From positions 124,001-188,000 of the forward strand of contig NZ_BMPH01000006.1 of NCBI RefSeq assembly GCF_014647495.1: a DNA stretch of 64,000 nucleotides, in the 5' to 3' direction. Source of the DNA: Glutamicibacter protophormiae (GTDB lineage Bacteria; Actinomycetota; Actinomycetes; Actinomycetales; Micrococcaceae). The position numbers were made by a program, and so were the translations under genes. The notes under the pieces were generated by a model. It had not been told where the DNA came from and did not search any database. It saw nothing but the letters and a program-made list of their open reading frames with translations. Shown piece after piece: positions 1-64,000 of the stretch. Each line of letters starts with the position of its first letter. Positions within the stretch are counted from its first letter, which is position 1.

Positions 1-429
1 CACGGCGGCGTCGACCATGGCCAGCAGCGAGGTCGGGATGTGGATGACCTTCACGCCGCGCAGCCAGGTGGCGGCCACGAAGCCCGCCACGTCGGTGACG
101 GCGCCGCCGCCCACCGAGATAATGGCGTCCGAGCGGGTGAAGTCGTTCTTGCCCAGGACCTCCCAGCAGAAGGAGGCGACCTGGATGTGCTTGCCCTCTT
201 CGGCGTCCGGGATCTCCGCGGTCAGCGCTTCGAGGCCCGCGGTCGCCAGGTCGTCACGCACCACGTCGCCGGTGGCCCGGAGCGCGCGGGGGTGGATGAC
301 CAAGACCTTCTTGACTGCGGGCCCGAGCAGCTCGGGCAGCTGGCCCAGCAAGCCGGTGCCGACCAGGACCGGGTAGGATTCCGCCGGGGTGGCGCCGGTG
401 ACCTGCAGTGTGGTTGGTGCTAATGGCAT
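1..429 (-). CDS. aroB: 3-dehydroquinate synthase, C-terminus cut by window edge
   Basis: This is the second step of the shikimate pathway, converting DAHP to 3-dehydroquinate with NAD and a divalent metal. Only the N-terminal 143 residues are inside the window, of about 360 expected. The ATG at 427-429 follows a strong AGGAGG (440-445 on the complementary strand). The NAD-binding glycine motif [18 protein letters not shown] and the following [12 protein letters not shown] are family hallmarks and lie at the edge. It is the last visible gene of the minus-strand run aroE-aroC-aroK-aroB, so it is probably cotranscribed with aroK, whose stop is about 80 bases upstream. The identification is secure; the C-terminus was not seen. 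Confidence 0.97.
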
Positions 430-508
430 CAGTTTAAAACCTCCTGATGGTGCTGATTTTTCAAGCGTAGCCCTGCACGGGGGCAGATATGCCATCTCGT
501 GGCACTAA

Positions 509-997
509 TCACAGATGCCCAAGTCGGGCCGTGATCTCTTCGACGATTTGTAGAACTGGTTTGTCGTCGACCAATACACGCACGTCAGCAATTGATTCGT
601 AAATGCCCTTGCGGGCGGCCAGCAGCGTCGTCCAGGCGCTGAGGGCCTCGTCACCCGCCAAAAGCGGGCGGGTGGAGTCGCCCTTGATGCGCGCGGCGGC
701 GCCGGCGGCGGTCATCTCCAGGTAGACCACGGTGCCGCGGGCCAGGACCTGGCGGTTCGCCTCGCGCAGCACCGCGCCTCCTCCGGTGGCGATGACGCCC
801 TCGGACACGCCGGCCAGGGTTTCCTCCTCCAGGTCGCGGAAGCGCTGTTCTCCGTGGGCGGCGAAAATGGAGGCGATGGAGCCGTGCGCAGCGACGATGA
901 GCTCGTCGGTGTCGATGAAGGGCAGTGACAGCGCGGCGGCCAGCGACTTGCCCACGGTGGACTTGCCGCTGGCCATCGGGCCAATGAGGTAGATCAT
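509..997 (-). CDS. aroK: shikimate kinase
   Basis: The enzyme phosphorylates shikimate at the 3-hydroxyl with ATP in the cytoplasm. It has 162 residues, normal for the family. It opens MIYLIGPMASGKSTVGKSL, which holds the Walker A loop GPMASGKST. An FIDTD stretch follows (Asp contacts shikimate/Mg), then the ATGGGAVL glycine motif and the lid region with KGDSTRPLL. The reading frame stays open far upstream into aroC, but the P-loop must sit near the N-terminus, so the ATG at 995-997 is chosen. aroC ends 23 bases upstream on the same strand. Confidence 0.96.
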   Translation of the reverse strand: MIYLIGPMASGKSTVGKSLAAALSLPFIDTDELIVAAHGSIASIFAAHGEQRFRDLEEETLAGVSEGVIATGGGAVLREANRQVLARGTVVYLEMTAAGAAARIKGDSTRPLLAGDEALSAWTTLLAARKGIYESIADVRVLVDDKPVLQIVEEITARLGHL

Positions 998-1020
998 TCG
1001 GATGCTGTTTCCCCGGGTGC

Positions 1021-2220
1021 CTAGACGCCGGTGGATTCCAGGCTGTCCGGGATGCTGGCCAGGTAGGAGTCGATGTTGCGCTTGGTTTCGGCGACCGAAT
1101 CGCCGCCGAACTTCTCCAGCAGCGACTGGGCCAGCACCAGGGCGACCATGGCCTCGGCGACGACGCCGGCGGCCGGCACGGCGCAGACGTCCGAACGCTG
1201 GTGGTGCGCGGTGGTGTCCTCGCCGGTGGCGGTGTCCACGGTGCGCAGGGCGCGCGGGACGGTGGCGATCGGCTTCATGGCCGCGCGCACGCGCAGCACC
1301 TCGCCGATGCTCATGCCGCCCTCGATGCCGCCGGCGCGGTTCGAGGCGCGGGCGATGGTGCCGTCCTCGGCGCGCACGATCTCGTCGTGGGCCGCGGAGC
1401 CGCGCCGGGCGGCGGTGGCGAAGCCGTCGCCGATCTCGACGCCCTTGATGGCCTGGATGCCCATCAGGGCTCCGGCCAGGCGCGCGTCCAGGCGGCGGTC
1501 CCAGTGCACGTAGGAGCCGAGGCCCGGTGGCAGGTTGTAGGCCAGCACCTCGACGACGCCGCCGAGGGTCTCCCCGGCCTTGTGCGCGTCGTCCACCTCG
1601 GCCACCATGGCGGCGGAAGTCGCCGCATCGAAGCAGCGCAGCGGATCGGCATCCAGGGCCGCGACGTCCGCGGCGGTAGGCACGGCGGCGTCCTGTGGGC
1701 AGGCCACGGCGCCGACGGCGGTGGTGTGCGAGACCAGCTCGATGCCCAGATCGGACAGGAAGCGGGAGGCGACCGCGCCCAGCGCGACGCGGGCGGCGGT
1801 CTCGCGGGCGCTGGCGCGCTCGAGCACCGGGCGGGCGTCGTCGAACCCGTACTTCTGCATGCCGGTGAAGTCGGCGTGGCCCGGGCGCGGGCGGGTCAGT
1901 GGCGCGTTGCGGGCCATCGAGGCCAGCTCGTCCAGGTCCACCTCGTCGGCGCTCATGACCTTTTCCCACTTGGGCCATTCGGTGTTGCCGATCTCGATCG
2001 CGATCGGTCCGCCCTGGGTCTTCCCGTGGCGCACGCCGCCGAGGAAGGTGACCTGGTCCTTTTCAAACTTCATCCGGGCGCCGCGGCCGTAGCCAAGGCG
2101 CCGGCGCGCGAGGGCATCGCGCACTGCTTCACTGTCCACCGAGACTCCGGCGGGCAGACCTTCAAGAATTCCTACAAGGGCGGGGCCATGAGATTCGCCC
2201 GCGGTCAACCAACGCAACAT
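1021..2220 (-). CDS. aroC: chorismate synthase
   Basis: This is the last step of the shikimate pathway, an FMN-dependent elimination of phosphate from EPSP giving chorismate. The protein has 399 residues. Family signatures are [13 protein letters not shown] at the N-terminus, [14 protein letters not shown] near residue 105, and the C-terminal [13 protein letters not shown]. The start [12 protein letters not shown] (ATG at 2218-2220) matches relatives. An alternative ATG three codons upstream (2229) is possible, because GGAGG lies only two bases before the downstream ATG. It sits between aroE (30 bases upstream) and aroK on the same strand, consistent with one aro transcript. Confidence 0.96.
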
Positions 2221-2249
2221 GTCCTCCATTTTGCCATGACCTGCACGCA

Positions 2250-3098
2250 TTAACCGTGTCGATGAAGCCCCACGGAGTCATACATCGCATTTGTGACGCT
2301 TTCGCGGGTTTTTTCATCAAAATCCATCCGGCTGAAGGCGCGGGCCTGTTCCACCGCCTGGTGCACCAGCATGTGCAGCCCGGAGATGATCGTTCCGGTC
2401 CAGGCGGAGGCCAGCGCGGAGGGCCACGGATCGTAGGCGACATCCAGCAGGATCCCGGCGCCGGTTCCCAGGGCGGGGATCCAGCTGTCGGCGGCCCGCG
2501 GGGGCAGCGTGCTGAAGACCAGTTCGTCGCGCGCGACGGCGTCGCCGGCGCAGGAGGCGATCTCGATCACCTGGGGATCGATGTCCAGGCTGCGCGCCAG
2601 GGCGGTTGCCCGGCCAGCGCGGGAGGCATCGCGCACGATCAGCTTCAGGCGCCGCGCGCCGAGCTCCGCGCAGGCCTCGATGGCCGCCAGCGCGGTGTTG
2701 CCCGAGCCGAGGATGGTCGGGTGCGCGCACTGCGTGAGGCCGAAATCGGCCAGCGAGAGCACCAGCCCGTCGACGTCGGTGTTCTGGCCGAACAGCGAGC
2801 CGTCCTCGCGCACCACGATGGTGTTCAGCGCGCCCAGCCGGGCGACGCGGTCCGAAAGCTCATCCATGTAGGGAACGAACACGTCCTTCAGCGGCATGGT
2901 CACCGAGCAGCCGGCCCATCCCCCGGCGCGCACGCGGTCGATATGCGCCGCGGCCTGCGCGGGATCGAGCTCGATCGCCTCGTAGCGCACGGGCGCGCCC
3001 AGCAGCGCGTAGGCCGCCCGGTGCAGCACCGGCGATTTGGAGTGGCTGATGGGTTTGCCCAGGACCGCTGCCTGCAGCGGCTGTGGGATCTGCGCCAT
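2250..3098 (-). CDS. aroE: shikimate dehydrogenase
   Basis: The enzyme reduces 3-dehydroshikimate to shikimate, usually with NADPH. It has 282 residues. The N-terminal shikimate-binding motif is [14 protein letters not shown]. The catalytic Lys lies in [12 protein letters not shown] and the catalytic Asp in NTDVDGLVL. The Rossmann loop reads [14 protein letters not shown], the slightly unusual form typical of actinobacterial AroE, where G-S-G-N-T replaces G-A-G-G. It follows mltG by about 75 bases and precedes aroC, so the cell-wall gene and the aro genes probably share a transcript. Confidence 0.94.
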
Positions 3099-3173
3099 GG
3101 GAATGCCTGGAACTTTCTGCCCCGCCCTCCGGCTGCGCGCAGGCGCGGCGGGACGCGGGACCGCTTGGAATGG

Positions 3174-4568
3174 CTACTGGCAGACGTCGGAGTTCTGCGC
3201 GCACCAGGCGCGGAATTCCGTCTGGTTCTGCTGGTGCTCCGGGTAGGTGGCGGCGAACTTCGTTTCGCCGGTCTGCGTATTGACCGTGACCCAGTAGTAG
3301 TAGTTGTTTTGCGCGGGGTTCACCGCGGCCTTGATCGCGTCGTCGCTGGGCGAGCCGATGGGGGTGGGCGGCAGGCCCGGGTGCACGTAGGTGTTGTACG
3401 CGTTGGACGCATCCGCGCGCTCCTGCGCGCTGAACTGCAAGCTGTAGCGGTCCAGCCCGTAGATGACCGCGGAGTCCACCTGCAGCAGCCCGTGGGTCTG
3501 CGTGTTGTCCTTGTGCAGGCGGTTCTCGATCGCGCCGGCGACGGCGGCGTAGTCGTTCGGGGTGGCTTCGGCCTGCATGATCGAGGCGATCTTCAGCGCG
3601 CGGTAGCCGCGGGCGAGGTCGTCCTCGCCGGCGGCCTTCAGCGACTTCTTGGTCGCGTCGACCAGTGTCTGCAGCACCTGGTGCGCGCTGGTGTCCAGCG
3701 CGAAGCGGTATTCTCCCGGGTGCAGCCAGCCTTCGAGGTTCTCCACCCCGGCGGGCAGGCCGAACTTCGCGGGCTGCTCGGCGAGCTTGGCCAGCTCGGA
3801 GAGCTGGAGTCCCGAGCCCTTGGCGATCTCCTCCAGGGCCGCCGGCATCCGCAGGTTCGCCTTCAGCGCCACGTAGAAGACCTTGTCGGGCTTGTTGTTG
3901 ATGAGCTCGACGGCGGCGTCCGCGGCGCGCATCTGCTTCTTGAGCAGGTAGTTGCCCGGGTGGATGACCTTGCTAGCGGCGGTGGATTCCTCCACGGCCC
4001 GGGCGAAGAGCTTGTCGTCGGAGACCACGTCCAGCTCCTCGAGCTTGCGCGAGATCACCTGCACGCCCCAGCCGTCCTGGACCGTGAATTCCACCGCTTC
4101 CCCGCCGGGGCCCGGGTAGTCGTCGGGATTGAACTGCTTGAGCACGGACTTCACGGTGAGCACCGAACCGGCGACGACCAGGGCGAACACCAGCACCACG
4201 GCGAGCATCACGAGGTTGCGGCGGCGTTTGGTGCGCCGGCGGCGCTGTTTCTTGCCGTCCTCGCCCGGCAGCTGATCCGCCGGCGGAACGAGGTCGTCGG
4301 CGGGAGCCGGCTGCGCCTGGGCCTGCGGATCTCCCGGGGCGGGGACGGCGGCGGGAATGTACTCGGGGTCCGGCGGCGCCGCGGCGCCGCCGTCCGCGGC
4401 CGGGGCGCCGGGATCGACCGGCAGCAGCTGGTAGTAGCCCAGCCCGCTCAGCTCGGGGGCGGAGGGGGCGGCCAGAGGGGTTGGAGGCGAGGACGAGCCC
4501 GCGGCGAAACGCTCGTACAGCGCCCGTTGGGTGGCGCGCTGCCGTTCGGCGCGGGCTGTCTCTCGCAT
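3174..4568 (-). CDS. mltG: endolytic murein transglycosylase MltG (YceG-like)
   Basis: This is a membrane-anchored lytic transglycosylase that cuts nascent peptidoglycan strands. The protein has 464 residues. A Pro/Ala-rich cytoplasmic N-terminal region of about 120 residues and a basic RRRRTKRRRN stop-transfer patch precede one membrane helix (about residues 125-147, VMLAVVLVFALVVAGSV). The extracytoplasmic YceG domain follows. The catalytic Glu is in ASIMQAEATPNDY, and the LLQVDSAVIYGL and HPGLPPTPIGSPSDDA stretches are diagnostic. ATG at 4566-4568 is chosen; a TTG codon lies directly before it. ruvX ends 43 bases upstream. Confidence 0.93.
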   Translation of the reverse strand: MRETARAERQRATQRALYERFAAGSSSPPTPLAAPSAPELSGLGYYQLLPVDPGAPAADGGAAAPPDPEYIPAAVPAPGDPQAQAQPAPADDLVPPADQLPGEDGKKQRRRRTKRRRNLVMLAVVLVFALVVAGSVLTVKSVLKQFNPDDYPGPGGEAVEFTVQDGWGVQVISRKLEELDVVSDDKLFARAVEESTAASKVIHPGNYLLKKQMRAADAAVELINNKPDKVFYVALKANLRMPAALEEIAKGSGLQLSELAKLAEQPAKFGLPAGVENLEGWLHPGEYRFALDTSAHQVLQTLVDATKKSLKAAGEDDLARGYRALKIASIMQAEATPNDYAAVAGAIENRLHKDNTQTHGLLQVDSAVIYGLDRYSLQFSAQERADASNAYNTYVHPGLPPTPIGSPSDDAIKAAVNPAQNNYYYWVTVNTQTGETKFAATYPEHQQNQTEFRAWCAQNSDVCQ

Positions 4569-4613
4569 CAACTCTCTTTTCTCGGGTAGGTCCCGGATCG
4601 CCTGGTCAGGGTG

Positions 4614-5079
4614 CTACTTCAGCACCACGCGGCTTGCCTGCACGCGCACGCCGTTGCGGCGCATGTCCAGCACCTGCTGCAGGATCTCGACGGCGGCGGC
4701 CTGGTCAACGACCTCGCGGTGCGAGGCCATCTTCTTGCCCGAAGCATGCAGCGCGCGATGGGCGCTGACGCTGCTCAGCCGCTCGTCAACCAGGAAAACC
4801 CCAACCTCGATGCTAGCCGCATTTGCCTCCTCGGCCAAGGCAATGGCGTAGTCACGGGCCATTTTGGTGGATTCGGTCACGTTCCCGGACAGGGCCTTGG
4901 GTTCGCCGATGTAGACCTCGCCAGCCCCCCGGTCCACGATCATGCGCAGCAGCAGGCGGCGGTCGGAGTTCTTCTTCGCGTCGCGGCGCAGCGTCATCAC
5001 CGGGGTGGCGAGCAGGCCCGAGGGATCGGACACGGCGACGCCGACGCGGGCCAGGCCCACGTCGACGCCCAGCGCGATG

Positions 5080-5087
<8 letters not shown>
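4614..5087 (-). CDS. ruvX: RuvX/YqgF Holliday-junction-resolvase-like protein (pre-16S rRNA nuclease)
   Basis: The RNase H-fold protein has 157 residues. It starts MADIALGVDVGLARVGVAVSD, whose Asp-containing first strand is the YqgF hallmark, followed by YIGEPKALSG, then FLVDERLSS and a C-terminal DQAAAVEILQ with the last acidic residue. In E. coli YqgF is implicated in 16S rRNA 5-prime processing. The frame is open further upstream, but the catalytic strand sets the start at 5085-5087. The gene overlaps the end of alaS by 8 bases, so the two are translationally coupled, as in other actinobacteria. Confidence 0.93.
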
Positions 5088-7770
<2,683 letters not shown>

Positions 7771-7789
7771 CGTGTTACGGATGATCCCT

Positions 7790-7999
7790 TCATTTAGCTG
7801 AGTCCACGCCGAGGGCGGAACGTAATTCTTCTTCGCGGGCGTGCATTGCGGTGCTGAATGCCTGCGCGATCTCCGAGACGCGGTCGGCGTACTTGCCGAC
7901 CTGGCGGTTCAGGGCCGCCCCGGAGGAAACTTCGGTGTATTTTTTGGACGCCAGCACGCCAATGCCGACGCCGATCGAAACCCACAAGAGCTTTTTCAT
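7790..7999 (-). CDS. small membrane-anchored protein, YtxH-like size, unknown function
   Basis: The 69-residue protein has a basic N-terminus (MKKLLW) and one short hydrophobic helix (about residues 4-18). A polar, probably helical tail follows with a few acidic residues. A clear SD, AGGAGACTAGA, precedes the ATG at 7997-7999. It lies 19 bases before alaS and 39 bases after the DUF948 gene on the same strand. Small proteins of this kind regularly occur between a DUF948 gene and alaS in Arthrobacter-like genomes; no function is known to me. Confidence 0.8.
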   Translation of the reverse strand: MKKLLWVSIGVGIGVLASKKYTEVSSGAALNRQVGKYADRVSEIAQAFSTAMHAREEELRSALGVDSAK

Positions 8000-8038
8000 T
8001 CTAGTCTCCTTGCCTGAGAGGCAGTTGGTCGTCTGCGG

Positions 8039-8410
8039 CTACCGGCTGCGGCGGGCCTTGCCCGAGGGCTTGGAGTTCATCGCGGCCTTGACGCCCTCGG
8101 TGAAGGCGGCGACCTTGATCAGCGGCTTGCCGACGGTGGCGGCGACCAGGGAGGACAGCGCCGAGACGTTGGCGGTGGCGTCGGAGACGTTGGAAGTGAT
8201 CGTGTCGACCTTCTTGAGCTGGTCGTTCGTGGTCGCGACGGTGTTGGTGACCTCGCCGATCAGCGGGGTGGTCCCGTCGGCCAGGTCCTTGATCGAGTTG
8301 CGCAGCTCGTCGAACACCTTGCCCAGCTTGATGATCGGCACCGCGAGGATTGCCACCAATATGACAAACGCTCCGGCGGCGATGAGCCCTGCGATATCCG
8401 AACCCGACAT
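8039..8410 (-). CDS. DUF948 domain membrane protein
   Basis: The 123-residue protein has one N-terminal membrane helix (residues about 7-27, IAGLIAAGAFVILVAILAVPI). A long amphipathic, Thr/Asn/Val-rich region follows (DLADGTTPLIGEVTNTVATTNDQLKKV, given here only as a landmark), typical of DUF948 proteins, and the tail is basic (KARRSR). A strong SD (GAGGAAGCAC) supports the ATG at 8408-8410. DUF948 proteins are thought to act at the envelope, but the role is not established. It is probably cotranscribed with the small membrane protein and alaS. Confidence 0.85.
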   Translation of the reverse strand: MSGSDIAGLIAAGAFVILVAILAVPIIKLGKVFDELRNSIKDLADGTTPLIGEVTNTVATTNDQLKKVDTITSNVSDATANVSALSSLVAATVGKPLIKVAAFTEGVKAAMNSKPSGKARRSR

Positions 8411-8486
8411 GTGCTTCCTCTTCTGCTTGGGTTTTTGCTGCCAGTCCACCTTATCGAAGTGTGGGCCGCAACGGGTAGTTAAGCGG

Positions 8487-8519
8487 ATGGCCCGCAACCG
8501 GAAACCGGTTGCGGGCCAT
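8487..8519 (-). terminator. rpsD terminator hairpin
   Basis: A perfect 15-bp inverted repeat (arms 8487-8501 and 8505-8519) has a 3-base AAA loop. It lies 14 bases after the rpsD stop on the minus strand. There is no long T run after it, as is common in high-GC actinobacteria. Confidence 0.75.
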
Positions 8520-8532
8520 CAAACGCACGGGT

Positions 8533-9156
8533 TTAGCGTGCGTAGTACTCGACCACGAGGTTCTCTTCGCAGGTCACCGGGATCTCTGCACGCTCAGGAG
8601 CGCGCAGGAAGGTGGCCTGGAGGGATTCCAGCTTGACGTCCAGGTAGGCAGGAACGGCTGGCAGCACCTGTGCGTGCTCGCCGGCTGCGGCCATCTGGAA
8701 CGGAACCATCTTCTCGCTCTTCTCGTGAACGTGGATCAGCTGACCCGGCTTCACCTTGAAGGACGGACGGTCCACGCGCTGGCCGTCGACCAGGATGTGG
8801 CGGTGCACAACCAGCTGGCGGGCCTGCTGGATGGTGCGGGCGAAGCCGGCACGCAGAACGAGGGCATCCAGGCGGGACTCGAGCAGAGCCAGCAGGTTAC
8901 CGCCGGTCTCACCGCCCAGGCGCTTGGCTTCCTTGAAGGCGTTCAGCATCTGTACTTCGCGGATGCCGTACTGGGCGCGCAGGCGCTGCTTCTCGCGCAG
9001 ACGCACTGCGTAGTCGCTGTCCTGCTTCTTGCGGGCGCGGCCATGCTGACCTGGACCGTACGGACGACGCTCCATGTACTTTTCAGCTTTGGGAGTCAGG
9101 GCAAGGCCGAGTGCGCGCGAGAGGCGCACGGTACGGCGGGCACGGGCGTTAGCCAT
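8533..9156 (-). CDS. rpsD: 30S ribosomal protein S4
   Basis: This is a primary 16S rRNA binding protein of 207 residues. It starts MANARARRTVRLSRALG and contains RRPYGPGQHG and the S4 RNA-binding domain (ESRLDALVLRAGFARTIQQA, about residues 90-110, then HRHILVDGQRV). No zinc-binding cysteines are present at the N-terminus, so this is the zinc-free C-minus type of S4. SD AAAGGA precedes the ATG at 9154-9156. The gene stands alone here, away from the rpsM-rpsK-rpoA cluster, as usual in Arthrobacter relatives. The roughly 200-base upstream region contains a hairpin (see findings). Confidence 0.98.
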   Translation of the reverse strand: MANARARRTVRLSRALGLALTPKAEKYMERRPYGPGQHGRARKKQDSDYAVRLREKQRLRAQYGIREVQMLNAFKEAKRLGGETGGNLLALLESRLDALVLRAGFARTIQQARQLVVHRHILVDGQRVDRPSFKVKPGQLIHVHEKSEKMVPFQMAAAGEHAQVLPAVPAYLDVKLESLQATFLRAPERAEIPVTCEENLVVEYYAR

Positions 9157-9359
9157 AAGTGTGTCCTTTTCATTTAAGCGACGGAGTCTACTGGCCTCCC
9201 GGACGGAGAGTGCTTGGGCGTCGCGTCCCGATGAAGCACTGCAACCGCACGCGCCCCAGTCACCCGTGGCGCAGGCGGCTTGCCAGCCAAGGAACAAGTT
9301 TACACGAATCAGCCCGCGGCCGCGGTGAGGCCTGCCCCACATGCGCGGGCGGCTGGACC

Positions 9360-10748
9360 TCAGCGTTTGCGGCGCGGATCCTTGGCGCGGATGATCTCGC
9401 GCAGCCGGGTCAGCCGGGCGCCGATGGTCTTCTCCGCCCCGTTGGCGGTGGGCGTGTAGTAGTTCGTGCCGAGCAGGTCGTCGGGCAGGTACTGCTGGGC
9501 GGCGATCGAATGCGGGGCGTCGTGCGCGTAGATGTAGCCGGTGCCGTGGCCCAGCGACTTGGCACCGGGATAATGGGCGTCGCGCAGGTGGTCGGGCACC
9601 AGCGAGCCGCGGCCCTGGTTCACGTCGGCCAGCGCGGCGTTGATCGCGTTGTAGGAGGCGTTGGACTTCGGGGCGGTGGCCAGGTGCACGGTGGCCTGGC
9701 CGAGCATGATGCGCGCCTCGGGCATGCCGGTCAGCGCCACGGACTGCGCGGCGGCCACGGCCAGCGGCAGGGCGGTGGGGTCGGCCATGCCCACGTCCTC
9801 GCTGGCGGAGATCATCAGGCGGCGGGCGATGAAGCGCGGGTCCTCCCCCGCGGCGAGCATGCGCGCCAGGTAGTGCAGGGCCGCGTCCACGTCCGAGCCG
9901 CGGATCGACTTGATGAACGCCGAGATGATGTCGTAGTGCTGGTCGCCGTCCTTGTCGTAGCGTTGCACGGCCGCATCCATGGCCAGGTGCACGTGCCCGG
10001 CCTCGATCGCCACGGGCGGCTGCACGCCCTTGCCGGCCGCGTTCCAGGCCACCGCTCCGGCGGCTTCCAGCACGGTGAGCACGCGGCGCGCGTCGCCCTG
10101 GGCCAGCCGGACGATTGCCTCGCGCTGCTCCGCCTCCAAGGTGACCTGGCCGTCGAAGCCGCGCTCGTCGGCGAGGGCGCGGTCCACCAGCTGCGCCAGG
10201 TCCGCGTCGGTGAGCGGGCGCAGGGTGAGCAGCAGCGATCGCGAAAGCAGCGGGGAGATGACGGAGAAGGACGGGTTCTCCGTGGTGGCGGCGACGAGCA
10301 CCACCACGCGGTTTTCCACCCCGGGCAGCAGGGCGTCCTGCTGGGCCTTGTTGAAGCGGTGGATCTCGTCGAGGAACAGCACCGTGGTGACCCCGCGCAG
10401 GTCGCGGTCGTCCTTGGCCTGCTCGATGACCCGGCGCACGTCCTTGACCCCGGCGGTGATCGCTGAGAGCTCGACGAACTTGCGGTCGGTGGCGCGGGCG
10501 ATCACGTGGGCGATGGTGGTTTTGCCGATCCCCGGAGGGCCGTAGAGGATCACGCTGGCGGGCCCCGCCAGGCCGGTTTCCGGGTGCTCGGCCAGCTGGC
10601 GCAGCGGCGAGCCGGGGCCGAGCAGGTGCTGCTGGCCGACCAGCTCGTCCAGGGTGCGCGGGCGCATGCGCACCGCCAGCGGCGGCCGCGGCCGATTCAC
10701 GGGCGCTGACCCGGGTTCCTCGTTGAGTGCATCGAACAAATCGCTCAC
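9360..10748 (-). CDS. rarA: replication-associated AAA ATPase RarA/MgsA
   Basis: This is a clamp-loader-like ATPase acting at stalled replication forks. The protein has 462 residues. Walker A is [12 protein letters not shown] and Walker B is [11 protein letters not shown], with sensor [11 protein letters not shown]. The C-terminal tetramerisation domain has [20 protein letters not shown], which is diagnostic. The annotated start is GTG (10746-10748), but GGAGGG directly abuts it. A TTG three codons downstream (10737-10739) has better spacing from that SD. It is divergent from dtd. Confidence 0.94.
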
Positions 10749-10825
10749 CCCTCCAGCCTAGCGATACTCTGGAAGCTGCGCCCGCACGCCGGGCGCCGCC
10801 ACCCCGCCGCTTTGGAAAGGATCAC

Positions 10826-11263
10826 ATGCGCGCCGTCATCCAGGTCGCTTCCACCGCCCACGTCGAGGTCGACGATGAGATCGTCGGCCGCCTGCCCGCC
10901 CCGGGGCTGGTGGTCCTGCTGGGGGTGACCCACGAGGACGACGAGGCGACCGCGCGCAAGGTCGCCGAGAAGATCTGGCGCCTGCGCATCCTGGCAGACG
11001 AGGCCAGCGCCGAATCGACCAACGCGCCGCTGCTGGTGATCAGCCAGTTCACGCTGTACGCCGCGGTGCGCAAGGGCCGGCGCCCGTCGTGGTCGGCCGC
11101 CGCGCCGGGAGCGGTGAGCGAGCCGCTGTACGAGTACTTCGTCGGCTGCCTGCGCGAGCTCGGGGCGCACGTGGAAACCGGGCGCTTCGGGGAAATGATG
11201 AACGTCTCGCTGGTGAACTCCGGGCCGATGACGATCATCGTGGATTCGGCCGACCTGCCCTAG
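10826..11263 (+). CDS. dtd: D-aminoacyl-tRNA deacylase
   Basis: The enzyme hydrolyses D-amino acids (and glycine on tRNA-Ala) from mischarged tRNA. It has 145 residues. Both DTD signature motifs are present: SQFTLYA (about residue 73) and the cross-subunit NSGPMTI near the C-terminus. SD AAAGGA precedes the ATG at 10826-10828; the frame is open further upstream but has no SD there. It is divergent from rarA. Its TAG (11261-11263) overlaps the TAG of the convergent padR gene by two bases. Confidence 0.95.
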   Translation: MRAVIQVASTAHVEVDDEIVGRLPAPGLVVLLGVTHEDDEATARKVAEKIWRLRILADEASAESTNAPLLVISQFTLYAAVRKGRRPSWSAAAPGAVSEPLYEYFVGCLRELGAHVETGRFGEMMNVSLVNSGPMTIIVDSADLP

Positions 11264-11550
11264 CTTGCCGAGGCGCCGCGCACGATGCCGCTGAACGCGG
11301 CGAAGGCCAGCGACTGGTGCGCCAGCTCGCTGCGCCCCGCGCCGCTCAGCTCGTAGACCTTGCGCCCAGGTCCGCCCTGCCCCTGCTCCCAGGACGTGGA
11401 CACCAGGCCGTCGGCCTCCAGCTTGGCCAGCGCGGGATACAGCGTCGCGCCCTTGAGCGGGTCGAGCCCGCGGGCCGCCAGCGCCTTGGCCAGCGCGTAG
11501 CCGTGGGCGGGGCCGCGGCGCAGCGCACCGCCTTGTAGAGCAATGTACAA
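11260..11550 (-). CDS. PadR-family transcriptional regulator
   Basis: The short PadR winged-helix domain has about 96 residues: RRGPAHGYALAKAL (helix-turn entry), GATLYPALAKLEADGLV (recognition helix region), then the wing GGPGRKVYELSGAG. PadR proteins usually repress membrane or exporter genes. The only usable start is TTG at 11548-11550, placed four bases after the stop of the upstream membrane-protein gene and without a clear SD. Translation is therefore either coupled or the N-terminus is slightly truncated. The stop overlaps that of dtd on the other strand. Confidence 0.8.
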   Translation of the reverse strand: MYIALQGGALRRGPAHGYALAKALAARGLDPLKGATLYPALAKLEADGLVSTSWEQGQGGPGRKVYELSGAGRSELAHQSLAFAAFSGIVRGASAS

Positions 11551-11553
11551 GAA

Positions 11554-12705
11554 CTAGCTGTTGTCATATCGGGCCAGCACCGCCTCAGCGCGGCGTTGGC
11601 GCTGTTCAAGCTTCGCGCAGACCTCTTCCCGGCGCTGCGCCGGGCGCAGGCGCCAGCAGGCGGTCAACAGCAGCAGGAACCACATGATGGCCAGGGCCAC
11701 GCGCCACGGCGAAGGCCCCTGCTCGAACAGCTGCGAGAGGACCGAGACCCCGTAGTAGGCCACCAGCGCGAGGAACGCCAGGCGGCCGAGCCACCAGCGG
11801 CGCACGACGGCTCCCGGGTTGGAACCGCCCAGGCTCATGGCGAATTCGGAGGGAGTGCCGAACTGCTCGGCGGGATGCAGCGCGCCGGTCTGCAGGCAGT
11901 GCTCGCGGACCTCTGCCAGTTGCCGTGCGGCCTCGGAGCGGGAGAAGCCGTAGCGCCCGCGCAGCAGCATCTGCGTGCGGGCCAGCCATTGCCCGCTGTC
12001 CATCGCCGGCGCCGCGGCGCCGGCGGGTTCCGCGGGGCTTTCGGGGTCAGCGGCGCCGGACCCCGGGTGGATGCAGATCCAGGCCAGGACCAGCAGCAGT
12101 GCGCCGCCGAGCGGACCTGCGGCGTTAGGCAGCGGCACCTCGTCGACGAGCAGGACCAGGGGCAGGCCGGCGCCGGCGGAGGCCGCGGTGCCCAGCACGG
12201 CGACGAGCCAGGCGCGATGCAGCCGGCCGCAGGTGTACAGGTACCACCCGAAGCTCAGGGACAGGGCCGATCCGGCCGCCGTGCACAGGGCACCCAGCTG
12301 CCACCCGTCCCAGGACCGCGCCAGCCAGCCGTCGCTGGCCGCGGTCCACACCCCGAAACCCAGAAGCAGCAGCCCCAGCGTCAGCAGGAATCCCATCAGC
12401 AGCACCCGCCCGCTGTCCACGGGCTGCTCCTGGCGGGCCAGCTGCTCCGGGGACATGACCTCGGCGGCCTTCTCGACGCCGCAGCGCCACGGGTCCCCCA
12501 GCAGCTGCTCGACCGATTCGTCGCTGTCGCAGATGGCGTCCAGCTGCTCGCGCAGCAGGCCCAGGCATTGGCGCTGGCTCAGCCCTGCCCAGAGCAGCGA
12601 GGCATGGAAGGTCTCGGCCCAGTTGCGGTCGTCCACCGGGTAGCGCGCGATCAGCGCGCCGGCGGAATCACCGGCGGCGCCGGCGTGGCGGCGGTTCTCG
12701 GGCAT
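11554..12705 (-). CDS. membrane protein with two HAAS-like domains, partner of PadR
   Basis: The protein has 383 residues. Residues about 25-85 form a helical segment (LLWAGLSQRQCLGLLREQLD ... LLGDPWRCGVEKAAE) that resembles a HAAS/DUF1700 domain. Four hydrophobic helices follow (about 100-205), then a second HAAS-like segment (about 240-292, RSEAARQLAEVREHCLQTGA ... FGTPSEFAMSLGG) and two more membrane helices (about 305-355). HAAS domains typically sit next to PadR regulators, which fits the padR gene four bases downstream. SD GAGGAG precedes the ATG at 12703-12705. The family assignment is by pattern only, and the function is unknown. Confidence 0.7.
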   Translation of the reverse strand: MPENRRHAGAAGDSAGALIARYPVDDRNWAETFHASLLWAGLSQRQCLGLLREQLDAICDSDESVEQLLGDPWRCGVEKAAEVMSPEQLARQEQPVDSGRVLLMGFLLTLGLLLLGFGVWTAASDGWLARSWDGWQLGALCTAAGSALSLSFGWYLYTCGRLHRAWLVAVLGTAASAGAGLPLVLLVDEVPLPNAAGPLGGALLLVLAWICIHPGSGAADPESPAEPAGAAAPAMDSGQWLARTQMLLRGRYGFSRSEAARQLAEVREHCLQTGALHPAEQFGTPSEFAMSLGGSNPGAVVRRWWLGRLAFLALVAYYGVSVLSQLFEQGPSPWRVALAIMWFLLLLTACWRLRPAQRREEVCAKLEQRQRRAEAVLARYDNS

Positions 12706-12808
12706 CGGGCTCCTCGGGGTCGGCTAGGTGGATTTCCAACCTAGTGCACATTCCGGCTCAGGCCAAGCGCCGGGCGGCAGGCGGCAGGCGGCAGGCGCGG
12801 AAAACGGC

Positions 12809-12854
12809 GCAGGGCCGGCGCGCCACCCCGTGCGGGATGGAGCGCCGGCCCTGC
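12809..12854 (-). terminator. aspS terminator hairpin
   Basis: A perfect 13-bp inverted repeat (12809-12821 and 12842-12854) has a 20-base loop, 36 bases after the aspS stop on the minus strand. It is followed by GCCGTTTT on that strand. Confidence 0.75.
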
Positions 12855-12889
12855 GGTCGGCGTAGCGCTGGGCCGTGCGGCGCAGCTGG

Positions 12890-14698
12890 CTACTTGGCTT
12901 CGGCCGGAGCCTCGGCCTTCGCGTCGGCGTCGGCCTTCTTCTTCTCGGGCTTGAAGTCGATGCCGGCCTCCTTGCGCTGCTGCGCGGTGATCGGCGCCGG
13001 AGCCTGGGTCAGCGGGTCGAAGCCGCCGCCGGTCTTCGGGAAGGCGATGACGTCGCGGATGGACTCCGAACCGGTGAGCAGCTGCAGCACGCGGTCCCAG
13101 CCCAGGGCGATGCCGCCGTGCGGCGGGGCGCCGTACTTGAAGCCCTCCAGCAGGAAGCCGAACTGGGTCTGCGCCTGCTCCTCGGTGACGCCCATCAGCT
13201 TGAAGACGCGCTCCTGCACGTCGCGCTGGTGGATGCGGATCGAGCCGCCGCCGATTTCGTTGCCGTTGCAGACGATGTCGTAGGCGTAGGACAGGGCCGA
13301 ACCCGGGTCGGTGTCGAAGGTGTCCAGGAACTCGGGCTTCGGGCTGGTGAACGCGTGGTGCACCGCGGTCCAGGCGCCGGCGCCCACTGCCACGTCGCCC
13401 GAGGCGACGGCGGCGGAGGCCGGTTCGAACATCGGAGCGTCGACGACCCATACGAAGGCCCAGTCGCCGTCCTTGATCAGGCCGGTGCGGTGGCCGATCT
13501 CCACGCGGACCGAGCCGAGCAGGGCGCGGGATTCGGCCTTGTCGCCGGCGGAGAAGAAGATGCAGTCGCCGGGCTTCGCGCCGGTGGCCGCGGCCAGGCC
13601 GGCCTTCTCCGTCTCGGAGAGGTTCTTGGCCACCGGGCCGGCGAGCTCGCCGTCCTCCTTGAGCAGCACATAGGCCAGGCCCTTCGCGCCGCGCTGCTTG
13701 GCGAATTCCTGCCAGGCATCCAGGGTGCGGCGCGGCTGCGAGGCGCCGCCGGGCATGACGACGGCGCCGACGTAGGCCGACTGGAACACCTTGAAGGAGG
13801 TGTTTGCGAAGTACTCGGTCATTTCCGTCAGCTCGAGGCCGAAGCGCAGGTCCGGCTTGTCGCTGCCGTACTTCTCCATGGCCTCGGCGTAGGTCATGCG
13901 GCGGATCGGGGTCGGGATCTCGACGTCGATCAGCGACCAGATGGCCTTGACCAGCTTCTCGCCCAGGTCGATGATGTCGTCTTCCTCGACGAACGAGGCC
14001 TCGATGTCCAGCTGGGTGAACTCGGGCTGGCGGTCGGCGCGGAAGTCCTCGTCGCGGTAGCAGCGGGCGATCTGGTAGTACTTCTCGAAGCCGCCGACCT
14101 GCAGCAGCTGCTTGAACAGCTGCGGGGACTGCGGCAGCGCGTACCAGCTGCCGGGGCTCAGGCGGGCCGGAACCACGAAGTCGCGGGCGCCTTCCGGGGT
14201 GGAGCGGGTGAGCGTCGGGGTCTCGATCTCCACGAAGCCCTGCTCGTGCAGCAGGTTGCGGGCCACGCGGTTGACCTCTGAGCGTAGGCGCAGGTTGCGG
14301 GTCGGGGTCGGACGGCGCAGGTCCAGGTAGCGGTGGCGCAGGCGCGCCTCCTCGCCGACCTCGACGTGCTCATCAACCTGGAACGGCAGCGGCGCGGCGG
14401 TGTTCAGCACGATCACCTCGTCGGCGATCACCTCGATTTCGCCGGTGGGCAGGTTCGGGTTCTCGTTGCCCTCCGGGCGGCGCTCGACGGTGCCCTTGAT
14501 CTGCAGCACGAACTCATTGCGCAGCGGGTGGAAGTCCTCCTCGTCGCGCACCACGACCTGGGCCACGCCCGAGGCGTCGCGCAGGTCCAGGAAGGCGACG
14601 CCTCCGTGGTCACGGCGGCGGGCGACCCAGCCGGTGAGGGTGACCTGCTGTCCAATGTGCTCGGCGTTTAGCACGCCCAGCTGATGAGTGCGTAGCAC
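12890..14698 (-). CDS. aspS: aspartyl-tRNA synthetase (probably non-discriminating Asp/Asn)
   Basis: The class II synthetase has 602 residues. The N-terminal OB-fold anticodon-binding domain contains [19 protein letters not shown]. Motif 2 reads [20 protein letters not shown], a GAD-type insertion domain is present, and motif 3 is [15 protein letters not shown]. The Ala/Lys/Glu-rich tail after residue 585 ([16 protein letters not shown]) is a low-complexity extension. GTG at 14696-14698 is chosen: AAGGA lies six bases before it and the protein then starts VLRTHQLG as in relatives. It is in the same direction as hisS, 87 bases apart, and probably cotranscribed. Whether it also charges tRNA-Asn cannot be read from the sequence with certainty. 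Confidence 0.96.
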
Positions 14699-14785
14699 TA
14701 CGATCCTTTCGGTCGATTCGACAAAGTGCGAAGTTCTTCTTCGCAAGAGTTTAGTGCACCCGGTGCGGGCGCAGGCGGCCGGGGC

Positions 14786-16108
14786 CTAGCCGACGGTGTT
14801 GTGCAGGTCCTGCGCCGGCGGGGCCCAGGAGGCCGGATCGGCGGCGAGCTGTTCGCCCGAGCGGATGTCCTTGACCTCGTGGCTGCCGTCGGCGTGGGTG
14901 AACCAGACGAACGGAATCCCGCGGCGATCTGCGTACTTGATCTGCTTGCCGAACTTCTCCGCGCTGGAGGCCACCTCGCAGGCGATCCCCCGGGCGCGCA
15001 GCGCGGCGGCGACGTCCTGCGCCTCGTGCCAGGAGTCCTCGTTGGCCAGCGTGACATATACCACCGAGGGCACCGAGCGGGCCGCGGTGACGGTTTCCTC
15101 CGCCAGGATGCGGGAGACCAGGCGGGTGACGCCGATGGACAGTCCCACGCCCGGGTAGGTCTTCTTGCCCTTGGAGGCCAGCGACTCGTAGCGTCCGCCG
15201 GAGCAGATCGAGCCCAGCGACTCGTGGCCGACCAGCACTGTCTCGTAGACGGTGCCGGTGTAGTAGTCCAGGCCGCGGGCGATGGACAAATCCGCCATCA
15301 CCTTGCCCGGGGCGCGCCGGGATGCCGCGGCGATGACCTGGGTGAGCTCGTCCAGGCCGGTGTCCAGCAGCTCGTGCTGCACGCCCAGGGCGCGGACCTG
15401 CTCGACGAAGGAGGTGTCCATGGTGCGGATCTTGGCCAGCGCGAGCGCGGCGTCGGCCTGCTCGCGGGTGGCGCCGACCTCTTCCATGAGGATCTTGGCC
15501 ACGGCGTCGTCGCCGATCTTCTCCAGCTTGTCGATGGCGCGCAGCACCGCGTCGGGGTCCTCAAGCCCCAGGCCGCGGTAGAAGCCCTCGGCGAGCTTGC
15601 GGTTGTTCACGCGCAGGCGGAAGTCGCCGATCGGCAGGGCGGACAGCGCGTCGGCAATGGTCAGTGCCAGCTCCACGTCGTAGCTGAAAGGCAGGGTGCC
15701 TTCGCCGACGACGTCGATGTCGGCCTGGGTGAATTCGCGGAAGCGGCCGTCCTGCGGGCGTTCGCCGCGCCAGACCTTCTGCATCTGGTAGCGGCGGAAG
15801 GGGAAGGCCAGATGACCGGCGTTCTCCACCACGTAGCGGGCGAAGGGCACGGTCAAGTCGAAGTGCAGGGCCAGCGCGTTCGGGTCGTTCTTCTCGTCCT
15901 CGGCGGCCAGCCGGCTCAGGCCGTAGACCTCCTTGTCGATCTCGCCCTTGCGCAGCAGCTGCGCCCGGGTTTCCACGGCGCGGGTCTCGATGTTCGCGAA
16001 GCCGTGCAGCTCGAAGGTGCGGCGCAAGGTGTCCAGCACATGCTGTTCGACGACCCGCTCGGCCGGAAGCCATTCGGGGAAACCTGATAGGGAGGCCTTG
16101 CGTGCCAT
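14786..16108 (-). CDS. hisS: histidyl-tRNA synthetase
   Basis: The class II synthetase has 440 residues. Motif 2 is WRGERPQDGRFREFTQADID, with the HisA histidine-binding motif ARGLDYYTGTVYE and motif 3 GVGLSIGVTRLVSR. The C-terminal anticodon-binding domain (about 340-430) is complete. SD GAGGAG lies seven bases before the ATG at 16106-16108. It is divergent from the DUF349 gene across 181 bases. Confidence 0.97.
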   Translation of the reverse strand: MARKASLSGFPEWLPAERVVEQHVLDTLRRTFELHGFANIETRAVETRAQLLRKGEIDKEVYGLSRLAAEDEKNDPNALALHFDLTVPFARYVVENAGHLAFPFRRYQMQKVWRGERPQDGRFREFTQADIDVVGEGTLPFSYDVELALTIADALSALPIGDFRLRVNNRKLAEGFYRGLGLEDPDAVLRAIDKLEKIGDDAVAKILMEEVGATREQADAALALAKIRTMDTSFVEQVRALGVQHELLDTGLDELTQVIAAASRRAPGKVMADLSIARGLDYYTGTVYETVLVGHESLGSICSGGRYESLASKGKKTYPGVGLSIGVTRLVSRILAEETVTAARSVPSVVYVTLANEDSWHEAQDVAAALRARGIACEVASSAEKFGKQIKYADRRGIPFVWFTHADGSHEVKDIRSGEQLAADPASWAPPAQDLHNTVG

Positions 16109-16289
16109 GAAACTCCTCGGTGCAAATTGCTGTAGGCAAAAACTGTGCGCAAACCGCCGTGCGAACGCGCCACCTACCCATCTTATAGCGCTAACACGAA
16201 GAAACCTGCGCACGTCGGCTTACTAAGAAGCGGAGGTCACAGGTAGAGTTGGCTGAGCAAGTACAGCGCAAAGTGAAAGAGTTTCAGCG

Positions 16290-17648
16290 GTGACCACCAG
16301 TCAGCAATCCGACGACAGCCAGAAGACCCCCCTGCCGCAGGCCGTAAAGCCTGCCGCGAAGCCGGTCGTAGCCCAGCCAGTCGTGCATTCCACGCCCCTT
16401 GACGAGGCAGCCAAATTTGCCCGTGTCGCCGAGGATGGCCACGTTTTCGTCATCATCGATGGCGCCGAGCACCCGGTCGGCCAGTACCCGGACGCGACCG
16501 CCGAGGAGGCCCTGGCGTATTTCGTGCGCAAATATGACGACGTTTTCTCCCAGCTGATGCTGCTGGAGCAGCGCGTGGCCGCCAAGGCCCCGGCCGGGGA
16601 GATGGGCAAGACCATCGACGCGCTGGCCGCCGCCGTGGCCGAACGCCACATGGTCGGAGACATCGCGCTGCTGGAATCGCGTCTGGAAACCGTGCGCGTC
16701 GCCGTGCAGGAGCTGTCCGCGGCCCAGCGCCAGGCCAACGAGGCCGCCCGCGCCGAGCAGCTCGCCGTGCGCGAGGGCATCGTCGAGCAGGCCGAGGCCA
16801 TGGCCGCCAAGCGCCCCGAGCAGATCCAGTGGAAGACCGCCTCGGCGGCCATGAACGAGCTGTTCGAAAATTGGAAGGCCACCCAGCGTTCCTCCGTGCG
16901 CCTGCCGCGCGCCACCGAAGACGCACTGTGGAAGCGCTTCCGCGCCGCCCGCACGACCTTCGACCGCCACCGCCGCGCCTACTTCTCGCAGCTGGATTCC
17001 ACCAACGCCGCGGCGAAGTCCGTCAAGGAGGAGCTGATCGCGCGCGCCGAGGCGCTGCAGGATTCCACCGACTGGGCCGCCACCGCCGCCGAGTACCGCA
17101 AGCTCATGGACGAGTGGAAGAAGTCGCGCCGTGCCTCGCGCAAGGACGACGACCAGCTCTGGGGCCGCTTCCGCGCCGCCCAGGACGTGTTCTTCCAGGC
17201 CCGCGCCGAGGCCAACGCCGCCGTGGACGCCGAATTCGCCGCCAACCTGGTGGTGAAGGAAGCGCTGCTGGAGGAAGCCCGCGCGCTGCTGCCGATCAAC
17301 GACCTGGCCGCCGCCAAGGCCAAGCTGGATTCGATCCGCTCCCGCTGGGAGGAAGCCGGCAAGGTGCCGCGTGCCGACCTGCAGCGCATCGAGTCCGCGC
17401 TGCGCCAGGTCGAGGATGCGGTGAAGGGCGCCGAGGAGGAGCAGTGGCGCCGGTCGAACCCGGAGACCAAGGCCCGTTCGAACTCCATGCTCTCGCAGCT
17501 GCAGGAGACCATCGCCGCGTTGGAGGCCGACCTGGCCGCCGCGCAGGCCAAGGGCAACGCCAAGCAGATCGCGTCGGCCCAGGAAGCCCTGGATGCCCGC
17601 CGCATGTGGCTGAGCACCCTGGAGAAGTCGGCCGCCGACTTCGAGTAA
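16290..17648 (+). CDS. DUF349 repeat coiled-coil protein
   Basis: The protein has 452 residues and is highly charged and helical. At least three DUF349 units with the pattern LW.RFR.A...F are visible: ALWKRFRAARTTFDRHR, DDQLWGRFRAAQDVFFQAR, and a degenerate third with RWEEAGKVPR. A C-terminal coiled coil (about 380-450) follows. The N-terminal 45 residues are Pro/Ala/Gln-rich. The start is GTG at 16290-16292 with a weak purine-rich SD. DUF349 proteins are widespread in actinobacteria, often near relA, with no firmly known role. Confidence 0.85.
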   Translation: MTTSQQSDDSQKTPLPQAVKPAAKPVVAQPVVHSTPLDEAAKFARVAEDGHVFVIIDGAEHPVGQYPDATAEEALAYFVRKYDDVFSQLMLLEQRVAAKAPAGEMGKTIDALAAAVAERHMVGDIALLESRLETVRVAVQELSAAQRQANEAARAEQLAVREGIVEQAEAMAAKRPEQIQWKTASAAMNELFENWKATQRSSVRLPRATEDALWKRFRAARTTFDRHRRAYFSQLDSTNAAAKSVKEELIARAEALQDSTDWAATAAEYRKLMDEWKKSRRASRKDDDQLWGRFRAAQDVFFQARAEANAAVDAEFAANLVVKEALLEEARALLPINDLAAAKAKLDSIRSRWEEAGKVPRADLQRIESALRQVEDAVKGAEEEQWRRSNPETKARSNSMLSQLQETIAALEADLAAAQAKGNAKQIASAQEALDARRMWLSTLEKSAADFE

Positions 17649-17707
17649 TAATCCACAGTTCGTCCGAACACCGCCAACGCGGCGGCGTGACCTGCTTCAG
17701 TAGCCTC

Positions 17708-18352
17708 ATGGAGAATCTACATTCCACGGCTGCTGGACGGTGCGCCGCCGCGTTGCGCATTCCAGAGGATCTGCTGATTGCCGGCGAGCTATTCAGCCGC
17801 AATGAACTCGGTGCCATGGCGGGGCGCGGACTGGTGCGCGAAGCGATGGGCAACTGCTTCGTGCCCATGTTCTTCAGGTACGACGCCGGGGTGCGGGCGC
17901 GGATCGCCGCGTTCGTTTCCGGGCGGCAGCTGCAGCGCCACGACGTGATCTGCCGCGAGACCGCGGCCTGGGTGCACGGGCTGCTGCCCTACACCTTCGC
18001 GCTGCGGATCAATTCGCCCAGCTACCGGCGGCCCTACCGGCCGGGCAACGGGCTGCAGGTCAGCTTCTCGCAGCTGCAGCTGGCCGAGGAGGAGATCATC
18101 TTCCGCCAGCGGGTGAAGGTCACCAGCCTGCTGCGCACGGTCTGCGACTGCGCCGCCTACGATCCGCTGCCCACCGCCACCCGGGTGCTGGCGGAAGTGG
18201 TGCGGCTGGAGGACGACTTCCTGCACCTGGACGCGGTGGCGGGCCGGCTGGCGCAGTATCCCCCGCAGCCCGAGGTCTCCCGCGCGCTGCGGCTGGTCGA
18301 GTCCTTCGCGCCCGAGGGCCGGCTGGACCCGGGCCGCCCGGCCGCCGCCTAG
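17708..18352 (+). CDS. AbiEi-like antitoxin/transcription-regulator family protein, orphan
   Basis: The protein has 214 residues. The order of motifs follows stand-alone AbiEi-like proteins of actinobacteria: an N-terminal segment with ELFSRNELGAMAGRGLV (wHTH-like), CRETAAWVHGLLP in the middle, then RVKVTSLLRTVCDCAAYDPL. In type IV toxin-antitoxin pairs the AbiEi partner represses the operon, and the AbiEii toxin is a nucleotidyltransferase. No such gene is next to it, so this would be an orphan. It starts at ATG 17708 and ends only 7 bases from the convergent relA stop. The family call rests on pattern resemblance alone. Confidence 0.6.
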   Translation: MENLHSTAAGRCAAALRIPEDLLIAGELFSRNELGAMAGRGLVREAMGNCFVPMFFRYDAGVRARIAAFVSGRQLQRHDVICRETAAWVHGLLPYTFALRINSPSYRRPYRPGNGLQVSFSQLQLAEEEIIFRQRVKVTSLLRTVCDCAAYDPLPTATRVLAEVVRLEDDFLHLDAVAGRLAQYPPQPEVSRALRLVESFAPEGRLDPGRPAAA

Positions 18353-18359
18353 CCGACCG

Positions 18360-20627
18360 CTAGCGGCGGGAACCTGCAGTGGTGCGGTACACGTCGTACA
18401 CCCCGTCGATCCGCCGCACCTGGTTCAGCACGTGGCTCAGGAACTTCGGGTCGCCCATCTCGAAGGAGAAGCGGGAGATCGCCACCCGCTCCCTGCTGGT
18501 CTGCACCGAGGCGGAGAGGATGTTCAGGTGGTTCTCGGAGAGGATCCGGGTCACGTCGGAGAGCAGCGACTTGCGGTCCAGCGCCTCGACCTGGATTTCC
18601 ACCAGGAAGACGCCGTTGTGCTTCGAGGCCCAGGAGACGTTCACGATGCGGTCGGGCTCCCCGGCCAGCTGGGCCAGGTTCAGGCAGTCGGTGCGGTGCA
18701 CGGAGACGCCCGCGCCGCGGGTGACGAAGCCCTGGATCTCATCCGGCGGCACCGGGGTGCAGCAGCGGGCCAGCTTGACGAGCACGTCGCCCACGCCTTC
18801 CACGATCACGCCGGCGTCGTTTCCGGTGCGCTTCGAGGGGGTGGCGACCTTGACGACGGCTTCCTCGTCGACCTGCTCGGCCTCCGGGGGGCCGATGAGG
18901 GCGGTGAGGTGCTCGATGACGTTCTGCGCGCTGGTGTGTCCGTCGCCGACGGACTGGTAGAGCGCCGAGATGTCCGAGTGGTGCAACTCGCCGGCCACCG
19001 CGGAGAGCAGGTCGTGGGTCATCAGCTTCTGCAGCGGCAGCTGGTTGCGGCGCAGCTCCTTGGTGAGCAGCTCCTTGCCCTTCTCGATGGCTTCCTCGCG
19101 GCGTTCCTTGGAGAAGTAGCCGCGGATCTTGGCCTTGGCGCGCGGGGACTTGACGAAGTTCTGCCAGTCCTGGGACGGGCCGGCGCCCTCGGCCTTGGAG
19201 GTGAAGACCTCCACCACGTCGCCCTGCTTGAGCTCGGTGTGCAGCGGGACCAGCTTGCCGTTCACCCGGGAGCCGATGGTGCGGTGCCCGACATCGGTGT
19301 GGATGGAATAAGCGAAGTCCACCGGGGTGGAGCCCACCGGCAGCGACATGATGTCGCCCTTCGGGGTGAAGACGTACACCTCGGCGGAGCTGATGGTGTA
19401 GCGCAGCCCGTCCAGGAACTCCTCGGAGTCCTCGGTGTCGGCCTGCCATTCCATCAGCGAGCGCAGCCAGTCCATGTTCTGCTCCGGGGAGAGCATGGAG
19501 TTCGCGCTCTGCCCGTGCTTGTACTGGAAGTGCGCGGCGACGCCGTACTCGGCACGCACGTGCATGTCGTGGGTGCGGATCTGGATTTCCACCGGCTTGC
19601 CCTCGGGGCCCATCACGGTGGTGTGCAGCGACTGGTACAGGTTCAGCTTCGGGATCGCGATGTAGTCCTTGAAGCGGTTGGGCAGCGGGTTCCACTGCGC
19701 GTGCACCACACCCAGGGCGCCGTAGCAGTCCTTGACGTTGTCCACCAGGATGCGCACGCCCATGAGGTCGTGGATGTCGTCGAAGTCCTTGCCGCGCACG
19801 ATCATCTTCTGGTAGATCGAGTAGTAGTGCTTCGGGCGGCCGGAGACCGCGGCGTGGATCGCCACCTCCCCCAGGTCCCTGTCCAGGGTCTGGCGGATAT
19901 TGGCCAGGTACTTTTCGCGTTCGGGGGTGCGGTCCCCCACCATGCGCACGATCTCCTGGTAGACCAGCGGGTGCAGCGCGGCGAAGGACAGGTCCTCCAG
20001 CTCCCACTTGACCGTGTTCATGCCCAGCCGGTGCGCCAGCGGAGCGAAGATCTCCAGGGTTTCCTTGGCCTTGCGCGAGCTGGACTCGGGCGAGACGTAG
20101 CGCCAGGTGCGGGCGTTGTGCAGGCGGTCGGCCAGCTTGATCAGCAGCACGCGGATGTCGCGCGACATCGCCACCACCATCTTGCGCACGGTTTCGGCCG
20201 GGGCGGCGTCGCCGTAGGTGACCTTGTCCAGCTTCGTGACGCCGTCCACCAGCATCGCGATTTCCTCGGAGAACTCCTTCTTGACCGACTCCAGCGAGTA
20301 CTCGGTGTCCTCCACGGTGTCGTGCAGCAGTGCGGCGGCCAGGATCGAGCCGGTCATGCCCATCTCGGCGAGGATCGTCGCCACGGCCACCGGATGCGTG
20401 ATGTAGGGGTCACCGCTCTTGCGCTTCTGCCCCTCGTGGTACTTCTCCGCGACCTCGTAGGCGTGGACCAGCAGGTCCAGGTCCGCCTTGGGGTGCTTGG
20501 ACTTCACGGTGCGCAGCAGCGGTTCCAGCGTCGGCGAGGTGCCCGGGGTGCTGCCGCGGCCGGCGAAGCGCACCAAACGTGAGATCGAGCGTCGTTTCGC
20601 ATTGTTCAGGTTAGGCGTGTTGGCCAT
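18360..20627 (-). CDS. relA: bifunctional (p)ppGpp synthetase/hydrolase RelA/SpoT
   Basis: This is the long RSH enzyme of the stringent response, with 755 residues. The N-terminal HD hydrolase domain has the metal-binding pair in [13 protein letters not shown] (about residue 100). The synthetase domain contains [14 protein letters not shown] and [20 protein letters not shown]. The TGS domain starts near [15 protein letters not shown]. The zinc-finger/RIS region has [14 protein letters not shown], and the ACT domain is at the C-terminus. Both catalytic domains look intact, so hydrolase and synthetase activity are expected. ATG at 20625-20627 follows SD AAGGAG. Confidence 0.96.
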
Positions 20628-20839
20628 GCCCCGCTCCTTCCACGTTGCACCGGTCAAACAGAGACGGCGCCGTGCACGGCGAGGGAATCGCCAGGTGCCG
20701 ACGCCACTGCCTGCGTTCGGTCGAGATCCGTGCCGCCGCGGGGGTTACCGCGGCTTCCAGTAAAAACACGTTCTCCAGTTTATTCGTTATAGCACGTGAA
20801 CCCGGTGTCCACGAATTCCACGGCGTCACGGGTTAAGAA

Positions 20840-20875
20840 AATCGGCACCCGCCACACAGGTGGCGGGTGCCGATT
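20840..20875 (-). terminator. intrinsic terminator after secF
   Basis: A perfect 16-bp inverted repeat (20840-20855 and 20860-20875) has a 4-base loop. It is followed on the minus strand by TTTCTTAA and lies 24 bases after the secF stop. Confidence 0.88.
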
Positions 20876-20899
20876 CGCGTCGGGCTCGAGGCCGGCGGG

Positions 20900-21874
20900 C
20901 TAGGCCGCGGCGGCTTCCAGCTTCTTGGTGTGCGCGACGACCTCAGGGTCGTTGCGGCGCAGCCACGCGTACAGCGGGGCCTGGATGAAGATCGTGGACA
21001 GCGTGCCCACGATGATGCCGACGAACAGCGCCAGCGACAGGTCCTTGAGCGTACCGGCCCCCAGCAGGTAGGAGCCGATGAACAGGATCGCGGCGACCGG
21101 AAGGACCGCGACCACGGAGGTGTTGATCGAGCGGACCAGGGTCTGGTTGACCGCCAGGTTCACCTGCTGTTCGAAGGTGCGCTCATTGCGCTTGGAGAAG
21201 TCCTTCGTGTTCTCGCGGATCTTGTCGAACACCACGACGGTGTCGTACAGCGAGTAGCTCAGGATCGTCAGGAAGCCGATGATCGCGCTCGGGGTGATCT
21301 CGAAACCGGTGAGCGAGTAGATGCCCCCGGTCACGACGATCACCGTGAACAGGCCGATGAGGGCGGCCAGCGACATCTTCCAGGTGCGGAAGTAGGCGGC
21401 CATCAGCAGGCCCACGAGCAGCACGAACACCAGCAGGCCGACCAGGGCCTGGCGGGAGACGTCCTGCCCCCAGGTCGGGCCGATGAAGTTGCTGGTGACC
21501 TCGTTGGCGCTCACGCCGTAGCCGGCGGCCAGGTCCTTGGCGATGGCCAGGGTCTGGTCGTCGGAGAGCAGCTCGGTCTGGATGCGCATGGTGCCAGGGG
21601 CGATGTTGGTGACGGTCGCCATGGCCTCCGGCGCGACGGCCTTGACGGCCTGCTCGCCGATGCCCTGCTCGGTGTGGGTGGTGTTGGAGACGGTGAACTC
21701 CGAGCCGCCGCGGAAGTCGATGCCCAGGTTGAAGCCGCCCTTGACGACGGGCAGCAGGATCGACAACACGACCAGTACTGCCGCGATGCTGAACCACAGG
21801 CGGTGCTTGGAGGTGAACGGGTAGGAGCGTTTGCCCGTGTAGAGCTCGTTGCCCCACGTGACCAGCTTATTCAT
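20900..21874 (-). CDS. secF: protein translocase subunit SecF
   Basis: This is an RND-type subunit that uses the proton gradient to help late stages of Sec export. It has 324 residues with six membrane helices: the first at about 28-45, a periplasmic domain with FRGGSEF, and five more between about 135 and 305. The SecDF signature is LSYSLYDTVVVFDKIRENT (about 205-225). The start overlaps the end of secD by 8 bases and its SD (GGAGGAGAAC) lies inside secD, so the two are coupled. Confidence 0.96.
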   Translation of the reverse strand: MNKLVTWGNELYTGKRSYPFTSKHRLWFSIAAVLVVLSILLPVVKGGFNLGIDFRGGSEFTVSNTTHTEQGIGEQAVKAVAPEAMATVTNIAPGTMRIQTELLSDDQTLAIAKDLAAGYGVSANEVTSNFIGPTWGQDVSRQALVGLLVFVLLVGLLMAAYFRTWKMSLAALIGLFTVIVVTGGIYSLTGFEITPSAIIGFLTILSYSLYDTVVVFDKIRENTKDFSKRNERTFEQQVNLAVNQTLVRSINTSVVAVLPVAAILFIGSYLLGAGTLKDLSLALFVGIIVGTLSTIFIQAPLYAWLRRNDPEVVAHTKKLEAAAA

Positions 21875-23603
21875 TGTTCTCCTCCTGCGCCTTGTCCTTC
21901 GCGGTCTTCGCCCCGGCCGGGGCGGAGTTCGCTTCGGCGCGGCGGCGTTCGGCGATGGTCATGCGCTTGGCTGCCTCAACGCCCGCCTTCTGGTTCTTCT
22001 TCCCGCGGTTCGCTTCCACATTGTCGGTGAAGCGGCGGATCTGGCCCGCGCCCTTGTACAGCGGTTCGGCGCCCAGCAGCGAGGGATCCAGGCCGGAGAA
22101 GCGGTGGCCCTCGGCGAAGAACTTCGTGCGGGCCAGCAGCACCAGCGTCGGGTGGGTCATGCCGTACACGACCACGAGGTCGATGACGGCGGTCAGGCCC
22201 AGGGTGAAGGCGAAGCCTCGCACGTTGCCCACGGCCACGATGTACAGCACCACGGCCGCCAGCACGTTGACTGCCTTGGAGGCCAGGATGGTGCGCTCTG
22301 CGCGCTTCCAGCCGACCGCCACGGCGCTGGCCAGCGGGCGTCCGTCGCGCAGCTCGTCGCGCACGCGTTCGAAGTACACGATGAACGAGTCCGCGATCAG
22401 GCCGATGGCAACGATCAGGCCGGCCACGCCGGCCAGCGACAGCCGGTAGTTCATGCCCCAGCCCAGCAGCACCAGCGCCAGGTAGGTCAGCACGCCGGAG
22501 GCCAGCAGCGACGCGATGGTCACGAAGCCCAGCGCGCGGTACTGGAAGATCGAGTAGATGAACACCGCGATCAGGCCGATGATGCCGGCGATCAGGCCGG
22601 CCTTGAGCTGGTCGGCGCCCAGGGTTGCCGATACCTGCTGCTCGGACTGGATGTCGAAGCTGATCGGCAGGGCGCCGTACTTCAGCTGCTCGGCCAGCGC
22701 CTGGCTGGTCTCCTGGGTGAAGCCGCCGGAAATCTGCGGGCGGCCGTCGGAGATCACGGCGTTGGTGGTCGGAGCGGAGATGGTGTTGCCGTCGAGCACG
22801 ATGGCGAACTGGTTGCGCGAACCGGTCAGCGAGATCAACCGCTGGGTGGTGTCCGCGAAAGTCTTGGTGCCCTCGGAGTTGAACTCGATGACCACCACCC
22901 ATTCGCCGGTGACCGAGCCGTTCACGCCGCGCGCCAGCTGGGCGTAGGCGTCGGAAATCTGGTCGCCGGGAATCTCCTGCGGGCCGAGGATGTACTTCAC
23001 GCCCATGCGCTCATCGCACGAGATCATCGGTTTGGCCGGATCATGGGTGGTGGTGCTGGATTCCTTCAGCTCGGTCGGGCAGTCGTAGGCCTCGAACTGC
23101 TGGTAGAGCTCCGGGGTGATCCAGTTGGTGTCCGAGGGATTCTCCGGCTTGCCGGTCGGCTTGGGCAGGTCCTTGGCAGGGGTGAGGTCGGCCTCGGGGG
23201 TCGCCGTGTAGGCTCCGGTGATCAGCACCGGGCGGAACTCCATGTTCGCCGAGGCCTGGATCAGGTCGCGGGTCTCCTGGGTCGGGACGCCCGGCATCGA
23301 AACGACGACGTTGCGCCCGGACTGGGTGGTGATCTCCGATTCGGTCACGCCGGCGCCGTCAACACGCTGGCGGATGATCTCCACCGCCTGGTCCAGTTGT
23401 TCCTGGCTGATCGCCTGGTCGCCCTGGACACGCGGGGCCAGGATCATCTGGGTGCCGCCTTCCAGGTCCAGCGCGAGCTTCGGTGCGAAGCTCGTCTTGC
23501 CGCTGAGTACGCCGCCCACCAGCACGCCGGAGGCGATGAGGAAGACCACCAGCAGCCACAGCAAGGCTTTGCGTGCCTGCTTCACAGGTCTAATTGATGA
23601 CAT
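21867..23603 (-). CDS. secD: protein translocase subunit SecD
   Basis: The protein has 578 residues. The first helix is at about 13-34, the P1 head begins with LALDLEGGTQM, and a long extracytoplasmic region with an actinobacterial insertion (about 130-230, Pro/Glu/Asp-rich) follows. Five C-terminal membrane helices contain ALVLLGWGMNYRLSLAGVAG and SFIVYFERVRDELRDG. The charged tail (KTAKDKAQEENNE) is cytoplasmic. It is cotranscribed with yajC upstream and secF downstream. Confidence 0.96.
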   Translation of the reverse strand: MSSIRPVKQARKALLWLLVVFLIASGVLVGGVLSGKTSFAPKLALDLEGGTQMILAPRVQGDQAISQEQLDQAVEIIRQRVDGAGVTESEITTQSGRNVVVSMPGVPTQETRDLIQASANMEFRPVLITGAYTATPEADLTPAKDLPKPTGKPENPSDTNWITPELYQQFEAYDCPTELKESSTTTHDPAKPMISCDERMGVKYILGPQEIPGDQISDAYAQLARGVNGSVTGEWVVVIEFNSEGTKTFADTTQRLISLTGSRNQFAIVLDGNTISAPTTNAVISDGRPQISGGFTQETSQALAEQLKYGALPISFDIQSEQQVSATLGADQLKAGLIAGIIGLIAVFIYSIFQYRALGFVTIASLLASGVLTYLALVLLGWGMNYRLSLAGVAGLIVAIGLIADSFIVYFERVRDELRDGRPLASAVAVGWKRAERTILASKAVNVLAAVVLYIVAVGNVRGFAFTLGLTAVIDLVVVYGMTHPTLVLLARTKFFAEGHRFSGLDPSLLGAEPLYKGAGQIRRFTDNVEANRGKKNQKAGVEAAKRMTIAERRRAEANSAPAGAKTAKDKAQEENNE

Positions 23604-23658
23604 CTAATGTGCTTTCTCGTCTAGGCGGACCAAGGCGGGCCGCCGCGATTCTGCCTGG

Positions 23659-24072
23659 TTAGGCGTTGCGCTCGTCCTTGCCTTCGTCATTCAGGCGGCG
23701 AAGGGACTCCTCCGGGGTTTCCGCGGTGGCCGACGGGGCGTCGGCCTCGGTCACGGCAGGAGCTGCCGCAGCGCCGTCGCTGTCCAGGAACGTGGAGATG
23801 GCCTGGCGGTGCAGGGTCAGCACCACGCCGTTGGCGACCTCGACCTGCACGCGGTCCTCGGCGTCGATACCGACGACGGTGCCGAAGATGCCGGAGTTGG
23901 TCATGACCTTCGCGCCCGGGACGGTGTTGTCCTTCAGCTTTGCCTGCTGGGCTGCCTGCTTCTTGCGCCCGCGGAACATCATGAAGATCAGCACTGCGAA
24001 CAGTGCGATCATCAGGATCATCGAGGGGTTGAAAGCGCCACCGGCGGCCTGGGCGATCACCAGAGAGTTCAC
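23659..24072 (-). CDS. yajC: preprotein translocase subunit YajC
   Basis: The SecDF accessory protein has 137 residues. One membrane helix (about 16-33, PSMILMIALFAVLIFMMF) is followed by RGRKKQ and the soluble motif DNTVPGAKVMTNSGIFGTVV. The acidic Ala-rich tail is actinobacterial. It starts at GTG 24070-24072 with AGCAGGTAA as SD and lies 55 bases upstream of secD. Confidence 0.95.
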   Translation of the reverse strand: MNSLVIAQAAGGAFNPSMILMIALFAVLIFMMFRGRKKQAAQQAKLKDNTVPGAKVMTNSGIFGTVVGIDAEDRVQVEVANGVVLTLHRQAISTFLDSDGAAAAPAVTEADAPSATAETPEESLRRLNDEGKDERNA

Positions 24073-24149
24073 GTAAATTACCTGCTAACGATTCGTTGCG
24101 AATGCTGAAAATTCCGGATGCTGCAGGCGTCGGCGACGCGCAGAACAGC

Positions 24150-24197
24150 AAAGACGCCCCACCCAGGCCCGGTTAAGGGCATAGGTCAGGCGTCTTT
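24150..24197 (-). terminator. terminator after ruvB
   Basis: Nine-bp complementary ends AAAGACGCC and GGCGTCTTT (24150-24158 and 24189-24197) enclose a second short GGCCC/GGGC stem. The hairpin lies 60 bases after the ruvB stop and before yajC. It separates the ruv and sec transcription units. Confidence 0.75.
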
Positions 24198-24257
24198 AGT
24201 CTAATGGGTGAGCGACTACTGGCGAACCATTTACGCGTCAGGTGAAGTTATGCTGAT

Positions 24258-25307
24258 CTAATCCTCATCGTTTTCATAGCTTTGCGCACTGGCGAAAATT
24301 GCGTCCTTGGGCATGGCAATCCCCAAATGCTTCCAGGCGCTGGGCATCGCGATGCGTCCGCGCGGAGTACGCCCCATCAGGCCCTCGCGCACCAGGTACG
24401 GCTCGGCGACGGTTTCCACCGTCTCGGTTTCCTCGCCGACGGCGATGGCCAGGGTGGACAAGCCTACCGGTCCCCCGCCGAACTTCAGGCACAGCGCCTC
24501 GAGCACCGAGCGGTCGAGCCGGTCCAGCCCTTTCGAGTCCACCTCGTACATGTCCAGCGCGGCAGCCGCGGACTGCGCGTCGATCTCCTCGAGCTTGTGC
24601 ACCAGGGCCCAGTCGCGTACGCGGCGCAGCAGGCGGTTGGCGATACGCGGGGTGCCGCGGGAACGTCCGGCGATTTCCGAGAAGGCCGCCGAGGTGACGC
24701 GAAGGTCAAGCATCATGGCCGAGCGGCGCAGCACCAGCTCGAGTTCCTCGACGGTGTAGAACTCCAGGTGGCCGGTGAAGCCGAAGCGGTCGCGCAGCGG
24801 ACCCGGCAGCAGGCCTGCGCGGGTGGTGGCGCCGACCAGGGTGAACGGCGGCAGATCCAGCGGGATCGCGGTGGCGCCGGCGCCCTTGCCCACCACGATG
24901 TCGACGCGGAAGTCCTCCATCGCCATGTAGAGCATCTCCTCTGCCGGACGCGACATGCGGTGGATCTCGTCCAGGAACAGCACTTCGCCCTCGGTCAACG
25001 ACGACAGGATTGCGGCCAGGTCGCCGGCATGCTGGATGGCGGGTCCCGAAGAGATGCGCAGCGGGGCGTTCATCTCCGCGGCGATGATCATCGACAGGGT
25101 GGTTTTGCCCAGCCCCGGAGGGCCGGAGAGCAACACGTGGTCGGCGCTGCGTTCGCGGATCTTGGCCGCTTCGAGCACCAGGGAGAGCTGCTGGCGCACG
25201 CGGGACTGGCCCACGAAGTCGTCCAGGTTGCGAGGACGCAGCGCGGCTTCCAGCACATGCTCCTCGGGTTCGCTTCCGGCGTGGGTCAGCGGTTTGGAAT
25301 CAGACAC
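24258..25307 (-). CDS. ruvB: Holliday junction branch migration helicase RuvB
   Basis: The hexameric AAA+ motor works with RuvA and has 349 residues. Walker A is [11 protein letters not shown] and Walker [15 protein letters not shown]. Sensor 1 is GATTRAGLL, the arginine finger is in GPLRDRFGF, and the C-terminal winged helix is present. GTG at 25305-25307 has AGGAT as SD. It is 9 bases from ruvA, in the order ruvC-ruvA-ruvB. Confidence 0.98.
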
Positions 25308-25316
25308 GGGATCATC

Positions 25317-25940
25317 CTATCGGGCGCGGTTGGCGCTGGACATGCTGCGCAGGGCCGCACGGAGGATGTCGGCCACGTTGCCGGTGGCGACGATTTCTGG
25401 ATCCGCCTTGGACAGGGCCTTGAGCGTGGCGGTCGCGTCCTTCTCGCTCCAGCCCAACCCGGTGAGCGCCTCGATCACCTGGGGTTCCCAGACCGACGCG
25501 GAACCGCCGGCCGCGGACGCGGAGGAGACCGGCGCACCGGTGGGCACGAGCTTGCCGTTCAGCTCCAGCACGATGCGGCTGGCGCCCTTGGGGCCGATGC
25601 CCGAGACCTTGGTGAAGGCGGCGGTGTCCTTGGTGTTGGCGGCGATGCGCACCTCTTCGGGGGTATGCACGGCGAGGATGGCCAGACCGGTGCGCGGACC
25701 GATGCCGGAAACGCCGATCAGCACCTCGAAGACGTCGCGCTCCTCGGTGGTGGCAAAGCCGAACAGGGTCATGGAGTCCTCGCGCACCACCATCGAGGTG
25801 TGCACGGTGGCTTCGCGGCCCTGGTGCAGGGTGGACAGCGTGCCGGGGGTGGCATTGACCAACATGCCAAAGCCGTTCACGTTGAGCACGGCGGTGTTCA
25901 GGGACACCGCTTGGACGGTGCCGGTCAATGAGCTGATCAT
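25317..25940 (-). CDS. ruvA: Holliday junction DNA-binding protein RuvA
   Basis: The protein has 207 residues. The OB-fold N-domain begins MISSLTGTVQAV. The two helix-hairpin-helix motifs are in VSGIGPRTGLAIL and VSGIGPKGASRIV. A flexible Ala/Ser/Gly linker (about 140-152) precedes domain III, which binds RuvB. The ATG at 25938-25940 is clear. Confidence 0.98.
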   Translation of the reverse strand: MISSLTGTVQAVSLNTAVLNVNGFGMLVNATPGTLSTLHQGREATVHTSMVVREDSMTLFGFATTEERDVFEVLIGVSGIGPRTGLAILAVHTPEEVRIAANTKDTAAFTKVSGIGPKGASRIVLELNGKLVPTGAPVSSASAAGGSASVWEPQVIEALTGLGWSEKDATATLKALSKADPEIVATGNVADILRAALRSMSSANRAR

Positions 25941-26025
25941 GCCACTCCTTGGGATATATGTTCGATCCCAGACAGTTTATCGAAGATACCTACGAAGCGC
26001 GACGCCTACGCATCGCCGGTGAGTC

Positions 26026-26625
26026 TCAGCGCCGGGCGGCGCGGTGCTTGGACGAGGCCTCGGCGGCGATCCAGGCGCGCTGGGCTGAGGTGAGCTGCTG
26101 GGAACCGCTGGAGCTGGCAGCGGAGGCCGAGGCGTTTGATCCGGCGGCGGCCCCACGCCAAGCGTGGGCGATTGCCAGGGCCACCGCGTCGGCGGCGTCG
26201 GCCGGCTTGGGCGGTTCATCCAGATGGCAGATCTTGGCGACCATCTTGCCGATGGCTGCCTTCGTGGCCTGCCCGGAACCGGTGACCGCGGCCTTAACCT
26301 CGGTCGGGGTGTGGAGCGCCACGGGAATGCCGCGGCGCGCGGAGGCGGTGATGACGATGCCGGTGACCTGCGCGGTGCCGATCACCGTGGACACGTTGAC
26401 CTGGGCGAAAACCCGTTCAATGGCCAGCACGTCCGGCTTGTGGGTGTCCAGCCAGGCATCGATCGCATTCGCGATGGTCAACAGACGGGCATCCAGCGGG
26501 GTGCCCGGCGGCGTCCCGGCGACGGTGACGTCGACCAGCTCGACCTGGCGGCTTGCAGAAACGTCGACCACGGCCAACCCGCAACGGGTCAGGCCGGGGT
26601 CGACGCCCACGACTCGAAGGGACAA
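26026..26625 (-). CDS. ruvC: Holliday junction resolvase RuvC
   Basis: The endonuclease has 199 residues. Catalytic acidic residues are visible in [10 protein letters not shown] (Asp7 region), [10 protein letters not shown] (Glu) and [14 protein letters not shown] (Asp pair). The Ala/Ser-rich tail after residue 160 is an extension usual in actinobacteria. TTG at 26623-26625 is the best start, with AGAGAG nine bases before it inside the yebC end. yebC ends three bases upstream. Confidence 0.97.
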
Positions 26626-26628
26626 ACC

Positions 26629-27387
26629 CTAGCTCTCTTCGTCCAGAGCTGCGCGAACCTCGTCGGAGAGGTCTGCGTTGGTGTAGACGTTCTGCACGTC
26701 GTCCAGTTCTTCCAGTGCGTCGAACAGCTTCAGGAACTTGCGCGCTCCATCCACGTCCAGGTCCACCTTCATGGAAGGCAGGAATTCCATTTCGTCGGAC
26801 TCGTAGTCGATTTCCGCCTCGTCCAGGGCGGTGGCGACTGCACGCAGGTCGCTCGGTTCGCAGACGATGGCGAAGGTTTCGTCCTCGTCCAGAATCTCGT
26901 CGGCGCCGGCATCCAGGACAACCATCAGCAGGTCGTCTTCGGTCAGCTCGCCCTTTGGCAGGCGGACAACACCCTTGCGGGCAAACAGGTAGCTCACGGA
27001 GCCCGGGTCGGCGATTGAGCCGCCGTTACGGGTGATTCCGACGCGGACCTCGGATGCTGCTCGGTTCTTGTTGTCGGTGAGGCATTCGATCAGCAGCGCG
27101 GAGCCCTGCGGGCCGCGAGCTTCGTAGATGATCTCGGTGTAGTCAACAACCTCACCGGTCAAGCCGGCACCACGCTTAACGGCGCGGTCGATGTTGTTGA
27201 TCGGCACGGAGTTCTTCTTGGCCTTGCTGACTGCAAGTTCAAGAGCAGGGTTACCGGCCAGGTCAGCACCGCCGGCACGGGCTGCTACTTCAATGCCCTT
27301 GATGAATTTTGCGAAGGCCTTGGCGCGCTTGGCGTCAATGGCAGCCTTCTTGTGCTTGGTTGTTGCCCATTTGGAGTGGCCTGACAT
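26629..27387 (-). CDS. yebC: YebC/PmpR-family protein (TACO1-like)
   Basis: The protein has 252 residues and starts [20 protein letters not shown], the invariant family N-terminus. It continues through GGNP-type motif [16 protein letters not shown] and an acidic C-terminal domain. Members act as transcription regulators or help ribosomes on proline-rich stretches; the role here is not resolved. It is cotranscribed with pdxT (3 bases upstream) and ruvC (3 bases downstream). Confidence 0.96.
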
Positions 27388-27390
27388 GCT

Positions 27391-28002
27391 TTAAGCGTCT
27401 CCTCGCGTGATGTTGATAAAGAATTCGTGGATGGCAGCGTTTCCGGATACCTCCGGATGAAAACTGGTTGCCAACAGATTTCCCTGACGTACTGCAACAA
27501 TTCTACCTTGTGACGTCGGATCCGCTCCGGGTACCGTGCTGATCACTTCAACACCCTCACCGACCTGCACCGCTTCTGGTGCACGGATGAACACCGCTTC
27601 TATGTTCGTACCGTTGAAATCCAAACGGTTCTCGAACGAATCAACCTGGCGACCGAAGGCGTTGCGCCGCACAGTCATATCTATGCCGCCGAAGGTCTCC
27701 TGCACCGCGCCGTTGCTGGCAACCGCCGGATTTTCAAGGCGGTCCGCAAGCATGATCATGCCGGCACACGAACCATAGGCCGGCATGCCCTCCGAGATGC
27801 GTCGGCGAATTGGCTCCGCAAGACCGTAGTTGCGCGAAAGCCGGTCGATCACGGACGACTCGCCGCCGGGAATGACTAGTGCATCGATCCGTTCAAGATC
27901 TTCCACGGTACGCACGGGCACGGCTACTTCACCGAGGTCGGTCAACGAAGCAAGATGTTCGCGGAAATCACCCTGCAATGCAAGGACGCCAAAGAGCGGC
28001 AT
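27391..28002 (-). CDS. pdxT: pyridoxal 5-phosphate synthase glutaminase subunit PdxT
   Basis: The class I glutaminase feeds ammonia to PdxS. It has 203 residues. PGGESSVI forms the oxyanion region, the nucleophile is the Cys of YGSCAGMIML, and the His-Glu pair is in SFHPEVSGNAAIHEFF. ATG at 28000-28002 follows GAAGG. Its partner pdxS is 7.5 kb away (35554-36456) on the same strand, whereas these genes are usually neighbours. Confidence 0.96.
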   Translation of the reverse strand: MPLFGVLALQGDFREHLASLTDLGEVAVPVRTVEDLERIDALVIPGGESSVIDRLSRNYGLAEPIRRRISEGMPAYGSCAGMIMLADRLENPAVASNGAVQETFGGIDMTVRRNAFGRQVDSFENRLDFNGTNIEAVFIRAPEAVQVGEGVEVISTVPGADPTSQGRIVAVRQGNLLATSFHPEVSGNAAIHEFFINITRGDA

Positions 28003-28406
28003 GTTTCTACCTTCACAATTGAATCGATCCCCCACAGGTCCAGTACTTTGACTGCGGAACCCATGGGATCGGCGCGCCGGCAATCCAGGAAGCGCCGGAT
28101 CAACGTTATTCCTCCGCCACGTCCAGCGTCGGTTTTGTTACCAGGCGTGTCGCGATTCTTTCGCATCGCCAGAAGAACCTTTGACAGCTTCGATCACGAC
28201 CGTGGTCGAACTCTGTCGCATGCACTCGGACACCGTGGAATCAATGGTTGGGGAGCCTCTTCATGCTTGCGCTGCAAAATTCCGTCAATTGGGACTGCGC
28301 ACTCATCGAGACTTATCCACAGATTTGAGCAAAACTCTCCCATTCCATGGCCTCCGGGCATAGGATGACGCTCACTACGGCATCCCAGTGATTACGGAGA
28401 GTTCCC
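28003..28406. other. intergenic region between pdxT and the DUF6318 gene
   Basis: This is 404 bases at the boundary where GC content begins to fall. It must hold the divergent promoters of pdxT and the lipoprotein gene. A possible minus 35 (TTGACA at about 28179) is present but no convincing minus 10. A 60-codon plus-strand frame (28181-28363, TTG start) lacks an SD and is not called. No tRNA, integrase remnant or direct repeat was seen. Confidence 0.5.
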
Positions 28407-29048
28407 ATGAGCGCTCGGAAAATTGCATGTGTAGCGCTGCTTGCAGCCGGCTCAATCGCACTTGCAGCGTGCGATTCGGGTTCTACTGCTCCGCCGACTC
28501 AGACTCCGACCCAGAGTCAGGATAATCAGGGAGGAAGTTCTGCTCCTTCAGAAACCTCAACCGCTGCACCGAAGGCCACGGAAAAGTATGAGCCGGCCAC
28601 AGCGGCGGCCCCCGCCAAGAATGTGCCTATTCCTACGATGCCAGCTGTTGCCAAGAATAATTCGGACGATGGTGCTAAAAGTTTCGCTGAGTACTACTTT
28701 TCCCTGATCAATTACTCGATTGAGACAAATGATGTTTCCTTAATTAAAAAGGTAACAACCCGTCAGTGCCAAGTATGCGGAGAAGACATTATTGACCCGG
28801 CCGGGCGAGCCAAACAGAAGAATATGTGGCAGGTTGGCGGGAAGCATCATTTTGAAGTTATAGATGTCTATAAAACAGCAAATAATAGAACAGTCGTTTC
28901 GCTTAGATACAAAGTTGATGAGTCTGAATTTTATATTATGAAATACAAACCTGAAGCTAAACTTGAAAGCCTTCCGTCAACAATCCTTGCATTGAATCTC
29001 CTGTACGACAAGGGTTGGAAAGTAGACAGCATTGTCGGTGAAAGTTAG
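28407..29048 (+). CDS. DUF6318-family lipoprotein
   Basis: The protein has 213 residues. The signal peptide ends in a lipobox (IALAAC, Cys about 22), followed by a Ser/Thr/Pro/Gln-rich linker to residue 75 and the DUF6318 core. The core starts PTMPAVAKNNSDDGAKSFAE and has a CQVCGE cysteine pair, as in the family. It is extracytoplasmic and membrane-anchored. SD GGAGAG precedes the ATG at 28407. The gene is visibly AT-rich against its neighbours, suggesting transfer. It is six bases upstream of the PKD-like gene, so probably one unit. The function is unknown; the family is common in Micrococcaceae. Confidence 0.85.
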   Translation: MSARKIACVALLAAGSIALAACDSGSTAPPTQTPTQSQDNQGGSSAPSETSTAAPKATEKYEPATAAAPAKNVPIPTMPAVAKNNSDDGAKSFAEYYFSLINYSIETNDVSLIKKVTTRQCQVCGEDIIDPAGRAKQKNMWQVGGKHHFEVIDVYKTANNRTVVSLRYKVDESEFYIMKYKPEAKLESLPSTILALNLLYDKGWKVDSIVGES

Positions 29049-29054
29049 CTACAG

Positions 29055-29948
29055 ATGAGCAAATTATTTGGAATCATCCTATTGTCGTTCGTGATATTTG
29101 CGCCGCTTCCTGGTTCTAGTATTCGGATGGAGAGTGACGTAATTTGCCCAGAATTCATCATGCGTGTAAACCCGAAGGACATCCAACAGTCAAGTGATGA
29201 ATGTCCCGCGGGGGAAAGCGAAGATTACTCACCTACGGAGCCATGGTTTCAAGAACCCCATAGTACAAAAAAGAAAGAAAAACCCAGATACAAGGTCCGG
29301 GAGTATGATACGTGCATTCCAGGAATGGAAGTGGTCCTCGGCTGTAAAAGCAATCCTGATGTCAAAGCATGCAAAGACGGTTCCTACCCTATTCAACGTC
29401 AAGTTGTTGATCTCCAAGGCCTTGTATTGCAGCAATACTCGTATTGCCCAGGAGACCCTGTTCCAACCCCTGAAGGCGCAACGATCCGTGAGGAAGAAAT
29501 TCGCGTAACGCCTGCGATGTTTAGATCCTTCCCCATACTTGAATCAAGGATAAGCAGCGATCCAGACGGTTTCTCACTGAAAAACGGCAACACCCACTTT
29601 TGGGCCATTCGAAGAACTCAAGAGTTCCAGTCCAATTTTTCAGGCTCAGATGTCCGTATTAAGGCGATTCCAATACAGTGGAATTGGAGTTATGGCGATG
29701 GAACTACACGGAGTCTCAATTTTCCTGGGGAAGCCACCCCTGAGCACACCCTGCATGATGAAACACCTACAAGTCATGTCTATAAAGAAACAGGGCCGTA
29801 CAGCGTCGGTGTTACAACACTGTATCGTGGCGAATTCAGTGTAGACGGAGGCCCATGGCAAAGGATCCCAGGTCAAGCCGCTATACCCAGTACGCCGATA
29901 CAGATCGATGTCTGGAAAACCAAGAAAGAATTGATCGCCAACGAGTAG
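29055..29948 (+). CDS. exported PKD-like domain protein, unknown function
   Basis: The protein has 297 residues. The N-terminal hydrophobic segment (about 4-22) is a signal peptide or anchor. A Cys-containing region follows (ICPEF, DECPAG, DTCIPG, LGCKSN, KACKDG, SYCPGD; six or more Cys, probably disulfides). A PKD/Ig-like domain (about 205-290) has the characteristic WNWSYGDGTTRS and HVYKETGPYSVGVTT. SD is weak, so coupling to the DUF6318 gene six bases upstream is likely. Base composition is the most AT-rich in the window. Such proteins often sit beside DUF6318 lipoproteins in Arthrobacter-like genomes, probably as surface or adhesion components. Confidence 0.8.
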   Translation: MSKLFGIILLSFVIFAPLPGSSIRMESDVICPEFIMRVNPKDIQQSSDECPAGESEDYSPTEPWFQEPHSTKKKEKPRYKVREYDTCIPGMEVVLGCKSNPDVKACKDGSYPIQRQVVDLQGLVLQQYSYCPGDPVPTPEGATIREEEIRVTPAMFRSFPILESRISSDPDGFSLKNGNTHFWAIRRTQEFQSNFSGSDVRIKAIPIQWNWSYGDGTTRSLNFPGEATPEHTLHDETPTSHVYKETGPYSVGVTTLYRGEFSVDGGPWQRIPGQAAIPSTPIQIDVWKTKKELIANE

Positions 29949-29963
29949 TCGAGCCGGGGCGAT

Positions 29964-31172
29964 TCAGGGCAATGTCCACTCCTCCAAACCGTGTTCAACA
30001 GCGTCGTAGATGTCAACAGTCTTCAATGTGCGTTCTAGTGACGCGTTAGCGTCACCCTCGGTTACACATGTTTGCGAAGTTGCCACCTGACACCAGGTTA
30101 CTGGCGCCTTGCTTAGCTGGTGAGGCACCCATTGCAGCTTTGATACGTCCCAGCTCTCGCCATCTCGGGTGAATGTCGCCTTAACGCTGATTCCTTCGCG
30201 ATTCAGGATCGTAGGAGTCGCGTGTTTCGCGACCGAATTCCCCAGCCCATACACGATCCAGGTTCCCTTGTACTTCTCTATCGGCAGGACAGAGTGCGTA
30301 TGGTGCATGTAGATGAAATCGAACTCCCCCGAGCTGGCCAAGGCGCGGCCCAATTTTCGCTGGGCTTCCGTTGGCCTATTAGTGTATTCAGCGCCTTCAT
30401 GCACTGCTGCGACAACAATATCGGCCCCACCCTGCCGTGCGGATTTGGCACGATCAATGAGCTTTGCCGGGTTGACCCCCGTATCGACGCGCCAATCGGT
30501 ATCGGCGCTCATGCCGTTCAATGAATATGTTGTGGCTATGACACCGAGCTTCACGCCCTTGATATCCATAATGGGTGGTTGTTTGGAGTCCTTCTCGCTT
30601 TCATAGCTACCGGTGGAAAACATTTCGTGTTTCGCCAGAGTTTCGAGGGTCCGCATGACGCCCTTCGTACCGGCATCCACGGTGTGGTTTGTCGCGGTAG
30701 TACAACCGTCGTAACCAATGTCGGCCAGATCCGAGACGATCTGCGATGGAACGGTGAACATCGGATACCCCGAATACGGAGGGGTCCCGATCGGCGTCTC
30801 CAGATTGCATATGGCCGCATCTGCGTCCTGAACATAGGGCTTCAGGCCTGCCAAGAGCGGCTTGAAATCGAAGTCCTTGCCGTGGCCACCGGTTTTCCCA
30901 GCAGCCGTAGCTGCCTCATCCAGCAGTTGCGGGTGGAGCAGCACATCCCCTGTGACCATCAGGGACAGCTCCTGCGGTAGCTCGTTTACAGTTTCTTTCG
31001 GGGAATCTGTGCTCGTGGCTGGCTGCGTCGCTTCGAGCTCCGGTGCGGCCGACGGTGGCGGCACTGCACTTGGTTGCGTGTTCGGCGAAGCGTTGCATCC
31101 AGACAGGAGAGCCGCAGGAAGCATAAGCGATGCGGTCAGCGCAGCGAATCGAATCGGCAAGGGAATGGTCAT
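29964..31172 (-). CDS. CapA-family metallophosphoesterase-like lipoprotein
   Basis: The protein has 402 residues. The lipobox is LLSGC (Cys about 26) with a Pro/Ser/Ala linker to about residue 68. The CapA/PgsA domain contains LMVTGDVLLHPQL, AICNLETPIG, GYDGCTTATNHTVDAG, AVHEGAEY and YMHHTHSV, the family Asp/His/Asn residues. Family members take part in poly-gamma-glutamate capsule synthesis or other surface polymers. No capB/capC genes are nearby, so the substrate is open. It is convergent with the PKD-like gene, stops 16 bases apart. Confidence 0.88.
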   Translation of the reverse strand: MTIPLPIRFAALTASLMLPAALLSGCNASPNTQPSAVPPPSAAPELEATQPATSTDSPKETVNELPQELSLMVTGDVLLHPQLLDEAATAAGKTGGHGKDFDFKPLLAGLKPYVQDADAAICNLETPIGTPPYSGYPMFTVPSQIVSDLADIGYDGCTTATNHTVDAGTKGVMRTLETLAKHEMFSTGSYESEKDSKQPPIMDIKGVKLGVIATTYSLNGMSADTDWRVDTGVNPAKLIDRAKSARQGGADIVVAAVHEGAEYTNRPTEAQRKLGRALASSGEFDFIYMHHTHSVLPIEKYKGTWIVYGLGNSVAKHATPTILNREGISVKATFTRDGESWDVSKLQWVPHQLSKAPVTWCQVATSQTCVTEGDANASLERTLKTVDIYDAVEHGLEEWTLP

Positions 31173-31265
31173 ACGCCACAGCTTACCCGTGGATGGCAGT
31201 TCGCCCTTGGCATGACAGCAGCGTCAATGCAAGCTGCGTCACGTTGACTATGGGAACCTTATGGC

Positions 31266-33272
31266 ATGTCGAATCAGCTTCTTTCTCCCAGCGAAAACCC
31301 TTATCAGTGGCCGGAGTTCCAGGCACTTACTGCCGAGGACTATGTTGTTGCAGCGCGCCAAGGAGCTGCCTTACAGCTTGAAGAGCTGGACGCGATTACT
31401 TCCAACAGCGAACCCGCGACATTCGAGAACACGCTGCTCGCCCTTGAAGCCTCGGGACAGGTGCTTCGACGCACGCTAATGACGTACTTCACCGTGCTCT
31501 CAGCGCACGGAACCGAGGATCTGCGTGCGATCCAAAGCGAGATGTCGAGCATCATGACACGCCAGCAGGATGCCATCCACCTAAATGAAACGTTGTTTTC
31601 TCGTTTACAAGCGTTAGATCTCAATGCTCTGGAGGGTGAAGACGCGCGGCTGGCCGATCAGACGCTGAGGGAATTCGAGCTGGCAGGCGCTGCGCTAGGC
31701 GCAGAAGCCAAGGGCAAGTTGTCGAAGCTGAATGAACAAATCTCGGAACTTTCCAGCCGGTTCTCTAATTTGGCATTGGAAAACCAAAACGCACACGCAG
31801 TGCATTTTGCCGATGCCGTTGAACTTGAAGGACTAGGTGAAGCGGCCATCGCGTCGGCGGCTAAGGCCGCCTTGGACGCCGGGTACCGCGATGGTTTCTT
31901 GCTGCCGTTGGTTTCTCCTTCCCAGCAGCCTGTGCTTTCCCAACTTGCCCGCTCGGATTCCCGGCGCAAGGTGCATGAGGCTTCACTCTCCCGCGGGTTG
32001 AACTCGACCTTGGAGCTCGCGGCCGAAATGGCATCCCTGCGTGCAGAGCGGGCTTCGGTACTCGGCTTTTCCAATCATGCCGAAACGGTGCTTGCCGATG
32101 CAACGGCGCCAAGCACCGCGGCCGTGGCTGAACGGTTGGCGGAGCTGAGTGCCCCGGCCGTGCGCAATGCCAACGCCGAGGCGGCAATACTTTCCGAAGT
32201 TGCCGGCGGAGCGATCAATGCTTGGGACTGGCGCTACTATTCCGAAAAGGTTCTGCAGGAAAAGTATTCGGTGGACACCTCGGCCTTGCGCGAATACTTC
32301 GAGCTCGAGCGGGTACTGGTCCACGGCGTCTTTGCCACCGCAACCCGTTTGTATGGAATCACCTTTGCCGAGCGATTCGATCTGCCCGGGTACCACCCTG
32401 ACGTCCGCGTCTGGGAGGTCTTCGATGCTGATGGCAGCGCACTGGCGTTGTATGCCGGTGATTTCCTGGCCCGCCCCACGAAGAAGGGCGGCGCCTGGAT
32501 GACCACACTGCGCGACGGCGCATCGTTCCTCGACGAACGTCCGATTGTCACCAACACCTTGAACATTGCACCGGCGGCAGACGGTGAACCGGTGCTGTTG
32601 ACGCTGGACGAGACCCATACTCTGTTCCACGAATTCGGCCACGCCTTGCACGGCATGTTTGCCAACGGCAAGTACGCTTCGCTATCCGGCACTTCGGTGC
32701 CGCGCGACTTCGTGGAATTCCCGTCGCAGGTCAACGAGATGTGGGCGCTGCATGAAGACGTCGTCGGCGGATATGCGAAGCACTACGCGACCGACGAGCC
32801 GCTGGATCCCTCCGTGCTCGACAGCCTGCGGGCTACTGAATTGTGGGGGCAGGGCTTCGCGACAACCGAATACCTGGCTGCGAGCGTTCTGGACTGGGCC
32901 TGGCACACCATCAAGCCGGGAACGGTGATCTCGGATCCGGAAGAGTTCGAGCAGCGTGTACTGGCCGATGCCGGATTCGATCCGCAGATGATTGCACCGC
33001 GCTACCGCACCGGTTACTTCCAACACATTTTCGCCAATGGCTACTCGGCTGGGTACTACTCCTATATTTGGAGTGAGGTGCTCGATGCCGACACTGTGCA
33101 GTGGTTCGCGGAAAATGGTGGCTTAATGCGGGAAAATGGTAATCGGTTCCGTGAGGAGCTGCTGTCGCGCGGGAACACGCGCGATCCCCTGAAGTCCTAC
33201 AGATTGTTCCGCGGACGCAGTGCAGAGGTCGAACCGCTGCTGCGCCGTCGAGGATTGGTGAACGCAGAATAA
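31266..33272 (+). CDS. M3-family oligopeptidase (peptidyl-dipeptidase Dcp-like)
   Basis: The zinc metallopeptidase has 668 residues and is cytoplasmic (no signal). The active site is HTLFHEFGHALHGMFANG (about 452-469, HEFGH with the catalytic Glu). The third ligand Glu lies in VEFPSQVNEMWALH. The N-terminal helical region and C-terminal FANGYSAGYYSYIWSEV are typical of Dcp/OpdA. It cuts short peptides. Its TAA and the ATG of the next gene overlap by one base (TAATG). Confidence 0.93.
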   Translation: MSNQLLSPSENPYQWPEFQALTAEDYVVAARQGAALQLEELDAITSNSEPATFENTLLALEASGQVLRRTLMTYFTVLSAHGTEDLRAIQSEMSSIMTRQQDAIHLNETLFSRLQALDLNALEGEDARLADQTLREFELAGAALGAEAKGKLSKLNEQISELSSRFSNLALENQNAHAVHFADAVELEGLGEAAIASAAKAALDAGYRDGFLLPLVSPSQQPVLSQLARSDSRRKVHEASLSRGLNSTLELAAEMASLRAERASVLGFSNHAETVLADATAPSTAAVAERLAELSAPAVRNANAEAAILSEVAGGAINAWDWRYYSEKVLQEKYSVDTSALREYFELERVLVHGVFATATRLYGITFAERFDLPGYHPDVRVWEVFDADGSALALYAGDFLARPTKKGGAWMTTLRDGASFLDERPIVTNTLNIAPAADGEPVLLTLDETHTLFHEFGHALHGMFANGKYASLSGTSVPRDFVEFPSQVNEMWALHEDVVGGYAKHYATDEPLDPSVLDSLRATELWGQGFATTEYLAASVLDWAWHTIKPGTVISDPEEFEQRVLADAGFDPQMIAPRYRTGYFQHIFANGYSAGYYSYIWSEVLDADTVQWFAENGGLMRENGNRFREELLSRGNTRDPLKSYRLFRGRSAEVEPLLRRRGLVNAE

Positions 33273-34036
33273 TGACGACGATTGCCTCCGCTCAGGAAGC
33301 GCTGAGCCACTGGCATCAGGCGCTGGCCGTTGCCACTGGCGGCAAGATCTTTACCACCCATGGGTGCTCGTGGGCATGGCAGCCGGTGCGCCGGCGCCTG
33401 GTGCTGCTCTTCCCGGAAAACCCGGAACCGGCTGGCCTGCGCCCCGCACTGGCCGAAGGCATGCGCTTGGGAGCACGCCGCGTGGAAGCCTGGGTTAATT
33501 CGGGTGCGGATTCCACGCAGCTCAAGTCCGCGGGGTTCAGCGACAACGCCCAGGTGTCATGGCATGCCGGGCCGCTGGCCATTCCCATGGACCGCTGGGA
33601 GGGAAAGATTCGCCTTGGCAACAACGTTCCGGAAGCAACCGGGGCCGATGCCGCTGAACTTGCAGTCACGAATCTGTGGCGTGAAGCCTCGCCACAGCTC
33701 TCCAGCGGGCACCCTGCGCTGCGCCGGGTGGAGCATGCTCTTGCCCGTACCGAAGAAGGCAACATTGTCGGCCGCGGTTTCGCTCAGCAGGGCCTCAGCG
33801 GCCAGCTGATGATCCATGCGCTGGCTGTCGGCAGCGACTTCCGTCGCCAGGGCATCGGCACGGCGCTGCTGCACGGCCTGTCGCGATCGATGATCAACCC
33901 GCTGGCTCCGGCCGAAGACGAAGGCCCAACCGAGCTGATCGCAGCGGCAACGCATTCCAGTGCCGACTTCTTCACGGCCAACGGGCTGAAGCTGCTCGGC
34001 CGCGGACGTCACATGGTGCTGCGTTCCTGGGTCTAG
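33272..34036 (+). CDS. GNAT-family acetyltransferase
   Basis: The protein has 254 residues. The N-terminal half (1-110) is a degenerate GNAT fold. The C-terminal half has the acetyl-CoA motif ALAVGSDFRRQGIGTALLHGL (R-R-Q-G-I-G-T) followed by an unusual acidic insertion (LAPAEDEGPTEL) and a final FTANGLKLLGRG strand. This double-domain layout is seen in several actinobacterial N-acetyltransferases; the substrate is unknown. Its start overlaps the peptidase stop, so the two are coupled. Confidence 0.85.
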   Translation: MTTIASAQEALSHWHQALAVATGGKIFTTHGCSWAWQPVRRRLVLLFPENPEPAGLRPALAEGMRLGARRVEAWVNSGADSTQLKSAGFSDNAQVSWHAGPLAIPMDRWEGKIRLGNNVPEATGADAAELAVTNLWREASPQLSSGHPALRRVEHALARTEEGNIVGRGFAQQGLSGQLMIHALAVGSDFRRQGIGTALLHGLSRSMINPLAPAEDEGPTELIAAATHSSADFFTANGLKLLGRGRHMVLRSWV

Positions 34037-34062
34037 CCTCAAGCTGGAACAATTTGCCGCGT

Positions 34063-34094
34063 CAACGGCGGGATCACCACCGGTCCCGCCGTTG
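34063..34094. terminator. bidirectional terminator between convergent genes
   Basis: A perfect 11-bp inverted repeat (34063-34073 and 34084-34094) with a 10-base loop lies between the stops of the GNAT gene and the reductase gene. Confidence 0.75.
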
Positions 34095-34120
34095 ATGTGT
34101 TCTGGCGTGGACGCCGGAAG

Positions 34121-34681
34121 TCAGCCGCGCTTGCGTACTTCATATCGCAGTCTCGCAAACGGCCCGGCCTGCCGCGCCTCAACAAGGCGGAGCCGATGGC
34201 TGCCGATGGCCCGTGGCAGCAGCGAAGCGCCGGAAGCAACGGTCGCCGGGGCGATCGTCAGTGCCAGCTCGTCGAGTTCGTCGATGTCCAGGAACTGGCC
34301 GAGCAGTTCGCCTCCACCCAGCACCCAGATGTTCCCGTCGCCAGCGGTTGCACGAAGCTCGGGCAGATGCTGGGCGACTTGCCCCTGCAGGAAACGGACA
34401 TCGGCACCCTCTGGGATCGGAAGGTCCCGATGGGTGAATACATACGTCGGCCGCTCACCGTAGTAGGCCTGCCACTTTGCGGGTTCATCCATGAACTTTT
34501 CATGTTCAAGAACCCATAGGTACGTGTTCGCTCCTTCGACGTGAACTGCGACGTCGGTGGGCAGCAGACCGGGGTCCGGATCATCGGCGCCTTCCACCTC
34601 GAACAGCCACTGCAGGCTGTGGTTTTCATCGGCCAGGAAACCGTTCAGCGTAACCGCTGCATCAAAAACTATCTTGCCCAT
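34121..34681 (-). CDS. RibD C-terminal/DHFR-like reductase
   Basis: The protein has 186 residues. It starts MGKIVFDAAVTLNGFLADE, the usual opening of small RibD_C proteins, has a VEGANTYLW substrate-site motif, and carries the NADPH-binding IWVLGGGELLGQFLD (about 132-146). It is a stand-alone reductase domain with no deaminase part, so it is not riboflavin RibD itself. The real substrate is unknown. It is flanked by a hairpin terminator on its 3-prime side. Confidence 0.85.
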   Translation of the reverse strand: MGKIVFDAAVTLNGFLADENHSLQWLFEVEGADDPDPGLLPTDVAVHVEGANTYLWVLEHEKFMDEPAKWQAYYGERPTYVFTHRDLPIPEGADVRFLQGQVAQHLPELRATAGDGNIWVLGGGELLGQFLDIDELDELALTIAPATVASGASLLPRAIGSHRLRLVEARQAGPFARLRYEVRKRG

Positions 34682-34824
34682 ACCGCTAGTCTAGCCACGC
34701 GAGAATTCTTGGCCGTGATCTGCCATTGACAGCCCGAGAGAGCCTGACGATCATGAAAGTCCCCATAGATCACAGTGTCTGGCTTGCACCGTGTCGCGGT
34801 GCCGACAAGCGGAGGTAAATCATC

Positions 34825-35424
34825 GTGAAAACTCGCATCTCAAGCATGTGCCGCGCCGGTGGAGCCGTGGCTTCTGCACTCTTGCTCGGCTCGTTGATGG
34901 CAGGTCCCGCCGCAGCGGCCAGGCCACCGCTCGGCACCCAAGGCTCCGTGCAGTCCGCCGTTCACCAGAACCAGAATGGCAAGCGCTCCCCCGTCCGGCA
35001 AGCAACCGGAGAACTTGCGGTCCAGCTGGATCCATCTTCGCTTCAGGCAGTGCCGATTTCTGGCGGCAACCGGTGCCAGTTCACTGTTAACGTCGTACTC
35101 CACCTCACCGGCACCGCAGTAGGCGCGGCTTCGGGCACCACCGTCGCCAAAATTGATGCGCCGTGCGCCGACGCATTGGCCATGCCTCCGGGGACCTTTT
35201 CCGACACGTTCAAGTTCACCGGTGGATTCGAAGGAACCATCGACGGCTTCCCGAGCGCCGCCCGGGTTACCTACGCCGGAGTCACCCGAGCCGGTGGAGC
35301 CGTATCGGCATCGCTGTTCTTGAAGGACGGTCCGTCGATGCTTGCCTGTGTCCAAGCCCAGGCTGGCGGGCAGGGCACGTATTCGGGACTCCTGCTGCCG
35401 GGACATCACCGGGCGGGCAGGTAG
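34825..35424 (+). CDS. secreted protein of unknown function
   Basis: The protein has 199 residues. A signal peptide (about residues 1-33, positively charged start, hydrophobic SALLLGSLMAGPAAAA) has a plausible signal peptidase I site after AAA. The mature part is Gly/Ala/Thr-rich with many short beta-like stretches and three cysteines. No domain is recognised. GTG at 34825 has GCGGAGG as SD. It stands alone between a divergent reductase gene and the convergent pdxS. Confidence 0.7.
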   Translation: MKTRISSMCRAGGAVASALLLGSLMAGPAAAARPPLGTQGSVQSAVHQNQNGKRSPVRQATGELAVQLDPSSLQAVPISGGNRCQFTVNVVLHLTGTAVGAASGTTVAKIDAPCADALAMPPGTFSDTFKFTGGFEGTIDGFPSAARVTYAGVTRAGGAVSASLFLKDGPSMLACVQAQAGGQGTYSGLLLPGHHRAGR

Positions 35425-35497
35425 TTCGGAGAACCTGCGTGAGGTCGAACCTACACTGCAATGCACCGCGCGGGTTCGCCAACGTGCCGAGAAATGA

Positions 35498-35539
35498 CAC
35501 GGGGCCGCCCAGCCATTGGAATGGCTGGGCGGCCCCGTG
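35498..35539. terminator. strong terminator of pdxS (and the secreted-protein gene)
   Basis: A perfect 20-bp inverted repeat (35498-35517 and 35520-35539) lies 14 bases after the pdxS stop on the minus strand and about 75 bases after the convergent plus-strand stop. Confidence 0.88.
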
Positions 35540-35553
35540 GAAGCGCTGAGTGC

Positions 35554-36456
35554 TTACCAGCCGCGCTCTGCCAGGCGGTGAGGCACAGGCACGTCGGTCA
35601 CGTTGATGCCGACCATGGCTTCACCCAGGCCGCGGGAGATCTTGGCCAGCTCATCCGGGTTGTCGAAGAAGGTGGTGGCCTTCACGATGGCTTCGGCACG
35701 CTGTACCGGGTTGCCCGACTTGAAGATGCCCGATCCAACGAACACGCCGTCTGCGCCCAGCTGCATCATCATGGCAGCGTCGGCAGGGGTTGCGATGCCA
35801 CCTGCGGTGAACAGCACGACCGGGAGCTTGCCGGTGGAGGCAACTTCCTTGACGAGCTCGTAAGGAGCCTGCAGTTCCTTGGCGGCAACGTACAGTTCGT
35901 CCTCCGGCAGTGCGGAGAGCTTGGCGATTTCGGCGCGGATCTTGCGCATGTGTCCGGTGGCGTTGGAGACATCGCCGGTGCCGGCTTCACCCTTGGAGCG
36001 GATCATGGCGGCACCCTCGTTGATGCGGCGCAGGGCCTCACCCAGGTTGGTGGCTCCGCAGACGAAAGGCACGGTGAAAGGCTGCTTGTCAATGTGGTTC
36101 TCGTAGTCGGCTGGCGAGAGCACCTCGGACTCGTCGATGTAGTCGACACCCAGCGACTGGAGGATCTGCGCCTCGACGAAGTGGCCGATGCGGGCCTTGG
36201 CCATCACCGGGATCGACACCTCGGCAATGATGCCGTCGATCATGTCCGGATCGCTCATGCGGGACACCCCGCCCTGGGCGCGGATGTCGGCAGGAACCCG
36301 CTCCAGCGCCATGACAGCGACCGCGCCGGCATCTTCGGCGATACGAGCCTGCTCCGGGGTGACCACGTCCATGATGACGCCGCCCTTGAGCATTTCAGCC
36401 ATGCCGCGCTTGACGCGGTCCGAACCGATAATTGGGTTCTGGGAGTTCGAAGACAT
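35554..36456 (-). CDS. pdxS: pyridoxal 5-phosphate synthase subunit PdxS
   Basis: The TIM-barrel synthase makes PLP from ribose 5-phosphate, glyceraldehyde 3-phosphate and ammonia supplied by PdxT. It has 300 residues. The Schiff-base lysine region is [16 protein letters not shown], with [20 protein letters not shown] near the N-terminus and [17 protein letters not shown] near the phosphate site. ATG at 36454-36456 fits the family N-terminus. The frame is open further upstream but that part (about 60 codons) does not look like protein. The upstream region contains an attenuator-like leader. Confidence 0.96.
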
Positions 36457-36485
36457 GGGGGAACTGGTTCCTTTCGATACTGCAT

Positions 36486-36575
36486 AAAAAATGCCGCCTG
36501 ACACCCGAGGTTCTACCGTGGAATTCGGGGAGCGGCGAGGTCGTACACATTCATCGTAGGATCCATGAAGTTCAT
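36486..36575 (-). promoter_or_regulatory. possible attenuator with leader peptide upstream of pdxS
   Basis: On the pdxS strand, AGGAGG (36578-36583) precedes a 20-codon frame [20 protein letters not shown] (36513-36575, with a second ATG at 36566 at a better SD distance of 11). Its TAG lies inside a hairpin with arms GCCGC/GCGGC and CCCGA/TCGGG (36493-36536). The hairpin is followed directly by six T residues (36486-36491), about 30 bases before the pdxS ATG. This is the geometry of a ribosome-controlled attenuator. It is inferred from sequence only; a chance arrangement is possible. Confidence 0.45.
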
Positions 36576-36589
36576 TACCTCCTGTGTTG

Positions 36590-36633
36590 CGTAACATTGT
36601 TACGATAGGAGACTTATCCATTGGATCCACTTT
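36590..36633 (-). promoter_or_regulatory. possible pdxS operator region (PdxR-like motif and CGTAAC palindrome)
   Basis: CGTAAC-ATT-GTTACG (36590-36604) is a 6-bp palindrome. AAAGTGGATCCA on the minus strand (36622-36633) resembles the AAAGTGG-type site I recall for the MocR regulator PdxR of Corynebacterium glutamicum, with one mismatch. No pdxR gene is adjacent here. Confidence 0.35.
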
Positions 36634-36660
36634 TCTCCGTAACAAACGAGAATTCGGATC

Positions 36661-37016
36661 ACTACTGGTCAGCTAGAGTTTCCACGGAGTTGTTAAGTCC
36701 AGCATGTGAACTAGCTGACTTGTCACTTGAGCCTGCAATGTCGTTGAACCAACTGCCACATCTCTTGATGAGCCAACGTCGATCGATTCGATGACAATGA
36801 ACCGCGCCCCATTCGCTGAGCCATGCAAGGCCGGGGCCTGATCGCACGCTACAGGAACTGCCTGCACGTGCTCACGGCGTATCCCGGTCTGCGGGATTCG
36901 ATCGCCGCATTGCCCGCGGGGCATTCTCAACCGCAAAGGAAGCGCCGTCCCGGGAACCAGCTGTCGCGCTTGCGCGACATTAAGGTTCCCGGGACGGCGG
37001 AAGGCGCCCATGACAA
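36661..37016. other. non-coding region between pdxS leader and the GDPD gene
   Basis: About 355 bases with no credible gene. It holds the glpQ terminator (36944-36998) and, towards 36680, the expected pdxS promoter. A 65-codon plus-strand frame (36823-37020) runs through the terminator hairpin and has no SD, so it is not called. Confidence 0.5.
36944..36998 (-). terminator. nested double hairpin terminator after glpQ
   Basis: The outer perfect 15-bp arms (36944-36958 and 36984-36998) enclose an inner perfect 7-bp hairpin with a 2-base loop (36963-36978). It lies 19 bases after the glpQ stop on the minus strand. Confidence 0.8.
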
Positions 37017-37766
37017 TTAGGACGTCGTGGCGGCCATGACCTGCGCAATCCATCGCTTGGCGGCCGCCGGATCGTCGGCGCACACTGCATGGGCTCCAAT
37101 GGCCAGGGCCTTAAGCACATCGTCCGGGCCCCGCAGCGGCCACAGCGTCGGAAGATATCCGCGCCGGTGCAGTTCCTGTACGGCTGCGTCACGCACCGCA
37201 TCGACATTCAGGTGCACAAAGGCCGCCCCGTTGTCCTCGAGCAGGGCGAAGAGCGAGTCGAGGTCCTCGGTCAAGGCGGTGGTCCCGCCGAGAATGAAAC
37301 CGCGTGGAATCTGCGGGCAGAGGTTCTTGGCCTGCACCAGTGCTTCATGGTTGAAGCTGGTGAACTGCAGGCGCCCATGGTCCTGGGGTCGGGCATTGAG
37401 GATCGCAGCCGCCGCCGGCACCACACGTGGATCCTTGATTTCGATTTGGATCGATGTTGTGGTGGCATCCAGTGCCTCGGTGAGCGTGGGAATTCCCAGC
37501 CACTCCCCCAAATCGACGCCCCGAAGTTGTTCCAGGGTCAGGGTCGAGACATCGACGCCGGAGAGGCTGCCTGGTACGGGGGCGACACGGTCGATGGTCG
37601 CATCATGCAGGATGAAGACGTGTCCATCGGCCGAAAGCCTGATATCCAATTCAATCTCCGCAACACCGAGCTCTTCGGCATAGCGGTAGGATTCCAGCGT
37701 GTTTTCCGGACGATGCGCCATCGCGCCTCGGTGCCCGACAATTCGCGGTCTGGTGTTCTCATTCAT
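37017..37766 (-). CDS. glycerophosphodiester phosphodiesterase (cytoplasmic)
   Basis: The GDPD has 249 residues. It contains GHRGAMAHRPENTLESYRYA with the catalytic His and metal-binding Glu, then EIELDIRLSADGHVFILHD with the second Glu/Asp and His, then IEIKDP. There is no signal peptide, so it is a UgpQ-like intracellular enzyme cutting imported glycerophosphodiesters to glycerol 3-phosphate. It starts ATG 37764-37766, two bases after the stop of the solute-binding gene, and is last in the uptake operon. The gene could be called ugpQ. Confidence 0.9.
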   Translation of the reverse strand: MNENTRPRIVGHRGAMAHRPENTLESYRYAEELGVAEIELDIRLSADGHVFILHDATIDRVAPVPGSLSGVDVSTLTLEQLRGVDLGEWLGIPTLTEALDATTTSIQIEIKDPRVVPAAAAILNARPQDHGRLQFTSFNHEALVQAKNLCPQIPRGFILGGTTALTEDLDSLFALLEDNGAAFVHLNVDAVRDAAVQELHRRGYLPTLWPLRGPDDVLKALAIGAHAVCADDPAAAKRWIAQVMAATTS

Positions 37767-37768
37767 CG

Positions 37769-39136
37769 CTAGGCAACCTTTTCTTCGTAGGTGGAACGAA
37801 TCTTCTCCGCTTCGGCGCGCAGTTTCTCCGCCACCGGCTTGACCAGCTCTTCCGGCGACACGTTCGAGGTGTAGTTCTTCTGGACCATCTGCTTGAGCTC
37901 CGAAATGGCGGAGGTGACGTAGCGGCGTACGTCGTCGGGGCCCGAGGCAATCTGGAGCTGGTCCACTGCGACCCGGTAGTTCGGGTTCTTGCCCATCAGG
38001 TCGGTGACGAGCTTGGAGCTGGTTGCCCCCTTGGTGACCGGCAGGTATCCGGTTCCGACGGTCCACTGGGCGGAGATTTCATCGCTGGCCAGAAACCGCA
38101 GCACCTCGACGGCGTCGGCCTTGCGTTCATCACTGATCTGGCGCATGACAGAGAGGCCGCCACCACCGGTCGGCGTTCCAGCACCTGCCGGACCCTTCGG
38201 CATGAACCCTGTGCCCACATCAAACTTGGCGGCTTTGGTGACGCTGGTGAGCCCGCCGGTGGACTGGGTCACGGTGGCGCATTGGCCATTGCTGAAGTCG
38301 TTGACGAAGCTCTGCGCCAGGTACATGCTCTTGTCCTCGTGGACCAGCTGGCGTTCGAAGTCCACCGCCGCCATCGACTCGGCGCTGTCCAGGGTCACGT
38401 CCAGCCCCTTGGATATCGATCCCCCGAAGGCCCAGAGCAGGCCGCTGAAGTACCAGTCATCGGTGCCGGTCAGCGCGCGCATCTTCATCGTGTTGCCCTT
38501 GAACTTCACCCCCGTGATTTCCTTGCCCCAGCTGCGGAATTCATCCCAGGTATCCGGGGCGCGATCAGGCAGGCCCACGCTGGCGAAAAGGTCGCGGTTG
38601 TAGTAGAACAGCGGGGTCGACCGCGCGAACGGAACCCAATAGGATTCTTCGCGCACGGTGCCTTCCTTGTAGAAATTCTCCGTGTAGACCGCCGGACCAA
38701 AGCCCGAATCGTGGTATTTGTTCAGCGGCTCCAAGGCATCGGAGAGGAAGTAGCGGTTCCAGTGGATGTCCGAAAGCACGGCAAGATCCGGGATTTGCTT
38801 GGCCCTCAGGCCTGCAGTGAGCTTTTCGCCGACACCGTCATAGCCATCGAATTGCTGGACTTCTGCGTAGATCGCCGTCTGCGATTCGTTGAATTTCTTG
38901 ATCAGGTCGGCGAACATCTTTCCGTTGTCGCCTCCCCACGAGCTCCAGATCACGACATTGCGTCGTCCCGAGAAACCTGCGGGAACCTTGGTCGCAGGCT
39001 GCGAGAATGCTCCCGCTGACGAGTTGCCGCAGGCGGCCAGCGCAGGAATCGCCAAGGCGGTGAGCCCGAGTGCGCCCAGGAAGCTTCGGCGCGACGAGGA
39101 TTTGTTCAGGGTGCTGGCAAGAGGGTTGTTCTGCAT
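37769..39136 (-). CDS. ABC transporter substrate-binding lipoprotein (UgpB-like)
   Basis: The family 1 extracellular solute-binding protein has 455 residues. The signal has an SSRRSFLGALGL twin-arginine-like start and a lipobox ALAAC (Cys about 36). The binding protein core carries NVVIWSSWGG at the start of domain 1. The association with a GDPD gene and two permeases suggests glycerol 3-phosphate or glycerophosphodiesters as substrate, but a carbohydrate cannot be excluded from sequence. It is first to be translated after the two permease genes. Confidence 0.85.
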   Translation of the reverse strand: MQNNPLASTLNKSSSRRSFLGALGLTALAIPALAACGNSSAGAFSQPATKVPAGFSGRRNVVIWSSWGGDNGKMFADLIKKFNESQTAIYAEVQQFDGYDGVGEKLTAGLRAKQIPDLAVLSDIHWNRYFLSDALEPLNKYHDSGFGPAVYTENFYKEGTVREESYWVPFARSTPLFYYNRDLFASVGLPDRAPDTWDEFRSWGKEITGVKFKGNTMKMRALTGTDDWYFSGLLWAFGGSISKGLDVTLDSAESMAAVDFERQLVHEDKSMYLAQSFVNDFSNGQCATVTQSTGGLTSVTKAAKFDVGTGFMPKGPAGAGTPTGGGGLSVMRQISDERKADAVEVLRFLASDEISAQWTVGTGYLPVTKGATSSKLVTDLMGKNPNYRVAVDQLQIASGPDDVRRYVTSAISELKQMVQKNYTSNVSPEELVKPVAEKLRAEAEKIRSTYEEKVA

Positions 39137-39196
39137 GGAAATGTCCTTTTGGATTGCGATGGGAGGTGGAAGGAATTCGTTCGGGTCATAAACCGG

Positions 39197-40090
39197 TTAG
39201 CGGCGAACCGCGGCACCGGCCATGCCGTTGATGATGTACTTCTGGGCGAAGAGGAAAAGCAGCAGCATGGGCAGCACGATCATGAGCGTGGCGGCCATGA
39301 TCATGCCCCAGTCATCCAGGCCCTCGGTTTGCTTGAGGAACATCAGGCCGATTGGCATAGTGCGCATGTCCAGGGTGTTGGTCACCAGCAGCGGCCAGAT
39401 GAAGTCGTTCCATTCGTCGATGACCGCGATCAGTGCCACGGTGATCACGGCCGGCTTGGACATCGGCAGCACAAATGACCACAGCTTGCGCAGGTGGCCG
39501 GCCCCGTCGAGCTCGGCTGCCTCCAGCACCTCTTTAGGCAGCCCCATGAAGTGCTGGCGCAGCAGGAAGGTCCCGAAAGCCGAGCCGAGGCCTGGGAGGA
39601 TAATGCCCGCGTACGTGTTGATCAGGCCCAGATTGCTGATGGTCGAGTAGTTCAGCAGCAAGGTGACATGCCCGGGGACCATGAGCGCCCCGAGCACAGC
39701 CAGGAACAACCATTTCTTGCCGGGAAACGGCAGGAAGGCGAATGCATAGGCTGTCAATGCGGCAAGTGCCACCTTGACGGTAGCCCCGATGGTGGTGACG
39801 AGCAGCGAATTCATGAAGAATTGCTCGAAGGGAGCCGCCGCCAAAGCCGCCGAGAAGTTCTCGGTGGTTGGCTCGCTGGGCCAAGGGGTGAATGGCCACT
39901 GGTAGATCTCGTCGTTGGGCTTGAATGCCGCCAAAACCATCCAGTAGGCGGGAATCAGGAACACCAGCGCAACCAGCCCGAGCAACAGGTAGCTGGTGAT
40001 CTTGGTCGGCCGGAACCTGGCGGTAGGGCGCGGTGCAGGGCTTGGCACCGGGGCGGCTGTGCCGTGGCTGCGGGAAGCAAGGGTGCTCAT
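39197..40090 (-). CDS. ABC transporter permease (UgpE-like)
   Basis: The protein has 297 residues with six membrane helices (first about 32-52). The EAA loop, EAAELDGAGHLRKLWSFVLP (about 195-214), contacts the ATPase. The Ala/Pro/Arg-rich N-terminus is cytoplasmic. It starts ATG 40088-40090, overlapping the stop of the upstream permease by four bases. Confidence 0.9.
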   Translation of the reverse strand: MSTLASRSHGTAAPVPSPAPRPTARFRPTKITSYLLLGLVALVFLIPAYWMVLAAFKPNDEIYQWPFTPWPSEPTTENFSAALAAAPFEQFFMNSLLVTTIGATVKVALAALTAYAFAFLPFPGKKWLFLAVLGALMVPGHVTLLLNYSTISNLGLINTYAGIILPGLGSAFGTFLLRQHFMGLPKEVLEAAELDGAGHLRKLWSFVLPMSKPAVITVALIAVIDEWNDFIWPLLVTNTLDMRTMPIGLMFLKQTEGLDDWGMIMAATLMIVLPMLLLFLFAQKYIINGMAGAAVRR

Positions 40091-41064
40091 GAGTAGTGCA
40101 CCTTTCGTTCAGCGAATCGCATCTGCACCGCGGTAACCAGGAGCAGGATCACGAACATGAATACCGAGGAAGCCGCGGCGGACCCGATATTGAATTCCTG
40201 GAATCCCTGCTCGTAGATGTACCAGCTCAGAGTCGTGGTGGAACCGGCCGGGCCGCCGCTGGTCATCATCGCGATCAGGTCGAACGCCTGGAAAGCTCCG
40301 ATGATTTGCGTAACGCACAGGAAAAAAGTTGTCGGTGTCAGCAGCGGCCAGACGATCTTTGTAAACGTCTTCCAGCGACCCGCCCCATCCAATTGCGCCG
40401 CTTCAATGACATCGCGGGGAATCGATTGGAGTGCTGCAAGATAGACGATGGCGACGAAGCCCGCGCCTTTCCACACGGCCACGATGATCAGTGCTCCCAA
40501 CGCCATGTCCGGATCGGTCGTCCAATGCGGAGAGTCCATGCCGATGGAGTTGAACAGCAATCGCGACAGGCCGTAATTGGGATCGAAGATGAACAACCAG
40601 ACCGCAGCCACGGCCGCACCGGAAATGACGTGCGGGGTAAAGGCCAACGTTGATACGGCTTTGCCGCCTCGGGCTCCCCCGTTGAACAGCAATGCCATGC
40701 CCAGCCCGAAGATGAGGCTGGAACCGACCACGGCCACCACCCAAATCAGGGTTCGGCGCATGACGTCAATGAAACCTGGATCGCTGAAAAGCGCGGTGTA
40801 GTTGTCCAAGCCGATGAAATTCGGCATTGGGGAGATCATGTCCCAGTCGGTCAGGCTCAGGGCAAAATTTCCCAGAATGGGCCAGTAGGCGAATACCCCG
40901 ATCAAAAGCAGGTTGGGGAAGGCGAAGAGCGCAAACAATACATACTGCCGGCGGTTGCCGGATTTCGTCTGAGCGGACTCTGGAGCCGGCCCAGGGACCG
41001 TTGGGCGGATAGCCGCGGTCGCGCCAGTGGGTGGCGCTGTTCTTTCGGTTTCGAGAACCGTCAT
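40087..41064 (-). CDS. ABC transporter permease (UgpA-like)
   Basis: The protein has 325 residues. A polar N-terminal stretch of about 40 residues precedes six membrane helices. The EAA loop is IEAAQLDGAGRWKTFTKIVW. ATG at about 41062-41064 is chosen because AGAGG lies seven bases before it; an ATG two codons upstream is nearly as good. It is first gene of the uptake operon. No ATPase is encoded in the operon, so a shared MsmK/UgpC-type ATPase from elsewhere must energise it. Confidence 0.88.
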   Translation of the reverse strand: MTVLETERTAPPTGATAAIRPTVPGPAPESAQTKSGNRRQYVLFALFAFPNLLLIGVFAYWPILGNFALSLTDWDMISPMPNFIGLDNYTALFSDPGFIDVMRRTLIWVVAVVGSSLIFGLGMALLFNGGARGGKAVSTLAFTPHVISGAAVAAVWLFIFDPNYGLSRLLFNSIGMDSPHWTTDPDMALGALIIVAVWKGAGFVAIVYLAALQSIPRDVIEAAQLDGAGRWKTFTKIVWPLLTPTTFFLCVTQIIGAFQAFDLIAMMTSGGPAGSTTTLSWYIYEQGFQEFNIGSAAASSVFMFVILLLVTAVQMRFAERKVHYS

Positions 41065-41080
41065 TCTCATGCCTCTCAAA

Positions 41081-41177
41081 TTTCACATGACTTCTTGAGA
41101 TTTCACGTACTCGAGAACGATAGTTTCACCAGCTTCAAACCCGGTCAACTTGATTGACGCCTGCTTGAAATCTCACA
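41081..41177. promoter_or_regulatory. repeated TTTCAC elements, likely DeoR operator
   Basis: TTTCAC occurs at about 41081, 41101 and 41124, and a TCTCAC variant at about 41172, all in the same direction and within contexts such as GAGATTTCACG. They lie in the 313-base divergent region between the uptake operon and the DeoR gene, directly upstream of the first permease. Repeated hexamers of this kind are typical of GlpR/DeoR-type operators. The rest of the intergenic region shows no gene. Confidence 0.5.
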
Positions 41178-41377
41178 TTTCGCTTTTCTCATTCCTCTGG
41201 AATTCGCGTATTCACAAGGTTCTTCGGCGGTCCTCACCACGCTTCGCCAGCAGAATCCACCGGCACGACAAATGGGCGACAGGGAAACTTCAAGTGAAGT
41301 TCACCAAGGGTTCATAACTGCTTTTAAGTTAAATCACTAGATGAGGTAAGTTGTTATAAATCCCTGAAAGGCGGACC

Positions 41378-42181
41378 ATGAGCACACCAAAAACCAGCAC
41401 TCGCCCCCAGCGGCTTGAAGAGATTCTGCAGCTGCTTCTTGACGACGAAAAGAGCTCGGCCCAATCCCTGGCGGCGCGCTTTGACGTCTCCGTGATGACC
41501 ATCCATCGAGACCTGGACGAGCTGCAGCGGCGGGGAATGGTGCGCAAGTTCCACGGAGGCGTTTCTGTGGCGCGCACCGGAAATCATGAGATTGCCGCCT
41601 CGCTGCGACGGAATATTGCCACGGAGAACAAGCAGCGGCTCGCCGAGTGCGCCGCGGGACTACTGCATCCGGGGCAGTCGCTCTTTCTTGATGACTCAAC
41701 CACCGTGGCATTCATGGCCCAGGCCGTCGCCGGGATCGAGGGGCTGGGCATCTCGACGAATTACCTGCCCTTGATCAATACCCTGGCAGAATCCGGCGCA
41801 GCGGAGGTTCGTGCTATCGGCGGCGCCTACAACCACAGCCACGAGTCGTTTCTCGGGTTGGCCGCCGTGCGGGCGGTGGAAGAATTACGCGTTGATGTCG
41901 CGTTCGTTTCCACGAGCACCGCCGACGCCGACGGCTTCTACCACCAGGAGGAAGCGATCGTCGAATTGAAGATGGCGATGCTGCGCTCCGCCCGGCGCAG
42001 GGTGCTGCTGATGGATTCGAGCAAGCTCGGGCAAAGCTCCATGCACCGGCTTGGCGGATGGGAGCACGTCGACGATCTGATCACCGACATGCAGGCGCCG
42101 GGCGATTTCCTCGGCCAGTTGAAGGCGCTGGGGGTACGGGTGCATGTGGCTCCGAACGCGCCGGAAGGAGCTGCCCGATGA
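41378..42181 (+). CDS. DeoR-family transcriptional regulator
   Basis: The protein has 267 residues. The N-terminal HTH is RLEEILQLLLDDEKSSAQSL and VSVMTIHRDLDELQRRGMV (about 10-55, with the usual TIHRDL). The C-terminal sugar-phosphate sensor domain has FLDDSTTVAFMAQ and VLLMDSSKLGQSS. It is divergent from the uptake operon and probably its regulator, sensing a phosphorylated product such as glycerol 3-phosphate. The stop overlaps the start of the HAD gene (ATGA). Confidence 0.92.
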   Translation: MSTPKTSTRPQRLEEILQLLLDDEKSSAQSLAARFDVSVMTIHRDLDELQRRGMVRKFHGGVSVARTGNHEIAASLRRNIATENKQRLAECAAGLLHPGQSLFLDDSTTVAFMAQAVAGIEGLGISTNYLPLINTLAESGAAEVRAIGGAYNHSHESFLGLAAVRAVEELRVDVAFVSTSTADADGFYHQEEAIVELKMAMLRSARRRVLLMDSSKLGQSSMHRLGGWEHVDDLITDMQAPGDFLGQLKALGVRVHVAPNAPEGAAR

Positions 42182-42870
42182 AGCAGAAGCTTCCCAGCGC
42201 GGTGCTGTGGGACATGGACGGCACGCTGGTCGACACCGAACCGTACTGGTTCCTGGCGCAACGCGAACTGTTGGGCCGATACTCGATCAAGTGGACCCAG
42301 GAACAGGCGCATGCCCTGGTGGGCAGCGCGCTGCCGGACTCGGCGGCCTTCTTCCGGGAGCTCGGGGTGCCGCTGCCGGCGGACGAGCTGATCGGAACCC
42401 TGATCGGCGAGGTGGCGGCCCGCACCCGCGCCGATATCCCCTGGCGGCCCGGTGCCAGGCAGCTATTGCAGGAGCTGAACTCCTTGGGTGTTCCCTGCGC
42501 CTTGGTCACGATGAGCCGCGGGCCGCTGGCCCAGGTGCTGCTCGATGCGCTGCCGCCGCAGACTTTCGACGTGGTGGTGACCGGTGAAATGGTGCGCCGC
42601 GGGAAACCCGATCCGGAGCCATACCTGCTGGCCGTGCAGCGGCTGCGCCGGATGCACGGCATGCCGCCCGAGGCGGCCCGGGCCATGGTTGCCGTCGAGG
42701 ATTCGCGGCCCGGGGTGCGCTCGGCCCTCGCGGCCGGCCTGTGCACCGTGGGGGTGCCCAACATGGTGCCGCTGGAAGCCAGCGCGGGGCTGGCGCGGTG
42801 GGACAGCCTGGCCGGCCGGTCGGCCGCCCAGCTCGGTGAACTGGTGGGTCGGCCGGTCCTGGCCGGTTAG
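42178..42870 (+). CDS. HAD-superfamily phosphatase
   Basis: The protein has 230 residues, with HAD motif I LWDMDGTLVDTEPYW, motif II VTMSRGP, motif III RRGKPDPEPYLLA and motif IV AVEDSRPGVRSALAAG. This is the beta-phosphoglucomutase/phosphatase-like subfamily with an alpha-helical cap. It is translationally coupled to the DeoR gene, so it may remove phosphate from an imported sugar- or glycerol-phosphate when it accumulates. The stop overlaps the convergent exporter permease stop by four bases. Confidence 0.9.
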   Translation: MKQKLPSAVLWDMDGTLVDTEPYWFLAQRELLGRYSIKWTQEQAHALVGSALPDSAAFFRELGVPLPADELIGTLIGEVAARTRADIPWRPGARQLLQELNSLGVPCALVTMSRGPLAQVLLDALPPQTFDVVVTGEMVRRGKPDPEPYLLAVQRLRRMHGMPPEAARAMVAVEDSRPGVRSALAAGLCTVGVPNMVPLEASAGLARWDSLAGRSAAQLGELVGRPVLAG

Positions 42871-44528
42871 TTCGCCAGCACGTCGCGGCGGTTGAACCGG
42901 CCCATGCCGGCGGCGCCGAGCACCAGCGAAATCAGCAGCAGCACCGCCAGCGGCGCCCAGCTGAAGTCTTCGGCTGGCATCCTCGGGATCGCCCCGAACG
43001 GGGTGGCGCGGATGACGTCTTCCGAGAGCGAGAACAATCCGCCGAACATCGCGGCCATCACCGAAATGCCGTAGGCAGCCCAGGCGATCGCGGTGGTGAA
43101 GCGCGGCACGTAGCCGAAGGCCAGCAGCTGCAGACCCAGCAGGGACAGCACCGCCGGCCAGAAGGCCAGGCAGGCGCCCGCCAGCAGCGCCGGCGCGGCC
43201 GATCCCTGGGAGGCCGCCCCGGTGAGGTAGCCGCCGAGCAGCAGGATCACCCCCGAGCCGAGGACCGCGATCAGCAGGTGCGCCCCGAGCCAGGTGCCGC
43301 GGGCCAGCGAGCCTGCCAGCTGCTGCTCCAGCCGGCCGCTTTCCTCCTCGCTGCGCGCCGCGCCCAGGCACTGGATCGCGAAGGCGCCGGCCAGCAGCGC
43401 GTTGAACAGCACGAAGATGCCCAGTACCCCGTCGAGCATGCTGTGCCCGGTGCCCACGAAGTTGCGGGCGAAGGGGTTCTCCGGATCCAGCAGCGAGCTC
43501 ATGGCCTGCGCGACGGACCCGAAGAACAGTCCCGAGACGGCGGCGCCGAGAAACCAGCCGATCAGCGAGGAGCGCTGCAGGCGCAGCGCCAGTCCCAGCG
43601 CGGTGGTGGTGAAGCTTCCGGCCGCGGCCGGGCCCCGCCGTTCGGGCAGCAGCCCGGCCCTCAGATCGCGGGTGCTTTCCAGGCGCAGCGCGAGCAGGCA
43701 GCCGGCCAGCCCCAGGCTCGCCAGCGCCAGCAACGGCCACCAGTTGTCCTCGCCGAAGGCGCGCATATTCTGCGCCCAGCCGATGGGCGAGAACCAGCTG
43801 GCCGCGCTGGGGTTGACGCCCTCGGCCTGCAGGTCGGCGGCGGCGCGGATGAAGTAGAACAGCCCGATCAGCGCCACGCCCAGCGAGTTCGCCCCGCGGC
43901 TGGTGGAGGCCAGCTGGCCGCAAATCGCGGCCAGGCCGATGAAGGCCAAGCCGGTGCCGGCGATAGAGGCGCCCATGACCCAGCTGCCCGTCGCGGGCAG
44001 CTCCACCGACAGGCACAGCAGGCTGATCAGCAGGCCGGTGGCCAGGCACAGCGCTGCGGACACCAGGTAGTTGGCGCTCGGGTAGGCGTGGCGCCCCAGC
44101 GCGGTGGAGCGCAGCAGTTCGGTGCGCCCGGCTTCCTCGTCGGCCCGGCCATTGCGGGTGACCAGGAAAACCACGGCGAAGGCCAGGGCCACGGCCAACG
44201 TCATCCAGATCTTGATGACCAGGATACCGCCCAGCGAACCGGCCGCGTAGGGCAGGCCGGTCATGGCGGCCACCGCCGGGGTGTTGGCGACCTGCGCGTA
44301 GGCGTCGCGCGCGGCCTGCGTGGGGAATGCCTGCTGCTGCGAGTCGTAGACCACCGGGATCATCGAGGCCAGCACGAGGGCCCAGATGGCCAGGCGAAGC
44401 CAGTTGCGGCGCAGGATGAACAGCGCCGCGGTGCCGACCCCGGTCAGGGTGCCGGTGCCGCGTGCCGCGGCGGCATGGCGCTGGGCGTGCTCGGCCGGTG
44501 TGCGGCGGCGGGCGGTGCCGGTGCTCAT
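42867..44528 (-). CDS. ABC-2 type exporter permease
   Basis: The protein has about 553 residues. Twelve or so hydrophobic segments form two repeats with a cytoplasmic charged loop (about 390-410, RSEEESGRLEQQLAG) between them. The N-terminus is cytoplasmic, basic and Ala-rich. It is of the large ABC-2 type that pairs with one ATPase for drug or toxin export. ATG at 44526-44528 overlaps the ATPase stop (ATGA); a GTG codon lies directly before it. Confidence 0.88.
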   Translation of the reverse strand: MSTGTARRRTPAEHAQRHAAAARGTGTLTGVGTAALFILRRNWLRLAIWALVLASMIPVVYDSQQQAFPTQAARDAYAQVANTPAVAAMTGLPYAAGSLGGILVIKIWMTLAVALAFAVVFLVTRNGRADEEAGRTELLRSTALGRHAYPSANYLVSAALCLATGLLISLLCLSVELPATGSWVMGASIAGTGLAFIGLAAICGQLASTSRGANSLGVALIGLFYFIRAAADLQAEGVNPSAASWFSPIGWAQNMRAFGEDNWWPLLALASLGLAGCLLALRLESTRDLRAGLLPERRGPAAAGSFTTTALGLALRLQRSSLIGWFLGAAVSGLFFGSVAQAMSSLLDPENPFARNFVGTGHSMLDGVLGIFVLFNALLAGAFAIQCLGAARSEEESGRLEQQLAGSLARGTWLGAHLLIAVLGSGVILLLGGYLTGAASQGSAAPALLAGACLAFWPAVLSLLGLQLLAFGYVPRFTTAIAWAAYGISVMAAMFGGLFSLSEDVIRATPFGAIPRMPAEDFSWAPLAVLLLISLVLGAAGMGRFNRRDVLAN

Positions 44529-45457
44529 CACCGCTCACCTCCGCGGGCCGACACCGGCAGGGCCGGGTCCTCGGAGTAGTGGCGCAGGAACAGGTCTTCC
44601 AGCGACGGTGGGGCGCTGACGAGGTTGCGCGGGGAATGGGCGGCCAGCGCGGCCAGCACCCCCGGCAGCAGGTCCGGGTCCACGCTGAAGCTCGCGGTGG
44701 CTCCCGACAGCTGCAGCTCCTCGATGCCCGGCACCCCGGCCAGCTCTGCCGGGTTGCCGGCGACCTCCACGGTGACCTGGGTGCGCTGCAGGTGGCGCAG
44801 CTCGGCCAGGCGGCCGGATTCCACGGTCCGCCCGTCGCGGATGATCGTGACGGTCTCGCAGAGCTTTTCCACCTCGGCGAAGATGTGGCTGGAAAGCAGC
44901 ACGCTGCGCCCCTGCGCGGCGGCCTCGCGAATGCAGGAGGTGAAGACCTGCTCCATCAGCGGGTCCAGGCCAGAGGTCGGTTCGTCGAGCAGCAGCAGCT
45001 CGGCCCGGGACGACAGGGCGGCGACCAGGGCGACCTTCTGCCGGTTGCCCTTGGAATAGCTGCGGGCCTTCTTGGTGGGGTCGAGGTCGAAGAGGTCGAG
45101 CAGCTCGGCGCGGCGGCGCTCATCCACCTCGCCGTGCAGCTTGGACAGGATGCTGATCGCCTGGCCGCCGGTCAGGTTCGGCCAGAGGTTCACCTCGCCC
45201 GGGACGTAGGCCACGCGGCGGTGCAGCGCGACAGCATCCTGCCAGGGGTCGGCGCCGAGCATCCGCGCGGTTCCCCCGTCGGCCTTGAGCAGGCCGAGCA
45301 GGATGCGGATGGTGGTGGATTTTCCCGAACCGTTCGGCCCCAGGAACCCGGCGACCTGGCCGGTCTCGACCCTCAGGTCCAAGCCGGACAGGGCGGCGGT
45401 GCGCCCGAAGTTCTTTGCCAGTCCGCTTACTTCAATGGCCGGGGCATTGCTGGCCAT
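44528..45457 (-). CDS. ABC exporter ATP-binding protein
   Basis: The protein has 309 residues. Walker A is [12 protein letters not shown], the Q-loop region is [13 protein letters not shown], the signature is [12 protein letters not shown] (a degenerate LSGGQ), Walker B is [13 protein letters not shown], and the H-loop is [11 protein letters not shown]-terminal regulatory segment follows after residue 220. SD AAGGAG precedes the ATG at 45455-45457. It is 10 bases after the tetR stop and coupled to the permease. Confidence 0.95.
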
Positions 45458-45467
45458 GGCCTGCTCC

Positions 45468-46139
45468 TTACCGGGATACGGTGTCTCCCGCGGGTCCCGC
45501 GGGCGGGATGCCTGCTGCGCCGGAGGCCAGGTACTCGTTGAGGTAGCCAGGGTCGGCGAACAGGCCTTCGGTGAAAAGTTCCAGGGTGGGCAGGGCAACG
45601 TGCGCGTAGTAGTCCTGCATCACGGTGGTGAAGTCTTCCGGATCCTGCGGCGGGTTCAGCGCGAAGTAGAGCACCAGCGCACCCAGTGACTGCAGGATCA
45701 GGAAGCGCGCCCGGGCCGGTTCATCGCGGCTCGGGACGATCAGGCCGCGGGACACGGCCTGGTCCAGCAGGACCAACGCCTCCTCGATCAGCTGTTCGGT
45801 GAATTGCCGGCCGGCCGGGGATCCTTCGCGCGCCGAGCGCAGGATGTAGAGCAGCAGCACCCCGCCCTCGCGCGAGCCGGGCAGCTGGTTGAATACCTGC
45901 TTCGGCTCTGCCTGCAGGGATTCTTCCTTCAGCCGGCGGTAGCGTTCAAGCACGGTGGCGTCGCACTCCGCGCGCAGCGCTTCCTTGGACCCGAAGTGGT
46001 GCCGCACCAGCCCGGCGCTGACCTCGGCCCGGGCGGCGATGGCCCGCAGGGATTCGTCGAATCCCTGCGCGGCGAAGGCCTCGATTGCGGCGTCGCGCAA
46101 CCGGGCCCGGCCGGTCAGATCCTCCTGGGCTGTACTCAC
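45468..46139 (-). CDS. TetR-family regulator of the ABC exporter
   Basis: The protein has about 223 residues. The N-terminal HTH is [20 protein letters not shown] and [22 protein letters not shown] (about 10-55), and the ligand domain follows. It is first gene of the operon tetR-ATPase-permease, so it probably represses its own operon and responds to the exported compound. GTG at 46137-46139 fits the family N-terminus; a frame with ATG starts exists upstream. A possible imperfect operator covers 46141-46164. Confidence 0.88.
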
Positions 46140-46140
46140 G

Positions 46141-46164
46141 TATAGGAGACTACTCCGGTGTATA
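46141..46164 (-). promoter_or_regulatory. possible TetR operator/promoter
   Basis: TATA-GGAG-ACTA-CTCC-GGTG-TATA is an imperfect inverted repeat directly before the tetR start. It includes TATACA/TATACG on the minus strand that could serve as a minus 10 box. Confidence 0.3.
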
Positions 46165-46227
46165 GCCATTGGCAATGGGTTTTTTTCCCGGCATTGGCGG
46201 CCGCCTCCCGGCCCCGCCCGAACGGTG

Positions 46228-46944
46228 TCAGCACCCCGCCGCGGCGTGGGGCTGCGCGAGCGACATCCCGGCGGCGAGGAGGCGTTGTTCCGCGTCGTGG
46301 AGCACCAGTCCGGAGGGCAGCGCCCCGCCCCAGTACCAGTGGTGCGAGGCCGCCAGTCCCTGCAGGTTCGCCAGGTTGCGCTGGTGCAGCGCCCCGGGCC
46401 GTGCGGGGTAGCTTCCCAGCAGCAGGGTGCCGGATGCGAACCCGCGGCGCACCGTGGCTTCCAGGGTCAGCGCGGTGTGGTTCAGCGTGCCCAGATCCGG
46501 GCGGGCCACCACCACCAGCCCGGCGCCGAGCGCCAGCGCCAAATCCGCGATGGTCTGCCCGGCCGCCGTCAGCCCGACCAGCAGCCCCCCGGCGCCTTCG
46601 ACGAGCACGGTGTCGCTGGATTCGGCCAGCTCGCGGATGCGTTCCAGATGGTCGCCCAGCAACGGCAGCTGCGCCACGGCGGCGGGCCCGCCCTCGACCA
46701 GCGCCGCGTCCACCGGCGCCATGGGTTCGCGCAGCCGGATGCCCTCGCGGACCTCCAGGCCCGCCGGGGACCCGAGCCAGGCGGCGATGTTCTGCGCGTC
46801 GCCGCGCTCCCCGGGCAGCACCCCGGTCTGGGTGGGTTTGTAGACCGCGACGCGCCGGCCCGCGGCGAGTTCGCGGGCGGCCAGGGCCGCGGTGGCGACG
46901 GTTTTTCCGACGTCGGTGTCGGTTCCGGTGATGGCGTAGATCAT
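46228..46944 (-). CDS. bioD: dethiobiotin synthase
   Basis: The enzyme closes the ureido ring of dethiobiotin with CO2 and ATP. It has 238 residues. It starts MIYAITGTDTDVGKTVATAA with the modified P-loop GTDTDVGKT, then KPTQTG and VEGAGGLLVGL. It is last gene of the bioB-A-F-P450-D operon. Its ATG overlaps the stop of the P450 gene by four bases. Confidence 0.95.
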   Translation of the reverse strand: MIYAITGTDTDVGKTVATAALAARELAAGRRVAVYKPTQTGVLPGERGDAQNIAAWLGSPAGLEVREGIRLREPMAPVDAALVEGGPAAVAQLPLLGDHLERIRELAESSDTVLVEGAGGLLVGLTAAGQTIADLALALGAGLVVVARPDLGTLNHTALTLEATVRRGFASGTLLLGSYPARPGALHQRNLANLQGLAASHHWYWGGALPSGLVLHDAEQRLLAAGMSLAQPHAAAGC

Positions 46945-48122
46945 GGCAGGTTCCCTTCGGATGCGGTGCGTCTGGTGCGGACGGCGGCTGGGGCCTGGAA
47001 GGAGAGCAGGTGCTCCCAGTCCGGATGCCGGTCGGCCAGCTCCAGGTCTGGCAGCGCCGCGGCGGCGGCGCGCAGCACCACCTCGGTTTCCATGCGGGCC
47101 AGCCCGGCGCCCAGGCAGCGGTGCAGCCCGTAGCCGAACACCAGAGAATCGTCCTGCGCCTCGGCCAGGGCTCCCCCGGACAGGCGCAGCACCAGCTCCT
47201 CGCCCGCGGCGAAGCGTTGGCCGCCCACCTCCGCGTTGGTCCGGGCGATGCGCCGCCAGGTCGGCACGGAGGAGGCCTGCAGGAGCACCTGCGCCATCAC
47301 CTGGGCGCTGGCCGCTTCGCCGCCTTCCGGCCGCGCACAGGCGGACCAGCTCCCGTCGTGCAGGGCGCTGAACAGGGTTCCCTGGATGAGCATGGCGGTG
47401 GTTTCCTGCCCGGCGATGCCCAGGAAATAGGCCAGGGAAACGATCCGCCTGGTATCCACTCCCGCGCGGTGCAGCGCGGCGTAGAGGTTGCCGTCCCCGC
47501 GTTCCAGCGCCTGGTCGACCGTGCCGCGCAGCCAGGCGTGGTATTCGACCGCGCTGCGGGCCAGCTCCAGCTGGCGCTGCGCGTCCGGCCAGCCCCAGAA
47601 CAGCTCCAGCGAGTCCCGGCTCCAGCGCTTGAGCCGGTCCATGGGCGGCAGCGGGGTGCCGGTCAGCCTGGCCATGACCTCCGGCGGGATGACGGCGGCC
47701 AGCTCGTCGGCCAGGTCCAGCTCCGCCCCGGTGCGGTAGCCAGGCTGCAGCGCCCGGCAGAGCTGGCCGGTGCGCCGGGCGATGAATTCGGCCTGGGCGG
47801 CGACCTTGGCGGGGCTGAAGAAACCGGCGACCACCCGGCGCACGGCCAGGTGCTCGGGTCCGGAGGCGCTGGCCAGCACCGGCGGCAGCGCAAAGCGCCC
47901 GCGGGCCAGCAGGCGCAGCGTGGCCGGGGCCAGGTCGACCGCGGCATGCAGCGCGTTGGCCGGGGTGAAGTCTTCGGCGCGGCGCAGGATCTCGCGGACG
48001 ATCGCCGGGTTCTCGATGCTGCGGTAGCGGTCGGCGATTACCGGCGGGAAGACCTGTTCCAGCGGCCGGGCCAGCGGCGCGGAAGCCGCCACCGGGAGGG
48101 TTCCGGCGTAGGGGCAGCTCAT
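46941..48122 (-). CDS. divergent cytochrome P450 embedded in the biotin operon
   Basis: The protein has 393 residues and no membrane anchor. The heme-binding loop FGYGLHRCLGAGLARME (about residue 340, Cys ligand) and the I-helix oxygen motif GIAGQETTAMLIQ (about 240) are present. The K-helix ExxR motif is missing: the aligned stretch reads QVLLQAS where EELLR is normal. The meander between strand and heme loop is short. The start overlaps bioF by four bases, with a strong SD AAGGAGG, and the stop overlaps bioD by four. By analogy to Bacillus BioI it may cut fatty acyl-ACP to pimeloyl-ACP. That is inference; an unrelated oxidation is possible. Confidence 0.85.
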   Translation of the reverse strand: MSCPYAGTLPVAASAPLARPLEQVFPPVIADRYRSIENPAIVREILRRAEDFTPANALHAAVDLAPATLRLLARGRFALPPVLASASGPEHLAVRRVVAGFFSPAKVAAQAEFIARRTGQLCRALQPGYRTGAELDLADELAAVIPPEVMARLTGTPLPPMDRLKRWSRDSLELFWGWPDAQRQLELARSAVEYHAWLRGTVDQALERGDGNLYAALHRAGVDTRRIVSLAYFLGIAGQETTAMLIQGTLFSALHDGSWSACARPEGGEAASAQVMAQVLLQASSVPTWRRIARTNAEVGGQRFAAGEELVLRLSGGALAEAQDDSLVFGYGLHRCLGAGLARMETEVVLRAAAAALPDLELADRHPDWEHLLSFQAPAAVRTRRTASEGNLP

Positions 48123-49309
48123 GATTCGACCTCCTTGATGGTGCGGGCCACCGTCTCCAGGACGGCGGCGAGGGTGTCGGGGTGATGGTGCGCGTGGGCG
48201 GTCAGGCGCAGCCGGGAGATGCCGTCGGGCACGCTGGGCGGCCGGAAGCAATTGACCGCGCAGCCGCGTTCGCGCAGCAGCGCCGCGGCCGCGGCGGCCT
48301 GGCCGGGGGTGCGCATGCGCACCGACTGCACGGCTCCGGCCGCGGGGTCGATGCGGCCGGCCAGCCGCGCGTGGGCGGCCAGAGTGTCGCGGATCAGCCG
48401 GGTGTTCGCCGCCAGCGCGGCGATGCGCTCGGTGGTGGCCAGGTCCAGCGCCGCCCGCGCCCCGGCCGCGGCGGCCGGGGCCAGCGCGGTGTCGAAGATG
48501 AAGGTGCGGGCGGTGTTCAGCAGGTGCTCGCGCCACAGCTGCGCCTGCGGCCCGCCGAGCAGCACCACGCCGCCCTGGGCGCCCAGCGCCTTGGACAGGG
48601 TGGCGGTCGCCAGCACGTGGCCTGCCTGTTCCAACCCGGCGGCGCGCACCGCGGATCCGCCGGGCACCGCGGCCAGCGAGTGCGCCTCGTCCACCAGCAG
48701 CAGCGCGCCGTACTGCGCGCACAGGGCGGCGGCCCGTTCCAGCGGCGCCGCGTCGCCGAGCACCGAATAGATCGATTCGAGCACCAGCACCACCCGCGGC
48801 TTCGGGGCCGGCGCGTCGCGGTTGGCGCGCAGCAGGGCTTCGGCGGCGGCCAGGTTGTTGTGTTCGAAGCTGTGCCAGGCGGCGCCGGAGAGCTTGGCCC
48901 CGTCGATCAGGCTGGCGTGGGCGTGGGCGTCGAGCAGGAACAGGCTGCCCGGCCCGCCCAGCGCGCCGAGCACCCCGAGGTTCGCGGTGTAGCCGCTGGA
49001 GAAGACCAGCGCCTGCGCGCGGCCGGTGTAGTCGCACAGCGCGGTTTCCAGTTCGCGGTGGATGCCCCAAGTGCCGGAGGCGACCCGGCTGGCACTGGCG
49101 CCGGCTCCCACCGTGCACAGGGCGTTGATGGCCGCGGTGCGCACCAGCGGGTGCGCGCTCAGGCCCAGGTAGTCGTTGGAGGCCAGGTCGTAGAGGTCGG
49201 CGCGGGCGCTGTCGGCGCGCTGCATGTCCCGCTTGGCGCGCACCGCCGCCCGGCCGCGCAGCCACCCGTCCCACGCCGTCGCGGCGGGCGCCGCCGTCAG
49301 CTCACTCAC
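48119..49309 (-). CDS. bioF: 8-amino-7-oxononanoate synthase
   Basis: The PLP enzyme condenses pimeloyl-ACP (or CoA) with alanine. It has 396 residues. LASNDYLGLSAHP lies near the N-terminus, DEAHSLAAV binds the cofactor ring, and the Schiff-base lysine is in TATLSKALGAQGG. GTG at 49307-49309 overlaps the end of bioA by eight bases. Confidence 0.93.
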   Translation of the reverse strand: MSELTAAPAATAWDGWLRGRAAVRAKRDMQRADSARADLYDLASNDYLGLSAHPLVRTAAINALCTVGAGASASRVASGTWGIHRELETALCDYTGRAQALVFSSGYTANLGVLGALGGPGSLFLLDAHAHASLIDGAKLSGAAWHSFEHNNLAAAEALLRANRDAPAPKPRVVLVLESIYSVLGDAAPLERAAALCAQYGALLLVDEAHSLAAVPGGSAVRAAGLEQAGHVLATATLSKALGAQGGVVLLGGPQAQLWREHLLNTARTFIFDTALAPAAAAGARAALDLATTERIAALAANTRLIRDTLAAHARLAGRIDPAAGAVQSVRMRTPGQAAAAAALLRERGCAVNCFRPPSVPDGISRLRLTAHAHHHPDTLAAVLETVARTIKEVES

Positions 49310-50663
49310 CGTGCACCTCGGCGACCGCCGCGGTGAGGGCCGATCCCAGGGTCCGCAGCTGGTCCTCGGTGCAGATGTAGGGCGGCATGACGTAGACCAG
49401 GTCGCGGAAGGGGCGCACCCAGGCGCCGCGCTGGACCGCGGCGCGGGTCACCGCAGCCACCTGCACCGGTGCCTGCAGCTGGATCACCCCGACCCCGCCG
49501 AGCACACGCACCTGGCGCACGCCGGGCAGCGCCCGGGTGCCGGCCAGCGAACTGCTCAGCCCGCGTTCAAGCCGGGCGACCTGGGCTTGCCAGGGGGCCT
49601 GCCCGGGGGCGGTGCCGGCCGGCCCGGCGAGCAGGTCCAGCGAGGCGCAGGCCACCGCGCAGGCCAGCGGGTTGCCCATGAAGGTGGGCCCGTGCAGCAG
49701 CGCGGAGCCGGCGGTTCCGGCGCCCGAATCCAGCGCCGCGGCGACCGCTGCGGTGCAGAGCATCGCGGCCAGGGAGAGGTAGCCGCCGGTCAGCGCCTTG
49801 CCCACGCACATGATGTCCGGCTCGATGCCGGCGTGCTGCGCGGCGAACAGCTTGCCGGTGCGGCCGAAGCCGGTGGCGATCTCGTCGAGGATCAGCAGCA
49901 TCCGGTGCTCGTCGGCGATCTCGCGCAGCACCTGCAGCACCCGCGGCGGGTAGATGAACATGCCGCCGGCGCCCTGCAGCAGCGGCTCGCAGATGATCCC
50001 GGCCAGCGTCCCGGCGTGCTGCGCGGCCATCCGGCGGGCCCGGGTCTCCCAGAGCTGGAGCTCGTCCTCGTCGTAGATCCAGTCCCCGGCGATGGTGCGT
50101 TCGGCGGCCGGCGGGCGGGGCAGGAACAGCTGTTCGCGCGCCAGCGGGGCGAAGGCCGCGTGCATGCCGTCCACCGGGTCGCAGACGCTCATGGCGGCGA
50201 AGGTGTCGCCGTGGTAGCCGCCGCGCAGCGCCAGGAAGCGGCGGCGTTCGGGGCGGCCGCAGGCGTCCTGGTACTGCAGGGCCAGCTTCAGCGCGACCTC
50301 CACGCTGATGGATCCGGAGTCGGCCAGGAACACGTGGCGCAGGCCCTCAGGGGCCAGTTCCACCAGCCGTTCGGCCAGCTCGATGGCCGGCTGGTGGGTC
50401 AGCCCGCCGAACATCACGTGGCTGAAGGCGTCAATCTGGGCATGCGCGGCGGCATCCAGCGCCGGGTTGCGGTAGCCGTGCACCATGGACCACCAGGAGG
50501 CCATGCCGTCGATGACCCGGTGCTCGGCGCCCTGCGCGTCGCGCAGCGTGAGCTCGGCCCCGCCGGCCGCGGTGACCGCGTAGTGCGCCCCGGCATCCAG
50601 CGGCGCGTACGGGTGCCAGAGCAGCCCTGCATCCCGGGTCAGAAGGTCGGTGGCGGTTTTCAT
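49302..50663 (-). CDS. bioA: adenosylmethionine-8-amino-7-oxononanoate aminotransferase
   Basis: The class III aminotransferase makes DAPA with SAM as amino donor. It has 453 residues. It shows LWHPYAPL at the start, SWWSMVHGY (substrate site), [28 protein letters not shown], and the PLP lysine in [15 protein letters not shown] at 50661-50663 overlaps the bioB stop by four bases. Confidence 0.95.
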
Positions 50664-51919
50664 GCGTTCGGGCCCTGCTGGGTTCCGGCACCGCGGCGGC
50701 GCAGCACCGGTTCGCGCGCGGCGCTGGGCCCGCAGCCGGCGGCGGCGCTGCCGCAGCCGGGTGCGTCGGCGGAAGCGGACGGGCCGCAGCCGGTGCCGCA
50801 GCCGCTGGCGCAGCCCCCGGCCGGGGCTTGCTCCTCGTGGGCCGCGGCCGCGTGCGCGGCTTCGCGCAGGCGGCGGGCGACGTCTGCGGGGCTGGAGGCT
50901 TCCTGGCCCAGGACCACGAAGCCGGCGTCGGCGATCATGTCCAGGTCCTTGGCCGCGCCCTGGCCTTCGCTGGTGAGGTAGTCGCCCAGGAAGATGGAAT
51001 TGGCGACCTCCAGCGCGGTGGACTGCAGCGAGCGCAGGTGCATCTCGCGGCCGCCGGCGATGCGCAGCTCCTTGTCCGGGCAGGCCAGCCGCACCAGGGC
51101 CAGGATGCGCAGGCAGGCCAGCGGGGTGAGCAGCCAGGTGCCCTCCATGGGGGTGCCGTCGAAGGGCATCAGGAAGTTGACCGGGATGGACTCCGAGCCC
51201 AGCTCGCGCAGCGCGAAGACGGCTTCGACGAGCTGCTCGGGCGTTTCGCCCAGGCCCACGATGAGCCCGGAGCAGGAGGACAGCCCGGCGGACTGGGCCT
51301 GCTGCACGGTGTCCACCCGGTCCTGGTAGCTGTGCGAGGTGCAGATCTCCGGGTAGAGCGATTCGGAGGTGTTCAGGTTGTGGTTGTAGGCATCCGCCCC
51401 GGCGTCCTTCAGCCGGGCGGCCTGCCCGTCCTTCAGGATGCCCAGGCAGGCGCAGACCTCCACCTGCGGGTGCTCGCCCTTGAGCTGTTCCACCATGGTG
51501 GCCACGCGGTCCACGTCCCGGTCGGTGGGGCCCTTGCCGGAGGCGACCATGCAGACCCGCGAGGCGCCGCCGGCGATGCCGTAGCCGGCCTGGGCGACGG
51601 CCTCGTCAGGCTTGAGCCAGGTGTACTTCAGGATTTCGGCCTTCGAGCCCAGGCGCTGGGAGCAGTAGGTGCAGTCCTCCGGGCACAGCCCGGACTTCAG
51701 GTTGACCAGGTAGTTGACCTTGACGGTGTTGCCGAAGTGCTGGCGGCGCAGGGTGCCGGCGGCGCCGACCAGCGGCAGCGTGGCGAAGTCCGGGGTGGCC
51801 AGCACCGCCAGCGCCTCGGCTTCGGTGATCCGGTGTCCGGAGGCGATCCGGGCGGCGAGCTCGTCGGCGTCGAGGAGCGCGGGCTGGGCGGTTTCTGCGG
51901 CTGCGGTATCCAAGGTCAT
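50660..51919 (-). CDS. bioB: biotin synthase with Cys-rich tail
   Basis: The radical-SAM enzyme inserts sulfur into dethiobiotin. It has 419 residues. The Fe-S cluster motif is [11 protein letters not shown] (about residue 80), and the conserved Cys/Arg residues for the second cluster include [20 protein letters not shown] and ELRIAGGRE. The core ends near residue 345. A tail follows with five Gly-Cys units (Cys at about 370, 374, 378, 389 and 396) in a Gly/Ala/Ser context and a basic end. SD GGAAAGG precedes the ATG at 51917-51919. It is first gene of the operon, behind two BioQ-like boxes. Confidence 0.95.
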
Positions 51920-51992
51920 GGGGTGCCTTTCCAACGGGAGCACCGCGTCCGGATCCTGCCGGCGAGGAGAATGTTCTTCAGGCGCGGCATCC

Positions 51993-52007
51993 TTGAACGG
52001 TGTTCAA
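51993..52007 (-). promoter_or_regulatory. BioQ-type operator 1 upstream of bioB
   Basis: TTGAACGGTGTTCAA is a perfect TTGAAC-N3-GTTCAA palindrome, 74 bases before the bioB ATG. It matches the TGAAC-N3-GTTCA boxes bound by the TetR-type biotin repressor BioQ in mycobacteria. Confidence 0.8.
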
Positions 52008-52048
52008 TGTATGTTGATTACACACCGTACACCCTTGCGGGAGTTTTC

Positions 52049-52063
52049 TTGAACACCGTTCAA
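52049..52063 (-). promoter_or_regulatory. BioQ-type operator 2 upstream of bioB
   Basis: TTGAACACCGTTCAA is a second perfect palindrome, centred 56 bases from the first. The two cover the expected bioB promoter. No bioQ gene is in the window. The remaining intergenic sequence (52070-52340) shows no gene. Confidence 0.8.
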
Positions 52064-52341
52064 CTATGTGTCCCGGGCGCCGCATGCGCCGAAAAGTCCC
52101 TGCAGCCGCCGGGAGGTTTCGAGGCGCCGCGGTGTCGCGCCGGATGGGCGACGTGCTGATTTCGGCTTGATTCCAGGGGATCACGCCCGCCGCGCAGCCA
52201 TCCGCCGGGCACCTGTTCCGCCGCGCGGGGCACGCCCCGGCCGGCTGCGCGCACGCGCTTCAAAAGTGCTTCGTGTTTCGGGAGGCGATCACCCCTGAAG
52301 CCGCCGTCAATCACCGCGGAACGGCGTCCGGGCAGCAAAAA

Positions 52342-52386
52342 GCGCGCCGCGGCCCGGAAGGGAATTCCTTCCGGGCCGCGGCGCGC
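52342..52386 (-). terminator. intrinsic terminator of the HIT gene
   Basis: A perfect 20-bp inverted repeat (52342-52361 and 52367-52386) has a 5-base loop. It is followed on the minus strand by TTTTTGC and lies 35 bases after the HIT stop. It is one of the clearest terminators in the window. Confidence 0.92.
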
Positions 52387-52420
52387 CCAAGCGGCGTACC
52401 GCCTCGGGGTGGTGCCCGGC

Positions 52421-52981
52421 CTATTCGACGTCCAGCCACGCCGTAGCGATGGCTTCGCGCACCTCGGACAGGGTCTGCGGAATCGCCTTGGTCTGGGCGA
52501 TGATCGGGAAGAAGTTCCCGTCGCCGCTCCAGCGCGGCACCACGTGCTGGTGCAGGTGCGCGGCGATCCCGGCTCCCCCGGCTTCGCCCTGGTTCATGCC
52601 CAGGTTGAAGCCGGCGGGGTTGGACACCGCGCGCAGCACCCGCATCGACTTCTGCGCCAGGGCCGCCATTTCCGCGGTTTCCTCCAGCGTGATGTCGGTG
52701 TAGTTCGGCACGTGGCGGTACGGGCAGATCAGCAAGTGCCCCGGGTTGTAGGGGAACAAGTTCAGGATCACGAAGCAGGTTTCCCCGCGGTGCACGATCA
52801 GCGCCTCGCCGTCGGTGCGGCCCGGGCCGGCGCAGAAGGGGCAGCTCGCCTCGTCCTTGACCTGGTCCTGGCCGCCCTTGATGTAGGCCATCCGGTAGGG
52901 AGTCCACAAGCGTTGGAACGAGTCGGGCACGCCGGCGAGTTCGAAATCGTCGGTGACCTGTGCGTCCTGCGGATACTGCAT
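52421..52981 (-). CDS. HIT-family nucleotide hydrolase/transferase
   Basis: The protein has 186 residues. The histidine triad is HLHQHVVPRW (about 140-149). An N-terminal extension carries SCPFCAGPG, a Cys pair usual in the actinobacterial HIT protein next to thrS, whose mycobacterial orthologue is an AP4A phosphorylase. PYRHVPNYTDITLEE is a further landmark. It is 28 bases after thrS on the same strand, so the two are cotranscribed. Confidence 0.92.
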   Translation of the reverse strand: MQYPQDAQVTDDFELAGVPDSFQRLWTPYRMAYIKGGQDQVKDEASCPFCAGPGRTDGEALIVHRGETCFVILNLFPYNPGHLLICPYRHVPNYTDITLEETAEMAALAQKSMRVLRAVSNPAGFNLGMNQGEAGGAGIAAHLHQHVVPRWSGDGNFFPIIAQTKAIPQTLSEVREAIATAWLDVE

Positions 52982-53009
52982 GCTGGTGGACTCCCTTGTT
53001 GCGGTGTGC

Positions 53010-55025
53010 TTAGTTGTTGTTGTCGCGGCTCTTGATGGCGGTCACGATGCGGGCAACCGCCTCGTCGACCGGCACCTGGTTGTCCTGGCTGCCATCGCGG
53101 AAACGGAAGGAGACCGCGTTGGCTTCGGAATCCTCGCCGCCGGCGATGAGCACAAACGGGATCTTCTCCTTGGACGCATTGCGGATCTTCTTCGGGAAGC
53201 GATCCGAGGAGTCATCCAGCTCCACGCGTACGCCGGCGGCCTTGAGCTTCGCGACGACCTCGGCGAGGTAGTCGTTGAAGGCCTCGGCCACCGGAATGGC
53301 GCGGACCTGCACCGGGGCAAGCCAGGCCGGGAAGGCGCCGGCGTAGTGCTCGGTGAGCACACCCAGGAAGCGTTCGATCGACCCGAACTTGGCGGCGTGG
53401 ATCATCACCGGCTCCTGGCGGGAGCCGTCGGCGGCCTGGTACTCCAGGCCGAAGCGTGCCGGCTGGTTGAAGTCGTACTGCACGGTGCCCATCTGCCAGG
53501 TGCGGCCGATGGCGTCCTTGGCCTGGACCGAGATCTTCGGGCCGTAGAACGCCGCGCCGCCCGGGTCGGCGACCAGCTCGACGCCGGTTTCGGTGGCCAC
53601 GCGCTCCAGCACCGCGGTGGCTTCCGCCCACTGCTCGTCGGAGCCGATGAACTTGTCCGACTCCGGATCGCGGGTGGACAACTCCAGGTAGAAGTCGTCC
53701 AGGCCGAAGTCCTTGAGCAGGGACAGCATGAAGTTCAGCAGGTGCTCGACCTCGGCCGGGGCCTGCTCCTTGGTGACGTAGGAGTGCGAGTCGTCCTGGG
53801 CGAAGCCGCGCACGCGGGTCAGGCCGTGGACCACGCCGGACTTCTCGTAGCGGTAGACGTGGCCGAACTCGAACAGGCGCAGCGGCAGTTCGCGGTAGGA
53901 GCGTCCGCGGCCGCGGAAGATCAGGTTGTGCATCGGGCAGTTCATGGCCTTCAGGCGGTATTCCTGGCCCTGCTTGGTGATGTTGCCGTCTTCGTCGCGC
54001 TCTTCATCGATGTGCAGCGCCGGGAACATGGTGTCCGCGTAGTACGGCAGGTGGCCCGAGGTGTGGAACAGCCCGTCCTTGGAGATGTGCGGGGTGCCCA
54101 CGTACTGGAAGCCTTCTTCCACGTGGCGGTCGCGCACGTAGTCTTCCATCTCGCGCTTGATGATGCCGCCCTTGGGGTGGAACACCGGCAGGCCCGAGCC
54201 CAGCTCGTCCGGGAAGGAGAACAGGTCCAGCTCGGCGCCCAGCTTGCGGTGGTCGCGGCGCTCGGCCTCGGCCAGGCGCTCCTGGTAGGCCTTCAGGTCT
54301 TCCTTGGTCGGCCAGGCGGTGCCGTAGATGCGCTGCAGCTGCTTGTTCTTTTCGCTGCCCAGCCAGTAGGCGGCGGCCGAACGGGTCAGCGAGAAGGCGT
54401 TCTTGATCAGCTTGGTGTTCGGCAGGTGCGGGCCGCGGCACAGGTCCTTCCAGACCGTTTCGCCGGACTTGCGGTCCACGTTGTCGTAAATGGTGGTTTC
54501 GCCGGCGGCGACCTCGACGGTCACGCCTTCGCCGGAGGTGTCGGCCGAATCGGCCTTGGCCAGCAGCTCGCACTTGTACGGCTCGTTGACCATCTCGGCC
54601 TTGGCCTCCTGGGGGGAGACCTCGCGGCGGGCGAAGAGCTGGTTCTGGTTGACGATCTTGAGCATCATCTTTTCCAGCTGCTTCAGGTCTTCGGGGGTGA
54701 ACGGCTCGTCCACGTCGAAGTCGAAGTAGAAGCCGTCGGTGATGTACGGGCCGATGCCTAGCTTGGCATCGGGACGCAGCTGCTGCACCGCCTGGGCCAT
54801 CACGTGGGCGGTCGAGTGGCGCAACACCTCCAGACCCTCGGGGTCGGCGATGGTTACCTGGGTGACAGTGGTTCCGGCTTCGAGTTCGCGGGACAGGTCT
54901 CGCAGTACGCCGTCGACGTGCATGACTACCACGTCTTTGTCCTTGGCGAAGAACTGCAAACCGGTCGTTCCCGCGTCCACCTGTACCTGCTCGCCGTCGA
55001 TGGTGAGAGTCAGCTGCTCGCTCAT
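53010..55025 (-). CDS. thrS: threonyl-tRNA synthetase
   Basis: The class II synthetase has 671 residues. It has the TGS domain (1-65), the editing N2 domain with [14 protein letters not shown] (HxxxH), a catalytic core with zinc ligands in MNCPMHN (Cys) and QDDSHSYV (His), motif 3 with [14 protein letters not shown], and a C-terminal anticodon domain. ATG at 55023-55025 is the family N-terminus. No T-box leader is visible upstream. Confidence 0.98.
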
Positions 55026-55133
55026 GAGATCGGGTTCTACCTTTCAATCTGTGATGGCTTCATAGCTTGTGGCATACCTTGGCCACAGCCAGCCAGAACC
55101 CAGTTTAGTTCAGCATCGCCCCGCGCAACCGGT

Positions 55134-55781
55134 TCACTTCGGCTTTTGTGTCGATTGTCCGGCCGAGTGTGACCCGTTCAACAGCTCATCGGCCGAGAGC
55201 AGCCCCGAGTAGTGCCACAGCTTGCGCTCGGAGATCGGCTGCGCGGTGGCGACCTTCCCGTTCTCCTGGTCCTTGCGGAAGGCGGGGATCACCTGGTCCA
55301 GCCGGCGTTGCAGTTCCTGGCGCTCGTCATCGGTGAGCATCAGGTTGCTGGTGCTCAGCTGCGCCAGGTCCTCCCGGATCTCGCCGCCGTCGTACCACTG
55401 CTGGGCGTGGGCCAGCGTGGCTTCGAGGCGCCGCTGCTCGTCGTGGATGACCTGCCCGAGATAGGCGTTCATGGCGGTGGCCGAACCGTCTTCGCTGCGG
55501 TCCGCAGGCTGGCCCGTGGTGTAGCCGGTGGCGGCCGGACGCCAGACGCGGTCGCGCTTGTCGCGAGCCAGCTCCGGGGCTTCCTCGATCATCTCCGCCT
55601 TGGCCAGCTCGCGCAGGTGGAAGCTGACCTTGTTCGGCGCGAGGCCCAGCAGCTCCCCGATGTCCGAGGCCCGCCCGGTGCGCATGGCCGCCAGCGCGTC
55701 GAAGATCTGCCGGCGCAGCGGGTTGGCCATGGCCTTGAGCATGGGAGTGGTGAACGTGACGTTCGACTGTGGTTGCGTCAT
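55134..55781 (-). CDS. ArsR-like winged-helix transcriptional regulator
   Basis: The protein has 215 residues. The N-terminal wHTH is PMLKAMANPLRRQIFDALAA and SDIGELLGLAPNKVSFHLRELA (about 13-60). The helical C-terminal half with many Arg/Gln/Glu is probably for ligand or dimerisation (the helix_turn_helix_5-type architecture of MFS-linked regulators). ATG at 55779-55781 has no SD. A possible promoter (TTGTGC-17-TGTTAT) would place transcription start at or just before the ATG, so the mRNA may be leaderless. It is divergent from the MFS gene. Confidence 0.85.
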   Translation of the reverse strand: MTQPQSNVTFTTPMLKAMANPLRRQIFDALAAMRTGRASDIGELLGLAPNKVSFHLRELAKAEMIEEAPELARDKRDRVWRPAATGYTTGQPADRSEDGSATAMNAYLGQVIHDEQRRLEATLAHAQQWYDGGEIREDLAQLSTSNLMLTDDERQELQRRLDQVIPAFRKDQENGKVATAQPISERKLWHYSGLLSADELLNGSHSAGQSTQKPK

Positions 55782-55802
55782 GGATTCAGCATAACAATTG
55801 CC

Positions 55803-55842
55803 CAAATAAAGTTGCACAAGTTCTATTGCGCAACTTTATTTG
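55803..55842. promoter_or_regulatory. operator palindrome between regulator and MFS gene
   Basis: Perfect 13-bp inverted arms, CAAATAAAGTTGC (55803-55815) and GCAACTTTATTTG (55830-55842), are 14 bases apart. They cover both divergent promoters, so the regulator likely represses itself and the transporter. Confidence 0.8.
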
Positions 55843-55860
55843 CGGGTTTATGGTGGGTGC

Positions 55861-57441
55861 ATGACCACGGACCAGACGACTCCCCTGCTGCAGCCGCAGA
55901 CGGCCGGCGCCGGCGCACAACGGCTGCCGGCGTTGCGGCGCCAGCGCAGCTACCGCATCTGGTGGGTTGCCGATACCACTGCCCTGCTGGCCGGCGGCAT
56001 CTATGCCTTCGTGCTGCCGCTGATCCTGCTGGCGCTGACCGGTTCGCCGGTGCAGGCCGGAACCCTGGCGGCGGTGGGCCTGGCCGCGCGGGCCAGCCTG
56101 ACGCTGCTGGGCGGTTCCGCGGCCGACCGTTCCGACCGGGCGCGAATGATGCTCCTGGGCGGTATTTGCGGTGCGGCGCTCACCTCGGCACTGGCAGTGG
56201 CCAGTTTCAGCGGGTCGCTGGGCGTCGCGGTGTTGTGCGTCGCCCATGTGCTCATGGAGCTGCGCGGAGGCTACTTCGGCACCGTCACGAATGCGGCGCT
56301 GAAGGACGTGGTCCATCCCAAGCAGCTGGGACGCGCCATGGCGGCGAACCAGGGGCGCGATTCGGCGCTCATGCTGGGCGCTGCCCCGCTGGGCGGACTG
56401 CTGCTCGGACTGGGAGCAGGTTTTGCCCTGCTGGCCGTCAGCTTCCTGCAGCTGCTCGCCGCTGCTTCGGGATTCGCGCTGCGCGGGCCGTTGCGCGCAG
56501 CTGAAGCCGGTTCCAGGCCCGTGGAAAACTCCCCTGCTGGCAGCGCGCAGGTCTCCCCCGGCATCGCGGCGGGCATGCGGTGGTGTTTCGCCAAACCTCA
56601 GCTGCGCAGCCTGTTGATCCTGATTACCGTCATCAATATCGGAACCAACGGGCTGAACACCACGTTGATCTACGGATTGCAGCAGCGCGGCGAGGCCCCT
56701 TGGGTGATCGGACTGGTATCCACGTTCATGGGACTGGGCATGTTCGCCGGGTCGCTGTTCGCCGGACGCCTGATCGAGAAGGTCCGGACCGGGGTGCTGG
56801 CCTGCAGCTGCCTGAGCGTCCTGGGCGGCGCGATGCTGCTCATGGGCTTCAACACCCACCTGGTCTGGCTGGGCACCATGCTGCTGGTCGCCTTCCTCAG
56901 CGTCCCGGCGCTGAACGCGTCGGTCGGAGGCTATTTCATGGCGGTGGTCCCGCGGGAGATGGCAGGACGCGCCAATTCGCTGATCTTGTTCATGGCGCTG
57001 TCGGCTTTGCCGCTGGCGCCGTTTCTCACCGGGCTCGGCCTGCAATGGCTGGGCATGGGGCCGACGCTGGTGTTCTTCAGCTCCCTGGTGATCGTTGCAA
57101 CCGTCGCCGCCTGGTGCTCACGGCATGTGCGCGGCATCCCGCACCCGGATCGCTGGACCAGCGAACCGGCGAGCGCAAATTCTCAGATCGAAGCGGAGGC
57201 GAGGGAATCTGCAGACGTGATGTCTGCAGAGGGCGAGCTGCCGCAGGTTCAAGGAGAAGTGACCATGAAAAACAATCCAGCCCCAGAATCATCGGCGTCC
57301 GCCGGCCGGCTCGGCTTGCGGCGCATTCCCAGCAGCGTGCAACGCCACCATCATGCCCCGAGCCGAATGGATCAGGAGTTTCGTGCCCAGCGTGATCGCA
57401 ATTTGTCCTCGCCGCGCAATGAGCAGTGGATCTACCTGTAA
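55861..57441 (+). CDS. MFS efflux transporter with long C-terminal tail
   Basis: The protein has 526 residues. Twelve membrane helices run between about 30 and 420. The A-like motif GGSAADRSDRARMML lies after helix 2, and charged loops follow the usual drug/DHA1-type pattern. The tail of about 100 polar residues after helix 12 is unusual. It contains at residue 469 (57265) an ATG preceded by AAGGAGAAGTGACC, a strong SD. The transporter is controlled by the divergent ArsR-like protein. The substrate is unknown. Confidence 0.87.
   Translation: MTTDQTTPLLQPQTAGAGAQRLPALRRQRSYRIWWVADTTALLAGGIYAFVLPLILLALTGSPVQAGTLAAVGLAARASLTLLGGSAADRSDRARMMLLGGICGAALTSALAVASFSGSLGVAVLCVAHVLMELRGGYFGTVTNAALKDVVHPKQLGRAMAANQGRDSALMLGAAPLGGLLLGLGAGFALLAVSFLQLLAAASGFALRGPLRAAEAGSRPVENSPAGSAQVSPGIAAGMRWCFAKPQLRSLLILITVINIGTNGLNTTLIYGLQQRGEAPWVIGLVSTFMGLGMFAGSLFAGRLIEKVRTGVLACSCLSVLGGAMLLMGFNTHLVWLGTMLLVAFLSVPALNASVGGYFMAVVPREMAGRANSLILFMALSALPLAPFLTGLGLQWLGMGPTLVFFSSLVIVATVAAWCSRHVRGIPHPDRWTSEPASANSQIEAEARESADVMSAEGELPQVQGEVTMKNNPAPESSASAGRLGLRRIPSSVQRHHHAPSRMDQEFRAQRDRNLSSPRNEQWIYL
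57265..57441 (+). CDS. possible separate 58-residue peptide, in frame inside the MFS tail
   Basis: ATG at 57265 has a near-perfect SD (AAGGAG, eight bases before it). The product would be MKNNPAPESSASAGRLGLRR and onward to NEQWIYL. It is basic and His/Arg/Ser-rich with no signal peptide. It shares frame and stop with the MFS gene, so it would be either an internal translation product or merely the end of the transporter. Not called with certainty. Confidence 0.3.
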   Translation: MKNNPAPESSASAGRLGLRRIPSSVQRHHHAPSRMDQEFRAQRDRNLSSPRNEQWIYL

Positions 57442-57528
57442 GGGCTTCGGCAAACTTCAACACTAGCTCTTGCCCAGTTTCGATGTACTCGAAGCACCAG
57501 CATCCCGCGGGTGACACCTGGGTCAGCC

Positions 57529-57566
57529 AGAGCTGCCCCTGTCAAGACATTGACAGGGGTGGCTCT
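57529..57566. terminator. hairpin after the MFS gene
   Basis: CCCCTGTCAA and TTGACAGGGG (57536-57545 and 57550-57559) pair perfectly with a 4-base loop. The stem is extended by AGAGC/GCTCT at 57529-57533 and 57562-57566. It lies 88 bases after the MFS stop and 41 before the VOC gene. Confidence 0.6.
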
Positions 57567-57606
57567 GCCTCTATCATTCGAGGTCAACGCACCCTAGTCT
57601 GGTGAT

Positions 57607-58047
57607 ATGAACAAGTCGGCCCCGCCGACCATCAGCGCGATCACCCTCGGCGTGCGTGATGTCGGTGCTTCAACCAGGTTCTATACCGAGGGACTGGGTT
57701 TCGAGCTGGTGCAGCCGGCCCACCCGGAGATTGCCTTTGTCCGTGCCGGGCATTCCTTGATGCTGGCCTTGTGGGACATTGCGCAGATGCCCAGCGAGTA
57801 CGGTGACATCGGGCACGGCGAGAAGGCTCCCCCGGTTTCGCTGGGGCACAATGTGCATACCGACGCGGAGGTTGAACAGCTCTACCGGCGAGCGCTTGAT
57901 GCCGGTGCCCAATCCGTCACGGCCCCTACGGTGCAGCCGTGGGGCGGGATGAGCGCCTGCGTGGCCGACCCGGACGGGTTCCGCTGGGATTTCGTGCACA
58001 ATCCATCATTTGTCATTGATGCGGACGGGCACGTGTCCTCCGTATAG
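57607..58047 (+). CDS. VOC/glyoxalase-fold protein
   Basis: The protein has 146 residues with two beta-alpha-beta-beta-beta units: ITLGVRDVGASTRFYTEGLG at the start and FRWDFVHNP at the end. The likely metal ligands are not the full glyoxalase I set, so a binding, lyase or resistance role is equally possible. It starts ATG 57607 and is 49 bases upstream of the HAD gene. Confidence 0.85.
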   Translation: MNKSAPPTISAITLGVRDVGASTRFYTEGLGFELVQPAHPEIAFVRAGHSLMLALWDIAQMPSEYGDIGHGEKAPPVSLGHNVHTDAEVEQLYRRALDAGAQSVTAPTVQPWGGMSACVADPDGFRWDFVHNPSFVIDADGHVSSV

Positions 58048-58095
58048 CGAATGAGCGTTTTCCCCGTGCCCAGTAGGACAGGGGAAGATGAACCC

Positions 58096-58779
58096 ATGCC
58101 CTCGCACATTTATTTTGATTTCTTCGGCACCTTGGTGCGCTATGACCCCTCGATCCTGCCGAGCGCGTTCAACGCTCCGCTGGAATTTGCGCGCAGGGCT
58201 TCGGCTCGGGTGGGCCAGGCAGAAGCCGATGCGTTGTGGACTCGCGCATGGGACGAGCTGGACTCGGCGGCGCACCGCTCCGGGCGTGAGTGTTCGATGC
58301 TGCAGATCGCCCGGCGCTATTGGGAGCTGCTGGGTTCTCCGACTATCGGCGAGGGCGAGCTTGCCCGCCTGGTGCGGGAGTATCTTGCGGTGTGGAGCGC
58401 TCAGGTTGCCCCCGCTGCCGATGTCCGGTCCTGTTTGCAGGATCTCTGCGCAGACCATGTGCTGAGCGTGGTGAGCAATACCCACGATGCGGCGCTGGTG
58501 CCGCGGCTGCTGCGCGAGCTGCAGTTGGATACATATTTCGATCGGGTCTTCACCTCCATAGAGCTGGGGTGGCGCAAGCCTCACCGGCAGATCTTCCGGA
58601 TGGTGCTGGATGCGCATGGTATCGCTGCGCAGGATGCGGTGTTTGTGGGAGATAACTGGGATGCGGACATCCGGGGCCCGCAAGCGGTCGGGATGCGCGC
58701 CTGCTATGTCGGCGCGCGGGAGCGGGGCCGGGAACCGGTTTCGCTCGCACAGCTGCCCGGCGTGGTTCGCGGAGCCTGA
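58096..58779 (+). CDS. HAD-superfamily hydrolase (haloacid dehalogenase-like)
   Basis: The protein has 227 residues. Motif I is IYFDFFGTLVRYDP, motif II VVSNTHDAAL, motif III GWRKPHRQIFRMV and motif IV VGDNWDADIRGPQAVG. Phe-Gly in motif I and the cap structure place it near YjjG/YihX-type phosphatases. ATG at 58096 is preceded by GGGGAAG. It is convergent with dnaE2, stops 30 bases apart. Confidence 0.88.
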   Translation: MPSHIYFDFFGTLVRYDPSILPSAFNAPLEFARRASARVGQAEADALWTRAWDELDSAAHRSGRECSMLQIARRYWELLGSPTIGEGELARLVREYLAVWSAQVAPAADVRSCLQDLCADHVLSVVSNTHDAALVPRLLRELQLDTYFDRVFTSIELGWRKPHRQIFRMVLDAHGIAAQDAVFVGDNWDADIRGPQAVGMRACYVGARERGREPVSLAQLPGVVRGA

Positions 58780-58809
58780 CGAGCTGATCCCTCGCACCTA
58801 TGGTTCCCC

Positions 58810-61800
58810 CTACATGCTTTGGGCCCCGCGCTGGTCCAGGCCTTCGGCGTTCATGCGGCGGGCGAGCTCTCCGACGGTTTCGGCGGGGCTCTGGCCGAGC
58901 TTGGGCCGGTAGCTGGGGTGCGGGCGGGCTGTGTTCTCCAGGTATCCGGCGGCGGGCAGGGTTTCGGGCTGGTGCAGGTCCCAGGCGTTCAGGGCCTGCA
59001 GCGAGATGCCGCGGGGTCCGGTGCGCCGGGTGATGCCGTGGATGAGCAGCATGCGGGTGGAGAACAGCAGCGGCCCGGTGCGCTGCTGGGTGTCGTCGAA
59101 GAAGGTGGCGTCGATGCAGCCGGTGCCGTCGTCCACGGAAATGAACACCACGCGTTTGCCTCCGCGCATGGGCGGGGTCTGGGTGGCCACGCGCACCCCG
59201 GCCACCAGCACCTCGGTGCCGTTGCGCAGGTGCAGCAGCTCGATGGCCTGGGTGATCGGCAGATGGGCCAGGCGTTGCCGGTAGGAGGTGATGAGGTGTT
59301 CGCTGGCGTCCAGGTGCATGAGGTCCAGTTCGGTGCGGATGATCTCGGCCGGTTCCAGCTGCGCTCCGGTGTTGGTGATGTGTTCGATCTGCCCGAGGTC
59401 GAAGGTGAGCTGGCCGGGGCCGGGCCGGTATTTGGCCGGCAGGCTGGTGCGGGCCATGGATTGGGTGTGGGCGATGGTATCCGCCCGGTTGGTTCCGGAC
59501 AGCAGGGAGTCGAAGACGCCCAGGGCCGCGAGGTTCTGGTAGGTGCGTCGGGACAGGCCTGCGCGGTCCCGCACCTCGGCCAGGTGCTCGTAGGGTTGGC
59601 CGGCGACCAGCCGCTGGACCTCGCGTTCGCTCATCTGGTGGATGTCGCGGAAGGCCAGGCGGACACCGTAATGTCCGAGACGCAGGGTTCCAGGGGCCCT
59701 GGGCACGGTGGGGGCCGCGGCGGGAGCGTATTCGAAGATTCGTTCGACTCGGTAGTGCCCGGTGGAGCGGTTGATGTCCAGCGGCAGGATCGGGATGCCC
59801 ATGCGGCGGGCCTCGGAGACCAGCAGCCGCTTGGGGTACATACCCGGGTCGTGTTCCCAGATGCCGGCGAGGAAGGCTTCGGGGTGGTGGGCCTTGAGCC
59901 AGGCCGAGTGGTAGGTGGGTACGGCGAAGGCAGCCCCGTGGGCCTTGCAGAAGCCGAAGGAGCCGAAGCCCGCCAGCACTTCCCAGACCTTGTCGATGGT
60001 TTCCGGGCTGTAGCCCTTGGCGGCGGCGTTGGCGCGGAAGTATTCTTCGACCGCCGGTTCCTGGGCGGGGTTGCCCAGGTGGCGTCGGTAGACGTCGGCC
60101 ATGCCCAGGCCGCAGCCGGTCATGGTGTCCAGGATGCGCAGCACCTGTTCATGGAAGACGGTGACCCCGTGGGTTTCGGCCAGCGCGGGCTTGAGGTCGG
60201 GGTGCAGGAACTGCTCGGGGGCGAAGCCGTGGCGGTGCTCCAGGTAGGGCTTGACCATGTTCGACTGCATGGGCCCGGGGCGGAACAGCGAGATGTCGAT
60301 GATCAGGTCGTTGAATTCGGTGGGGGCGAGCTTGCCGATCAGTTCGCGCTGGCCCGGGGATTCGATCTGGAAGCAGCCCAGGGTGTGGGTGGAGCGGATC
60401 AGCTCGAAGGTGGGTGCGTCGTCCAGCGGGACTCGGGCCAGGTCGATGTGCCCGGCCGGGTCGATGTAGCTGGTGTCGGCGTGTCCCCCGGCGCGGGCGA
60501 CCGCGGACGCGTCGGGGTGCAGCCGGGCGATTTCCTCAAGGGTGTAGGCGATGGCGGACTGCATGCGCACCCCGAGCACATCGAGCTTGATCAGGCCCAT
60601 GAGGTCCATGTCGTGTTTGTCGAACTGGCTCATCTGCAGTCCCATCCCGGAGGGCTGCACCGGGGTGCGGTCCAGCAGCGAGGCGTCGGAGAGGATCACC
60701 CCGCACGGGTGCATGGAGATGTGCCGGGGCAACCGGTCCAGGCGTTCGGTGGCGTCGATCAGGATGTCCAGCTGGGAGTCGGCGGCGAGCCGCTCGGCCA
60801 GTTCGCCCAGCTCCGGTTTCTCGGCGAGCGCTTCGCGGAAGGAGGAGGCGGAGAAGCGCCAGAGCTGCTTGGCGATGCCGTCCACCTGCCCGTCGTCCAG
60901 CCCCAGGGCGGCTCCGGCGTCGCGGACGGCGCCGCGGGCGCGGTAGGCGTTCTGCATGCTCATCAGGCTCACCCGCTCTTCGCCGAAGCTGTCGAAGATG
61001 GTGCGGTAGATTTCATGGCGGCGCGCGGATTCCACGTCGATGTCGATGTCCGGCAGCGTGGTGCGGGTGTCGGAGAGGAAGCGTTCGAAGACCAGGTCGT
61101 GGGCCAGCGGATTGACCTGGCTGATCCCCAGCAGGTAGTTGACCAGCGAGGAGGCTCCGGAGCCGCGGGCGGCCACGCGCACTCCCAGCCCGGTGATGAG
61201 CTTCACGGTTTCGGCGACGGTGAGGAAGTAGCCGGCGAAGTCCAGCCGGTTGATGACCCCGAGCTCCAGGGAGAGCCGCTTTTCGACGTCGTGCCGCTTT
61301 TCGCCCGGCAGCAGCCGGGGCACGGCGGCGTAGACGCGTTCGGTCAGCTCCTGCATGGCCGGGCGGTGCAGGCCCAGCACGGAGGCTTCGGGAATGACCG
61401 GCTTTTTCCAGCCCAGGTCGCTGGCGGGGTCCAGGACGGCGAAGCGGGCCACCGACTCGGTTTCCTGCAGCAGCTTGCGCATCCAGCCGCGCTCGGTGGC
61501 TCGGGAGATTTCGGAGGCCAACTGGCGCATTTCCCGCGGGGACTTGAGCCAGCCCTGGCCGTTGGGCTGGCAGGAGTCCATCTCCTTCAGGCTGTTCAGG
61601 GTGCGGGCGGAATCCAGCAGGTCTGCGGTGACCGCGCCATCGGGGTCGGCGTAGCGCACCGCGTTGCTCAGCACCGCCTTCAGGCCCAGTTCATCGGCAT
61701 AGCGGAGCATCCTTCCGGCTTCCCCGAGATGGTAGCGGGATCCGCGGGTGGACAGGTGGGTGGTGATTTCCACGCGCAGCATGGGGCCGGCCAGATTTTT

Positions 61801-62268
61801 CCAGTCGGCCAACAGCGCGCGGGCCTTGACATACTGCCCGCGAACCAGCGACCGGGCCACGTCGGATTCACCGCCGACCAGCAGCATTAGGTTTCCCGCG
61901 GATACCCGGTGGGAGATCTGGCGACGGGTCAGCCCCGGAATGCCGTGGGGCGCCTGGTGGGCTTGGCTGATGCTCCGGCACAGGTCCGCGTAGCCGGCGC
62001 CATTGCTGTTCCCGCGGGCGAGCAGGATGATTCGCCCGGCCGCGCGGCCCGGAGTGTCGAGCAGGGCCAGGTTCACGCCCAGCAGGGGGCGCAGCCCATG
62101 TTCCAGGCAGGCGGCCACGTGCTTGACCGCCCCGTAGAGTCCGTCTCGGTCGGTGAGGGCCAGAGCTTCGGCGCCCATGGCGTGAGCGGCGGCGGCCAGC
62201 TGGGGCGGGGTGGAGACCCCGTAGTGGGCGCTGTAGGAAGAGGCCACATTCAGATGCGTGAAGCTCAT
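58810..62268 (-). CDS. dnaE2: error-prone DNA polymerase III alpha subunit DnaE2
   Basis: The SOS-inducible translesion polymerase has 1152 residues. The catalytic acidic triad is in LPDIDIDVESARRHE (about residue 420). GRPM-type core motifs FRPGPMQSNMV, HEQVLRILDTMTG and FGSFGFCKAHGAAFA are present, with a C-terminal OB domain (about 990-1080). The PHP domain is degenerate: HLNVASSYSAHYG and LTDRDGLYG replace HxHxxS and TDHDGLYG, so it should not bind metal there. A LexA box lies ten bases before the ATG and there is no SD, suggesting a leaderless transcript from a LexA-controlled promoter. Confidence 0.95.
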   Translation of the reverse strand: MSFTHLNVASSYSAHYGVSTPPQLAAAAHAMGAEALALTDRDGLYGAVKHVAACLEHGLRPLLGVNLALLDTPGRAAGRIILLARGNSNGAGYADLCRSISQAHQAPHGIPGLTRRQISHRVSAGNLMLLVGGESDVARSLVRGQYVKARALLADWKNLAGPMLRVEITTHLSTRGSRYHLGEAGRMLRYADELGLKAVLSNAVRYADPDGAVTADLLDSARTLNSLKEMDSCQPNGQGWLKSPREMRQLASEISRATERGWMRKLLQETESVARFAVLDPASDLGWKKPVIPEASVLGLHRPAMQELTERVYAAVPRLLPGEKRHDVEKRLSLELGVINRLDFAGYFLTVAETVKLITGLGVRVAARGSGASSLVNYLLGISQVNPLAHDLVFERFLSDTRTTLPDIDIDVESARRHEIYRTIFDSFGEERVSLMSMQNAYRARGAVRDAGAALGLDDGQVDGIAKQLWRFSASSFREALAEKPELGELAERLAADSQLDILIDATERLDRLPRHISMHPCGVILSDASLLDRTPVQPSGMGLQMSQFDKHDMDLMGLIKLDVLGVRMQSAIAYTLEEIARLHPDASAVARAGGHADTSYIDPAGHIDLARVPLDDAPTFELIRSTHTLGCFQIESPGQRELIGKLAPTEFNDLIIDISLFRPGPMQSNMVKPYLEHRHGFAPEQFLHPDLKPALAETHGVTVFHEQVLRILDTMTGCGLGMADVYRRHLGNPAQEPAVEEYFRANAAAKGYSPETIDKVWEVLAGFGSFGFCKAHGAAFAVPTYHSAWLKAHHPEAFLAGIWEHDPGMYPKRLLVSEARRMGIPILPLDINRSTGHYRVERIFEYAPAAAPTVPRAPGTLRLGHYGVRLAFRDIHQMSEREVQRLVAGQPYEHLAEVRDRAGLSRRTYQNLAALGVFDSLLSGTNRADTIAHTQSMARTSLPAKYRPGPGQLTFDLGQIEHITNTGAQLEPAEIIRTELDLMHLDASEHLITSYRQRLAHLPITQAIELLHLRNGTEVLVAGVRVATQTPPMRGGKRVVFISVDDGTGCIDATFFDDTQQRTGPLLFSTRMLLIHGITRRTGPRGISLQALNAWDLHQPETLPAAGYLENTARPHPSYRPKLGQSPAETVGELARRMNAEGLDQRGAQSM

Positions 62269-62277
62269 GCCATCGGC

Positions 62278-62293
62278 TCGAACATGTATTCGA
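62278..62293 (-). promoter_or_regulatory. LexA (SOS) box before dnaE2
   Basis: TCGAACATGTATTCGA fits TCGAAC-N4-GTTCGA with one changed base (A for G). It lies between the DUF6504 gene and dnaE2. Confidence 0.85.
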
Positions 62294-62301
62294 AAGGTGG
62301 C

Positions 62302-62616
62302 TTAGGCGCTGCGGGCATGCTGTTCATGCAGGCGGACCAGGCGCCAGCGGGCGCTCTGCGCGTCGAAGCTGACATCGACGCTGAAGGGCTCGCCGCGACC
62401 CTCCGACGAGACCAATTGCAGTCGCCACATTTCATAATCGGCTACTCCTGCCCCTAGTCCACGCGGAATCCTCATGTTCTCCTCCCACCATTTGCGGCGT
62501 TCGAACCAGCGTTCGGGTTCGGCCACCAGGCGGTAGTCTTTCCCTTGCCAGGTGACGCGCAGCGGTATTCCATTCGCTGCGCGGGTAACCTCGATCGGCT
62601 CGGTGAACATGCCCAC
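62302..62616 (-). CDS. DUF6504-family protein, SOS-linked
   Basis: The protein has 104 residues. The DUF6504 core has EPIEVTRAANGIPLRVTWQG, the Trp-rich middle WFERRKWWEENMRIPRG, and FSVDVSFDAQSARWRLVRLH. The family is found beside actinobacterial DnaE2 or Y-family polymerase genes and may be an accessory of mutagenic repair; the role is unproven. GTG at 62614-62616 has AAGGAG seven bases before it; an ATG two codons on is an alternative. It is 33 bases upstream of dnaE2 and carries its own LexA box. Confidence 0.8.
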   Translation of the reverse strand: MGMFTEPIEVTRAANGIPLRVTWQGKDYRLVAEPERWFERRKWWEENMRIPRGLGAGVADYEMWRLQLVSSEGRGEPFSVDVSFDAQSARWRLVRLHEQHARSA

Positions 62617-62649
62617 GTGTGCGCTCCTTAGTCAACAAACTCATTATAT

Positions 62650-62665
62650 TCGAACATGTGTTCGA
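62650..62665 (-). promoter_or_regulatory. LexA (SOS) box before the DUF6504 gene
   Basis: TCGAACATGTGTTCGA is a perfect actinobacterial LexA site (TCGAAC-N4-GTTCGA) 33 bases before the GTG. It should control the DUF6504-dnaE2 pair. Confidence 0.92.
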
Positions 62666-62775
62666 TCGGTAGCTACACTAGTCAACCCGGCCGACAGTTT
62701 GGCTCGGGCCCCGGATTCTTGAACAAATTTTTTGATCAGGACAACACGAGCCAGCCTCCCCGGTGCAGGCGCGCG

Positions 62776-62822
62776 AAAGGCCCGGGACCTGCGCGGTGGA
62801 TCCGCATGAGCCCCGGGCCTTT
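62776..62822 (-). terminator. terminator of the NTF2-like gene
   Basis: An 11-bp inverted repeat AAAGGCCCGGG/CCCGGGCCTTT (62776-62786 and 62812-62822) contains a smaller GCGG/CCGC stem. It lies 11 bases after the stop of the minus-strand gene. Confidence 0.75.
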
Positions 62823-62833
62823 AATGGGTGCCG

Positions 62834-63337
62834 CTAGGGAGCCGGAACCGCCATAAACTCGCCCTCGGTGATCTGCGCGCTCTCATCCAGCGCGCGGGTC
62901 ATCGACCAGGTGTCGGTGAAGCGGCAGGCGGACATCTTCCATTGCCCGTCCACCAGCACGTACTCGTCGTCGTATTCGCCGGTCTTCAGGTACTCGGTGC
63001 CCTCGCGCAGATTGACCTGGCGGAAACGCAGCGTCCAGCGCCCACGGGCGGTGGTGGGGCTAAGCAGCGTGATGTCCGGGTGCATTCCGTGGTGCATGTC
63101 GAAGATCACGTGCTTGCCGTCGACCTTCGCCAGCGCCACCTGGGTGAAGATCTCGGCCATCGGCTCCACGTCGTCGAAGGCGCCCATGGGGCCGTAGTCG
63201 ATGACCGCGCCGCGTTGGATGAAGCAGTCGCGGAATCCCTGCGGGTCCTTCCCATCGCAGGCGCGCCAGTAGCGGTGCTTCAGCGCCTTGATCTCTTCGA
63301 TCGCCTCCAGCGCGGCAAGGCGTTGTTCCATATCCAT
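62834..63337 (-). CDS. nuclear transport factor 2-like (SnoaL-type) protein
   Basis: The protein has 167 residues in a cone-shaped NTF2 fold: ALEAIEEIKALKHRYWRACDGK, DCFIQRGAVIDYGPMGAF, HHGMHPDITLLSPTTARGRW, and a C-terminal YVLVDGQWKMSACRFTDTW. It resembles the SnoaL_4 group that includes small-subunit-like hydratases/isomerases. SD AGGAG precedes the ATG at 63335-63337. It is 48 bases after the SDR gene on the same strand, so the two probably act on one substrate, possibly a ketone or steroid-like compound. Confidence 0.85.
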   Translation of the reverse strand: MDMEQRLAALEAIEEIKALKHRYWRACDGKDPQGFRDCFIQRGAVIDYGPMGAFDDVEPMAEIFTQVALAKVDGKHVIFDMHHGMHPDITLLSPTTARGRWTLRFRQVNLREGTEYLKTGEYDDEYVLVDGQWKMSACRFTDTWSMTRALDESAQITEGEFMAVPAP

Positions 63338-63385
63338 GGGTCGTTCTCCTGACAAATCGTTTCGGGTTGGGGTTCGGTCGGCGGT

Positions 63386-64000
63386 CTAGGCGATCACGGC
63401 ACCGGAGAACACCGGCGGGTTTCCGAGCATGGGGCGGTGGGAGATCGGCTGCGCCCCGTCCACGTCCAGCACTCCCAGCTCTGCGGCCAGCTCCGCGGCG
63501 ATCAGCACCTGGCCGCTGCGCTGCATCAGCTGCGGGTCGCGGTGCAGCGCGTCGATGACCCGGCCGGGGAATTCCGGGGATTCGGCGGTGGCTTCCAGGT
63601 CCCCGTACTGCTCGGGGCTCTTCGCCAGCTCGGCCAGGGTGCGCTCGGTCTTCAGCATCCCCATCCACAGGGAGACGACGGCGACGCCGTGCGGCTTGAA
63701 GTCCACGGCCATGTCGCTGGCCATCTTGTCCACGGCGGCCTTGCCTGCCCCGTAGGCCGGCCCGTGCATGTAGCAGGTGCCGCCGAAGGAGGAGGTGTTC
63801 ACCACCAGCCCGCCGCCGGCGATCAGCAGCGGTGCGGCGTAGTAGCTGGCGACATAGCTGGAGCGCAGCCCGACGTTGAACACCTGAAGCAGGTCCAGCG
63901 ACTTCTCCCAGAACGCTCCGGCGAGCGTCAGCTCCGCCGGCACCGCGTAGGCGTTGTTGACCAGGATGTCGATGGCACCGTCTTCGGCAGCGATGCGTTC
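63386..64000 (-). CDS. short-chain dehydrogenase/reductase, N-terminus cut by window edge
   Basis: The classical SDR is missing its N-terminal NAD(P)-binding loop. The visible part shows ILVNNAYAVP (NNAG-type motif), VVNTSSFGG (catalytic Ser) and AYGAGKAAVDKMAS (Tyr-x-x-x-Lys). A KTERT/PEFPGRVIDALHRDP C-terminal region recalls the DHRS1-like SDR subfamily. It is probably cotranscribed with the NTF2-like gene downstream. The substrate is unknown. Confidence 0.9.
   Translation of the reverse strand, partial: ERIAAEDGAIDILVNNAYAVPAELTLAGAFWEKSLDLLQVFNVGLRSSYVASYYAAPLLIAGGGLVVNTSSFGGTCYMHGPAYGAGKAAVDKMASDMAVDFKPHGVAVVSLWMGMLKTERTLAELAKSPEQYGDLEATAESPEFPGRVIDALHRDPQLMQRSGQVLIAAELAAELGVLDVDGAQPISHRPMLGNPPVFSGAVIA

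Follow-up and report, generated by a model that had tools for sequence, protein, structure and literature searches.

The enzymes BioF, BioA, BioD, and BioB span the path from a pimeloyl thioester to biotin. According to the available portions of two papers, the cytochrome P450 BioI (CYP107H1) produces pimeloyl-ACP and is redundant in Bacillus subtilis, where BioF uses pimeloyl-CoA (PMC11089781, PMC12915131). BioI has also been termed unique to B. subtilis in literature available in part. It was also reported, in the accessible part of a further paper, that MkpG, a P450 from Streptomyces virginiae, is essential for the production of alpha-methyl-KAPA, deletion abolishing the product; MkpG was called a BioI homologue there and was proposed to cut the chain to a pimelate analogue (PMC13336041). 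In addition, BioE is described in partial sources as a diiron oxygenase that carries out oxygen-dependent C7-C8 cleavage of acyl-ACP to pimeloyl-ACP.

The ExxR motif of the P450 K-helix belongs to a brace to which the meander supplies the third residue. CYP157 of Streptomyces is reportedly a P450 family without ExxR in the K-helix, as Rupasinghe is said to have described in 2006, and P450s can therefore lack the motif; we know of no link between CYP157 and biotin. It was stated, in the part of a paper that is available, that ExxR stabilises the meander and that mutation of its Glu or Arg gives inactive, misfolded protein in most CYPs (PMC3990721), and activity is therefore not to be assumed in a P450 without it.

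Here we describe a P450 encoded in the biotin operon of Glutamicibacter protophormiae, within a stretch of 64,000 nucleotides (the window). Like BioI, it is a P450 in a biotin operon whose proposed product is pimeloyl-ACP, but its kinship to BioI in sequence is remote and its operon neighbours are different. It also differs from BioI, a conventional CYP107, in being without ExxR and meander; the absence of ExxR is the one motif by which it is likened to CYP157. MkpG, likened here by description, is an actinomycete P450 for a KAPA analogue and comes from a secondary-metabolite cluster. The overall reaction of BioE is the one proposed here, although BioE is ferritin-like, has no heme, and is unrelated as a protein. 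The open-licence literature, as far as its text was available, yielded no description of a P450 in a primary actinomycete bio operon, by which novelty is not proven. No pimelate source is assigned to this group in the portions of that literature searched, a gap that a P450 route would fill.

Organization of the biotin operon

The operon and the sites discussed below are as follows (coordinates are those of the window).

46228..46944, reverse strand: bioD, dethiobiotin synthase (TIGR00347, 113.7 bits, above cut-off)
46941..48122, reverse strand: cytochrome P450 of the biotin operon, 393 aa from an ATG start, with heme Cys336 (open reading frame and translation)
47115..47117, reverse strand: codon of Cys336, the expected axial heme thiolate, within FGYGLHRCLGAG (Cys conserved in 78 of the 79 family rows)
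47280..47291, reverse strand: K-helix site Q278-V-L-L281 at the ExxR position (alignment with 5gwe and 78 other family rows)
47397..47414, reverse strand: I-helix AGQETT (237-242), the oxygen-activation motif (Thr241 and Thr242 invariant in the 79 family rows, Glu240 shared by 76)
48119..49309, reverse strand: bioF (TIGR00858, 302.9 bits, the top family, under the equivalog cut-off of 426.45)
48129..48136, reverse strand: putative ribosome-binding site AAGGAGGT of the P450 gene, 6 nt 5′ of the ATG (from the sequence)
49302..50663, reverse strand: bioA (TIGR00508, 508.9 bits, above cut-off)
50660..51943, reverse strand: bioB, the first gene of the operon (TIGR00433, 381.5 bits, above cut-off)
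51994..52006, unstranded: palindromic operator-like site TGAACGGTGTTCA, 5′ of bioB (57 of 87 other bioB loci have a site of this kind, up to one mismatch allowed)
52050..52062, unstranded: second palindromic operator-like site TGAACACCGTTCA (same palindrome scan)

On the reverse strand, the genes follow the order bioB-bioA-bioF-P450-bioD, and adjacent listed reading frames overlap by 4-8 bases. The start codon of the P450 gene (48122-48120) overlaps the stop codon of bioF by 4 nt (ATGA), its own stop codon (46943-46941) overlaps the start of bioD in the same way (ATGA), and its ribosome-binding site is strong. The preliminary description had given the same reading frame and translation, with four-base overlaps at both ends, and these hold. 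The four neighbours were assigned by NCBIfam, bioF scoring below its equivalog cut-off. Since BioF, BioA, BioD, and BioB already reach biotin from a pimeloyl thioester, the missing step lies upstream of them. None of the five operon genes encodes a redox partner. The source genome assembly comprises 3.83 Mb and is 99.99% complete.

A divergent member of the P450 superfamily

The protein matched 260 PDB sequences at E ≤ 0.001 in a phmmer search (best 3.1e-26), and the best 60 of these 260 carry P450 names or names known as those of P450s; a profile of the family matched 479 PDB sequences. Motifs were counted in 79 rows, which represent 78 of the 82 P450-containing genomes of the window's taxonomic family (all except G105, G290, G276, and G113) and one genome from outside it (G411), while duplicates within a genome and 13 outgroup rows were treated separately. 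The heme-thiolate loop FGxGxHxCxG is present as FGYGLHRCLGAG, and its Cys336 is found in 78 family rows, the remaining one being masked (X), and in all 13 outgroup rows. The I-helix motif (A/G)GxxT is present as AGQETT, with Ala237, Gly238, Thr241, and Thr242 common to all 79 rows. His91, Arg95, Thr241, Thr242, Trp289, Arg290, and Arg291 occur in every family and outgroup row (79/79 and 13/13); judging from other bacterial P450s, His91, Arg95, and Arg291 are presumably heme contacts. The protein had first been called a P450 from its Cys-heme loop and AGQETT, and both the PDB matches and the retained motifs bear this out.

Because the protein is divergent, Pfam PF00067 misses it (17.3 bits against a gathering cut-off of 22.8), and Pfam-based annotation can overlook such a gene. 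The nine other P450 rows tested, seven in bio clusters and two not (L168 and L158), all passed with 23.8-103.1 bits, those with a full meander scoring highest. An assignment as a P450-derived glycosyltransferase activator (TIGR04515) was rejected, at 46.8 bits against a curated cut-off of 343. An artefact of sequencing or of reading frame was likewise rejected, as was a pseudogene: in 77 loci the orthologues can be aligned along most of the protein, and they are under selection like that on bioD.

Against the PDB, the family profile scored highest with 5gwe (205 bits), which we take to be CreJ, followed by P450 RhF (180 bits), presumably CYP116; further matches were CYP125MRCA (155 bits), BioI (3ejb, 118 bits), and CYP124 (108-110 bits). 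The family has NA and WRR blocks in common with 5gwe and P450 RhF, but these two, as also seen through their kin L155-L158, possess ExxR and longer meanders, and their substrates differ. By the scores, then, the protein is distinct from BioI, as had been proposed, and orthology to BioI/CYP107H1 was rejected on the scores only (5gwe 205 and RhF 180 against 118 bits). The source genome holds a separate 5gwe-type gene (L158) with EVLR at the ExxR position; as a candidate for BioI its product was rejected, being a 5gwe-type protein at 683.6 bits. A further P450 on contig 5 was rejected both as BioI, since it is CYP199-like (424.2 bits), and as GcoA-like, its best relative being CYP199.

Distribution, linkage, and selection

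Among 295 genomes from the family to which the window belongs, 82 have a clear orthologue (at least 211 bits; the next group reaches at most 119 bits), and it adjoins a bio gene in all 82. The evidence for this linkage comes from the window, 77 fetched loci (L003-L031 and L053-L100), one genome in which the P450 gene lies at a contig edge beside bioD (G105), and three in which the linkage is known by coordinates only (G290, G276, and G113). Six loci (L083, L086, L093, L094, L095, and L099) have the order A-F-D-P450, and the other fetched loci have F-P450-D. The preliminary description had raised the conservation of the gene order across Micrococcaceae, and the search of the 295 genomes finds it in the form of this constant linkage to bio genes. 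The P450 gene is present in 81 of the 100 genomes with bioF, one genome has the P450 gene only (the contig-edge case), 19 have bioF only, and 194 have neither (Fisher p 9.5e-53, a value inflated by kinship).

In two comparisons, dN/dS was 0.36 and 0.33 for the P450 gene, 0.33 and 0.30 for bioD, and 0.30 and 0.40 for bioF; the P450 gene is thus under purifying selection of a strength like that on bioD and bioF. The linkage is not due to chance, since it recurs in each of the 82 genomes and dN/dS is 0.33-0.36. It appears very probable that the protein is a conserved P450 of the biotin pathway.

Outside the family, a search of the order found a match at E 1e-40 in 18 of 396 genomes, with at least 372 bits in the outside genomes G411 and G583 and at most 223 bits in the other genomes outside the family. 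A draw of 394 genomes from the class, which overlaps that of the order, gave eight further outside genomes with at least 261 bits; as only four candidates were scored per genome in both searches, misses are possible. Among the ten outside genomes with a match of at least 261 bits, seven carry the P450 gene no more than 6 kb from bio genes, in varied gene orders; in two genomes, G745 and G836, the bio genes lie on the opposite strand, 2-4.5 kb away. In the other three (G1002, G816, and G854), which belong to one genus, bio genes are missing within 6 kb of the P450 relative.

Five plasmid records also matched. A conjugative plasmid of Arthrobacter sp. FW306-05-C (L192) carries bioB-A-F-D-P450 beside recombinases, a plasmid of Arthrobacter sp. 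StoSoilB13 has the P450 gene with bio genes, and so does a Streptantibioticus cattleyicolor plasmid (two records, one inspected). The Paenarthrobacter plasmid pYJN5-2 carries a P450 relative too, but no bio genes lie in the 6 kb to either side. The cassette on the FW306-05-C plasmid is complete and adjoins an IS110 transposase and integrases, in the manner of a portable biotin module.

Loss of the meander and of ExxR

The ExxR motif had been described as absent and the meander as shortened, and the alignments agree on both counts. At the K-helix position, the protein reads QVLL opposite EVLR in its best PDB match, 5gwe, and the site is equally aligned with the 78 other family rows. Of these 79 rows, five have ExxR, one has QxxR, and 73 lack the Arg (63 with Ala in its place), while the outgroup retains Arg in 13 of 13 rows, as ExxR in 12 and QxxR in the remaining one. 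Trp289 and Cys336 are 47 residues apart in the protein; in 12 of the 13 outgroup rows the distance is 61. Within the family, this distance is 43-52 in 75 rows and 62-69 in four (L093, L094, L095, and L099), whose extra residues resemble low-complexity filler. The remaining outgroup row, L166, has lost the meander (43 residues) and kept the Arg; L154, with unusual letters at a length of 61, was counted as full. Most, though not all, of the distant biotin-linked relatives outside the family keep both ExxR and the full meander. L167 and the S. cattleyicolor protein are relatives with a full meander.

Alignment A1 comprised 50 selected rows and the tree 56; for scoring on the tree, any length other than 61 counted as lost, filler rows included. 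The tree requires one change for the meander, two for Arg, eight for Glu, and three for the whole ExxR. The meander thus appears to have changed once, after which Arg would have been lost and Glu become labile. This order, meander and then K-helix, follows from a root placed near the 5gwe/RhF-type rows, the root being our placement rather than the method's and some near-root branches being weak (93/76; 87/72 for L166), with long branches flagged. The loss of ExxR would therefore be secondary, marking a single sub-family and not the biotin-linked relatives as a whole. The decay of the motif itself is well supported at the sequence level. A nested clade with intact ExxR (L063, L073, L090, and L102 in the tree; L092 in the alignment only) was considered as an ancestral retention and rejected; as Arg needs two changes on the tree, loss with one regain is the shorter story, on change counts that do not distinguish gain from loss of Arg and a tree in which the K-helix columns were kept.

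Other sources of the pimeloyl moiety

The preliminary description had noted that bioC, bioH, bioW, and bioZ were missing from the window, and for the first three this extends to the source genome: it has no match to BioW, and its best BioC and BioH matches reach 72.9 and 73.2 bits against curated cut-offs of 184.95 and 206.95. For bioZ, it holds in that no FabH-type KAS III exceeds its cut-off, the best of several scoring 280 bits, just below 292, but weak candidates are present, both for a BioZ-like KAS III and for alpha/beta-hydrolases. BioW was also not matched in 50 other genomes tested, and none of the 51 genomes has a BioC match at E ≤ 1e-25.

These 51 include the 19 genomes that have bioF without the P450 gene (L113-L131), and the same gap in BioC and BioW is found in them, so that it does not single out the P450. 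The absence of BioC and BioW was therefore rejected as proof of a role for the P450. It was reported, in the available part of one paper, that BioC (Tam) and three BioH enzymes of Mycobacterium smegmatis long went unrecognised (PMC9302846), and divergent BioC or BioH proteins are thus compatible with our searches; for both reasons, the absence is weak support.

As the 19 genomes have none, biotin genes can persist without the P450, and it is here that the functional claim is weakest. In 14 of the 19, bioB, bioA, bioF, and bioD are all open by a rough open-frame test. The test does not separate these loci from those with the P450 gene, of which 59 of 72 pass, several failures being due to bioB missing from the fetched stretch. 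The 19 genomes may take up precursors or use another route. No common replacement gene was seen by eye in eight of the 19 loci. Six of the 19, from one genus group (L116, L123, L125, L126, L127, and L131), have a bioA whose match is fragmented, leaving a gap around residues 187-210 that resembles an insert; in L131, bioA also contains stops. For Micrococcus luteus, an incomplete biotin operon is described in the part of a paper that is available (PMC12642757).

Proposed role of the P450

We lean towards a BioI-like enzyme, recruited separately from BioI, that makes a pimeloyl thioester by oxidative cleavage of the acyl-ACP chain. In this scheme, a heme-thiolate P450, with heme binding, substrate, and product all predicted, would supply the pimeloyl thioester for BioF: an acyl chain on the acyl carrier protein would be oxidised repeatedly at C7-C8 and cleaved to pimeloyl-ACP, as in the chemistry of Bacillus BioI. 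Electrons would presumably come from a ferredoxin system encoded elsewhere. BioI and MkpG are P450 precedents for such a role. The reading draws further on the linkage and co-occurrence with bio genes, on chromosomes and on plasmids, on the four-base overlaps and the ribosome-binding site, on the open step upstream of BioF, on the purifying selection and the retained residues, and on the different affinities of the two remaining P450s of the genome. Against it stand the 19 genomes without the P450, the relatives located away from bio genes, the reported effects of ExxR mutations, the weak KAS III and hydrolase candidates, and the lack of a redox partner in the operon. We would give even chances to a history in which the P450, recruited apart from BioI as a pimeloyl-forming enzyme, discarded first the meander and then ExxR in steps and kept its function. 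The meander would have been deleted first in the main branch, leaving ExxR free to decay because it normally braces the meander, and the heme ligand with the residues expected around the heme would have been retained throughout.

The same gene context would suit a P450 that acts on the terminal (omega) carbon of a C7 acyl chain, taking CH3 to COOH in three turns and so yielding the pimeloyl group without cleavage of a longer chain. CYP125 and CYP124 are among the PDB matches (155 and 108-110 bits), and we take both to be terminal oxidases, CYP124 being named an omega-hydroxylase in the match table. Neither is a top match, however, we know of no precedent for this route in biotin synthesis, and C7 acyl-ACP is a transient intermediate of fatty acid synthesis, which counts against it; we regard it as unlikely. 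The loss of both ExxR and meander in most members fits a regulatory or structural heme protein of the operon that is an oxygenase no more, and P450-derived non-oxygenases do exist (the TIGR04515 match has an E-value of 2.7e-12, far below the cut-off in score). Nevertheless, the heme Cys, Thr241, and Thr242 are kept throughout, Glu240 is found in 76 of 79 family rows, and selection is as strong as on bioD and bioF, which makes such a protein distinctly unlikely.

An enzyme for an antimetabolite resembling biotin, or for the alteration of an intermediate, that does not serve biotin itself is suggested by MkpG, the BioI-homologous P450 that is needed for alpha-methyl-KAPA according to the accessible text (PMC13336041); we hold this very improbable, as the P450 gene lies inside the bio operon and the operator-like sites recur among relatives. 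Somewhat doubtful, with a modest chance of being right, is an arrangement in which an unrecognised BioC-BioH or BioZ-like pair starts biotin synthesis and the P450 is accessory or redundant in the way of BioI, which overlaps in chemistry with the cleavage that we favour. The 19 bioF-containing genomes that manage without the P450 speak for it, as do, in partly available sources, the redundancy of BioI in B. subtilis and the mycobacterial Tam/BioC and three BioH that escaped recognition (PMC9302846). Against this, 81 of 100 genomes with bioF retain the P450, which is selected like bioD, and no candidate for BioW, BioC, BioH, or a FabH-type KAS III rises above its curated cut-off.

If oxidative cleavage by this P450 is true, it would be a dedicated and portable route, the second P450 oxidative path from fatty acids to pimelate, and a working, vitamin-making P450 could dispense with a brace that is taught as nearly universal. 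The family and its relatives also offer a natural graded set of proteins for probing the roles of ExxR and the meander.

Operator-like sites and the BioB tail

Two perfect palindromes TGAACnnnGTTCA, which we take to resemble the BioQ site, lie 5′ of bioB with their starts 56 bases apart (window 51994-52062). Of 87 bioB loci, counted irrespective of the P450 gene, 57 have a site with at most one mismatch and the other 30 have none; the background was 86 of 1760 windows placed at random in these loci, and such windows may include the sites themselves.

The C-terminal tail of BioB (50660-51943) is rich in Cys in the window; among relatives it varies, with Cys abundant in some genera, and it closes with a strongly conserved RRRGAGTxxxPNA. 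This ending occurs in nearly all BioB proteins of about 58% identity or more, whether or not the P450 is present, and is absent from a BioB type of 32-36% identity. As a guess, the tail might be a docking peptide or a substitute for the auxiliary protein BsaP. In an outlier genome (G745, locus L172), a Cys-containing reading frame of 81 aa, BsaP-like by resemblance, directly follows bioB (L172:12500-12745), and the biotin-linked P450 gene has a small methyltransferase-like gene (L172:5257-5925; best Pfam PrmA) immediately upstream.
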